Of a stretch of DNA of 64,000 bases, positions 1 through 64,000 are shown one piece after another; the first letter of the stretch is position 1, and each line of letters begins with the position of its first letter. The position numbers were made by a program, and so were the translations under genes. The DNA comes from Adineta ricciae (lineage: Eukaryota; Rotifera; Eurotatoria; Adinetida; Adinetidae), in NCBI GenBank assembly GCA_905250025.1, contig CAJNOJ010000024.1:434001-498000 (forward strand). The letters run 5' to 3'. Under the pieces are notes generated by a model. The model saw only the letters and a program-made list of their open reading frames with translations. It searched no databases and was not told the DNA's origin.

Positions 1-313
1 TTTAGAATCTCCGAGACGTACACTTATCTATTCGTTTGGTCTAGTTAATTACATTTGAAGACCAATGTATTTTCTACATCCGCAGTCGTAGGACGACACG
101 GATAGAAAAGAAGATATCTATTGACATACTAATGAATCATAAATACTTGTTTGAAACCTTCATTCGTGGAGTGTTTCCTATGTAAATAGCTTCTTGCCAT
201 GATCTCTGTTTATTACGTATGGGAGATATATCAAAAGGAACATATAACAACGCGAAAGTATACAGTTGCCACAGTAGAAGACAACGACCGGATTATCAGC
301 ATAAAAAACATCG
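1..313. other. 3' flank of the alpha2/delta gene, no gene seen
   Basis: AT-rich sequence downstream of the alpha2/delta stop codon. I see no open frame of useful length, splice-site pattern or repeat. A neighbouring gene may start beyond the window edge. Confidence 0.5.
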
Positions 314-3300
314 TCAAAATTTGGCTTGCAAGAAAAACATGTGACTTAGAAGTAAAATAGATACAACAAGTGAATAACGGTCAGCTAGTCTTGTGGCATA
401 TGAACACTTGGAAAATGATGTTTGATTTTCTCCTTCGTGCACGAAGAAACACTTGTGTGGTCGTTCACGATATGGTGTCGTTTTCAAACGTGTACACCAT
501 TCCTCTTTGGTGAATTCGACGGGTCTACGTTTGATGACCAATTTGGGACAGGTCACTGACGCTTCTTTCGAATGATTGACATATAGTAGCATTAAATTAC
601 TCCTCGGAATCTTTGATATCGAATAGCTAAATATATGGAGAAAAATGTATCGAAAAGATTTATGTTTGGTTTAGTAAGTTTACCCGAAAGATTCATAGAA
701 ATTAAGTCGGGATTCTACGGTTGAACTGTTCGTTCCATTTTCATTTACACTCACAACTGTTTCTCTTAAATAAACAGCACAATCAACCGCTCCATGAACA
801 GTATTAGCACGTTCAATCTCTTCCCATGTTAGTCGATTGTCTTTCGACGGTAATGGACCCTCCCATCCTTTCCATGTTGATACATAAAGGTTAAATTCTT
901 CAATACATGACAATGGAATTCGTCCGACCGATTCATCTTCCTTCGTTCCATTTATTTCTCGATGATCCAAGATCGGTCGACGGAAGTCAATGTGAGTTAA
1001 AAGAACATTACTAAGACTCTCTCGAGTATGTGTCGGTGGCTTTTCAGGTTCAAGAGTAAGATTTTGATTGTTATGAGACTTTCTTGATGCGTATGTCCAA
1101 CGAGGAAAGACAAGGATATCGTGAACAAGAAACCTAAAGGATTACACGTTAGAATATGTGATAGGTCAAAATAAAACTCTTCTTACATTGCAATATGGTT
1201 GATAACACTCCAGATCATTGAGGAGATGGTATAGAGAATCTGAAAGAGAGTATATTTACAAAACGAGAAAAATGAATACTCGAACATACACTTCGAAACA
1301 TGTGACCAGAACTTTTTTCTTGTACTATTTGCTTGTGTAAACATACACCTTGGAAATCCACCATTTTCTCTCTAGATACAAAGATTTTTCGAATCGTTTC
1401 AACGACAGTGCACAGAGAATATTTTACTCAGCGAAGATTTTCTTGGCAACAAGATCTTGCATAACCAAGCCCTCGAATTCACCTAAAAACTTGCCAATAT
1501 CAGCCTAAAAACAAATTCGGTACACATTTGATTAAATAAATGAATTTTCGAACATACCGTTCGATCGTCACCTTGCTGTTGACTAATGAACATAATGAAT
1601 CCATTCTCGTCAATGATGTAACATACACCACTGTCCAATTTACTCTAGAACGGCTTGAAATGAGAATATCAATAATATTGTTCGAAATACATACACATAA
1701 ATCGGAAAAATGAGTCGAGCGAACAGTTTTGTATGGTAACATAACTCCAAAAACTCCGAATGGAACATTTTGGGTATTATTCGGTCGATCCATAGATTTG
1801 TTCATCCAAATTCCCGTTGTAATGACTAGATACATATGTGATGCAGTAAATGACACACTTTGTCCTTCTACCAACGAAACAAAATATAACATGGAATTCA
1901 TCAAGAATGAATTACCTGTCGTATTCGTATTATTATCATACGAATTTTCTACAAAAAAAAAGAAGAAGATGCGAAATGTGATTTCGAAATGAATCTTATA
2001 CATACGTGAATTGGGACCGGGAATACTCGATATTCCGTAGAAAAGTGAATAGACGTAATGTTTACCATGAATATGGTCAGCACCATAGTAATGCGTAGCA
2101 TTGATAGTTCGTTCATAATAATTCGATTCAATGGAATTCGGATTTGCATCGCCAAATTGTCTAAACTCAGGTCCGGTTTCTTGCAAGAAATTCAATCCCG
2201 AGCTCATACCTGATATGATCTTCGATAGCTTGATTCGACAATCGCCAATAAGCAGTGATACCCGATCGAGTGGCTAAGAAAATCCAGTGGATATGGCTTT
2301 CATGTTCATATGATTTAAAATCCAGATAAGCTGATCGTTCGATTGGCTTTTGATGACTCCGGTCGATGGCACCGTTCTTCGTCCAATTTTCGAACTTGCT
2401 CATGATGAACAATTCTTCGATCATCATGTAAATCAATTGTTTACTCGCTTTGTACGGACCTACGTGAAGATTATTTCAATTAGAGAACCAATCAGAATCG
2501 AATCAAAGCATACATGAACGAATATTCATTGTTTCAATTTTTTCTTTCAAATAATCACGGAATGATTCTTCCGTGTCACCGATATCATCTTCCGCTGTTG
2601 AATTACAATAAATCCAATCGGCAATGCGAACATTGCGTTGAAGAATAAAACGAAGTGCTAGAACACAAAACGATCATCTAGTTGCACACTGTGTTCGTTC
2701 GGAAAAAGTAATATCATCTAAGTGATGCCATTAATACAACTAAGTGTTTTTAGGAACAAGACAAGACAGCCCTTCATGTACAAATTGATTTTGACAACGT
2801 TGGTTTTACTTTTCTCCTAGTGTTTCTTGTTCATCTCATATCAACTATAACATTTTGTTGAGAAAAGAATAAGTGCAGAATAATGAACTGTTATACCCGT
2901 TTATTACTTTTGTTAAAAGCTCTTCGAGATTTTCGAACAATAGTAAAGAACGGATATGAAGATTTATGATTGTATGCTTTTCATAAACTGTGCGTTGTTT
3001 CGAATTGATTACTCTACTATGAAGTTTATCTAAATGTGAATGTGCTCGGTGGCATTCAAACTGAGAAAAAAAAACACTACGTGCAATTTGCAAAACTTGT
3101 GTTAATACCGTATATTGTCTACGCGTTCTTTTTCGATCCATTCTGACTAATCTAGATAAAATCATCATCTTGAATAAGAAATTGCATCAAATCTAGCTTT
3201 ATTCTTCTGTCACAGAGTATTGTATATGTAAATAAGAAATGATTAAGTCTTTCATGATTGGAATTAGATGAAGCGCGAGCATGTCTCGTGCGTTCATAGT

Positions 3301-6300
3301 ATAAAAAACAAAAAGCTAATCTTTCAATAGAAATCATCCGTTCTCTGCTTGTGACTCTTTGTGTTTATCGTTGATCTTATTCTATTAGATTTGATCAATG
3401 ATGTTTCATTGTGAACTATTTGCTACTTGCAGAACGCAAAATTTCCTTCCGTTCGATGCACTCTTTCCTAATGGAATATGCCCTTTTCGAATGTCGTCTT
3501 TTAAGTACTCAACATTCTTTTGGAATATGGCTGGCTGAGAAAATCATTCGTTATTTACATAACAATTATTTCCTTATGAGACAGCAACTCACAAGACGTT
3601 CTTCGCGAGATAATTATGAAGAACAAGGAATTGGTCATCGGAGAATTCAATTGTAAATTCATCTGAATGGGATACTAATTCCGACGAAGCATAATCAAAG
3701 TAAATTGACCAGTCATCCGAAAGAATCGTGTCTTGTATGTCATCGCATTGACTGGGCTCACAATTGACTCAAGGGCACATCGTTTCGAATAAAAATCAAA
3801 CCTACTAACCTATTTGAGCTTTGCCTGTGTCCGGTTCAGTAGTTCGAACATGATATTCACCATAAGGAAAACGAACAGCAATGCCCAAACTAAAATCAAA
3901 CTCAAAAGCACACTCACTAAAGCATGTTTATCAGTACCTGAAAGGATTCGATTCTTTGTCTCCTAAAGTTGCATAGTAATACTTTTGTTCGACAACTTCG
4001 ATCCGTCGCTAGGAAGAAAAAAAAAGGGTAATTAGTTAGTTTATACTGGAAATGATCTTACCATATCATCCAAGTGTTTCTTGACTCGAGCTGAACGTTG
4101 ATTTTCCTTGGATAAAATCATATCCTTCCGGATCTACAAATCATCGCACATGAACAATCTCAGTCGACCTAACAAGAGATCTTACTGCTTGAATACTACT
4201 TGCTGGCAATGGCTACAAAAAGAAGTCTGATGACTGCTGTGATTTGGAAGAAGAGATATGACTTACATGAACGAATCTGATGAGGTTGTCAGGTATTTCT
4301 ACCATATCTAAGTCAATTGAATGATAGTTTTGTTTTCGATATGGACCCAACTAAATCGGACGCAATTTTTTTGAAAAGAATATCAAATGGGTATATCAAA
4401 CATACGACAGGCCGTAAATCAGGATGAAACATAAGATAGCCGTTGTGATTAATCATGAATGAATAAGCATGTACTCCGAGCTAAATAGAAATATGAGGAT
4501 TTATTTCAAGAAGGAAAGAGAAGTCGACATCTTTACTCGATATTTCGGTGAGAATTCTTGAATAAGTTTTACGGGAATATCAACGCCCACAGCACCTAAT
4601 AAGATTGTTTCGTCTTTTTTCTATTTCATTCATATGAGAAACAAGATAGAGTGCACTTCATTCGCAAATTAACTCACGTCTTTTGGTGGATTGAGAATAG
4701 GTTGGGCAATTGAAATCATCAAGTGAACAGGCTATTGAATTCAAATGAACTCATCTGTCTTCATCTGATTCTCTCTCGTTCTTACTTTCGATTTATTCCT
4801 AAACTCATCCATGGAGATCGAGAGGTCAGGGAATTTGAATGGAAACCATTTGTAGGTTTTTATTGGTAAGGTTCTTTCCACATCAAGAAATACACTACTC
4901 CATACAGTAACATGATCATTATACATAGCAATAGGACGCGCTGTAACTGGAATGTAATCTTCTACATTCTCTTGGATGTCTTCCAACGTCGAAACATGAG
5001 CAAAATATCCTAAATGAATTGATTAACCTTTCATACGACCATCCTTTCAGATTACCTTTGTTAGCACATGACATCCAACGAATATGCTTCGGATCGCCTA
5101 GTTCTCTTCCGATCATGTAAGTGAATACACGTGTCTGAAAAGTGCCGACAATATGTCGTCAGTTTTCGACATAGAAGAATCTTACTTCGATGGGATGACA
5201 TGTTGATACGTTATTCGGGGTCCAATTTCGACTTTGAAAAACACTTAATGCGGTTTCAGTAGCACCATCAGTGACAATCATGATCATTTTATTACAACCC
5301 GTACTATCGAGGAATGGCTCGTCTTCATCATCGTAATGAGTTACTACAAGAGAAAGAGAAACAAGGAAAGAAAAATGATTTCCGGACATTCGTTTTTAAT
5401 CAAACCATTGAAATCTGTTGGACAGAATGCTTCCCGTTGGGCGTCCGTTTGATTATCTGTTGTCAAATAATGGCATTGACACAATAATCTGACATTTTCC
5501 GTGAGTGATATGTTTGTACGGGCATCGTCTAAAATATTAAACGCCATGTTCAATGCTTTCGAAAAATTCGCGATGTCTTTAGTTTTGAATGGTTCATTGA
5601 CAGTTTGACGAAATCTCTACAAAGAGAAAAACGAAGTTGATACAAAGTAGTCGTCATTGACTGTAGCGATTACATGACGATTTTCAAATGTTGCTTGCAC
5701 GAGCCCATCTTGAAAACACTCATCGACAAATTCCGGTTCTTCTTGAAACTACAATCAATAGAACTTTTACACATTGACCTTCACTCTCGCGAAAACTCTA
5801 CTTTAATGATTTGTACAAAGTCGTCATCGGATAATGTATCTAAGATTGTTTCGACAGTTTGCACGGCAATAGATTTCTTCAAGCCAGTCATCGATCCACT
5901 AGCGTCAATCAAAATAATCACATCACGTGGCGATGATGTGGCACGGATGTACCAATTTTGTACGCGACAATCGAACAAATCTAATTTTTCAGTATCACCT
6001 TCCGGATACTCCCATTTATGACCCGGCCACACGCGATAAAGACCCGTTTGGCTGCAAAAGTACTGCCAAGTTAACTCGGGATCGTGATTATAATTATCAA
6101 TAAACGCTTGATTAAGATTATACGACCAATTTGCGGTTAAGAGAATTTCTTTATCTAAAGCAAAGCATGTCGATGTAAAGCTCGATCAGGAAACGACAGT
6201 CTTTTGTATCTCCTTACTTAAATAATAGATTATAGTCGGAACGTGGACTGTGCTATGCGTAATATTAACAAAAGCTCCACCAAAATGTTTTTTCTGTTGC

Positions 6301-7218
6301 ATATATAGATTTTTTACTAATACTCTACATGAAAGAGAACGCGTTTTCTTTACTCTATTCAACGATATAATTGGAATTTACCTGTATTGAGGATCTACAT
6401 CAGACCCTAACGGATTCTCATCTATTGAACCGGTTGTGTTCGAATCAGTAGTGGTAGATGAAAGCGGCACTTTGGTTGCCGAATCCTCGAGTCGAAATGA
6501 GCTATTGTCTGTGATTGTAATTGCTGACGATGTCGTTGTTGTCGTACTTGGTGAACTAGTTAAAGATGCATTTTCATTCGTTGTATTGCTAATATTATTT
6601 TCGACATGTTTGGTGCTGAGATAACCATGAGTCTACTCGGAAACGAATAGAATCAGTTAAAGAAAAAACAGGAACATTAGAATTGAACTCACTTCCATGA
6701 ATTTGACTGTTTCATTGCGCGTTGCTTCATCGGTTTCCGCAAATCGCCGATACGATTGTTCGCTGATAGTAACGAGATTTCTGATTGCTTCGAGCTTCTT
6801 CATTATAGCACGATTGGTATAATTTGCCATTTCGATCACAAGTTCGGAAAGATTACGTTTCTCAATGATGAACGTATTCGATGATTGCATGTAAACTTCG
6901 CGCATCATTCTATCTGTACTCGGCAATGTTAGTGCAGAAAATTGTTCTGTGAGATAAACTAATTGATCACGCAAGTATTGATTTGTTGCTGCCGATAACA
7001 AAGGAACTCTACAGGGAATATAAGAAAAAATAAAATTTTTCATCACATTTACCAAGAAATCGAGTATGAACATACGTCGGCAATGTATCGGAGAAAGATA
7101 CATTCGGAATATCGTGCAGATTAGATGCTTGAATACGTCGTTCATATTTGATGTTAATCACGAGAATTATTAGAATAATTCTCAGCGATGTCATTGATGG
7201 AGATTGATGTACGTGCAT
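314..7218 (-). CDS. CACNA2D-like: Voltage-gated calcium channel alpha2/delta subunit, multi-exon
   Basis: Extracellular auxiliary subunit that traffics and tunes voltage-gated calcium channels. The first exon (7077-7218) starts with a hydrophobic signal-peptide-like stretch (TSLRIILIILVI). A helical VWA-N region follows (6680-7010), then a Ser/Thr/Asn-rich segment (about 6395-6620), the block FGGAFVNITHSTVHVP, and a VWA domain (about 5780-6030) with a perfect MIDAS motif, DASGSMTG. Downstream are KMIMIVTDGATE and IRWMSCANKGYFAHV, both typical of the family, then Cache-like exons. The last exons carry NxS/T sites, IPRSNLMLLYVNHS and a C-terminal hydrophobic tail (SLVVSILLLSHMFF) that fits a GPI or membrane anchor. 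Most introns are about 50 bases; one (2658-3809) is 1152. Individual exon limits were not all resolved. An alternative start is the second Met, 8 codons in. Family call is firm; the alpha2/delta subtype is not. Confidence 0.9.
2658..3809 (-). other. Unusually long intron (1152 bases) in the alpha2/delta gene
   Basis: The flanking exons join in frame: donor ATAG|GTTAGTAGG at 3809 and acceptor GTTCTAG|CACTTCG at 2658, giving KAQIALRFILQRN across the junction. This is about twenty times the usual intron here. On the + strand at 3411-3656 there is an 81-codon open stretch without an ATG at its start and with no recognisable domain, probably chance. No transposon ends were seen. Confidence 0.7.
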
Positions 7219-7758
7219 TAATTCATCGAATGTTCAAATAGAAACGAGTTCGACGTGCTACTAACTGTCTCTTTTTTCTTTCTTGTGCTACTGCGCTTCT
7301 CTCTCTCTCTCCTAAGGCCGTATGTGTAGAATTTGTTCGAAAGAAAACTTCGTCAATTCTCTTGCGTGTTCTATACGTTAATGTCTACAAAGTCTATTCT
7401 TCGACATTCTATGTTAGCGTTTTTTTACTTACTCCTCATTCTTTTCTTGTGCTCACTACATTTGCTCCGATAAAATAACGAGTTCTCTCTCTCTTTTCTC
7501 TTAGTTTCTTTTTTTTTGTATATATCAATCACAAGCGTTCCCTCTTCCTCATTCACACACACACATACAACAAATCAAACGATTACGAAGGAAAAAGAAA
7601 GACGAGAAAAAAATCTACTGTTTTTATCGTTATTGACATAATCAAATATAGTTCAATCGGCTTACTTCCACAAAAGAACACAAATAAATAAATTTATTTA
7701 TTGTCTTTTTTTTCTCCTAGTCGCACAACATAAAATAAAACAAAACCGGAATGTCTGT
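7219..7758. other. Spacer between alpha2/delta promoter side and amine oxidase 3' end
   Basis: Pyrimidine-rich on the + strand, with a CT run near 7295-7312 and CA repeats near 7556-7566. The AT-rich 7680-7700 stretch, read on the - strand, gives AATAAATAAA, a likely polyadenylation signal for the amine oxidase, whose stop is at 7759. No gene seen. Confidence 0.5.
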
Positions 7759-10243
7759 TTAGTTTTCACAACATTCTTTCACTGTTTTCTTTATCGCTTT
7801 GGGAAGATCATTCGAAGGATTAATATCAAAGAATCCGCTAGGTTTAAGTGAAAATCCTGCTGTAACGACAGGCATGACAGGAAAATCTTCTTGTCTTGGA
7901 ATATGTGTCACACCAAATGTATACCAGAGAACGATGTCTTTATTAACTATGGACCGATCTTGTTCGGTATAATGTAACAAACCAATGTCGGATTGACTTT
8001 GATTGGGGTAATTGCCTGAACCGAACATTTCCTTCTCGTCGAAAGGAGTAACCCAGACATGGTAGTCCACAAAACTTGCACGTTTGCGCCACCAAGCTTT
8101 CGACGAACTGAGAGGTACGGCGTTGTCACCCGGATGTAGTTTGTAGCCAGTTGCTTCACCAACTCCGTTTCGAACGGCGGAGTTTTCGAACTTCCACGAA
8201 CGTGATTTCTCTAAGCACAGATTGCTTCTTGCTTGCTTCTCGGTTTCAAGCAATATTTTATTGATGTGAAACGCATTGTGAAATTGATTGTGTAGAGCAT
8301 CATCCGGATCAGCCTCGACATCGATCATGTACGCTGTATTATTGATGCCGTCTATAGCTAAATCAAGACGCATGTTGAAGAAATGCTGATGATATGGTGC
8401 GAATAATTGTGGAGCAATTAATGAGCCATACGGTGACTTTTTCTCAGGTGGTACAGCGCCTAATGAAAGAATGCCCGTCATTTTGACTTCGAATTGAACG
8501 CTAGCATCTTGATACAGATACCTATTAATAAAAGAGAACGTGTGCAATACAATTCTCGGAGGAATAACGATAAAACAAATACAGACAGAAGAGTGTTCTT
8601 GCTTAACAATGCATGGTGTGTGCTTTTTAGGTTCGAGCTCAATGTTTTTGAATAAATTATGGTCTATAAATCATTTATATTCACTATTTTCCCGAAAAGA
8701 TTCGATCGTTAATAATAGAGATCTTATATTCTAATTCTTCTTCTTCTTTTATAGATATTTCGAAAGGCTTTTAGGAACTAATTATTCTACTGAAACGAGA
8801 TCGTATTACACATGTTAGCACATACTGTTATCAGTAATGTTTTATGAACTTCCACATTTACTTGTCACAGAAGAGGAATGACTTTTGTTATGTGAAGCTT
8901 GTCGTAAACTATGCTCGATTTTCTCATTGGAGGGGAAATGTAAAGACTAATTACCAGAAGAATCCATATTCATAATTTTCGATTGTCGCAATACTTGAGA
9001 TAACTAATCTTCGACTTCGTCGTACCTAATGAAGGAAGCAAAAGCAGAGATTTTTGCATGTTCTCCACGAAAAATTACTTCTGGATTATTTAATCGACGA
9101 TCTGTATGCTTCCATAGGATGCCGACGTCCTCTTCGTGAAGACAAATGGCATTTTTGATCACCAAGAGTTCTCCACGGCTGGTACACATATTTGCATCGA
9201 AATATTTGATGTAACCAAGACAGTCACAGCCAAGTTCCAGACTATTCGTGCAACAACCTAAACCATATTCACCACAATCGAATGCGTTTTTTCTTGCTTG
9301 TTGTTCAGCTGGATCACCATAGGGAACAACCATTTCACTTAGTGCAGCTCGGTACAACACTGAACGGTTGTCGTAGGTCAAATGATGAAGAACTAAACCT
9401 TGTCGCATAGTAAAACCGATAACAAATGACCATTTTTGCCATGAGACTTGATAACCATTGATCTGAAAGCTTGGGCCTTCAGGTTGAACGATTTCTAACG
9501 GTCGAATATCAGTACGAGTTTTTGACACTTGATCCGATGTATATTCACAGCTGATGTACGGAATGGGATAGTGATTATAAATCTCAATACGAATAACTTC
9601 CACTATTCGAAACAAAAGATACAATATTTGCTTAGTTCAAATCTTTGAACTCACTTAAATTGAGATCGACTACAGGTCGTAAGCCTTCAATTGGATGTGT
9701 ATATCCATTATCATTCGGATGAGATCGAACGAAACACAATGGTCTTGCTAGACGACGTGTACGTTCTTCTTCTTCTCCATAGTACCCACTTGACCATATG
9801 TCGACCATCACTCGACTAACATCATCGATACCATAATGTTCACGTATCAATTCTTGAAATTGAACTGATCGAAGTACTGCTTGTTCACATTCAACTTGTT
9901 CATCAACAGTCATCGTCGCCTGAACATTTGGAATGTGTTCCAGTGATATAAGTTGACCTTCGTTTTCCAGCTCGACTCGTGCTTCATAACAAGAATTCGT
10001 TCCATTATCGAAGAGAACAACATCAGCTTCACGGGAAATCACTTCGTTCGATGGATTCAATATTTTTTCCTTTGCTGCTTCATGCAATGTTATCGACACA
10101 AAACGTGTCGTTGCCGTTATTTTGTCACTTTGTTTCTTCAAAACTTCTACAGCCCGTTCAATTTCAGCCAATGACAATGGTTCTAGTGGATGGCGCGATT
10201 GGGTACGTTCAGACGTTGTACTTTCGACTTTATCGTTCGTCAT
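7759..10243 (-). CDS. Copper amine oxidase (TPQ type), four exons
   Basis: Oxidises primary amines to aldehydes with release of ammonia and hydrogen peroxide, using copper and topaquinone made from an active-site Tyr. Exons 9655-10243, 9026-9602, 8955-8993 and 7759-8521 join in frame to about 655 residues, the normal family length. Near the N-terminus is HPLEPLSLAEI. The middle exon has AFDCGEYGLG (with the catalytic-base Asp) and TNSLELGCDCLG. The 39-base exon encodes IATIENYEYGFF, whose NYEY is the TPQ precursor site. The last exon has copper ligands in HQHFFNMR and the third His in FGVTHIPRQEDFPVMP. There is no signal peptide, unlike secreted animal AOC enzymes. The N-terminal motif resembles bacterial and fungal enzymes, so an origin by transfer is possible. 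The substrate cannot be read from sequence. Confidence 0.95.
8522..8954 (-). other. 433-base intron in the amine oxidase gene
   Basis: Donor TTCTG|GTAATTAG and acceptor TTAATAG|GTATCTG join to give GFFWYLYQD, as the family requires. It is long for this window and contains no recognisable gene on either strand. Confidence 0.8.
8994..9025 (-). other. 32-base intron just before the active-site exon
   Basis: Donor ATTAG|GTACGACG and acceptor ATCTCAAG|TATTGCG. Removing exactly 32 bases removes a TAG stop and produces SFISIATIENYEYGFF, matching the family around the TPQ tyrosine. The other nearby acceptor puts the next exon out of frame. Confidence 0.75.
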
Positions 10244-11979
10244 TATATCTACTTTTTTCGACTATCAATCAGGTGTCTTGGAAATAATAACTACTGTTTA
10301 AATACTCCAATCATCTACCTTCTGCTCTATTATTTTATCTAGCTTATGCTCCAATGCATTGGCTTTTCTTTATCAATAACGAGCCCTGGTGTGTGTGTGT
10401 TCGCAGAAAGAAAAAGAAAAAACGCTATCCGACATTATCAAATGTACTAAGGTATCAATGATTCATGTTCGATGTTTGCCCTTAAACTGAAGCGAGTGGC
10501 AAGCGCCTTTTTTTTCTATAACCAAGTATAGTTATCTAGAAAGAAAAATACAATTCGCGATTCATCTACTAATACTCTGTAATTATAGAAAAGTATGCTT
10601 TTTTTTCAAGGGTTACATGACACCTGTTATGCTTCTTTTTAATTTGATTTAAAAACACACTATATGCAATATTCAAAAGATCGCATGCGACAATTATAAC
10701 AATATATTAGATTTTCAAGTGCAAGAATATGAAAACATTTGACGGGCACAATCGAGAAACTACGTAGAAGAGCTCGATGTACATTTTTGAGTAATGTGTG
10801 TCACAACGGCATCTCGACATTCCTAACAGGACTAATTTTCCGTATGCAGTATATTCATGGTCATCGTCACATTCGAATGTTTTTCACTGAGCCATAGATC
10901 TCGCTATTCGAAACTTGTGTTGGGTCTACGACAGTTGTCTATACTTTATCTCACACTTGAACAGACAGCAATGGTGATCTGAATGAGATAAACACATCTT
11001 GAGTTGATAATCTAGTATGAAGACTTTTATTGAGACTCTCTTCGTTACTAATGACCTTCACCTTTTATTGTATTTGTTTATTCAGTTAAAATAGGAAGGT
11101 ATGATGCATGTACAAGGTGTCCTTCATTTTTATTTCATATTAGTGCTAAATACAGATGAGTCATTTTGCTTTATTTATGCATCTTTTCGCTCTCTACTCA
11201 ACTTGAAATTTGTGAAGTCATCTTTTTCGCACATGGACGGTCACATTTCAAGCAAAAAAGATGCTGCACTCTAAAGCGAGTTTCTTTCTACTATTTTTCC
11301 TAAGGCTTTTACAAGAAGCATGTGAAAGTACTCGATGTTTTTCCGTAATGCTGGGTCATATACAAACAGTGTAGCTTCCATAAAGTACAATCTAATTTGT
11401 TGGATTAAACAGATCATTGTGAGTACAGATCGTCTCAATATAGCAAACGATAAGAATATATGACACGTCAAACGTGTGAAGAAAGAATTTATTGAATGTA
11501 TAATCTCATTACACGAGAAGCGGTGAAGAAAATACTCTTGACATATCCTCCGCTTATTTTCGAATTTGTCAATACTCAAATAGACGAATGCACTCAGTAA
11601 TATTAGATAGTCTTCTACCTACGCAACGTAAATACATTTCTTTTCAATTTGATCAGAAATCCATATCAAGTGCTAGACTTTACGCCAAGAAATTCATCTT
11701 CTCTGACGTCAGTGAATTCTATCGTTTTTCAAATAGCCAATATTGATCAAAAATCAACTTTACTTTCGATTTGCTTGCAAAATATTTTTCAAACACATTT
11801 GAAAGAAATGTAAGAAAGGAAAAACGAAAACAAACAACTTTTAAAAAAGCAGTACCGTGAGATTGTTATTCGAAAAAAATGTTTCAACTTTGCCACACAA
11901 TAATAGATTATTTTGCGCGACTAGATGCAAACAGGAGTGTATGTATGCATGTCAAGGCTGAAAGGAATTTCATTTATTT
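10244..11979. other. 1.7 kb without a convincing gene
   Basis: Upstream flank of the amine oxidase and downstream flank of the peptide precursor. It has a short GT run near 10391-10400 and several T-rich tracts. A 102-codon open stretch on the - strand (11271-11579) has no recognisable domain and is probably chance. Confidence 0.5.
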
Positions 11980-12375
11980 CTATCCAAAAAACGTATCCCA
12001 ATGAGATTTTCGTCCGTAGGAACTGGATAATCGCGTGCGGCGACCTATTGGTCGAGTTGGGAGCGGCACCAAATGATGTTTGTCAGTTGTGGCTTGCTTC
12101 GTTCGATATCTCGTGGTATGATGATGATGATGTTCCTTCTGCTTGTCTAACAATGTCTTGGAATTGACCAACAGTGCCAACAGGTCCGAGTAACTTGGAG
12201 ATTCAACAAAATAATTTCTTAATGTTTGTATATCAGACTCGCTATCATACACAGGTCGACTTCTCACTAAAAAAACACGAGAGATAATGTTGATAAGAAG
12301 TTTTCTTTTCTCTTTCATACCGGATAAGACAATGGTGATAAACATTAAAGCAGTGAAAATGATTTCGGGTTTCAT
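11980..12375 (-). CDS. Candidate secreted neuropeptide precursor
   Basis: Two exons, 12321-12375 and 11980-12266, join through a 54-base GT-AG intron to give 113 residues. Residues 1-18 (KPEIIFTALMFITIVLS after Met) look like a signal peptide, and the intron lies at its end. There are no cysteines and no folded-domain signature. The C-terminal third has PTRPIGRR, then SSSYGRK, then the end SHWDTFFG. GRR and GRK are classic amidation plus dibasic-cleavage sites, and a final Gly can be amidated, so peptides ending in RPI-amide, SSSY-amide and WDTFF-amide are predicted. A run of five His precedes this part. AATAAA follows the stop almost at once. I do not recognise the peptide family. That it is secreted is well supported; that it is a neuropeptide is inference. 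Confidence 0.55.
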   Translation of the reverse strand: MKPEIIFTALMFITIVLSGMKEKRKLLINIISRVFLVRSRPVYDSESDIQTLRNYFVESPSYSDLLALLVNSKTLLDKQKEHHHHHTTRYRTKQATTDKHHLVPLPTRPIGRRTRLSSSYGRKSHWDTFFG

Positions 12376-13577
12376 TTTGTAAGTTCAGAAACGGAGACAA
12401 TTAAATGAAGTGGATGTGTCTATATATATATATAAGAATATGTAGTTAAGGCGAATTAAAGAAGAAAGGAAAGGATGATTTGTATATTTGATGAGAGAAT
12501 GCTTTGTTTGTTGCAAGTCGAGAAGAAAGAGAAATAAAAATGAGAATCGTTTCTTGATGTTGAAGTTGTCAACATAATTCTTCACCTACGCGTAACCATC
12601 AACACAAAATATGTCGAAACATTTATTCATTCTGGCAGAATTTTATTTTTCTCGACAGAGTAAAAAAGAACAGCTACTTCCGGATAAGTCGATGGATTAG
12701 TTCAAAGAAGTCAATGTCAACAAACAGATGATAAATTAACAACTGACTCAATACGGATCAAGTTCGATGCTGCTAGTTGAAATTGAATTGCTAATCGTTC
12801 GGAGGCGTTGAATCAATAGGAAACAATGAGTATTAGTGAATACAAACGACTCCTCCTTTCATGACCAAACCGTTCCATACTCAACAACGATGAAATTCCT
12901 ATTCCGAGCAAATTTCTTCGACATGTTTGCTTTGGTGTTATTCTTGCATAAGTAAACAAGCTAAAGTTCTATTGCATATTTGGTGAGGAATATATTTTTG
13001 GGAATCGGTAAAAGTGAAATAAAAGAACACTGTACACATGAGATGAAAGAGAGAAAATGAAGGAGATAAATAAAATCCAATCAAACTGAGTAAACGACAA
13101 ATAAAACGAAATGTGTGATTTTTTTTTCTTTCCAGATATCTTGTCTACTATGAGAAAATGAAAGCAAGAGCAAAAAAACAGAATGAATGAAGAAGAAAGA
13201 CGAATACAAACACATCGACGTTACATATACACGAATATATTAATTCATCATCATTCTGTTGCACTGTATTGTTAACATACGTGTGAACTAAATATGACTA
13301 GAACAGAATTTCAATGACGAGACAAGGAAGACAATGGGGTTGTATAAATAAGAAAAAAAAATCTTACAAGAAACAAAGAGAGAGAGAGTAGGTTAGAAGA
13401 AACATCAACAGCTTTTATCACGCATTTGTCAATGGAATCGAAAATGAGATCTTCTATGACTGCTGTTGGTCATTGCCAGCTGCCAAGTATGAGAAAACAC
13501 ATAGAATAGCATAACAAATACGATCAGCCTAAAATTTACAAACAGAACATATGAATTAAAGTGATTTTACAGATCTT
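12376..13577. other. 1.2 kb without a gene
   Basis: Promoter side of the peptide precursor and 3' flank of MADD. It is AT-rich and purine-rich on the + strand (12600-13400), with an AT microsatellite at 12421-12434 and a short GA run near 13376-13388. No reading frame worth reporting. Confidence 0.5.
12421..12434. repeat. AT dinucleotide microsatellite
   Basis: Seven TA units about 50 bases upstream of the peptide precursor start codon on the - strand. It could overlap a TATA-type promoter, but this is only suggestive. Confidence 0.7.
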
Positions 13578-16500
13578 TCAACAAAGCAATATATAGCAAA
13601 ACAGAAGGCTATTGCTGATACCTAAGCCATTGATAAGTTGTTGATTAATGCCATTGGATACATTGTTAGCCGCTGCTAGCTTTCGTCGTTCAACAACAAT
13701 GGATACAACACGATGAAAAGCAAGTAGAATATTACTCGCCTAGACACGGAGAGAAAAGACGCAAGCAACATGGATACAAGACAACAGTAAATACGACATT
13801 GAACGAGAAAACTTACCGTTGGAGATTTGTATTTTCTAATCAGGATTTGTTTTGTATTAGGGTCTATTGTAGAAGAGAAAAGTTGAAAGTGCAAGATTTT
13901 TATTGATAATGTGACGTACCGAATTCTTCCAGAACGAAGATATCGCCTTTTTGTGTAGTACACTTACGAATCTTTGGTAATTCGATAAATTCCTAGAAAA
14001 GAATTTTCGAACATAGTTGATCGATAATTAACTCTGATGATTTATACTTTATCATTTTCGAATGTCAAACAGATTCCTTCAAGACAGACTTGTAAAATAC
14101 CACCTTCGCCTGTATTCATATCTTTAATAGGAAATTCTCCGCCCAATTCTTGACCTGTCGCAGAAAACAATCGTTGGCATTACTAATGGAATGAACTCTT
14201 CTTCTATGTACCTGGTAATGAGCCTTTCATTCGTGATGCTGCTTTTTCCATTGCTTCTTTAATTGAAAAGTATAAATCACGACACTAAAACAAAATTCAA
14301 TTTAGAAAAGTCTTCATTCATTAGCGCTTTCTCTTTTAACTTACGCGTTTGGTGTAGAACTTATTAAGTTGTGTTTCTCCGTCAGCTTTTCGCCATAAAC
14401 ACAGAACTTTTGTCTTTGGACAAAATGTCATATTGACTAGCTTTTCGAACCAACATCGATCATAGACTTCACCAAGGACACTTCGTAAGATAATACAATC
14501 ATCCCACACTTCCATGAACAACATATCTCCTGTGTTATCCGTTCCCCAATGTACAGTGAAACTTTGCTTTTGCAAGAGTCGACTGCCAGCAGGACGTAGA
14601 TCAACATCATTACCATTCTAAATACGAATATAGTTATTCGTAAGGAAAACTGAGTGTGACTTGTATTTACTAGATAGGCGATATTGTCTAATAGTTCATT
14701 CACTTGTTGACTCATTGTTAAACCAATATGACAGCGGCCAAGAACACGACGAATCTTACGGCGGATTTCTTCTTTGCTAACACGCATCATGATCATAAAA
14801 GCAATGAGATTATAAAGCATCACCGCGAGCAGACGATCTTCGTCTAGTTCTAGACGCTTACGATCCGCGTTCGATAGTGAATAATATCTGTGAAATACAG
14901 AAAGTAAAATTTCGTCTGCGAAACTTCCTAGTTCATTACCGTTCCATCATTTCGGCTGGTCCTTGATCGAGACCAATGATGTCACGTTCCTGGGCAACGG
15001 CATCGAGAAAAACATCTTCCCATACTTGCATTTGATCCCATAAATGACTGCGTGTACTACCGATTAACACTTCGAAGAGATATTGTTTATCACTAGCATT
15101 CATAGGAGTGTTTTCCGCTGTTTGATTCAGTGATCCGTTGCGAAATCTAAATGAGAACAACGAACAATATTAGCCCAGTGAATATCCTTTCGTATTTCCA
15201 TGCATTCTCAGATTTTAGTCAAGAAGATATCGTACCTATATCCAGCGGTAAAAGAACTTTTCGCTCCGGATGTGTTTGATATTTGTTTGGTCTTTAATTT
15301 ATCATCAGTCCACTGATTTGACGTACGTATGTGATGATGATTTATCTTCGATTGGCGTCGACTTGACGAACTAGAATCAGTGCCACTGTCATCATCGGTT
15401 ACAATAGAATTAATACGCGGAATGTTCATGCGCGGTTTCGATGTAGTCTAATAAAACATAAGTTTCAATTTGTTGACGTTCAAGCACAGCCCACTTACTT
15501 CGTTTGTGAGTGTTAATGAATCCGGTCGAACTTGATTTTCTACTATTACAGAAAACGGTGCGAATAAGAGTAATGCAATGGTAAGAAAGTTACCTGATTG
15601 TTTTTTGTTAGTTCCATTTGCATTGTTGACAGCTTTTACATCTTTTCCAACATCAATATTTTGATATTCATCACCATTCATTTCAACGGGTTCTAAACAA
15701 ACAGCGATGATCAGTAAACATTAGTTTTTCACTTTTCCTTCAAACAGATTCTAAGCAATGGTAGTACAAAGACGAACGACAAAGACAAGGAGCACAACAT
15801 TTAGCACACTCTATGTACCGGGTGCTTGATCGATACTCATCGGACGTGTATTTGTATTTATACCAGATGTCAATGATGGACTAACTGTTAGTGTTGAATG
15901 AAACGGTACATGGGGTGAGAACGAATGCTTAGGGTTAGTACGAAGTTCAACATTTCCTCCTGGTGTCATACTTGCGTGCGTAGCTGTTGCATAACTACGT
16001 GCAAGCGCTAGTTTGGATTCGCGCCATAAACTCCCTGAAAATGTAGCGTACAAAAAATCCCCAAAGTAGATTCCTTATTTACCCAGTTGAGCGACGAGAC
16101 TAGTATTAGGACTTGTGGTATTGTTTTGTTGCTGTTGCTGTGGTGGCATTGTCGATGGATTTAAAGGAACATTTGGATCAATCGATGCTAAACTTTCTCG
16201 ACTACCACTGAGCGGACTGTTCCGTTCGGACATTGGACTTAGATCAGTTTTGGCATCTTTAATCCAGTAATGTGTGTGTGCGATTTCAAGTAATTGGAAT
16301 GTGGATGCCATTCCACCCAGACCGTTGTTTTCAAACGTAACTTCCAGACCTTGTATAACAGCTCGTAAAATATTTGTCATGCCTTTGAAAACTGCTCGGC
16401 TAATTTTCTACGGAAAGCAAAGTAATCAATGCATTGATTTCTATGAAGGTTAGCTATTTTGTATACATACAACATCATCGATATGATCGTCTTCATCCGA

Positions 16501-19500
16501 ATATTTCTTGTCGAGATTGATATTCAAACGGCTGAGAACAAAGTTTCGATAGTTTTCATCTTCCATTAGCTTTTTGACTCGATTGATTTTTAACCAACCA
16601 ATACCTTGTCCATCGAGAACATTCGTGACAATATCTTTTAAAAACTGTTGATTTTCACTATGAGTATTCGCCTTGGTTTCAACACTCTGTTGTCGAGCAA
16701 GCATGGAGGCATTCGATGTCGTTGCAGCATGTTTGACTAGATTGGGCTTTTCCACTTTGCGTGTTGACTTTGGAAAAGGAAAAGGTGGAGGACGATTTGC
16801 ACGAGGCATTGATGTAGTTGACTGACGAGAATTCTCAGATGAAGATGCTATATGAAAGCAAAGAAATGCTATATTGTCGACTGGAAAGTAAATTCTTACA
16901 GAGTAATTCTGACATTTTATGCGTAGCCATCTTGGCCATGTTGGATACAGCTCGCCCAGCAGCTGTTGAATTGATTTCTTCACCAACCTGTTGAAGTAGT
17001 GAAGCATTAGAAGGAGCTGTGTTTTCTGAATCCGTCTAGAAGGATAATTACAAACAGTAGAGCGGAAACTCTTGACTCCTTATTTATGACATCATTATCG
17101 CTTTCTATAATTAACTCTCTCAGATATAGACCCGAAACCCCATGCCCACAGTACTAAATAAGTAGAGCGGATTAAATACTTTAATTACTTTCTGAGCGCG
17201 TCCAGCTTTCGTTGCTATTGCACTTGCATTCGAATCATGACTATCTGCACGTGTCATTGTTACGCTAACGCGTTGGTTGACGCTTCCTTGCGTAGTCGTA
17301 TTCTTCGTACTATTTTCCGGAGGTGATGATTGAGCAGAATTATCACCACTAGCCAATGCTTTCGAATCAAAGAGTGGTCTGAAGAGAATCAAAATATGTA
17401 TAGCTTACTCATTTCATCGAAACGATATGTTCCTTACTTTGGAAATGTTTTCGTTACTGGTGTAATGGTTGCCGAACTTGATTTGGAATCAATATCAGGT
17501 AATGTATTCGATAGATCACGAACAAATTCGTTCATCTCTTCGCTGGGTGAGTTCAGTCCAGAGTTGACCTGCGAATTGGTACTCGAACTAACTGTCGATT
17601 CACTGATCGAATGACTTGATTCGTTTCCGCTAGCGCCCGGACTAGGCATGTGATTCGTTGATCCGTCAGGTATTTGCAATTCTTCCGGCGGACTGTAAAC
17701 TGTGGAATATTCAACACATGCTGTTTTCTCTTGGTTAGCTGGATATATTTTAGCTACTAGAATCGCGTTTCGAAGACCAAAAGTTGTTCGAGAACAAAAC
17801 TTCACCTTACCTCGAATTTCACCACATATTTCGCTGTTTCGCATTTCAGATACAAATTCACTCAACGACGAATAATCAGGGTTGCTATTGTCGTCTTCAG
17901 AATCACTTCCACTTTCGTCTAAGATTAACAAAGAACGCACATGTCATTTATAATCCTGTACATTTCATACCGGTCGGTGTATGTTCAACAGTATTTATTT
18001 TGGAGTTAAATGCGCTAACGGCTTCTCCGAGAGTGCTATTCTCTTCGATAATATTGAATGGAATCGACGTGAGATTGCGACTGTACCATTTCGGTTTATC
18101 ACCAATGAGTGCGGGATCATAAACGCCAGTTTGCACGCGTAAAAACGCGACGTTATCCGGACACAATGACCATTCAGCAAAAAACTCGACTGCCTACAAT
18201 AATCCAATTTCTACTATAAACAGTTCTTCCTCACAAAATTCCTACTTGAGTCTTGGCTAAACGAATGATGAATGCTGATTTAACTGGTCGCGAGCGAACG
18301 AAACTGCTATATTGAAAAGCGACGACGGCTCGTGGATGTAAACGTAACGTTCTTGTATGTTCATTGAAATTACCCAATATGTTCGGTGAATTGAAAAATC
18401 GTACCATCGCAACCCGTGTTGCAATATCAACAGAATCAACATCATTTCCGTAAATAAATGGATTGTAGGATGTCGATGAGAGTGGAATAGAGTTTTGCGC
18501 AGTCATTAAATATGATTTATCGTTGAGCATAGCATCAAAACTTTGAACCGGTTCGGGATCAATTGACATACTACCTAACGCTTGCTTTAAATGATTGCTT
18601 AGAATGTTATACTCAAACTCTGGAATGTCGAAGAATGGCTCGGCTTGTCGAGGTTGAATGATCTGCGAGAAAAGCATTCGAAATCGAACTACAACGCAAA
18701 TCAACTCACTTGATTTGCATCGAGATCTACAATCCATATGTCGTCGAATTGTGTTGGACTCATTCCTTTATAAGGGAAAAAACTAGCTGGCACACCAATT
18801 ATAAATGGAGTTGGAATTAATAAGAGCTAAAAGAGCACGTTTTTCTTCATGGAGTTGCATTCTGATTGTACACATTTACCTGTTCAGCTCCTGTCATACA
18901 TGTTGGTAATAACGGAATAACAGGAAACATATATTCAAGTGGATATAATAAGGCAACAAATGCCAAGACACTCATTGTTAATGCATTATAATCACGAGAT
19001 TGAAACACGACCTAAATGAATAGGAAAAACGACAACTAGCTTAACGATTTCATACATTTACGAGTCTAATGTCAATATTTTCTTAAACTTTCTGCTTATT
19101 CATATAAAGTATTCATTCTCAGGGCATTACCTTATTTTCTAGCATAATTAACGTTAGAACTCGTATACATAAGTCCACGCCTAACAATTCCAATGGTAAA
19201 TGTAGCGGAAAATCAACTAATGAAAATCGCGTATGATCAGGTAGAGCAAATAACATTGGTGGCTCGTTGGGTAATGTTTCAATCTAAATATGAAGCGAAT
19301 AAGTTAACTAAAAAGAGAATAAATACAATTTAGATTCATACCAAAATCTTTGTCTTTCCTGGAATAGACACAGGTGCGCTTAATAATCGTAATATCCATG
19401 TTTCAATTTCGCGCACTTCGTGACCAACTAGATTAGATGTACACTCACATGCTTGACCAGTTAATACACCCCAAACAGTCTCTCTGGAAAGATAAGTCAC

Positions 19501-20152
19501 AAAGTCAATCAAACAAACGTAGGAAACGTCTTTCAGCAACTGACCTAGATGTGCCTTTAGATGCACCTGTACGTTTTGCACATGATCTTTCATTGCAGGC
19601 ATCGATAATTGCTTTCAGTGTCACCAGGCATTCACGAAAACGTGTAAAAAATGGATGATGACTGATTAGACAAATAGATGTCAATGTATTGTTTCTCAAA
19701 CGCCGTTTACGTTTCCGTTCGGTCTGATCTGAATCGTCAGTTTCTTCTTTCTGATCATTTGAAACTGACGATTGTCCCTCTTCAGTAGTTGCATCCGATT
19801 TTTGTTGATTTGGATTGTGAACTGAACATGTTCGCCGGGAGAAATGTCGATAAAAATTCACACATATTCCAAAACGTTGTCGATTCGAATCTTTTTCCGT
19901 TAATGTAAACACGAATGAAGTTATTTGACGAAATGCTGTTCGTTGATGACCCGTATTTATACATCCCTCCGGTTGACAGAAGAAGATCACATCAGGCGGC
20001 AAGGCGAAATCCTTGTGATCTTCCAATGGATAACGTCGAAGTAACTCAGGTGTTTGTGTGACATGATTATATTTATTTGGGTGACGGCAACCAACTATGA
20101 TCACATAGTCAACAAGACGCGGGGAAAAATAACGTTTGGTTTGTTCACACAT
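13578..20152 (-). CDS. MADD-like: MADD / Rab3 GEF (DENN domain protein), multi-exon
   Basis: Guanine-nucleotide exchange factor for Rab3/Rab27 in vesicle release. In vertebrates it also binds TNF-receptor signalling components. The start (20150-20152) is followed by [26 protein letters not shown] and [14 protein letters not shown], the N-terminal signature of MADD. The central DENN domain has [20 protein letters not shown] (about 19200-19270), [14 protein letters not shown] and [15 protein letters not shown] (18900-19010), and [13 protein letters not shown] (about 18760-18800). A Ser-rich acidic middle (15200-18000) is low in domains. The C-terminal exons (13800-14880) include [20 protein letters not shown] and [20 protein letters not shown], also MADD-like. 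The final exon reads through to a TGA at 13578; a shorter ending by splicing near 13620 cannot be excluded. The gene is broken by about 20 short introns. Confidence 0.9.
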
Positions 20153-20230
20153 GATGTATGATGATCACCCGATCTGAAACGAGATAAACTGTTTGTACTG
20201 TTTCTTCTCGAAAACAAGTCAACAGGGTCG

Positions 20231-20263
<33 letters not shown>

Positions 20264-21029
20264 AAAGAATGATTCGACGCTAACAGAAAATATACAGATA
20301 TGTACTAGTCTCTTCGTCCTGTTCCCTACAAAAAAAAATAACCATGATTGTAATAGTTGGCGACAGACGTCGTTGAGAAACGCTTGCGCATTAAAGCATA
20401 CAGTAAGAGAAGAAAAAAAAAACAATTTAATGCAATGTAAAAGAAAAGAAATTGTCAGAATGGAAAGAAAAAAAACTTAGATCAAGAACGGAAAGAGAGG
20501 AAAAAGGAAAATAACGATGATTCTCATTGATAATAGTAATCATATTCATCAATTAACATTAGGATAATGTTTAACGACAAATATAAAGAGGAATTTTCGC
20601 GCGAAGTAACAGCAATAGCTTTGCCTCGCTCTCCAATCCTTCTGACTTATTTTCTCCCTATGAGATATTTTGCGTGACTGTAATGCGACAAACAAACGGT
20701 AACTGTTTAAGTAAAGTGTATGTACACGCAAGATAAAGAATGAAATGATCTATTGAGCTTTGCGACATCTAGAATTATAAAAGATAACCATCTGGTTGTG
20801 AATATCGTAAAAAAGAATCAGCGTGTCTTCTTTCGAGCAGAATGAACTGTTAACAATCGTAATTCGAAATAATATCTAAATTAGTTCAAAGATATAAAAT
20901 TGATTTTTTGTTGTCGCCGTCGTCAGCATAAATTTATATCTAAAAAATGAGATTCTCAGTATATAACATGACTAATTATATAAAAGGGTATGTATTCGAG
21001 AAAAACAAAGGATTATCATATATTATGAT
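20153..21029. other. Spacer between MADD start and RBX1 stop
   Basis: 877 bases, AT-rich, with a long GA microsatellite close to the MADD start. Open stretches here are low-complexity. No other gene seen. Confidence 0.5.
20232..20264. repeat. GA dinucleotide microsatellite upstream of MADD
   Basis: An almost pure AG run about 80 bases upstream of the MADD start codon. On the gene's own strand it is a CT tract, so it may be promoter or 5' UTR pyrimidine sequence. Confidence 0.85.
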
Positions 21030-21488
<459 letters not shown>

Positions 21489-21696
21489 GAGAACTTGAGT
21501 TTCTCAGAGTGAAAGAGAAAAAAAACAAAAGGAAATAAACACAAACAAGAAAAAAAGATCTCTGTGAATTCTAATTCGTTAATTTTGAACCAATCAATGC
21601 ACGAGTGGAGGAAAGGAAAAAAAATAGGCTAGAACAAATCATCCGAAACAAGAAGAGTCCTTCATTCATTTAAACAATTGTCGAAGACAACATTTC
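21489..21696. promoter_or_regulatory. Shared head-to-head region of RBX1 and SDR genes
   Basis: 208 bases between divergent start codons, purine-rich on the + strand around 21510-21560. No clear TATA box was identified. The promoter role is inferred from gene arrangement. Confidence 0.5.
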
Positions 21697-22422
21697 ATGA
21701 CAACAACTGATAAAAAACGACTTGCATTAATTACTGGTGCCAATAAAGGTATTGGCTTCCAAGTTGCACGTCAGCTAGCAACGAAAGGTATCCACGTACT
21801 TCTTGGTTCTCGTGATGAAACTCGAGGAAATCAAGCGGTTGAGCAATTAGTCGCGGAGAATCTTCCAGTATCATTGATTCAAATTGACGTCACTGATCAG
21901 TCGACCATTGCCGCTGCAGTTGAAGAAGTGACGAAGAAATATGGTTATCTGGACATTCTTATCAACAATAGTGGAGTGTACGGTAACGAACCACGACCGA
22001 GTGCAGTGACATTGGACACTATTCGACAGAATTTTGAAGTAAACTTTTTCGGCGCCTTCGCAGTGACCAGAGCATTCCTACCTTTACTTCGCAATTCGTC
22101 ATCCGGTCGAATCGTGAATGTTTCCAGTGGTCTCGGTTCATTCTATTTCCAGGAAACATATCAACCGCATTATTATCATTTGGCTTATAGTGCATCGAAA
22201 GCATCGCTGAATATGCTAACCGTTCAATTGGCTCAGGAGTTGGAGAAAACGAATATTAAAGTCAATTCTTGTACACCCGGTTTAACAGCAACAGATTTAA
22301 CAAATTTTACAGGTCATTCCGTTGAAATCGGTGCAAAATCATCCGTTTTTCTAGCAACTCTACCGGATGACGGTCCATCTGGAAAGTATTTCGATGAAAA
22401 TTGTCAAGAACATCCATGGTAG
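21697..22422 (+). CDS. Short-chain dehydrogenase/reductase, intronless
   Basis: Cytosolic NAD(P)H-dependent oxidoreductase of the classical SDR family, 241 residues, in one exon. Near the N-terminus is the cofactor motif TGANKGIGFQVARQLA. The next residues, LLGSRDETRGN, have the Arg typical of NADPH binding. LDILINNSGVYG is the NNAG-like motif with Ser in place of Ala. The catalytic Ser lies in RIVNVSSGLGSF and the Tyr/Lys pair in YSASKASLNML. The overall pattern is that of carbonyl-reductase-like SDRs common in bacteria and plants. The lack of introns, in a window where most genes have many, hints at a more recent or foreign origin but does not prove it. The substrate is unknown. BBIP1 follows 109 bases downstream on the same strand. 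Confidence 0.92.
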   Translation: MTTTDKKRLALITGANKGIGFQVARQLATKGIHVLLGSRDETRGNQAVEQLVAENLPVSLIQIDVTDQSTIAAAVEEVTKKYGYLDILINNSGVYGNEPRPSAVTLDTIRQNFEVNFFGAFAVTRAFLPLLRNSSSGRIVNVSSGLGSFYFQETYQPHYYHLAYSASKASLNMLTVQLAQELEKTNIKVNSCTPGLTATDLTNFTGHSVEIGAKSSVFLATLPDDGPSGKYFDENCQEHPW

Positions 22423-22518
22423 AGGCGGGCCTTTTCATTATATAGACAGTGCAATGTTTTGAACTCGCATATATTTATGATTTCATTTTTATTGCTTAGC
22501 ACATGACATGACGATATG

Positions 22519-22531
22519 CTTTCTATTCTAG
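22519..22531 (+). promoter_or_regulatory. 3' splice acceptor abutting the BBIP1 start codon
   Basis: The pyrimidine tract and AG (TTTCTATTCTAG) end exactly one base before ATG at 22532. No upstream coding exon is needed for BBIP1. The site could receive a trans-spliced leader or close a 5' UTR intron. Confidence 0.5.
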
Positions 22532-22792
22532 ATGTCTGACAATCGATCGTCACGTATCGATGAATATTTACCTACTCAAGGTTTGCTCTATTTCGATGAA
22601 CAATTGAAATACGTCATATCGAAACCGAAAATCATGCCGTTGAAATCGTTGACTTTAGAAAAAGTACGTTTGCATTAATGTTCTATGAATTTTTAATCAC
22701 GACAAGTCAATTTCTTTTAGTTAGAAACATTGCAAAACGAAGCACAAGACAAGTTAAAACAACAAGAAAAACTTGGCGTTGATCTTCAATGA
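22532..22792 (+). CDS. BBIP1: BBSome-interacting protein 1 (BBIP10)
   Basis: Smallest BBSome subunit, needed for assembly of the ciliary trafficking coat. Two short exons, 22532-22663 and 22721-22792, separated by a 57-base GT-AG intron, give 67 residues. The diagnostic block KPKIMPLKSLTLEKLETLQ spans the intron and closely matches animal BBIP1; a helical Gln/Lys-rich tail follows (EAQDKLKQQEKLG). AATAAA lies about 70 bases after the stop. The gene is too short and too split for simple ORF detection. It lies 109 bases after the SDR stop on the same strand. Confidence 0.88.
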
Positions 22793-23001
22793 ACTGAATG
22801 ATGTACAAAACAGTTTTTTTGTAATAATGAATCTAAAATGTTCCTTTTTCCTCATTCCACAATAAACTTGTGCAGAATTGTCATTCTTCAATCACCTCCA
22901 TGCATAGATGTCACTTATCGAGAAGGTCAGTTGCCATAGGAATAGACTGAACACAGTCCAATCTCGTTCAAAGTTCATCTCATGCTCAGTTGACAACAAC
23001 G

Positions 23002-24969
23002 ATGTCGAAGGGAGTTATGTATCGAAAATCAACTTTGAAAAAGTCATATGATCGTAATGTAGGATACAATGGAATTCTCTGCTACTTTTCTTGATCTTTT
23101 CGTGATATTTTAGTCAATACATGTTGATCGAATAAGTGATGATGAACTGGTAATCGTTCGGTGGAAGGTATTTCTTTAAGAAAGATGTTTTTTTTCGTAG
23201 AATCGACGACGATTATGTTATCAATTGATTGACAAAGAGAAGCAACGAAACTTCGCAATGAATGATTGTGAAAAGAGTAGGAGTCAACTAGAAATGTTAC
23301 GGGACATACTTTTAAAAAATCAAAATGTAAGTGAAACTAATCGAGATTCGTTCATGACTATTCGAATTTAGATTAATGATTTAATACAGAAATCCAATGG
23401 TTCAGATAGAATAATATCGAAAAATCATCTTGTATGATCAAATAAATTGCGTGAATTAAGATTGTTAATATTTTATTTCTAGAAAAACGATGGAAAGATT
23501 TCTTCCGCCCAAAAGATAAGGTAAGTGAACGAATTACGAATCACCTAAACTTAAATTAAAAATATCGTACTTAGACCTGCATCAGCGAAAAACTACACGT
23601 TCATCAACTACGATCAAACGGAAGGTTTGTAGAAGAAATTTTTCGTCAATCGATGGTTCTATACTTTGAATAAATCTAGAAAACCTATCAACGAACTCTA
23701 CGGAAGAAGAACCAGTAGGGCATCAATCTTTTCGCCATGCTCGCTCACATGAAAGAAACGATCAAAAACATTCGATAATACGTTCACATAGTCATTATTC
23801 AGATACGAATGACGTTCGAGCGATGTCTAAGGTTTCATTCAATGCTCATACGGAGAAATCCAATGATCACGAATCGAACATGAATACATCATCAATTCAA
23901 TTAAGAAAAGTAAACCATACTTATTGAAATTTATATGAAAAGCATACTTTTCTTTCAGTTACTGGATCGTCTGACGACCGAATTGAGCGATTTAGAATCG
24001 ATGACAGGTTATAAACCAACTCGCAACGATCTATCATCGAATACATGTAGTCTTGCACTAGCTACCGCACTTCTCACACTTACGGGCCATGTTAAACAAG
24101 TACCTACATGTCTTTAATCGCATTCTATTTCGAATAATTATTTCCTTACAGTGTACTCCGACTTCGAAAGGCAAACAAGAACTCAATACACTCAAAGATC
24201 AACTTTCGCTTGTTATTAAAACACAACTAGATTTTCAACAAAAGATCGAGAATCAAATGACAACATTACAAACCATGATGCAAACAATTTGCCAACTAGT
24301 TAATCACGAAATTATATCCAATAGAAAACGTAAAAGCTTATTCTTTCCTACGATCGAACACATCTTTGAGCATCTTTCAGCTTGCGGATTTCATCATGAT
24401 CGCAATCAGTTCGATGGTCAATCGTGTCAGAATTGGACGAACAACGTACAAAAATCGTACATCGCACCCAAAGAACCAAACAATGGAATAGAAGATCTAC
24501 TTGCTCTGGCTCAACAAATGACTAATGGTAAAAGTGTTCATTCGAAATTACTTTGTGCAATTGAGTTCATTTTAGATACTAATCTTCATTCAGTTCATAA
24601 TGAAATGAATGCGCCGAAACAACGTTCGACTGCCATCACTCCAGTCGAACCTCCAACATCGTATAATGTTTTCGCATCAGGTCTTCTTTCTCAGGATTCA
24701 TCGATAAACGCACTTCGTAACGAACCGGATAGCTCGAACACAGTTCCACCGCATTCGAAGGTTTAGTGAATCGTGCAATTGATCATCAAGTTTCATCCGT
24801 CTTTTTTTGCTTTTAGAATGAAGCATTACTGGCCAAGATTCTTCATGAACGTCTTCGCTTAGCTCAACAAATGACCGAACTGAATAAGCAGCACAATACA
24901 ACACAAGAAGAGTTAGCTGAACTCGAAGCGAAAACAAGACAACCATGTACAAACGAAACTAATGCATAA
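23002..24969 (+). CDS. Coiled-coil protein, probably SPICE1-like (centriole/spindle)
   Basis: Multi-exon gene starting MSKGVMYRKSTLKKSYDRN, then SIHVDRISDDEL and a charged helix (NRRRLCYQLIDKEKQRNF). A basic, His-rich segment follows (23720-23910), then LLDRLTTELSDLESMTGYKP (about 23955-24020), a Ser/Thr-containing helix (LALATALLTLTGHVKQ), and a long coiled coil with ending QQMTELNKQHNTTQEELAEL. The TGYKP-type block followed by a Leu-rich helix resembles SPICE1, a centriole-duplication protein, but this is from memory of a weakly conserved family. The coiled-coil nature is clear from the sequence. The stop is at 24967-24969, and the nearest downstream gene is convergent. Confidence 0.55.
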
Positions 24970-25593
24970 CTTCGCACGCTGCGAGACTTTGTGAACTTTG
25001 CAGTAGTATTTTGTATAATAATCATTGTTTGACAATATCTTAGAACGTAGTTTTGTTCATTACAGTGAAGAATAGAGACTTCTCTATGGAAATTACCACC
25101 GATTGTTTGGAATAACAGAATAAAAGTGAAATCCTCACCGAACTCCTTCTGGCTGAATAATCCATCATTCAATTTCAAGAAGATGGTTGCACTGATGTTA
25201 ACATCTGCCCGTTGGGCGTAAGAAAACAGACGAGAAGTTTTGATGAGCATAATCTCCATGGCCTGTTTTTTTTGTTGCAAGAAAAACGAAGAAAGAACGA
25301 ACAAAACTCAGTAGTGTGTGAACCACAAAGAATGTCTAAACAACAAATACATCCAAACAAAGAGAGAAAGAGAAAAGAAACCGAAGGAATAATGTGTAAT
25401 ATATATTTCTTTTCTTTTTCACACATAGTAGCCAGTTGAGTCAACACCATCATCATCATCATAAACATAGTGGAACATTCAAGTACAAGTTAAGAAAAAA
25501 AAACCGTGTATTTGTAAAATGAATTCTCGCTGTACAATCAATAAAAGATTCCGAGGAAAATACACCAACAACGAGAAGACATTGCCGAAGAGC

Positions 25594-25627
<34 letters not shown>

Positions 25628-25743
25628 AATAACAGCAACAACATGAAGATAACAATAAAAGAACGAAAGCAGCCCCCAGGTGTTCGTATTTTTGATACTT
25701 GATATGGATGTGAAAGGAACAAAATAGAAATCTTTAACTAATC
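24970..25743. other. Convergent spacer between SPICE1-like and PI4KB genes
   Basis: 774 bases holding both 3' ends and a GA microsatellite. A - strand open stretch (24864-25304) overlaps the end of the SPICE1-like gene and has no recognisable domain. No gene supported. Confidence 0.5.
25593..25624. repeat. GA dinucleotide microsatellite
   Basis: A run of AG units about 120 bases beyond the 3' end of PI4KB, in the convergent spacer. Confidence 0.85.
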
Positions 25744-28901
<3,158 letters not shown>

Positions 28902-28945
28902 CTTGAGAGTTTATACTGAAGGAAATTCTTCCGCCTAATCATCAT

Positions 28946-28961
28946 CTGAAATAGAACAGAA
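28946..28961 (-). promoter_or_regulatory. 3' splice acceptor upstream of PI4KB start
   Basis: Read on the - strand the sequence is TTCTGTTCTATTTCAG followed by ATGATG. That first ATG opens a 15-codon upstream frame whose TGA overlaps the main ATG. It could be a trans-splice site between PSMD3 and PI4KB, or close a 5' UTR intron. Confidence 0.45.
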
Positions 28962-29116
28962 GCAAACATGAAAATTATTAAGGAACAATCAACTTTTGAG
29001 AATCTTGATTCTTGTTTTATTAAGATGAAAGAGGGAAAAGAAGAAAATAAAAGTAACAAATGTAAATACGCAACAATGTCTCAAATTTCTTTGATTCCGT
29101 TTTCAACGGAAGGATT

Positions 29117-31174
29117 TTAAAAATCATCCTCATCATCAGCCATTTCTTTGGCATATTCTAATTCTTCTTGTTCACGTTCGCGGCGTTCCTATTCAACGAA
29201 AAAAGCAGATCAGTCACCGTCTTGTTACAACATAAACCAATCAACATACTTGAGCTGTTTCTAAATCTTCATTGTATTTCTTGGGCGGATAACGCATGGC
29301 TTTGACGGCTTCATTATGAACTTTAAGACAGAACTCGATACGTTGATGAAACGCATTCATCGGTTCACGTGTCGTGTAAACATCGACCATTTCACGCGAT
29401 TGAACATAACCTTGTTCGTGATTGATTGTTGCTTCGATGACGCCATCACGAATTGCCTAAATGGTTCGACTCAAACAAACATTTCGATCTGAATGTGTCA
29501 TTTACTTTAGCGACGATGTATTCCGCATCTTCAGGCGAATCAAGTTGTAACTTTCGTGCAACGTCGCTAAATGAAATCTTTGCGTACGATAAACTAATCA
29601 TTTTAATGCCGGTTTTGATGACATTGTGTCTCAATCTAGAATATTCGGAAAATGAAATGATGTTCTTTCTTTTGAGGAAAATGTTACAAACCGAATTATA
29701 AGTGACCAAGTTTTTTCTCGTTGAAAACGATCGGAAAATGCATCGAGAACTTCTTTGAATCGACCTAGATCTCCAGCACGTACAGCTAAACAAAAACAAG
29801 ACATTTCTCAGCAGTTATTTAAAAGCCAAGCATACCTAACGTTAATTGATAGTATGGATCTAATGAACGTTTTAACTGAGGATTTTGAAACGTGGCTTTA
29901 TCAGGAATATCTCCCAGAAGTAATTCGACAGTGATCAGAAATTTGTGAGCCTAAACAGACAGAGCTAATCTTTCAAATAAATGATATTTGATTTACTTAC
30001 ATCCTGTCGAAAGCCAATTGCTGTCTGTTGCGGTGCTTTACGTGTCGCTGTTAATAAGTGTTGATGAGCTTTGGTGTATTCCAATTGCATGGCACGTATA
30101 CGACCTAGATGCAAAAGATAGATATCGGTCGTTTTTCTCAATGAGTATTCTTACCAAGATAGTACAAATATCTTGCCCATTCGTTATTCGATGCATGATC
30201 AGGAAAAACGGATTTGAGTACAAGCTTTTGCGCTTGACTGTACAAATTGTAATGGAGATAATTTCGCAACAAGAGATTGATTAACACGGCGGTGCCTTCG
30301 AAATCATTGCGCAATGTTGCTGTACGTAGTCGACTGTGTAAAAATCTACAGATGGAACGTATTTATTAGTGTAGGCTGAGAAACAATTCTGATACGTACG
30401 GTCGAATAGTATCAAGCATATTGTTCAATTCGAATATGCGTGCGTAGTAAAAGTAACATTTAGCAGCGAGAAGATCAAGTGTTCGACGATTGAGAACGCT
30501 GGTTTTGTCCACAAGTCGCTTAGCACAGTCTAAGGCCTAGAGAGAGTGACAGAAGAAAAGGTGTAAACAGAGCACAATTTTAACATGAAAATTTTCCTAC
30601 TGGCTTCAACGCGTTCCGATCAATTAGATAGAGAAGGACAATTAAATGTATGTATAAATCAACTTCTGGTATTGCGACTGCACGTGTTCGTGAAGTTTGC
30701 GGCCGAGATGTTGTTTGCTTTTCGCCAGTCGCTGCGGGCGTACTTGGTTTTTCCATGTCAACGTCCATTGGCTGAAAAATCAGAAACCTTTGTGATTTAT
30801 TTATTCTAACAAAGTGTAACAAACCTGAGCAGCAGAGTGGGCGAATCCGAGAAGACTTTCTTTCTCACTTGGATTTGATCCATAGTAGAAAGATATTAAA
30901 CGACGAACGATCTCTTCATTGAGACGCTTTCGTGTTGAAGCAAGCGCTCGTAAAACGCGCAGGATATATCGAGGTTCCTTGGAATTCACAGCTTTCTCGA
31001 TTGTTCGAACTTGTTCCTTAATGTCTATCGAAAAGGAATACATGAAGATAAACGGAAGTCTGATTTGAACTCACCATCTAATGTTAATGTATTGGCATCT
31101 TTGGATGTCGCTGTCGTGTTTGACGTCGTTGCTTGATCCGCTTCTTTCATTTCCACGTCATTGATTTCGACCAT
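29117..31174 (-). CDS. PSMD3: 26S proteasome regulatory subunit PSMD3/Rpn3
   Basis: Lid subunit of the 19S regulatory particle. It begins [13 protein letters not shown], then [20 protein letters not shown] and [20 protein letters not shown], the N-terminal helical repeats of Rpn3. A PCI domain follows; near the C-terminus are [19 protein letters not shown] and [20 protein letters not shown], then [38 protein letters not shown] and an acidic end (EMADDEDDF). These match animal PSMD3 closely. Split by around ten short introns. It is divergent from NSMCE3, with 337 bases between start codons, and is followed by PI4KB in the same direction. Confidence 0.95.
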
Positions 31175-31511
31175 GATTAAGAAGTTAGAAAATCTCAGAA
31201 AGTTCTAAAAAAACTTGGAATCTTAAAAAGAAAACTTTTAGGTTGAAAGAAAAAAAGAAATTCCGAAAAGATAGATTTGTGAGTCACTGGACAGAACAAA
31301 TAAACAACTGTGATTAATTGGTTGGTAGCATCTTATCAACCGCTGATAATCGAAAGATGTCAGCATACGTTTGGATTGAGACACTATGCCATCTGTGACT
31401 TCTTCAGCGATTGGTACGTTGCAAGCTGCGAATAAATTTCGTCTGTCTCGTGAATGAAATATAACGAACAATTGAAGTGACGGTTATATCTCAATTCAAG
31501 ATAGGTTTATC
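31175..31511. promoter_or_regulatory. Head-to-head region of PSMD3 and NSMCE3
   Basis: 337 bases between divergent start codons. A 77-codon open stretch on the - strand (31238-31471) has no domain and no expected context. The promoter role is inferred from position only. Confidence 0.45.
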
Positions 31512-32359
31512 ATGCCACCGAAAAAATCATCACAGGCTGTCGTGGCCTCGCAAATGTCAATGAATGTAAGTGATTCGGACGACCCTGCCGATCATGACAC
31601 GACTTTCGATGATGATGCTAATCTAAAACCAATCGTCAGTGCATCGCTTCAATACATACTAGTTCATAGTTGTAAACCTCAGGTTATTAAACGACTCGAT
31701 TGGATCAACACAGTACTTCGTCCAATGGGTTGCGATGGAAGAAAAGCGTTTCCTGCTGTACATAAACAAGTTGCGAAAGCTTTGAATGACACATTCGGTT
31801 ATAAACTTGTTTCGGACGAAAAACATGACGGTCGGTTAACATATAGTATCATAAAAAGTACAATGCATCTTGAAACATTATTGTTTTTCGTCTAGGCTAT
31901 ATCTTGGTCAATGCATTAAAACAAGGTCCACTCGAACGTCGACCATTAACAAATCCTAGTCAAAATTCGAAATACGCTCTATTAATGATCATTGTTGCTT
32001 GCTTAAAACGAGCAGGCGGTGAAATGTCCGCAGTTGATTTCTGGGCGATACTCAGTGAAACACTTTCCATTCGTAACGAAGAGTCAACACGGTTGGCAAC
32101 AAATCAACATAAACTCTTCGGTGATGTCCAAAAATTAATTCGAACAGATTTTCCTAAAGAAGGCTATCTAATCTTCGACCAAGCAAAAGATTTAACCGGT
32201 GATACACAAACCACCACTCAAACTGTAAAACTCGGCTTTCGTGCTCAACATGAATTTCCTGATGAAGCAATAGATGAATTTATTGAAAAAGTTGGAGAAT
32301 ACGGAATCGAAAGCGACACAGAGGAGAATAATAATGATGCCATGGAAGATGATACTTAA
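31512..32359 (+). CDS. NSMCE3: NSMCE3/Nse3, MAGE-domain subunit of the SMC5/6 complex
   Basis: Part of the NSE1-NSE3-NSE4 module that binds DNA and helps SMC5/6 in repair and in silencing of extrachromosomal DNA. Two exons, 31512-31857 and 31896-32359, give 269 residues; the intron is only 38 bases. After an acidic N-terminus the MAGE winged-helix tandem runs from about residue 40: VIKRLDWINTVLRPMGCDG, then SYILVNALKQGPLERRPL, ALLMIIVACLKRAGGEMSAV, the second WH with HKLFGDVQKLI, then KEGYLIFDQ and VKLGFRAQHEF. The C-terminus is acidic. Single MAGE genes in invertebrates are NSE3 orthologues, which supports the call. DAXX begins 49 bases after the stop. Confidence 0.85.
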
Positions 32360-32388
32360 ATCGATAGAAATACAATCAAGTGTAACTA

Positions 32389-32408
32389 TATTTTTTTGTG
32401 TATTGTAG
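32389..32408 (+). promoter_or_regulatory. 3' splice acceptor abutting the DAXX start codon
   Basis: A T-rich tract ending in TGTATTGTAG lies directly before ATG at 32409, within the 49 bases separating NSMCE3 and DAXX. There is no room for an independent promoter, so a trans-spliced leader on an operon-like transcript is the simplest reading (inference). Confidence 0.55.
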
Positions 32409-34371
32409 ATGACAGAGATAAAGTTTGATACTGTCACACTTCAGTTTGAAAAGGTCTGTAGTATTTCGGAAAATTGAATTCTGTTGTATGTTCTGCTCTA
32501 TCTAGTTTCTTTCGACGATTGGCAATATTTTAACGTGTGAAAATGAGGTTAATATTATTCGAAATAAACTTCGACGCCATTTCAACGCAGCAACATTGGA
32601 CTACTTATGTTCGAACGAATTTACAACATCTTTGAATCAGATACAAAAAGCATTTGCGGAGAACAAAAAATCAACCAAATATTTTACACTATTAGCTTCC
32701 TTCGATGAGCGATTGAAGCGACATTTGATCAAACTAAGAAGGTACGTCTCTGGGAGAGATGTAGCTTATTTCTTATCGAATTTGGTTTGCTTTTATGTTC
32801 AGAACAACTTCTCAGCTTTCCAATGTTTCATCTCCTAGTACAACAGTGTCTGCCGAAACAAACTCAGAGAACGATACAACGACAATGCCAGCTCAGTCAA
32901 AAACTGAACATAGATTTTTCATGAAAGAAATTCAAGAAACATTGGAGTATCTGCTTGACCAATGTTGTATCATCTCATCAGAACCAGAGATTTCTCTCAC
33001 GGTTGACGTTCCAGCTGTAACAATTGATTCAACACACGAACGAAAGATCAAGAAATTAGAACGACGTTTGATTCGCATTTCTCGAATGATTCGTGATTTA
33101 GAGGAAAAAGACATGTCACTTGAAGAAATGGCTCATTGTGATCTGTATACCGTCGAATCCAATTTGAAGAAACAAGCATGTGAAGTAGGAAATTAAAAGG
33201 GCAACATTTTTGTTCCATTGAGAAATACAATATTTAGATGTATGAAAAACTGGCTAAGCTGAAAAAACAATCGCCGTCGACTGAACGAATTCTACATCGA
33301 CCAATTGTACTGACTAGTAATGATTCGAATTACGGTTGAAAGCATTTCTATTCCTCATTTTCTTTTCATGACAAGATGCTCCAAGTGATCATCCATTGAT
33401 TACTAGAGATTTGGAAGATATGGTTAACCAATCTAAGCATTTCCCATCGTTCAGCGATGTTCTCAGTACAGTCGAAAGCGCCAATACAAAATATCAACTA
33501 CATTTGAAGTAAGAGAAATCGACTTGGCGCAATATTGATCAGCGTATTTGAATTTTCTAGTGGAGAATCACGAACAACTTTAGCCGAAAAATCTTTTAAA
33601 GTCATCGGAAAGCAAATTAAAGATCGACGTATGGCTGATTTTAATGATATTATGAGTAGTCGTCTTCCCGAAGATTTCAAGTACGAGAAGGCGAGCGACA
33701 ATCCATCTTTTTCTCATTTGATTATCTTTTAGTATCGAACAAAATGATCCTGCATTGGACAACGCTGAAATTACACAAGTTTTGCTCAAAAACGAGCGTG
33801 AAGCAATAATAAAAACCGAACAAGTACGTAAAAGCTACCACTATCAAAAACCCCACTTGATCGTGATGATCACTTGTAGATCTTCGAAGAATTCTCACAA
33901 ATCACGCCAGATCCTGATGCAGAAATCAATATTGAATCCACCGAAAACGAATCTGGAACTGAGAGTGAAGAACATCCTCCACTACCCGTTCGTGCCGAAG
34001 AGTCATCCGAGAGTCAATGTGAAATCATGGAAATCGATCCAGTACCGGAGCCGACGTCGGAAATCTCACTTGACGATAGAGCGATTACAATCTTGACCAC
34101 AGCTTCATTACCGCCCAAGCCAGCAATACTCGAGCGACCATCGCTAAGTATTTCCAAAGAACGTGATGACGTGCAGACATTGGTGCCGCGACGTAAAGGA
34201 GCTCTAACAGAAAATGAAATCATTTATAAACTGTACAGACAAAGATTAACAAATAACAATGCAACTACGTCGAGCAATGTTGTACGAAAACGACCGTTAA
34301 CACGAGTCAATGACTGCACTACTGTAAAAAAATCGAAACAGCACATTCCAGAATTAATTGTCTTGGATTAA
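32409..34371 (+). CDS. DAXX-like: DAXX-like histone H3.3 chaperone
   Basis: Exon 1 (32409-32453) gives MTEIKFDTVTLQFEK, joined through a 52-base intron to FLSTIGNILTCENEVNII. A short helical region follows, like the DAXX helical bundle. The histone-binding part follows: MYEKLAKLKKQSPSTERILH, then RPIVLTNAPSDHPLITRDLE, HFPSFSDVLSTVESANTKYQ, SFKVIGKQIKDRRMADFNDI, and LPEDFKIEQNDPALDNAEIT. This order of segments matches animal DAXX. The C-terminal part is acidic (ESGTESEEHPPLP) then basic, with a nuclear-signal-like KRPLTR. In vertebrates DAXX with ATRX loads H3.3 in heterochromatin and works with SETDB1/TRIM28. Eight or so exons with short introns. Orthology is likely but rests on remembered family features. 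Confidence 0.75.
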
Positions 34372-34575
34372 TAATAGAAGTTCTTTTTTGCACCGAAATG
34401 TATTTTGTTATATTTGCTCTTGCTTTTTCGGTAGATACATATAGCTATAAACTAGTCCGAGACACGATCGGACGGATCTCGAAAATAGTATGTTGGTTTC
34501 ATGTTGATGAACTATGGAGAATGAGTATAGTGTAACTATGACAATACAAAAAAACAATTTCGAATTTTTTGTTAA

Positions 34576-35693
34576 TCAACTTTCATTGAATGTACATATT
34601 TATATTCGAAATTGCTCTCTTTGAATAAAAGGAAACTGATTAACAATACATTATCGAGATGCGTCGCACCACCGACAGCATCGTCATCGGCAAATTGTCA
34701 TTATTTCTTTCTCATTCGACATGGAATTTACTTATCCACAAATAATCATGATAATAGTCTCATCGAACTTGGCAAACAGCAGGTCTTTACTTTCATTTTT
34801 TCTGTTCGATTATCATAGATCGCCACATGTGTTTAACAGGCATATGCTGCGGCTGAAACTATAGATGCACTTGCACGTACACTGGAAAGATCGACGCGAT
34901 CCGTCTCTCGTATACTCTTTACTTGTCTAGTTCATTCAGGCTATAAACGAGCTTATCAAACAGGTACCATCACTAGCCATCGGTTAGAAGAAATGCATCG
35001 TCTTGGGCAATCGTTTGATAGAATTTTTAAACGCTATAAATGCTGGGGAGAAGTTCACTCACTTGAACGCTGTCGAGAAAGTTGGCATAAAATCCAACGT
35101 CTTTTCTTTTCTTTATCATCAAATGCGACTCGAGCACCGAGACATTATGTGATTTTTTCGCATGGAAACCTTCTCAGCGGCATTGTGACATATCTGATGT
35201 CCGGTGCGTCATGGGATCGAGGGCATTGGGGTAATGTTGCACCACATTGTTCAGTATCGGTTTTATCTTATAAACCAGGAAATCTTCTACCAGAAATTGT
35301 TTTAACACCTTTTCAAATATTGAATCAATCGTTACCTATCACTATTAATAATATAAATCCGAGAAAAATGCGATTGCATGAAATCACCTCCACGGGGACT
35401 ATTGACGAACAGACTTGGTCGTCAATCATAAATTCAATTATTCCCGTATGTTGTCTCGCTAAATATTTACTTGCGTAATGATGAATCATTCTGTCTAGGA
35501 ACGTGTTATCGGCTCATATACTGATCAATTTTCACGTGTACTCAGATTCATTCCTGGAAATAAAGAAGAAGAACAGTATATGTTATCTGTTTTTCAGCAG
35601 TATTGTTCACAGATAAGAACAACACGTGAAAGATTTGATTCAAATTTCGATAGTGACAACGAAGATGACGATATCGATGAAACAAATGAATAA
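34576..35693 (+). CDS. Histidine phosphatase (phosphoglycerate mutase-like, PGAM5-type)
   Basis: Branch-1 histidine phosphatase fold, catalysing phosphate transfer through a phospho-His. The nucleophile motif is YFFLIRHGIYLS; later come the conserved Arg in VHSGYKRAYQT, the acid residue near WGEVHSLERCRES, and the second catalytic His in HYVIFSHGNLLSGIVTYLM. Three coding blocks are clear: up to 34782, 34840-35445 and 35499-35693. The last encodes an acidic tail (DSDNEDDDIDETNE). No in-frame ATG precedes the first motif before the upstream stop near 34573, so the true first exon lies further upstream or the start is hidden by a splice; the start given is only the open-frame limit. PGAM5 is one candidate. 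AATAAA overlaps the stop. Confidence 0.75.
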
Positions 35694-36294
35694 AATATCT
35701 AATAAAAATAACAATTGACAACTGTGTGTGATGAAATTAATTAAAAACGTCTCCAAACAAGTCTACGCCAAGTACCGAGAATTTATTAGTCATATCTGGC
35801 TAAACACGATTGTCATAATGAGTCAAACAGTTCTTTGAATGATTATTATACATCACGGACGATCAAACTTCGTCATTGAAAAAATCTAGAACATTCTTGT
35901 GCTCAATGTCAGAAAGTACTTCTATCGTCTGAGAAATTTAGACTTAGTTCTTGATTAACAGAAAATGAAAAGATGCATTGGTTTTATTATGTTAAAACAT
36001 TATCTTTGAATTTTCATGAATATACATATGACACCATCTGTCTATTTTAAAATGGTGCCGATGAGGTCTCCTATGTTGAGCGCATGTGTACTCAGGCAAA
36101 GAGGAAAAAACCCGGAAGTACATTCATTGTTATGATAACTACAACTAGTACCAGTGCACCAGCACGTAAAATATTCTAATTTATTATCATTGATCAATAT
36201 CCGAGACTAATGCTTGCTATTTATTGGCTGTTGAACGTTCGGTGGCGCGTTTCCGAAAAGAAAACCCATTTTCACACCTTCGCCACAGTCGCAA
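35694..36294. other. Spacer between two 3' ends, no gene
   Basis: 601 AT-rich bases. On the - strand an AATAAA at about 36218 is a plausible polyadenylation signal for the small protein encoded at 36295-36564. Nothing else seen. Confidence 0.5.
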
Positions 36295-36564
36295 TTACAA
36301 CCTGAAGTTTCCCATTCCGTTATCCAGCTCTTTATCAACATTTTGAAAGTGCTTACGTAAATCATACTGTGATTGTCCTATCTGCGTCATAAGTGCAGAA
36401 AGAAATGCCGCTTGCGGAATGTCGTTTTCTCTGTAAACATCTTCTGCGCGTTTTTTACTGGCCTCACATTGACAGGAACAATCAGTGAATCGAAATCGGA
36501 ATCGTTCATGAGCTTCGATGTTGGAATCTTTACTGGCGCTTGTTTTTGTTGAACTTGAACCCAT
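36295..36564 (-). CDS. Small possibly N-myristoylated protein, function unknown
   Basis: An 89-residue open frame starting MGSSSTKTSASKD. Gly2 with Ser at position 6 or nearby is the classic N-myristoylation pattern, so membrane attachment is predicted. The centre has a Cys-rich patch, CSCQCEASKKR, and the rest is helical (ENDIPQAAFLSALMTQIGQS). A poly(A) signal about 70 bases downstream of the stop supports a real transcript. I do not recognise the family. A splice donor near the end (TTCAG|GTTG) could extend the protein by another exon. Confidence 0.45.
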   Translation of the reverse strand: MGSSSTKTSASKDSNIEAHERFRFRFTDCSCQCEASKKRAEDVYRENDIPQAAFLSALMTQIGQSQYDLRKHFQNVDKELDNGMGNFRL

Positions 36565-37010
36565 AGAAGATATTAATAGATGAAGAGTAAAAAATAATCT
36601 ATTTTAATTTCGTGACTTTGAATAAATGCGCGAAGTTCGCACTTCGTAACGCGTGCCTGCTAAAGAAATCATCTTGTAGCCGGAAAATCATGAATTTACC
36701 TGTCAACAGATATCGATGACAAAGTTAATATTATCTTTTCTAATATAATTGATATGTTAAAAACGATCTTTCTATACAGAATGGATCGTATACGGGCTTA
36801 ATCATACCTTTTTTCCTCACATTTACATAGTCTGAGTTGGTTCAATATTAGTCGTAGTCAAACAAAGATAAAAGACAAATCTGCGCCGAGAAAAAAAAAG
36901 AATCTGCCCACTATTGCGAGAGAGAAAAAGTGCGAGATTTATATTCTATCTATCAGAATTAAAAAAATATTAATCCAAGCGTTTGTCATAACTGTGGATT
37001 TGACTTTGTC
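36565..37010. promoter_or_regulatory. Head-to-head region of the small protein and PLC-delta
   Basis: 446 bases, AT-rich, with a purine stretch near 36885-36930. It is likely to hold both promoters by position. No specific element identified. Confidence 0.4.
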
Positions 37011-40000
37011 ATGATCGAATCGAAGAGTTATATTCTCAATAAACTTCAAGAAGGTGCATCTTTCATCAAATTCAACTCGGATGGATCTCGGACTGAAGGA
37101 TTTTTCTATGTTTGCCCGAAACTGAACAGTCTATGGTATAATACATCGAAAAAACGCTTTCAAAACTCGGCGAACGAATGTAAATCGATTCATTTCATTT
37201 ATTAGTTTATTATTTAGTTGTTTAAATAGTTCCGTTGAAAGATTGTCAAGTGCGACCTGATCTTAGATCAGATACCTGGTTGAAAGTACTTCAATTGGGC
37301 AAAGTACGAGAACAACAGGTAGGAAGTCGAATGAAGACAAATGATAGTCATCAACTTTTCATCTAGAGTGATTTAGCTTTTTCGATTTTACACAGTCGTG
37401 GTCGAAAAAGTCTAGATCTCCTCGCAAGTGACACGGAAACCCGTAACATTTGGGTGCGCGGTCTGGAAATGTTAATTCAAGAAAGTATTGGAAAGCCCTA
37501 CACAAAAATTACCAATAGGTAGGTTCGAAATTTCTTCGAAAACTTGTTAATCTTTCGCTGACAACTAACAGTTGGCTCAAAGGGCTTTTCAACACGGCCG
37601 ATCGCGATCGAAATAACCTTCTTTGTAAAGCTGAAGTTTACCGTCTATTGGAACAATTGAATGTGCGTCTAACAACGGATGAGTTCGAACAATACCTTAA
37701 TGTAAGTTCTGAAGAAAGTTTTGCTTGAAACAATGTGAAAGCTATTCTATAGCAAGCTGGTTTGAATGCCGCTATCCTTCGCGGACAGCTTCGTGCGCAA
37801 GAATTCATTACGTTTTATCAAATGTTAACGTATCGGCCAGAATTGATGCATATTATTCACACGTACGTTTGACAGATTCGATATTGAATAGTTGATAATG
37901 GCGGAGTTCGATTTTAGCTACAGTGAATCCTGCGATCTTTGCACTTGTAACGGTCATCCGACAATAGCAATGATTTGTTCTGCAGTGACTCCTGTTATGG
38001 ATTCATCGTTTATACTTATGAATGCATTCGGACCTCGGACGACGACTACGGCGTTCAGTGGCATCCCGCCGACGGCAAGACCGAATACTTGCAATTATAT
38101 GACGATTGAAGAGGTGAAAGAGTTTTTGATGAACGAACAAAAAGTACAGCGAACCAGTTTTTTCTTCGGATTTTCTCATCTGCTGTTGACACTTTAGCAA
38201 AGCTTATCATCGAGTGAAGTCGCTGATTTAATCAAAAAGTTCGATCCGTCAACTGAAGGAAAAGAGTGTATCGAACTGGGCGTTGATGGTAATTCACCCT
38301 CATCTCGATAATCGAACTTATAATCATTAAGTCAATCTTAGGTCTTCGTGAAATGTTACTGAGCGACGAATATCAACTTATGAATCAGGAACATTGCAGT
38401 ACTATCTATCAGGATATGACCAAACCATTAACGGACTATTGGATCAATACATCACATAATACGTAGATGGAAAGCCGCCAAACATAAATGAGAAAATCAT
38501 TTGTTAATAATTCATTTAGATACCTTTGTGCGAATCAAGTTGTCGGTGACTCATCAGGCGAATCATATGTTCAAGTATTGCAGCGGGGCTGTCGATGTGT
38601 TGAATGTAATGAAATCAAAAGAAAAGTACGAGCAAATCTGGCATTTATTGTTTTTAGTGGATCTCCATGACGGCCCTGACGGACATCCTGTTATTCGACA
38701 TGGCTTTACATTGGTTAAAGATGCTAGTCTACGCGAAATTCTCAATCAAATAAAACAATTTGCTTTCTGTGCTTCGCCGTATGTTCATGCATTCCTAGCA
38801 TTCTTCCACTCATTGAATCTCGGTTTCTGTAGATATCCACTGTTTCTCAATCTGGAAAATCACTGTTCAAATAAACAGCAAATCATTGTTGCACGATTTC
38901 TGATTGATATTTTTGGATGTAAGAAGCAAAATTGACTTCTTTTTTTTTTTGTTAACCATTGATCATTTGTAGCGTCGATCTACACAGCCGAAGAAGCTAA
39001 TGCGAATACAGCATGGCCATCACCTGAAGAACTCAAAGGGCGCATTATTCTTCGTGTAAGTTGACTGACTTTTTGACAACAGATGGTCACTTACATTGTT
39101 GCAGGGACGTGTGTCACCTAAGAATGATCTATCAGTCGATTATAGCAATGAAGATGAATCTTTCGACCCGGACATCTCTGTAAGACGTTTAACATATTTT
39201 ATACATACAAGATCATTTTCATTTTGCTTAGGCTGTGTGTAAAGAACTAGCCAGTCTTGTCGCTTGTCAAAACACCACATTCAAAGGTTTTGAATTTTCG
39301 AAATATTGTGAGTAATGATGAGACTGCATGCATGGCATGGAAAACTCTTTTGTTTTTCAATTGAAGATAAGCATTATCAATCATCATCATTAGCTGAAAA
39401 GAAAGCTTTAGCTTCTGTCGAACATCATGCGCTCGAGTTAATTCATTACAACCAACGTTTAATCACCCGAGTTTATCCATCTGCATATCGACAAGATTCA
39501 AGTAACGTTGAAGCAGTTTCGCTCTGGAATACTGGCGTCCAAATGGGTTTGTAGACCAGTGTATTACTCGCTCTTTCGTACCAAATCTTTCTCGTTGATA
39601 GTCGCCTTGAATTTTCAAACAGATGACATATCTATGTCACTGAATCATGCCCGATTTTCAGATAACAAGCAATGCGGATACGTTCTGAAACCGGCAATTT
39701 TACGAGATCGTGAGTTTTAAAAATAAAGGGGTCGAGAAATGATGAGAAGAGTGTGGATTTCCATTCTAGAAAATACCACGTTCAGTCCAAATAGTTGCTT
39801 CTCTGCTTATTTACTTTCACAACGACGTCCACTCAAATTGGAACTTTGCGTTCGTGATTTTTCCCTTCTGAAAAAGTCCATTAAAATCGTTGTCGATGCC
39901 TTTTAGATTATCAGTGCACAACATTTGCCCAAGCGCAATCAACGCGACACAACGCCCGTATCGCCGTCTGTCAAAGTGAAAACCTTCGGTGCTCGTTGTG

Positions 40001-40377
40001 GTAAGATCACAAGCATCTTTTTTCAACCAATACCTGTTTCTTTCCAAGATCATAACGAACAGAAGACAGTCACTGTACACAACAATGGTTTGAATCCGAT
40101 ATGGAATCATCTGATGCAGTTTTCAATTGTAATTCCTGAACTGTGTCTTCTGCGATTCTCCGTGCGAGATAGTGATAAGAACAATACCGATCTTTGTCAA
40201 TATTCAATTCCATTTCTCTCGATGCAACCAGGTAAATTGACATGAAACTTTTCTCCATCTCGAATCTTGTCGTTCGAAGGCTACCGACACATTCGCTTGC
40301 TCGATCGTCATAATCGTCCGACAACAGCGACCTTATTCGTTAATGTTAAAGTCATTAATATGGAATCAACTGGTTAA
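37011..40377 (+). CDS. PLCD-like: Phosphoinositide phospholipase C, delta type
   Basis: Cleaves PIP2 to IP3 and diacylglycerol in a calcium-dependent way. Domains in order: an N-terminal PH domain ([20 protein letters not shown] to [13 protein letters not shown]), EF-hands ([20 protein letters not shown] and [14 protein letters not shown]), the X box with the catalytic His in NTSHNT then [10 protein letters not shown], the metal ligands in [14 protein letters not shown], and the second catalytic His in IRHGFTLV. The Y box has [24 protein letters not shown] and [14 protein letters not shown]2 domain ends the protein ([31 protein letters not shown]). All catalytic residues are present. An unusual insert of about 50 residues, Cys-rich at first ([12 protein letters not shown]), sits between the EF-hands and [15 protein letters not shown]. 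About 14 exons. The absence of SH2/SH3 domains and the short length argue for delta. Confidence 0.93.
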
Positions 40378-40677
40378 CATTCGAAAGAATATCGAATTCT
40401 CGGCTAACAAAGACCGATGCTTTGCATGTAGACGCAAATAGCTTTATTAAATATCGTATTATTTGAAAAAAACAAAGAGTATTTGTTTTCTGCTTTGGAA
40501 AATTGAATTCAGTATTTAAAAGAAAACGTTTGTTTCTCCTTTCTCTCTCTCTCTCTCTCTCACTCACTCTCTACATCTACTTCATTTATTATATTCACAA
40601 GCAGGAAGATAAATCTATAAAACATACAATGTAGAATTTATTGCACATTGTTACATGCGAGATGATTCAATTGCCTT
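40378..40677. other. Convergent spacer between PLC-delta and TIF1 genes
   Basis: Contains a CT microsatellite (40541-40563) and the two 3' ends. No gene seen. Confidence 0.5.
40541..40563. repeat. CT dinucleotide microsatellite
   Basis: A run of TC units in the convergent 3' spacer, followed by an imperfect CACTCACTCTCT stretch. Confidence 0.85.
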
Positions 40678-43094
40678 CTATGATACATGATCAAGCATTT
40701 GTATGGATGTTTTCTTGCGTTTGTTTGTTCGATCCGGCATTGGTATTTGACTTTGCAGACCATACTTTTCTAACCATTCTTCGAATGATTTATTCAGCGC
40801 ACGACCTGATTTACCAATTTCAGATTCCGGCTAAGTAAAAGCAAAATTCGTAGTTTAGACAACAAGCTTTTATAAAAGTCTACTAACTCGATTGAATGTA
40901 GCACAGTTTTGAAACATTAAATATACATCAGCCAAGAAATCATTCATGCTCGCATATGAATTTATCTTTTCTTTAATTGTACGCAAATCGATTGGTCGTG
41001 CAATGACTTTGTGATAACCAATACACTGAAAAACAAAAGTTAGTTAAGAAAATTGACTTCAACCAAAACAATTTACATCGGCTGGTACTGGATTATGAAA
41101 AGGTCCACTTGATGGATGTGTGTACATTTGTAGAACTAATTTTTCGCAAATGTGTTGTTCTGCAGCTGATAATTTCTCATTTGTTTCGTCATGCTTTCGT
41201 TTTGCCGCGGTATTCGAATTGTTATTCGCTTCGGAGCAGAGACTACACTTCCATTTATCATTCATCGATACTTCATTCAATGATGGAACATGACAGTCCA
41301 CATGATAAACACGTGGACATGCATCGCAACAGACAAGTTCACCACCACAGCGACATACGGCACAATAATCATCACTTGTATCAAGTAATATGGCGGGCTG
41401 CATATCGTTATCAGCTTTCTCATTTGTTGATACTTGAGTTGAGTATTTATTCGGTTTTCTAAATTTCAAAGTTGAGTATACATGAAAGAAATTGGTGAAC
41501 GTTAATTTACTTTTGTTCGATTCCGTTCATTTGTTCTAAATCAAATCATTTGAATTAAATTCGTGAAATAAGCAAAGAAAATAGGTACCTTCAGAACATC
41601 CTGGTCGACCATTATTGCCCCTCTTCTTGCCGTTTTGTACTAGTACACCAAGACTAGTAATTGTCGAGCGAATATTTCTAGGATCATACGGTGTAAAGGT
41701 TAATTGAAACGGATTGACTGCTTTCGACCAGATCGCATTTTGATGTAATAAATGATCCAATCGTTTCGACATAACGCGATTGCAAGTCAAGAATGCCGTT
41801 TTAGACCCTACGAAGTAAACAGCGGAGGGAAAGACTGATAATGATTATGAGAGTGGAATTTGTGTGTGTACCAGTCGTAAGAGCGTCATTGACGAAATCA
41901 AGCGAATGGTCCATGTTTTGTAAATATTGTTCGAATCGTGTATTTCTGAAATGAATACGAATGCAACCAGCGTCACTCTTGAAGTCAGAACATGAAAATC
42001 AGACGATCTCACTTTTCTACGAACTGCGTTCGTGCTTGATTGCATACAGCTGTTGTATCATTAATTAATTGTTTGCATGCTTTGCTTACTTCCGTGATCA
42101 TGTTTAAACCGAACAATTTAATATCATCAATGACTCGTTGTTCAGTTTGATCAATCTCCGACCTTTGTTGACTTCGAGTTGCTTGAATTTTGTTTAGCAT
42201 AAGTCGAACATCACGGACTTTATTGACTAAGGATTGCAGGTTGCTTTTTTGGTTTTGTACCGCTTCGTCAATGAATGAGTAGCGATGATTCTTATGTTGA
42301 GTAATTTGACATTCATCGCTGAAACAAAAGGAGATCAGTTAAATGAAAACGAGAGAGTCGCGCTTACCATGTCAATGTTTGACAATCCTGACAAAAATTT
42401 CGAGCTAACTCTTCTTTGTGAATCTAAACGTATTAGTAATTATTATTCTGAAACATACAGACTTGAGGGTGACTCACCTGACATAGTAACCTTTCGTTGG
42501 ACATCATTTTTCGAATTTGTTTTGCTTCTTCAGTACTCTTCTGCGTGACCGTATGATCTTTGGTTAGACGAACTCGAGCATGAGCATTTTTACATTGAGT
42601 GCATAACCAGTCGACACAATTATCGCAATACCTAAATGAAAACTCGTTCAATGTGCAAAACTCATATTCCAACGAACCAGTCGGCAACATTTCCTTCCTC
42701 ACAATTGCTGCAATGTGAAAACAATCCATTTGCAGCATTTTCATCCGCAGCAAACAAGTTATCACAGATCGTATCTCCTCGACTTTTGTGATTACATGCT
42801 GGACATGTATACATTGTACCTAGAATAAACACATCTTCGTCATCGATTACAATTTATTCTCAATTTTTGTTTACCACCAGATGACTCATCTTTCAATTTC
42901 TCTAAACATTGAATACAAACAGAATGCAGACATGCTAAGATCTTCGATGTACGTGATCGAAGATCTTGATGGCATGAAACACATATTGTTGACGCTTCTT
43001 CATTCGCTATTGTAATTCGATGGTTCGAAGGTGTTGGATCATCGATAAGAAATGAATTAAAAGGAGAATTTCGTCGATCTTCATTGCGAGCCAT
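40678..43094 (-). CDS. TIF1-family protein: RING, B-boxes, coiled coil, PHD, bromodomain
   Basis: Domain order is that of TRIM24/28/33. The start MARNEDRRNSPFNSF (ATG at 43092-43094) is followed by a C3HC4 RING (CVSCHQDLRSRTSKILACLH, CIQCLEKL, CPACNHKS). Next are B-box 1 (YCDNCVDWLCTQCKNAH) and B-box 2 (FCQDCQTLTC, CQITQHKNHRYSF). The coiled coil covers about 42010-42290 (LNKIQATRSQQRSEIDQTE). The PHD finger is YCAVCRCGGELVCCDACPRV to KWKCSLC. The C-terminal bromodomain has YHKVIARPIDLRTIKEKI and FLADVYLMFQNCATFNR. The PHD-bromo pair reads modified histone H3 in TIF1 proteins. In vertebrates TRIM28 recruits SETDB1, and the SETDB1 gene here is directly head-to-head, 257 bases away. Which TIF1 member it corresponds to cannot be decided. 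Confidence 0.92.
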
Positions 43095-43351
43095 TCTGTT
43101 CACTTCTTTTCCTTGTTGTTGTTGTTGTTTTCTCCTCTTCTGTTTGAAACAACAAAACTATTGTTATGTTCAGTCACCCTCGTTGATTGGTGGATCTTGA
43201 TGGACCAATCAGATTTCATTCTTCGTCCTCTTTGTGTCCATCTATGTCTTTGTTACAGCAATAAACGATAAATCGATTCGATAATAAAGTTCTTCTCTTC
43301 ATCGTATCGTTTAAGAAAAATATTCGTCTATTTGGAAAAAACACACATCCA
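43095..43351. promoter_or_regulatory. Shared head-to-head promoter region, TIF1 and SETDB1
   Basis: 257 bases between the two start codons. Co-expression is a reasonable expectation for functional partners, but no specific element was identified. Confidence 0.5.
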
Positions 43352-45631
43352 ATGCCTGTGGCTATTGATGTTGGCCAACGTGTGCTCGTCTATAATCCTT
43401 CACATGGATGGACGTTGGCATATTTTGTTACTGCTCAACGAACAAGCGAGAATAAACTTCAGATACTGGTGAATATTTCAAGCAAAGTCTCTTCTGTCTC
43501 GAAAAAATCACTTATTTTCATCCTTTAGACATGTCGCTTGTCGAACTGTCATCACAAAGCAACTTCTCAAGATCATTATCGATACCCGCCAGAGCGTGTG
43601 GCACTGAATGATACAGTTGCGGATAATCTTAATGTAGGCACACGTGTTCTCTGCATGCCAAGTGGCGATGCAGATACATCTCGATATATTGACAAACCCT
43701 TACGTGGTATCATTGCTGAACAACCATCATCTGCTAACAGTCAACGTTACTTAATTTTTGCTGACAATGATTCGCCGTTTTACTTGCGTTCAATTGCAAT
43801 ACACCTCTTGCTTGAATCTTTGTCGAATTATCTAGCTAAGGTTGATCTGGGCACAAAGCATTACATAGAAAATTACGTGTTAACGTATCCGAAACGGCGT
43901 CTTGTCAATGTCTCGGCAAAAGATCATATTAATATTGAATTAAATGGCCAATGGGTTGATGCTCTCGTCTCCAAAGTTGAAGGAAGTCTTATTCGAGTAT
44001 TTATACCGTTCTTAAACAAGCACGAGTGGCTCTATCGGGGTTCGTTACGATTACAACCTCTGTTTAATTCTCTCTCGTCCTACGAACCACCTTGTAAACG
44101 CTTGGCAGTAGAAAAAGAGACGAAAATCGATAACAAATGTCACTTTTTACTCGCTCCATTGAATCAAGGTTGGAAACGTCAAATACGTAACGATCTCGGT
44201 ACGATTGTTTACATCGCACCGTGCGGTCAGATGTTCACCGATGCTGATCGGTTACAAAATTATCTTTTTCAAATGGATTCAATACTAAACATTCGCCACT
44301 TTTCATTCGATATGAGTTGTCGCGTAACACAAAAATTCATGGTATCAGAAAAACCCTTAGTGCAGATCGATGATTACTCATATGAACGCGAAAAAGTTCC
44401 ATTGATGTTAGTCAACGAAATGGATTCATCACTACCGAAAACATTCGAATATGTTGCCGATCGAATACCTTTAACCAACGATATTGTTATTGACACAAGT
44501 ACATTACAAGGCTGTTCGTGTACAGATGGTTGTCTAGATCCAACAAAATGTGCTTGTTGGAAGAAAACATACGATGCTATCATTGACTCGCATTATTATG
44601 AAGATGTCATTGCTGAATTAAAGGAATTGTATGATGAGGAAGATGAGGATCCTGAACGAGTGCGATTATACTTGTACGATGCACTATCCAAAAGAAACTA
44701 CGGCTACAAGCATGGACGCTTATTAGAAAAAATACATTCAGGTATGAAATATCTCTTGAAGAAACGGGCAAGCTTATCTCTTCCGTTCGTATAGGCATTT
44801 ATGAATGCAACGGTAAATGTAAATGTGATTCTCGATGTGCAAATCGATGCGTTCAGTTTGGTTTAAATACGCTTCTTCAAATCTATCATACTGCAGAGAA
44901 GGGATGGGGTGTGCGTACACTATACGATTTACCAGCTGGTACATTCCTGAGTTTCTACGCAGGTGAAATTCTCAATGATGAAGATGCAAATCGACGTGGC
45001 GTGCAGAAAAATATGGGTGATGTGTATTTTACCGCATTGGATTTTGTTGCTTCTTTGAATCCATCGTCATCGCCAAGAAAACCGAGACCTGTCATGAATA
45101 TGAATAATGGCAATCATGTAAATGATACGAATGCAACATCTGATAGCCAGCAGAATGGAAGTAAGCTGTATTCGAGTGAAAAAAAAGAATGAAAATGACA
45201 TGTGGGAATTCTAGATGGTCATGCAACAGTTGAAGGAGTAGGCGAAGATGACGAAGAAGGTCTACCGATTGAAAAGACGAAAGCTTTTCTTGAATATCAA
45301 CAAGCCAATTATGATCCAGGCATTTTCGTCATGGATGCACATTTAAAAGGTAATGTGTCACGTTTTTACAACCACTCGTGCTCGCCAAATGTGTTCGTTC
45401 AAAATGTTTTCATCGAATCATGGGATGTGCGATTTCCTTGGGTAGCTTTTTTTACTACTCATCACATTCGAGCAGGAACGGAACTTGTATGGGATTATTC
45501 GTATGAAGTAAGATTCGTAATTAGTCAAAAGTTCGCATTGCATTTGTTTTTCGTTTCAGGTCGATACAGTAGAAAATCGCGTTTTACACTGTCGTTGTGG
45601 GTCCGAGCAATGTCGTCATCGTTTACTCTAA
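43352..45631 (+). CDS. SETDB1-like: SETDB1/eggless-type histone H3K9 methyltransferase
   Basis: The start is MPVAIDVGQRVLVYNPSHGW. Tudor-like modules follow (VGTRVLCMPSGDAD, LNGQWVDALVSKVEGSLIRV). The MBD is clear: CHFLLAPLNQGWKRQIRND, YIAPCGQMF, IRHFSFDMSC. Pre-SET Cys clusters are GCSCTDGCLDPTKCACWKK and YECNGKCKCDSRCANRCVQ. The SET domain begins KGWGVRTLYDLPAGTFLSFY. It is split by an insert of about 80 residues, much shorter than in vertebrate SETDB1, then resumes with VSRFYNHSCSPNVFVQNVF, WVAFFTTHHIRAGTELVWDY and the post-SET CRCGSEQCRHRLL. The catalytic NHSC and the zinc-binding post-SET Cys residues are intact, and His replaces the usual Gly in the CRxRLL end. Six or so exons. Published work on Adineta vaga describes expanded SETDB1 copies linked to DNA-methyl-mark silencing (from memory). 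Confidence 0.95.
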
Positions 45632-46048
45632 TTCTTTTTCTTTTTTTGTCGTTTGTGTTTTTTTAAAGTTCATGGAATGTTCATTGTTCAGTTTGGAAAA
45701 CAAATTATTCTTCGTGTATGATATTGTACAGATAATAAATAAATCGGAAAGTATTAAGACATGCTACTCATTGACAATCGAATGTTTCACACGAGAGACT
45801 TGCAGCAGCGTGTTCTATTCATAGCCGATATTGGTTTATTTTTCTGTTTTTTTCTTAATGAAATTAAAGCCTTATTCACTTTCAATCCATTGAAATGCAA
45901 TTTCAAGTTAATGTTGCCGAGTATTTCATATTCAAATCAATCGCGAGTCGTATGCTAATTATCGATACATGTATTTCATGGCAGGAAAAGAAAGAAAAAT
46001 CGAACAACGCTGTTTCTTTCCATTGTTACATTCTTTTACGAAAAGGCA
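45632..46048. other. Spacer between SETDB1 and LRR-Roc-COR gene
   Basis: 417 bases, T-rich, with AATAAATAAA near 45736 as a likely SETDB1 poly(A) signal. The open stretches here are low-complexity Phe/Ile-rich translations and are not supported as genes. Confidence 0.55.
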
Positions 46049-49000
46049 ATGCCAGTTGTACCATCGTTGTTAGGTTATCGTGCATCTAACGTCAGCAAAG
46101 TAAGTCCGACGAAATACAACATATGTTTAGTAGTTAAACATTTGCTTCTATCAGGGAGTATCACGATCGAAATCAGCGCAGCGTGCTCTTCCCTCGAAAT
46201 CGTTACGTATTCCCACTAATAGTCAACAAACACGAATAAAAAGGACGACTAACCGAATGAACAGTATAACGAATAGTTTTTTGGATCCACCGCGTCCACC
46301 CGATCCGACTCTCTTCGTCCAAGCTGGTACATCCGGTCTTCGACACTTATTTCCCATTCATCTGACGGACAGTGATGGTAATCTAAAGGCATTTCCTCGT
46401 TCGATCTCACGTTTACGCTCTCGTGTCCCCACGACTGAACGTTGCACCAGCATCGAGATGATTAGAAATATCTGCTTATCAATTCAGACATTAGAACATT
46501 TCGACATCAGTGAAAATAATCTCGATGATTTACCATTAGACATCGCTTGTTTGACTATCTTGCAAACATTGAACTGTTCACATAATCAATTATCGACAAT
46601 TCCAGATTTGCTCGAGAAATTAATACATTTGAAAGATCTCGACATATCATTTAATCAATTTAAGCATTTTCCAGCTGTTATCTGTAGATTTACACATTTA
46701 ATACGATTTAATTGTGAACATAACTTTCTCAGGACAATCCATGACGATTTAATCAACCTTATCAACTTAAAAACTATGATTCTCGATCACAATCAACTGG
46801 AAAACTTAGATACGATCGATTTTAGTCATTTGAAAGAACTCGAGTACATTCACATAGCGCATAATCAATTACTCAGATTTCCATCAAATCTTCATCAACT
46901 GACACATTTGAAAAATATTAATCTTTCGTATAATCAACTGACAACATTTCCAACGGAATTATTTCTTATCAATACACTTGACGTGGTCAACTTAAGTCAT
47001 AATTTCCTCACACATTTATCTTCACTGCCAGATGTTTATAAGCGAACGTCACTGATATTTTCGATCGATTTGTCTTTTAATCAATTGACAAGATTCTATG
47101 ATTATCTGCTCTGGATATCTATTAAACTTGATTTGTCGAATAATGGGATCGAAATGATTCCGAAAGATGTGCTCCGACGAATCAACCGGGATACGTTAAA
47201 GAATCGAGAATTGAAAATCGATAATAATCCATTGAAACATCCCATTGATATTATTTCGAAGGATAATATCAATACGAACAATTTGCTTCGAATCATTCGC
47301 AATCATGTCGATGAGCAACAGATCGATGAAAGTATTCGACAGGGTTTCAAGATTTGTATCACCGGAGGTCAACAAACAGGAAAATCATCATTGGCATTTT
47401 GTTTGGAAGAACTAATGCCATGTGTATCCGACAAAAAACCAGAGAGAATGATGAATAGTCAGAGACGATATCTACAAAAACTAAGTACATTGTTTGTTCT
47501 TTTTAGTTCTACGTTTTCCGTTTCGCTTTCAAACGCGAAGTCGTCAAGAATCTTTGCCAGTAGCCGAAACCGATGCGCCCAAACAAAAGAAATCGTCCAA
47601 TCTACTCCGAAAACGATCTGCAGCAGTAGCACCCGTTTCTCAGCCATCTCCGGCTCCACGTGAACCGATTAAAACTCTTCCGGTCACAATTTTCGATTTC
47701 AGCGGCTCACCGAGATATTACGAACATATGACATCAGTCATCGATACAAATGCGATTCATCTGATTTGTATCCATACTGTACAATTCGAGCAAACAACGC
47801 CGATGAATATCGAAGAAATATTCGATTCTACCTTTGATATTCGTGCGCATTCAGTTCTTGCACCATTATTTCAAATCTTACAATTTCTGTGCGACAAAGT
47901 GACGAAAAACAACGGCTTGGCAATCATACCCGTCGCTACACACATCGATCTTTACGATAAACGACCGGCACAAGAAAAGTAAATATCTTTTTTCTTGGGA
48001 AAACTCTCGAAATTTTGCTTTTAGAAACCAAGCTTTAGATAAAATCAATCAATTTTTCAAACTTTATCATCAACATCGATTTAATCGGATCCGAGACGAA
48101 ATTCAACGAATAAACACACTCTCAATCGTTTCAGCCTCGCTATCTTATCGTTTAAAAGTGTATACATCTCTTCTTGACAATAAGATACAAATTGAATCTT
48201 GTCAGTCGATTAGTTCTTTGACATGCCAAGGACTTACCGAACTTAACCAAACGATTCAAAGTTGTCTTCTGACACATCAAAACATCTTTCCGCATGTCGA
48301 TCGAATCCTACCGACACTTTGGGTCGATACAAACCATTCGATAGAATCATTAGCTGATCAATTAGCAGTTCCATACGTCTCCTGGGAAAATTTTACTAAT
48401 TATATTACTACTAAACATGGTCTCTCGAATCTAATCGATGATATAGCAATGTCATTGTGTGCCGAAGGACAAATTCTGATCTTAAATCAAATTGGAACAT
48501 CGGATCGGGTTGTTTTCCTTCGACCCTTGTGGCTGGGCGATCTTCTAACATCATTATTACATCTTAACGATCAATCAAAATCAAATCATCAACCACATAT
48601 CAAAGAGTATCATCAATTCGGTCGTTTACATTCCGATCTAGTTCGCACATTATGGCATAATCTAGTACATAAAAAAGACGAGTTCTATCAAGTATGGATG
48701 ATTTTAATGCGATTTCTATTGATTGCCTATCCGAAAATGAGTAAAAAGCAATTGAAAAGTCTTCTTCATACCGAAGGAAAACATGATTTTAAGTTTGACT
48801 ATGCCATTGTGCCCTACTGCTTACCCATGCTCAATTTCAGCGAACAGGATAAACGAAGAAACGCGTTTTATCATGACTCAAAATACGCCGTTAGCGTATG
48901 TTATCAAAGTCGATCATTACCACTAGGTTTCTTTCATCGGTATTCTGTTTCGGCAATTTTCAAACTGAACATAACCTATATCGAACATTGGAATAATTTT

Positions 49001-49631
49001 ATACTTGGAAAATACGATGAACATGATGTCAAGTAAGTCGAAGATCTCCTTTCTCAACACAAAGACATTTCGGACTTTCATAGATTCATTCTCGATACTG
49101 ACCATCTAACATATATCAATTGCTATTGTGCAACAGACATTGGCAATCAACCATTTGAACAGATTTGGAATGTTGTCATGCTCATTTTGAATCATTTCGA
49201 AGATCTATTCAAAACTCTAGCTCCAAGTAGATTTCAATTCAAGTAAACTGAAGAAAAAAGACAAATCTTCTCGTTATTTTAGATAATCAATTCAATCGTT
49301 ATGTTCGATGTCCATATTGTAGAGAATATTCGTTTATGGTAAGTAAACAGGAAATGACAAAGAGAAGAAGTGTAACCTAATTATGTAATAGGGAGAATGG
49401 ACTACTCCAAAGGAATTACAAGGTCTTCAGTACAAAAAATGTACGTCATGTGGTGAAGATGTTGACACAAAATATCTCGTGCAACCTAACGAAAGTAAAC
49501 GACGAAGTAAGTTTGTTGGAAGAGAAATTCAATTGAAATAGGATGCTTGGATATTTTCAGATGAAGACTTATTGCGCAAAATACGCGAACGAAAATCGGC
49601 TTCGACTCGTTTGATGACAACATTAGTGTGA
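46049..49631 (+). CDS. LRR-Roc-COR (ROCO) GTPase without kinase, MFHAS1-like
   Basis: Starts MPVVPSLLGYRASNVSK (exon 1), then a basic stretch. About ten leucine-rich repeats run from 46480 to 47250, for example LEHFDISENNLDDLPLDI and LKNINLSYNQLTTFPTEL. The Roc GTPase has the P-loop ITGGQQTGKSSL, the switch motif IFDFSGSPRYYEH and a G4-like VATHID. A COR domain follows, with WENFTNYITTKHGLSNLI, GQILILNQIGTSDRVVFLRP and FYQVWMILMRFLLIAYP. No kinase domain is present. The end is unusual: a four-Cys zinc-ribbon-like module (CPYC about 49315, CTSCGE about 49441) and a basic tail. One intron near 47459-47507 is placed with some doubt because two donors fit. In the family the Roc domain binds GTP and COR dimerises; the cellular role here is unknown. 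Confidence 0.88.
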
Positions 49632-50192
49632 AAAGAGACTTTTGTTACTTACAAATAAATCGAGACACTTTCCTTTTGTTCGTAAACTCAGTAGTAGAAT
49701 CAATTTCACATCACGCGATCACCTTTTGTTCAAAAGTATTCTATCGAGAATCAAGTTGACAGGTGTCTACCATAGGACAAGAACCCACCGCACTATTTGT
49801 TCACAAACGGAAAACAAAAAGATGAGTCACTAGTCAGCGAAGTTTATAATGGTTACTAATGTGATCGATATGTTTTGACGGTTCTATTATTCATGCTGTC
49901 AATGGCAAAGATTGCCCATCTCGAAGTTGCTGATATGATTATTGTTTCTTGTAATATAGAGAACATATGACGATCATTACATGATAATCATATTTTGGCC
50001 TTGTTATTTCTTATGTGAATGATTTATCTGTTTCTGTGAATTAACCTAACAGTTGTGACACTTGTCACATTAGCATAAATGTTGATTGGTTAACGTTATT
50101 TACAAAATAGGAAAAAAAACAGGTGACATGTTTGTTAAGTTGACATTTAGGATATATTATTCTAAGTATTCCACGAGGAAATTTATTTATAT

Positions 50193-50211
50193 GATTATTA
50201 TTATTATTATT
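50193..50211. repeat. ATT trinucleotide microsatellite
   Basis: Six ATT units in the gene-poor stretch. No function assigned. Confidence 0.8.
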
Positions 50212-50326
50212 CAATCAAACGGTATGGAATCGCGCCCACGAAGAGAATGTCATTTGTTGTCTGTGCGCTCTGTTGTCTAATTCAATGAGACGTTGGGAAT
50301 TGAACTATTGTTGAAGGAATTCTTTG

Positions 50327-50677
50327 TTAATGAAATGCTAATTCATATTTAGTTAAAACGATGTCAGCGCTTTTGAATTCATTACTGTCATTTCGTCGAT
50401 TCTGTTTTTCTAATGATTGAACAATGACATGAACATTTTTGGTGAAGTAGTTCTGCAAAAAACTAAAAACATTTGTCTGTCGTTGACAATATGCTGAATT
50501 TAAATGATTATTAGCGCCAAACGATCGTATGATTGTTTGTGGCAGTTGGAAAATTTCATGTGAAAATAGAGTTTTGATAGACAAAACAGTAAATTCTTTC
50601 TGACAGATAGTTTCACAGTCCGGACAAAAAGAAAAGAAATTGAATCGAACGTGCATTCGTAGCAACTCGAAGCTCAT
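50327..50677 (-). CDS. Possible small protein of unknown function
   Basis: An ATG-started open frame of 116 codons (MSFELLRMHVRFNFF, later CPDCETICQKEFTVLS and SFGANNHLNSAYCQRQ). Composition is mixed rather than low-complexity. No signal peptide, membrane segment or known domain is seen, and there is no supporting splice structure. It may be a chance open frame. Confidence 0.25.
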   Translation of the reverse strand: MSFELLRMHVRFNFFSFCPDCETICQKEFTVLSIKTLFSHEIFQLPQTIIRSFGANNHLNSAYCQRQTNVFSFLQNYFTKNVHVIVQSLEKQNRRNDSNEFKSADIVLTKYELAFH

Positions 50678-51310
50678 CGATTGTGTACAAGGAAAATCCG
50701 AATAGAATGGTAAATTGAGGAGAAAATCGATATGTCATTTGTTGGTAAACGAAGAAGTAGGCAACAGAACCTCATCGATTGGCTTCTTTTGTTTTGCTCG
50801 ATGGTTGGCATTGTCTGTTCCTGATTATGTGATCAGTGAAGAAGAATTTGTAAACAATTTTCGATGAGTAGATAGGAAAATGAATGCACTTGAGATGAAT
50901 GAACTATTCTATCTTTTGGGATTTTACTTCAATTAACAAGCTCGATCAGCGGACGAACTACGCATGATTGGCTTGTTAGGAGATAATCAAGAGAGAAGTA
51001 GGCGACAAGATTCACTCATCGTCAAGTTTTTTGATAGATCTTCTTCTTACTAATTGCTTCATTTCGATGAGTTTTCGAAATACCAGACAATGGCAAAAGA
51101 AAATGAAGAATGTGTGCTAATTTATATTCTAATCTTCTCATCTCTCCTTTCGACATATCATCTTCCAGAAAGAGTAGGAAAACGATCTTGAATGTATAAA
51201 ACTATGGATGAATTCCTTTTAATAGAAATACTAATTTAGATAGGCTTAAGATAGAAACAGTAATAGAAACCATCGAACGGTATCATAACGCGAGTCTATT
51301 ATAATGGAAA

Positions 51311-51356
51311 AACAACAACAATAACAGTAGTAGTAGTAGTAGCAGCAGCAGCAACA
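51311..51356. repeat. Compound trinucleotide repeat
   Basis: CAA units, then GTA units, then GCA units in tandem in the gene-poor stretch. The repeat does not sit in a credible coding frame. Confidence 0.8.
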
Positions 51357-54300
51357 CGTCATTGAAAGAGTGGAAGAGATAAAATAGGCGAGTCAATTCT
51401 GGTATAAATACGTATTGTTGTCAAACAGAAGAATTTTGTATATTTCTCACTTGTCACAATACTCGCCTTCTTCTTTTGGGATATCTGACGCTTGTCATAG
51501 GCAGACGTTGCAGAACACAAAATGATGAAGATCTAAGAGTTCGCCTCGAGTATTCCAGCATCAAATACTGCTTTCGCTAACGAGTATGATGGATGTAAGA
51601 TGGAGATTACGATTCGCATGTCTTAATTTCGATTGTTAGGATCATTTCCAAGAAAAAAGCATATACATATCTAACTGCTAGAGACAGCGAGAGAAAAGAA
51701 GGATAGATTCCGTGCGCGCTTATAGATGAGAAAGAGGAAGCGAGAAGAAAAGCCTGAAGACCTCTTCTTTTTCTCATCTATTTGATCATTTATGGAGCAA
51801 CAAAGACAGGAAATCTCGTCGAGAAATACTCCTAATAGTTTGGACTTTTACTTACTTGTTGATATTATTTAAGTATCTATGGTATGATGTTTTCTATCTG
51901 TAATCTGTCGAAGCCTTAAAACTCTATCTCATTAAGAAAACGAGGACAATGTCAGTTGTTTTTATCACGTCTCTTATGCAAACTCGGATGTGTTTTCACC
52001 GAAATGAATCAGTAGTAGTTAACACTTCGACCTTTTGTGTGTTTCTTACTTCATATTATAGAAATTGTTCTTAAAACGAAATCAGTCGTTCTTCCCGATA
52101 TCATTACACATCCTTTTCCTTTTCAAGTTGCTTTTTCCGTCAATCAATCAAAATCCGTATGACTAAATCTTTTTCTTCTTCGCTCTACTCTGTAAGTATC
52201 AATACAAAACGGCTGGTTTTAAAGAATACTTCTCTGGACAATAATATTCATGATAGTAAGCATGTGAATAATAGAAGTGCAGAAGAGGAAGTCGAAAAAT
52301 TCATAAATATCCTCATCACAGTCGAGATTGACTTTTCTTGACTATCTTGCTCCTTCTGCATACATACTCTTCAAACTGGGAATGGAAAGCCAACAATCCA
52401 TAATTCCTTGTTCTTTTATTTGGCCTTCCTTATTATGATGATTTCTAATCTATGTGAAAACATGAAAACTTATCTATAAGAACATATTTGTATTTAATCA
52501 GAATACAAAAGAAGAGAAAAGACCATGTATACGGACGACGAATTAATGTAAGTATTTTACTGAATCAGTAAAGCGTGAGCTAGACATCCTGTCTTGATTT
52601 GTTTAATGAATATTTCTATACGAATAAATCACGTTCGGACGCATTATGTCGAGGTAGGTGTGCGCCATTCAATTAGGTTGACTGAATAAGAAAAGAAGCA
52701 CAACAGGTTTCATTGATGTTGACCAAGACGCTTTTTTTTTCTGTTTCGTCAACTTCTCATTGAATGCTATAATCTTTTTAGAAACTGTTTCGTTCTGACA
52801 GTTCTGAGTGCATCCGTCACGTCCAAATCTGTTTTCGCTAGTCTTCTTTGTAAAAAATAGTCGAGTGATTGTTCGTTTCAGTCCATCACGAATGACATCG
52901 ACATAGACAAAGCTGAACAAAGGAGAACTTGAGAAGGTTTTTCCCAAACAATACTGGCTGAAGATTCAGTTTCCAGCATGGATGCAAATATTGATGAAAC
53001 CAAGTAAAAATCATCTTGTTTTTGCTTCCTACATTGCAATTAGTCACATCGAGCGAGGGGATATAAAGACTGTTCTGACCTATTTGTATACACTGTAAAT
53101 GAAAATCAGATAGAGATTGAATAAGCGATAACACTTATTGGGCTGTAAGTTTGTTTATTATTTCTCTATCGATGGGTCTATATTAGACATTGATAGACAT
53201 TAATTATCTACAAACAGAAAGCAAAAGAGTATGACAATAGCAGAATGTTATGGGCTAACCTTCTATGACTCTGTAAAAAAACAAACATTCACACCTCAAT
53301 CTAGTTATGTCCTTTGAGGAGAAAAGCTCGAATCTCACTGAATTTTCAAGGTGACAACTTGTCGAACTTCTTTTAGATGACGTAAATATCTTTGACATAT
53401 TCTTTTTCCTGTTTGTCTATCGCTATCTGATTTTATCCTCCGACATCTTTCCGCACTAACATCGCCGCTCGAAATATCAGTCTATTACGAGATTGTTTAC
53501 ATCGAAAAAGAATTACGACATAGAATTGACTAGAACATTCAGATAGTACTTCCGCAGTAGAAGTTTTCTTTTCACAAAAGCAAACTCCGCACTTCTCTTC
53601 TTCTCATGCCTAATTCTAGTTCAATGGTGGATCTACGCAGAAAGAAGATCAGTGTACACGTCGATGCACAGCGAACGAGAATAAATGAGCTACCTAACAT
53701 ACTTGATGCTGCTCGTAGATGAAATGCTTGATTGTTAATTGTATTAATGAGATCTCTGATGGGAAAAGATAACATTAGTGTATTTACTTCCGAAGTAACG
53801 CATTGATGACTGATAGAAAACATTGTTTATCTCATCCATCAATAGACTCCATCGGCAACCTTCTTCTAGATTTCATCAGTCGTAATCGAATATTTTCGTC
53901 TCATGCATGTATCCGTATCGAGTATGATTCATTTTCAATTGTGTATAGTCACTTAAATGACAAGTGTTATCAGATACTCGATGTTCTGGATCATCAACAA
54001 CGTTGACGCCAATGGGCATGTTAAATAAATCTCTCACGTATGCCTATATACATACATACATAAGTGTATTTTGTCTCTAATGTGACGTGCGAAACAGAAA
54101 CTGACGAGTAGGTTTGTCTTTTGAATAATTTATTCTTCTAAATTATTAACCATTGTTAAGAATAGAAGGAGAAATTGAATAATCAAGCTTATTTGTTCAT
54201 ATATCAAATGACAGAATTACACATAGATAACATCAATAGAAGTCTTTCTTTTCTGTGACTTTTATTATTAGATAGACGTTGTCGATAGTTTACTGTGTAT

Positions 54301-55109
54301 TGATAGATGATTGTTATTAGAGGTTGTGAACGTTGTGAATTGAATTAACCTAGAGAAAAAGAACATCTCTTCGGAAAATCAGATTCATTTGAAGTTTCAC
54401 ACGTTTACAGTCGATGTTCAAAAAAGAAACAATCTTTTCTTTTCTTTCGTATTCCTCTCCTCATCTTTCTTTCTCTGCTTTTCCTCCATCGCCACGTCAA
54501 TTTGATCATGTCTGACATTCCTTAGACATAAGGAAAAGAAAACTGAAGAAATTCATACGCTATATAGTAATTTATTGTCTCTTTTATCGGACGAAGCGAA
54601 TCATTTCATTTGTTAGATTATATATGCACGTTTATTGAAGAGTTTTGCCGACATGAAATGTATCTCTATTTGTTTAGGCGAGATATGACGAGAAAGAGAA
54701 AGAAAGCCTTCCGCGAAGGTGCACCGAATCTACACATAGTTAGAGGAAGCGAATGAATATGTTAAAAGAAAAAGGTAATATGATTTATATGCTAATTATC
54801 ACTTCCTCTTCATCCCAACAAACCTGAAAAACCCTGCCGACGAAGATATTCCTTTGTTTATTTGTGGATTTATAGGAAAGAAATTAGTGCGTTGGTGAGC
54901 ATCTGACTTTCTTATCTCCCACTAATTCTTGTCTATTCAATGATCATGCATTAATACCTTTCTGCAACATGGAATACTTCTTCAACACGAAGATAATAGG
55001 AGAACATTGAGTAAAATCTCTCGGATGTTTTATTTTTAGACAATGGTTTGATTTCACTTCAAGCACCAACTACACACGAAGTCTGCTGTTTCCCATCGAT
55101 TTTGATACA

Positions 55110-56568
55110 ATGGTACTTTCAGACAATCAAACGGTGACAACCACAGACACGCACGGTGTCATCACACTTCCAGGCGATCTACATTGGTATCCATTCTATC
55201 CTGGCCAATGTCCTCCGCCATACTATGTCATTCTCCAAGGTGTATGTGCGCCATTGATTATTATTATATCGACTGTTTTGAATTCGCTGATTGCTGTTGT
55301 TTTATTACAAAAACATCTTCGTTCACCAACAAATATTCTTCTTCTCGCGATTGCACTTTACGATACATTGACAGGACTTTTTCCGTTTCCAGCTTATATC
55401 TTCGTTTTCACATTTCGACAATGTAATGATTATATCCCATTCAATTACGGATGGTTTCATCGAATAAATCACGATGTGCTTCCATTCATTTTTCATACGT
55501 GCTCGATTTGGGTAAGATGCTTTCGTCGTAATTTGTTTATTTGATCTATTTATTCTAGGTGACAGTTGTATTAGCCATTCAACGATATATCTATGTATGT
55601 CATTCAGAGAAGGCCAAACAATGGTGTACGGTACCTATGGCGCTAAAAGCAATTGCATGTGTCAATATTTTAGCATTAATTGTAGCAATTCCGATGTTTA
55701 TTGAGGGCACATTTCATGCTGTGCCAGTTCGTTCATTGTTAGATCCGAAGAAAGTTTTCAATGCGTGCAGTGTGCGCGACTATTCCGAAGATGAACGATA
55801 TCGAACATTATTTTCTATCTACTCACTTATTCGTGCATTATTAATCAACGTTGGTCCTTGTACCATCCTTGTTATATTCAATGCTATACTTGTCGAGCGT
55901 ATGAGAGAAGCAAAACAAAACCGAGATAAGCTCATCCGAAGACGTAGCTATGAATCACGAGCACAAGAACAAACCAATGTTACATTCATGCTTGTACGTA
56001 GATGAAATTGAAAAATCATACATCCATCAACGTTGATGATTTGTTTTAGATCATTGTCGTAACATTGTTCTTGATTGTGGAAATTCCCATGGCTATCTAT
56101 ATTATAGTTACAGCTATTTTGAGATTGTTTCAATCATCATTTTTGCAAAACTTCCTTCAATTTGCTGTACAACTGCTGAATTTTGCTGTTCTACTTTCAT
56201 ACCCCATAAACTTCTTTATCTATTGTCGCATGTCACGTGCATTTCGTGATGCTTTTACTCGATTACTCTGTGCATCATTATTCAATAGTCGACAGGAACG
56301 TTTACAATCAATTGCAGCACCCTTACTTGGCAAAAAATGCGTTGTAGTTACCAACAACATCGAATTCAAAATGGCCAACGCCGAAACTACAATCCATGCA
56401 TCCTCTGTGATAATAAAATCTGCAAGCAATGACATACCGATGACAACACTAACACCTCAAAATAATCATGATTTGAAGACAAACACCACGGGTTCTGGAG
56501 AAAAAGCACGTGTGTCGTTCAGTGATGAAGTTAACCAATTGCCTGACATGGAACTATCTGATATTTAA
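55110..56568 (+). CDS. Rhodopsin-class peptide GPCR, sex-peptide/MIP-receptor-like
   Basis: Exons 55110-55511, 55559-55993 and 56050-56568 join in frame to 451 residues with seven hydrophobic segments. TM1 has LNSLIAVVLLQKH, TM2 NILLLAIALYDTLTGL, and TM3 ends VTVVLAIQRYIYVCH, where QRY replaces DRY. TM6 is TLFLIVEIPMAIYIIV and TM7 LLNFAVLLSYPINFFIYCRM. The pattern AIQRYIYVCH plus YPINFFIYC is characteristic of the insect sex peptide/myoinhibitory peptide receptor group, as I recall it. The N-terminus has an NQT glycosylation site. The frame stays open upstream of the ATG through an NYT site to an acceptor (TATTTTTAG) at 55039, so a longer N-terminus from an upstream exon is likely. The ligand is not known. 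Confidence 0.85.
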
Positions 56569-57291
56569 CGAATATTGTTTGTTTTTATGTAATAGACGAC
56601 AAGTGCAACCGAATAGAACAAAAGAGTTTGAAGATGATCTGCTTTTCTTCTCGTGACAAATCGTTTCGAGTAGGCCAAGTTGACCGTATATGAAAGTTAC
56701 ACAAATGAGAAACGAGGTAATATAAAAAAGAAATCGAAGCCCATTTCCTGAACTTTTTTGCACGAGTTTAGTTTACTTCAACAATTTACTTCCGTTTTCC
56801 ATGTACTCAAATTTCTCAATGTCATTTTGACTACCAGCATCAAGCCGGGTTTTTCTTCACCGTCAGTCAATACTCTGTTTCTAGAATAACAACTAGTAAT
56901 ACGAACGCTGTTATCATATTTTACTCATCAGAGTATTAACTGGAGAGTGAATCTTTCGAGTTTCTTGTTTAAGTCCAAGTTCCAATAATAACAGCTTATC
57001 TTGATGATGACAACTGAGCTGATTCCATTTGTAGACTGGTCTAATTAAGAACTATGACTTTCTCTTAGATATTAATAGACTTTATGTGTGCGTGCGTTGA
57101 CTCGAATGGAATCTGTATCAACAGAGTATTGAATTTCTTTTTTAATTGACTGGGAAATGATGTAACTGCATGTGAAGAACATTTTGTAGTTTATTGCCAC
57201 TGAAGATTGTTACATCACAAATCAAAATATGACAGCAAATGAATGATTAAGATGTATTAGAAAACGTGTTTGAATAATTTAGTTTGTTTTG
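56569..57291. other. Convergent spacer, no gene
   Basis: 723 AT-rich bases between the GPCR stop and the AEP transaminase stop. No convincing reading frame or repeat. Confidence 0.5.
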
Positions 57292-58880
57292 TTATTGGTT
57301 ATTATCATTCTTTAACGGTAAATTGATGCCCATTTCTTGGCAAACGTCTTTGATTGATTCAGCTAAGATTTCCATATCTTTGACAAATAGACGACCGATA
57401 TTTCCAATGCGAAAACAATCTGTTACAGTTGTCTTTCCCGGATAAATCAATTGATCTGAAATGGAAACGATTCACAATCTAGTGATACGATAGAGAGAGA
57501 GAAAAAGAATTCTACCTTTTTTGCTCAATTTCTGATAAAAACTTTCGAAATTAAATGGTGCGGGTGGATAATAATACGATGTGATGATATAAGTCTGATA
57601 TTCCGGTTTAATCAATTCAACAAAGCCGAAACTACGCATCAGTTCTCGGATACGTTTATTATTTTCTTGATATCTAATATGAGAAGGAATGACAAGCGAT
57701 TAGTGAAGAATATTGTCGATGATACTAACCGTTTTCCTCGTCCTTGCACGCCACCTTCTTCATCTAGCTCATCCAGAGCTTGTTTAAAAGCAAGAATCGT
57801 ATGCGTTGGAGCTATATGAATGACACCGACCTAGTTTTAGTGATCAAATTCGAGTTGCATTCTTTTACATACGTGTAAAACGAAACTGTTTACTCTGTTC
57901 CATGTACACATATTGATCGTAAAGATCAAGTACCAAGCTGCGCGCTTGGCCTGAATGAAAATTCGCATTTGATACAGTCGACCATATCGGTAGTACTTAA
58001 TCTCACCTTGACATTTAAGTAAATGCTGCTTTTTGGAGATAACGAACGAAAATCCAGGTACTCCTTCGATACATTTGTTCGCTGAACTGATAATGTAGGT
58101 GATATGTCCATTACGAAGACTAACAGGCACAGCACCGAATGCGCTCATTGAATCCACGATATACACAGTTGATCCTAAATGAAGTGAACTTGTTTCTTGA
58201 TGGTAGAATAGATTCGAACAAACCTTTTTCAGCACCATGATCATGAACTAATTGACCAATCTCATCGATAGGATTCAATATTCCCGAGCTTGTCTCACAA
58301 TGGATGATAGCGACATGAGTATAGCGATTGGATTTTAATTTCTCGGCAACTTGATCAGCTTGAACGCGTTCAGTTTCGCCAAACGAAAGAACGTCATGAG
58401 GAATATTCAGTGTTCGACAAATTTTAACCATTCGCTGACCATAAGCACCATTTTCGATAATTAAAACCTGACAAAAAGAGTGAGAAATACCGAATCAAAT
58501 TGCATTCAATTACCTTCGCATCTTGTTGAGGAACGGATGTTGAAAACGTTGCTTCGACTGCATATGATCCACTTCCTTGCAGAAGGACAGCTGTGTAATC
58601 GTCTGCTGATGCATCTGTAACCATCGAGAAAACGATATTGTGAAAATTTGCTTGAAGAATGCTTACTCACCTGCTAAATGAAGTAGCTTCTCACGAATAT
58701 ACGCAACGATATTCAGAAACACTGTGTCGCGTGAACCTAAATCATGCAACATTGCTTTTTTCACTGTTAAGCTAGTCGTCAGTGGACCCGGCGTAAATAA
58801 TTTCGCATCATTCTCTACGCAATACAAAGAAAAATTGACCGTTTTTCTTTGTAAATCGATCAGTTACCTTTGAGTTCCAT
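57292..58880 (-). CDS. 2-aminoethylphosphonate:pyruvate transaminase (PhnW type)
   Basis: PLP enzyme of fold type I that converts 2-aminoethylphosphonate and pyruvate to phosphonoacetaldehyde and alanine. The first exon is only 13 bases (58868-58880), joined at 58814 to give [20 protein letters not shown]. Next are [94 protein letters not shown] and [20 protein letters not shown], where the Lys of SANK binds PLP. The end is [20 protein letters not shown] and a short tail. LTPGPLTTS and [11 protein letters not shown] strongly favour PhnW over alanine-glyoxylate transaminase. About nine short introns, so it is fully adapted to this genome. PhnW-like enzymes are mostly bacterial; whether this is inherited or acquired needs a tree. 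Confidence 0.88.
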
Positions 58881-59045
58881 TGTCTGTACAAGATAGATGA
58901 CGAAGAAAAGTACTAACTTAGCGTGTTGACCTCCGGTAACTGGGGTGATTCTCTTAGCCAATAGAATTCTGAATAGGCGAACGAAGTAAACAGAAGAAAG
59001 AGAAAAAAATGGGTAATTCTGTGTTCTGTTATTTGCTTATCTCGA
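58881..59045. promoter_or_regulatory. Head-to-head region of AEP transaminase and zinc-finger gene
   Basis: 165 bases between divergent start codons. Inferred shared promoter; no element identified. Confidence 0.4.
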
Positions 59046-59833
59046 ATGGCTGATATAGTTTTGGAATTAGATTTAAGCCAATCAACATTCTTACCTCATT
59101 ATAAAAATTTACTACCCACGTCGAACGCAAATGAAAGCAATTCAACGAAAAAATCGTCGAAACGAAGTTCGTCGTCATATCGAGAACGTTTAGAACGTAT
59201 TAAGAATAATTGTCAATTAATTCGTGAACGACGACGGCGTTGTTCTCTGTTCTCGAATTTACCGATCGAACTTCGTCCAAGTCTATTCCAACAACGCCAT
59301 TATCAATCAGGCGCATTAGAATTGTTGAATATCAGTCCTAATCATTGGCAATCAACCAATGCATTACGTTTGTCTGATGAATATTTATATAAATGTAAAT
59401 ACGCAATGTATGCGACAACAAATCGAAATTTTAAACAGAAAGAATTCTATTTTCTACTCCGAGAACTTTTCTCTTGTTCGGCAACGATAGAAATCGACAG
59501 TAGCAATCAGTCGTATCAATGTCAATTGTGTGATTCAAGTTTTCATTCGGCTGATATATTTCATTTACATTTAAATCGTCGAAGCGTATCCATCCAATAT
59601 CAATGTTTAACATGTCAGTCGTTGATTCAAACCACCAATCCATGTCAAGCCTATTATCATTTATTACTGCATCCGAATTCGACGAAGGAAAAGCGTCTGG
59701 CACATTTGAGCATTAACTGTGATCCAAATACCTCCCTGGTAGGTTGTATTCGCATGTATATGAGCGAATGCAAGTATTTTTTGTTCTTTAGGAATTTATT
59801 GGTGATACATTCACAAAATATTGTGAGAATTAA
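59046..59833 (+). CDS. Zinc-finger protein of unknown role
   Basis: Two exons, 59046-59738 and 59792-59833, give 244 residues ending EFIGDTFTKYCEN. The N-terminal third is basic and Ser-rich (KKSSKRSSSSYRERLERIK), suggesting a nuclear protein. Two C2H2-like units follow: YQCQLCDSSFHSADIFHLHL and YQCLTCQSLIQTTNPCQAYY with two His after it; the spacing is irregular. No family recognised. It is convergent with the p66-like gene, with only 29 bases between stop codons. Confidence 0.65.
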
Positions 59834-59862
59834 TTAAAGCAGTGAATTAGATTTTTAATCGG

Positions 59863-60306
59863 TTATAGATTCTTTCGTTGGTGATAATTTATTTCCAAAT
59901 GACGTTCGCGTTCTTTCGCTTGTAAAAATGCAGACTTCATCGACTGACGGTGCTGTTCTCTAATAAAATTTCTCATTCGAATTTGTTCACAATGATCACA
60001 TAGACAAATCATCTGCCCATTGTCGACAAGTGAATACCACCAATTGACCGTTGAGTCTATACCACAGTTGAAACAAATTTGCGGCATTTGTTGAGTCAAT
60101 TCTGTCGGATGGATATTGTTTCTCAGATAATTTATAACACAGTCTAGACCTTGATGTTCGAGAAAGTCGAGATCTCTTGAGTTTGGTATGAAAGTATTCA
60201 ATGAATTGAAAACGTGAGACGATGATGGCAAGGTTAATAACTGACTTTTCAGTTTTTGTCTTAGTTCAAGACGTTTTTCCATTAATTCATCATCGTTAGT
60301 GATCAT
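59863..60306 (-). CDS. p66/GATAD2-like GATA zinc-finger protein
   Basis: Single exon, 147 residues. The N-terminal helix (DDELMEKRLELRQKLKSQLL) is followed by a GATA-type finger, CFNCGIDSTVNWWYSLVDNG then CLCDHCEQIRMRNF, and EQHRQSMKSAFLQAKERERH. The CxNC...CDHC arrangement followed by this basic helix is the pattern of p66/GATAD2, a NuRD complex subunit. The protein is much shorter than animal p66 and lacks most of its N-terminal part, so it may be a reduced paralogue. The ATG at 60304-60306 was chosen because the longer open frame starts with GTG. It lies 90 bases after the KCNQ stop on the same strand. Confidence 0.65.
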   Translation of the reverse strand: MITNDDELMEKRLELRQKLKSQLLTLPSSSHVFNSLNTFIPNSRDLDFLEHQGLDCVINYLRNNIHPTELTQQMPQICFNCGIDSTVNWWYSLVDNGQMICLCDHCEQIRMRNFIREQHRQSMKSAFLQAKERERHLEINYHQRKNL

Positions 60307-60396
60307 TTCAAGTATTGTCAATGAGAAACTGAATGGCGCCTGTTTGTAAAGTCTCACGTGTATTTGAAGAATATTAGCAGATACAAAAAAAGCATC

Positions 60397-62023
60397 TCAC
60401 TGATTTACTTTCAAAGTTAACGCTAGTTGTTCTAGATAATCTAATTTTGATTCGAATCTGTTGGTTAGTTGTTCGATGGTTTCAATCCGTGCACTTAAAC
60501 TTAATTGACGTTTTTGTTCGTCGGGGAGATATGAGGCGGGCTTAGTGGTGCCCAAAGTCAAGTCGAGACGTCGGTGAATATCGTTGAGCATGATTGATAG
60601 ACGATTATTCATTTGAGTGTTTTCAGTGACCACTTCTTTCAGGTCAATGGGCTGTTTGGCTTGTTGAAACTTCTTGCGTGCGGAAGAATACTTGAGCAAT
60701 CGAAGGATTTTTATTGCTGTTACATAACGTTTTGGTAGATCTTCGATCGACGTGATTGATTTTCGACGAATTTGACTTGGAATCGGTGTTGTTAGTGGAT
60801 TAGTTCGGAATGGGTTCTTTTCGCGTGTTTGACTAGATGTGTATCGATGGAATGGTGGTGCGGAGCTTGGTGGTATGAGTTCATTGACACGTCGTTGCAT
60901 TAATGTGTAGATTTTCCATGTGGCAACAAAACGATCACCTTGCTGAGCACATCGAAATCGCCACCAATTCCGTATAAGACTTGCAGCAGCTGGTACGAGA
61001 CGGTTCAATGCTTCATCACGCTTTTGCTCCTGTACTTTGATCGCCAAACCCTTTATATTAAGAAAGAAACGAGAATCAATAGAAGACAAGTACAATCTAG
61101 CACGTACACTGCCAATTATACCCGCTGGTAGACACCAAAATGCAACACCGAGATAGCAAATTGTTGTTGTTATCATTTTAGCAATGAAAGTTGTGGGATA
61201 GATATCACCGAATCCAATAGTTGTCATCTAAAACGAACAAATTATCGACTCGATTTTCTTTCAGAAGAATCTTAACTGTTATGATTGAGAACCACATGGA
61301 ATCGGCCATGGACTTATATCCTCCTGTGTATGAACTAGCATCCATTGGCTTTTCAGAGATGAACACAAGATAGGCGCCGATGATCAGAAACATGAAACCG
61401 ATAACAATGGTAACCGTTAGTTCTTGACGATGTTTTAAACAGATTTCCTTTAGGATTCGCCACGACGTCAATTGACGATCAACACGTAAGAAGCGAATCA
61501 TCTGTAATGGTGGCAAGTAATCTAATGCAAAGCGAGAAAATTCACCTGTTGTTAAACCAGTGGCCAACAAGTATCCGAAACCACAAAGTGTCAATATATC
61601 GAGCACAATTACTGGTTGAGTGACAAATACCAAACGACCCACCCATGTTCTATACATAGCGAGACAACCTGCTGCCCATATGCGTAATACAAGTTCGTAG
61701 GTGAAGAATATGCAAAGAAACAGTTCACCATAGTACAACGGTGTGCTTAATTTTGTTCGCCATTCGACAATGGTTGAGATTGAACCAAAAACCAGGGATA
61801 TTAATGTTAAAGCAAAGACAAATAAGTGATAGATGAGTGTACGTCTGCCCTCTTGCCTCTCAAGAACGTGATAGACGTCCGCTTTATGAATACGAAAGAT
61901 GGGACAATATCGGGAGAATCCATCAGCAGTATATTCATCGTTCAAATCTAATGTTGCTGAATAAATTGAAATTGCTGAAGGACGTGAAGCCGGGGAAAGT
62001 GTACTCTTCCGTCGAATACTCAT
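60397..62023 (-). CDS. KCNQ (Kv7)-type voltage-gated potassium channel, atypical
   Basis: Exons 61277-62023, 61108-61227 and 60397-61050 give 506 residues. S1-S6 are present: RRTLIYHLFVFALTLISLVF (S1), then S2 with YELVLRIWAAGCLAMYRTWV. The S4 segment is LPPLQMIRFLRVDRQLTSW, and S5 has ELTVTIVIGFMFLIIGAYLV. The filter is TTIGFGD in place of TTIGYGD; S6 has WCLPAGIIGS. Downstream is the KCNQ helix A, AIKVQEQKRDEALNRLVPAA then SLIRNWWRF, and helix B, AIKILRLLKYSSARKKFQQA, which bind calmodulin. A distal coiled coil ends the protein. Compared with KCNQ1, two outer S4 arginines are replaced by Asp and Pro, while a His further in is Arg. The 57-base intron (61051-61107) is in frame and stop-free. 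Confidence 0.9.
61051..61107 (-). other. 57-base in-frame, stop-free intron of the KCNQ gene
   Basis: Donor GGCAGT|GTACGTGC and acceptor ATATAAAG|GGTTTG. Removal gives PAGIIGSGLAIKVQEQ, as in the family; retention would add 19 residues after S6. Confidence 0.65.
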
Positions 62024-62409
62024 CTTTCGACGTGTAATTGTTTTCTTCTCTTCTTTTTATACTGGCATTAAACGAATGATCCTCACGTATGTTGACCTTT
62101 AGTCAAGAATGAATCAAATTCGTGCTAAGATGCATGAGTCTCTTTTTAACAAGAGAACAGGAAAAAAGATCGCTGCCTAGACGAGATTTACTACGAGAAA
62201 TCGAAGAGCTTTGCCAAGAGAGCGGTAGAACTTGATCTTGATTGTCATCGAGTGACCTCTATCTGATCGGAATGTTACACAAACAATCTAGAGACGGTTG
62301 TCATGTAACCATCTGATCGTGTTTTTCTTTCCATGGATGAAATAAATTCCAAAGAAGAGAACAAAACGAATCTTTTCAAAACGTCCATGATATATCATTT
62401 ATCCAAAAA
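62024..62409. promoter_or_regulatory. Head-to-head region of KCNQ and MAPK15
   Basis: 386 bases between divergent start codons. Promoter role inferred by position. Confidence 0.4.
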
Positions 62410-63987
62410 ATGACAGACGGTAAAAGAAACGTTTGATGTGTTTGAACATGCTGATGAACTCTCTGTTTTGCAGGAGTTGATACGCATATTTTACGGTACT
62501 ACGAAATTCAAAAACGTCTCGGAAAAGGAGCATATGGCATCGTATGGAAAGCAACTGATAAACGAAGCAAAGAAGTCGTCGCGTTGAAGAAGATTTTCGA
62601 TGCATTTCGAAATCAAACGGATGCTCAAGTCAGTGACCGAAATGACGGTATCGATTGGAAGAATTCGTAATTTGATTCTAGAGAACCTATCGTGAAATTG
62701 TTTTCCTACGGGAATTTGGTGAACATCCCAATGTTATTCGATTACAAAATGTTTTACGTGCTGATAATGACCGAGATATCTATCTTGTTTGTGAATTTAT
62801 GGGTAAAAATATCGCTTTGATTTTTCACTTTATCTTTCTGATGGATTCGATTGTCAGAGGCGGATTTACATAACGTCATTCGCAAAGGAAACATCCTGAA
62901 AGATACGCATAAACGATATGTAATGTATCAGTTATTAAAAGCGATGAAATATCTCCATTCCGCGAATGTTATTCATCGTGATATGAAAGTAAAGAAAAAG
63001 AGACTAATCCGGATTCTATAAACATCACGTTTTTTTTTCAGCCGTCAAATGTTCTAATTAATCAACAATGCCGCGTTAAAATATGCGATTTTGGCCTTGC
63101 TCGATCATTGAATTATATTTATGAGGATCCACAACATCCAGCTTTGACAGAATATGTTGGTGAGTTCATTTCACTAAAAATGAACGTCATGTTTATTTTT
63201 TCGTGAATCCTATATTTACAGCAACAAGATGGTACCGAGCACCGGAAATTTTACTTGCTTCGACAAAGTAAATCTTTTTTTTCCTTCTAATCAGGCATTT
63301 CACACTCGTTGATACATTGTTGGTTAGATATACCAAAGGAGTTGATATGTGGTCTATCGGTGAGTTGAGATGTATATCATATACTTATTTTTAAGGTATT
63401 GATTAGGTTGTATACTTGGGGAGATACTGCTGGGAAAACCTTTGTTTCAAGGAACGTCGACGTTCAATCAATTGGAACGTATTCTTCAATATATTCCAAC
63501 GCCCAGCCATTCAGATATTGCTAGTATTGCATCTCATTATGGACCAAGTGTGTTAGAACGAGCATCATCTGTGTAAAATTACCGTTAAAAAGAAACAATC
63601 TGATAGAGTTGAAGAAGATGTTTTCATTTTAGTCAAAAGAAATCATTTGATCAATTGATTCCTAATGCTGGCGATGAAGCTCAAGATCTTCTTCGGCGCC
63701 TTCTGCATTTTAATCCTGATAAACGTATAACAGCAGAAGAAGGAGTTCGTCATTCCTATGTTGCTTCGTACGTCATTTTTACAGACGCCTTTTTGTCATC
63801 ATATTTCTTCTTTTACATTAGATTTCATAATCCAAGTGAAGAAATAGTTAAAGGTTATGATGTGGTTCCACAATTGAGTGACGATATACAATTGACTGTC
63901 GATGAATATCGAAAGAAACTATACGAAGTAATTCACTTGGCTCGTTTTCGAATGGAAAAAAAAGGATATTTTCATTGGAATCTTTAG
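62410..63987 (+). CDS. MAPK15: MAP kinase 15 (ERK7/8)-type kinase
   Basis: Atypical MAPK that acts at cilia and in autophagy. The first exon is ten bases (ATG at 62410, donor at 62420), spliced at 62474 to give [20 protein letters not shown]. The Gly loop is [14 protein letters not shown], the ATP Lys is in [10 protein letters not shown], the catalytic loop is VIHRDMKPSNVLIN, then [11 protein letters not shown], and the activation motif TEY lies in [39 protein letters not shown] and [20 protein letters not shown] are MAPK15-like. The end, [15 protein letters not shown], comes right after the kinase domain and common-docking area; the long regulatory tail of vertebrate MAPK15 is absent unless more exons lie beyond the window. 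Nine or so short introns. All catalytic residues are present. Confidence 0.92.
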
Positions 63988-64000
63988 TTAATTCAACTAC

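Follow-up and report, generated by a model that had tools for sequence, protein, structure and literature searches.

A KCNQ-type channel family of Adineta ricciae with a GFG selectivity filter and a Pro-Pro pair in place of outer S4 charge

Introduction

Has a KCNQ (Kv7) channel of the rotifer Adineta ricciae given up the outer charges of its voltage sensor, and is the unusual selectivity filter that accompanies this change a genuine and conserved feature? The question is raised by a gene in a 64,000-nucleotide stretch of the genome, the whole of which is referred to here as the window. A sequence-only reading of this DNA had described a KCNQ-like channel with GFG in place of GYG in the filter and with an S4 helix depleted of its two outermost gating arginines, and had proposed weakened or shifted voltage sensing together with altered ion selection or inactivation. 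In KCNQ1 and KCNQ2, one-residue substitutions at these sites of S4 have been linked to arrhythmia or epilepsy, the channel opening too readily. A lineage in which comparable substitutions are the normal, conserved condition would amount to a natural experiment on the role of the outer S4 charges. It would also bear on how a voltage-gated K+ channel can be turned into a background one, and on whether retuning of the filter involves joint changes in filter and cuff residues.

Results and Discussion

Gene structure and assignment to the KCNQ family

The open frame, the splice sites and the alignment define a KCNQ-type channel gene at 62023-60397 on the minus strand, which encodes 506 residues in three exons (Table 1). 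Exon 1 can be aligned to KCNQ1, and the same exon structure is found in two further copies of the gene, designated C35 and C18 (the window copy is C24). Removal of intron 2 yields PAGIIGSGLAIKVQ and a gap-free alignment with KCNQ1. The C-terminal helices encoded by exon 3 are presumably those named A, B, C and D.

Table 1. Coordinates of the KCNQ-type gene and of the segments discussed in the text (positions within the window).
Feature	Position	Strand	Content
Exon 1	61277..62023	-	747 bp without stop or intron; residues 1-249: N-terminus, S1-S5, most of pore helix; GT donor
S2 stretch GELFLCIFF	61703..61729	-	E160 and F167 positions conserved
S2-S3 loop CLAMY	61652..61666	-	KCNQ1 R181 to Leu, K183 to Met
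S3 stretch with conserved Asp (D202 position)	61592..61609	-	
S4	61472..61540	-	FSRFALDYL (61540-61514) followed by PPLQMIRFLRVDRQ (61513-61472), both in exon 1
Pore-helix MWF	61289..61297	-	W304 kept, W305 to Phe
Intron 1	61228..61276	-	49 bp, GT-AG
Exon 2	61108..61227	-	Filter and S6 up to PAGIIGS
Selectivity filter TTIGFGD	61204..61224	-	Phe255 at Y315 position
Intron 2	61051..61107	-	57 bp, GT-AG; in frame, without stops
Exon 3	60397..61050	-	Calmodulin helix A (VPAAASLIRNWWR), helix B, assembly helices C and D, stop codon

The top match of the protein among PDB chains is KCNQ1 (E 2.3e-85, residues 48-355), with a second KCNQ1 match over the C-terminal helices (residues 386-498, 49.1 bits), and these two matches bear out the earlier description of the gene as KCNQ-like. 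Among the 60 PDB matches listed, the best one outside the KCNQ family is Kv2.1 (E 4.1e-16). In Pfam, the only matches at E up to 0.01 are Ion_trans, Ion_trans_2 and KCNQ_channel; the last of these (PF03520) is scored at 20.8 bits (E 3.4e-4) against a cut-off of 25, and the C18 copy reaches 40.1 bits, above that cut-off. S6 is of the PAG type with GSG before helix A, not of the Kv PVP type, and P343, A344, G345, G348 and S349 are all kept, position 344 being Thr in C18. Judged by its architecture, the window gene encodes a subunit of the KCNQ (Kv7) family, probably a pore-forming one, and sequence comparison marks it as a distinct, conserved branch.

Copies of the gene and other KCNQ loci

A search of the genome (130 Mb) with the window protein, followed by spliced models, gave at least 10 KCNQ loci, only the best candidates being scored. 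Either KCNQ1 or the window protein served as the aligned template of each spliced model, and the ends are unreliable in several cases (C37, C8 and C2); the loci on C30 and C19 (L048 and L049; 25-26% identity) and the remaining non-KCNQ matches were left out. The two further copies of the window gene share 98% (C35) and 69% (C18) amino acid identity with it. Between C24 and C35, dN is 0.011 and dS 0.171 (dN/dS about 0.07). For C24 and C18 the NG86 method, the sole one applied to the C18 pairs, gave a dN of 0.233-0.239, a saturated dS of 2.9-3.0 and a rough dN/dS of about 0.08. The pairing of the contigs fits what we take to be the degenerate tetraploid state of bdelloids.

Alignment with other KCNQs, as the earlier reading had called for, separates the family cleanly: GFG and the Pro-Pro pair are present together at all three family loci and at 0/7 of the other KCNQ loci found (C3, C8, C2, C123, C195, C11 and C37), every one of which has GYG and the first two S4 charges, R1 and R2. 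The three aligned PDB KCNQ sequences likewise have GYG and both charges. This comparison confirms that GFG and Pro-Pro are real and conserved, more than chance would give, and that they have been held across a pair of copies with saturated synonymous sites. In a tree from which L028 was left out, the three copies form one clade with 100/100 support; the place of this clade among the KCNQs is unsure because long branches meet there, and C11/C37 as its sister is a lead only. Pattern searches of GTDB genome contigs (48 stretches matched) and of IMG/VR (21 stretches) returned no relatives, a result that is uninformative on other rotifers since animals are not expected in either collection.

The S4 segment

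The full S4 (61540-61472) reads FSRFALDYLPPLQMIRFLRVDRQ. It was aligned with KCNQ1 through the PDB chains, and the charges are named R1 to R6 after the accessible part of PMC11294085. At the positions of KCNQ1 R228, R231, F232, Q234, R237, H240 and R243 the window protein has Asp, Pro, Pro, Gln, Arg, Arg and Arg, so that R1 is Asp168, R2 is Pro171, Pro172 follows, and Q3, R4, R5 and R6 are retained. The two outermost gating arginines are thus Asp and Pro with a Pro-Pro pair, just as had been described. R1 is Asp, Asp and Thr in C24, C35 and C18, respectively, and the R2 position is occupied by Pro at each of these loci. The Arg for an inner His is present as well, only it is not unusual: H240 to Arg is an ordinary change, since Arg is likewise found at this position in KCNQ5 and in C123 and C195, two KCNQ2-5-like loci from the same genome. 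A mis-joined S4 exon had been named as the finding that would speak against the depleted sensor; LDYLPPLQMIRFLRVDRQ lies within a single exon, S4 is not mis-joined because it is wholly inside exon 1, and the Pro-Pro pair recurs at the two other loci. The single-sequence structure model had a mean pLDDT of 52.5, with 38-45 in the blocks that cover S4; at this quality it does not resolve how S4 is shaped, and it was discarded.

Substitutions at the corresponding positions of KCNQ1 have been compiled (PMC11294085, Table 7). At R2, R231Q, R231E, R231A and R231W are constitutively open with and without KCNE1, and R231K shifts activation in the hyperpolarising direction. R231C gave a hyperpolarising shift without KCNE1 and comparable behaviour with KCNE1 in one study, and a constitutively open channel with KCNE1 in a second. 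At R1, the acidic R228E is constitutively open and R228Q causes a hyperpolarising shift, and R228C, R228A and R228W cause depolarising shifts without KCNE1 (PMC11294085, Table 7). H240R shifts activation in the hyperpolarising direction without KCNE1 and in the depolarising direction with it (same table). A proline in S4 can impair function, since Q234P and L236P lower the current density of KCNQ1 (PMC11294085). In KCNQ2, replacement of the first charge in R198Q displaces the voltage dependence of S4 movement, and that of opening, by about -33 mV, according to the available part of PMC9197397.

Selectivity filter and pore helix

The filter codons read GGA TTC GGT (61215-61207, minus strand). 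The Phe codon is TTC in C24, TTC in C35 and TTT in C18, and GFG in place of GYG accordingly holds at all three loci. The interval given for the whole feature in the sequence-only reading, 61220-61560, does contain S4, the GFG codons falling a few bases outside it. The remaining signature residues of the filter (T, I, G, G and D) are intact. At the V319 position the residue is Tyr, from which, by comparison with KCNQ2, a higher sensitivity to TEA block is predicted.

The filter change is accompanied in 3/3 family copies by W305 to Phe. By analogy with W68 and Y78 of KcsA, we take W305 to be an aromatic residue of the pore helix that is packed against the Tyr of the filter. Among the seven other KCNQ loci only C2 has Phe at this position, and W305F does not force GFG, because C2 has Phe there and yet GYG. 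This locus (C2:1275262-1276335, L042) is a divergent KCNQ with W305F, GYG and a standard S4, and a second copy of it was not found in the genome search.

The K+ channel hERG has a GFG filter, which possibly contributes there to fast inactivation (PMC3404103, in the part available). The network of hydrogen bonds by which the filters of other K+ channels are stabilised is absent from hERG, as described in the accessible text of PMC9523588. A GFG filter combined with W305F is expected to stay K+-selective and to differ in stability, inactivation or block, and altered ion selection is the weakest part of the earlier interpretation because hERG, a K+ channel, has GFG too. A channel admitting Na+ besides K+, and hence acting as a depolarising leak, would suit the alteration of both a filter and a cuff residue in all three copies, and we judge it very improbable with the signature otherwise intact and with the hERG precedent (PMC3404103, available part).

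Other family-specific changes

The positions of E160, F167, E170 and D202 are retained in 3/3 family copies; the roles of the KCNQ2 residues that correspond to E160 and F167 are treated in the available part of PMC9197397. In C24, C35 and C18, R181 is replaced by Leu throughout, K183 by Met, Met and Gln, and R195 by Thr, Thr and Ser. R190 is kept in all three copies, K354 and R360 are also kept, and C18 has a basic residue at 192 and 196. The basic residues of the S2-S3 region presumably have a role with PIP2. The IQ of helix A, which we take to be a calmodulin site, has become IR, and F351 has become Leu, both in 3/3 copies. F340 is Trp in the family, a change common to C11 and C37. The statement that the calmodulin helices and S6 are normal therefore holds roughly, with IQ to IR and F351L as family-wide exceptions.

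Drift and conservation along the protein

Between C24 and C18 the outer S4 (KCNQ1 220-230) is identical at 3/11 positions, compared with 135/167 in the rest of the membrane core (Fisher one-sided p 0.0003, a value qualified by the segment having been picked after the alignment was seen). The same segment is identical at 11/11, 10/11 and 11/11 positions in three other KCNQ pairs. The inner S4 (231-245) has 14 of 15 positions identical, PPLQMIRFLR being unchanged. The S4-S5 linker is identical at 7/12 positions, against 12/12 in each of the three other pairs, and drift is also seen in S2-S3 (12/20), the S3-S4 loop (3/8) and the turret (6/16). The corresponding identities are 10/12 for the pore helix, 6/7 for the filter and 24/27 for S6. 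From these comparisons it seems that the outer S4 is no longer held and that the coupling linker is looser too, the Pro-Pro pair and the inner charges being held. The C24/C18 pair has a dN of 0.24 and a dS of 3.0, against 0.08-0.12 and 1.2-1.75 in the other KCNQ pairs, and greater age and faster change are inseparable for it because both values are higher; its larger divergence may merely reflect an older split.

Proposed mechanism and alternatives

We see about an even chance that the window gene would encode a K+-selective KCNQ whose activation is either largely independent of voltage or left-shifted by a wide margin, its sensor having been disabled from the outer end. Little hold on the resting state is expected because R1 is acidic or neutral, because R2 is Pro, and because of the behaviour of the published KCNQ1 and KCNQ2 variants. 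The S4 helix would begin at the Pro-Pro pair, and negative voltage could not pull down an S4 without outer charges; S4 would then rest in the up, activated position and the pore would be open constitutively or from very negative voltage. The result would be a background K+ conductance governed less by voltage than by calmodulin or lipids. Retained in the protein are the inner S4 (Q3, R4, R5 and R6), its acidic counterparts in S2 and S3, the pore helix, an S6 of the KCNQ type and the helices of the C-terminus. Most published R2 substitutions of KCNQ1, and an acidic R1, open the channel constitutively, which makes the earlier suggestion of weakened or shifted voltage sensing more specific. More tentatively, and with a probability somewhat below even, the family may be a whole animal KCNQ subfamily that is voltage-independent, with the outer S4 charges lost beneath a Pro-Pro cap, the cuff rebuilt by W305F and Y315F, and gating by calmodulin, lipid or the filter.

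Several observations run counter to the constitutively open channel. In KCNQ1, R228C, R228A and R228W (without KCNE1) and H240R (with KCNE1) shift activation in the depolarising direction, R231C is constitutively open in one of two studies listed, and Q234P and L236P lower the current density; the PF03520 score of the window protein is also below its cut-off. With fewer basic residues in S2-S3, PIP2 might bind less well and the pore might close, and the drift between C24 and C18 reaches beyond the outer S4 and includes the S4-S5 linker. The latter, with a protein divergence above that of the other KCNQ pairs, also suits the main rival, a silent or modulatory subunit that would conduct poorly alone and join another KCNQ, for example of the C11/C37 type, shifting its voltage range or filter behaviour. 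Such a subunit would find possible partners in the seven conventional KCNQ loci and a means of joining them in its conserved C-terminal assembly region, and the nearby KCNQ1 prolines Q234P and L236P, which cut current density, point the same way; the identities of pore helix, filter and S6 between C24 and C18 are nevertheless those expected of a conducting subunit, and we think this alternative unlikely.

Unlikely, too, and by a little more, is an ordinary voltage-gated KCNQ with fewer effective charges, in which R4, R5 and R6 would suffice and the slope would be shallower or the midpoint shifted. Neither these charges nor the residues at the E160, E170 and D202 positions have been lost, KCNQ2 R198Q retains voltage-dependent S4 movement (PMC9197397, accessible text), and several R228 substitutions of KCNQ1 merely shift activation; against this, the R231Q, E, A and W channels are constitutively open (PMC11294085), C24 and C18 have drifted apart in the outer S4, and the Pro-Pro pair is the same in 3/3 copies. 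An artefact or a decaying gene, for which the PF03520 score of the window protein below cut-off might speak, can practically be dismissed: sequencing error and mis-splicing were rejected on finding the same residues, with synonymous codon differences, at three loci and S4 within one exon, and a pseudogene on finding three stop-free models, a dN/dS of about 0.07-0.08 and a C18 copy that passes the PF03520 cut-off.

Comparison with known channels

The window protein resembles KCNQ1 (39% core identity to a human-type chain) in its six membrane segments, the PAG of S6, the C-terminal helices and the E160, F167, E170 and D202 positions. Another KCNQ1 chain in the comparison, near-identical to 5vms, is more likely the frog than the chick protein, and no result depends on the species of the chains. 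The window protein differs from KCNQ1 in R1 (Asp or Thr), in the Pro-Pro pair at R2 and F232, in Y315F and W305F, in the replacement of R181, K183 and R195, and in IQ to IR, F340W and F351L. The KCNQ1 variants R231C/Q/A/W/E and R228E are stripped of positive charge at identical positions, but they are single patient or laboratory changes, whereas the state found here is natural, combined and conserved. Outside the family, the highest core identity to the window protein is that of C3 (43%) and of C11 and C37 (43-44%). C11 and C37 also share LTSW after S4, F340W and NWWR in helix A, and unlike the family they keep R1, R2, GYG, W305, R181, K183, R195 and IQ. On sequence, then, the window channel is one that departs from the KCNQs compared here in both filter and sensor.

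EAG channels also have a GFG filter, and in hERG the residue that follows it is Asn, where the window protein has Asp. Neither the C-linker/CNBHD nor the PAS domain of EAG and hERG was found in the window protein by Pfam at E up to 0.01. The likeness to hERG lies in the GFG filter (PMC3404103, available part), and the EAG family differs in having a CNBHD and non-swapped sensors (PMC9989356, in the part accessible), in contrast to the KCNQ architecture here. The main text of that paper on cnidarian KCNQ channels, as far as accessible, contains no GFG and no such channel. Our literature searches (rotifer or bdelloid channels, GFG versus GYG, and KCNQ phylogeny), which were mostly by title and mainly among papers outside subscription journals, found no report of such a channel.

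Neighbouring genes

Genes for what we take to be Shaw-like Kv channels lie about 38-78 kb from each KCNQ copy, at C24:534502-535050 (L026), C35:99385-99927 (L025) and C18:328642-329139 (L022). Further pore-region matches are located at C24:517580, C35:117191 and C18:357217, and with Shaw-like and pore-region matches near the KCNQ copies each contig seems to hold a small K+ channel cluster. The Shaw-like proteins of L022 and L026 share with the window protein an outer S4 without basic residues, but they belong to another family, have GYG and have no Pro-Pro pair; the comparison is one of function, not of membership. Drosophila Shaw has a weak voltage dependence. The literature search, including the accessible part of PMC4663795, found no statement to this effect.

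Directly downstream of the KCNQ stop codon, on the minus strand, an open reading frame at 59866-60396 includes a Cys-rich stretch (CFNCG...CLCDHC) and has no Pfam family above cut-off. Another at 58977-59837 on the plus strand has stretches rich in Cys and His; its weak likeness to a C2H2 finger of ZNF592 (E 5.5e-4) is below cut-off. On the other side, 62458-63987 of the plus strand holds a multi-exon protein kinase gene, MAP kinase-like by eye (TEY and DFGLARS), which stands head to head with the KCNQ gene, its beginning separated from the start codon of the latter by roughly 450 bp.
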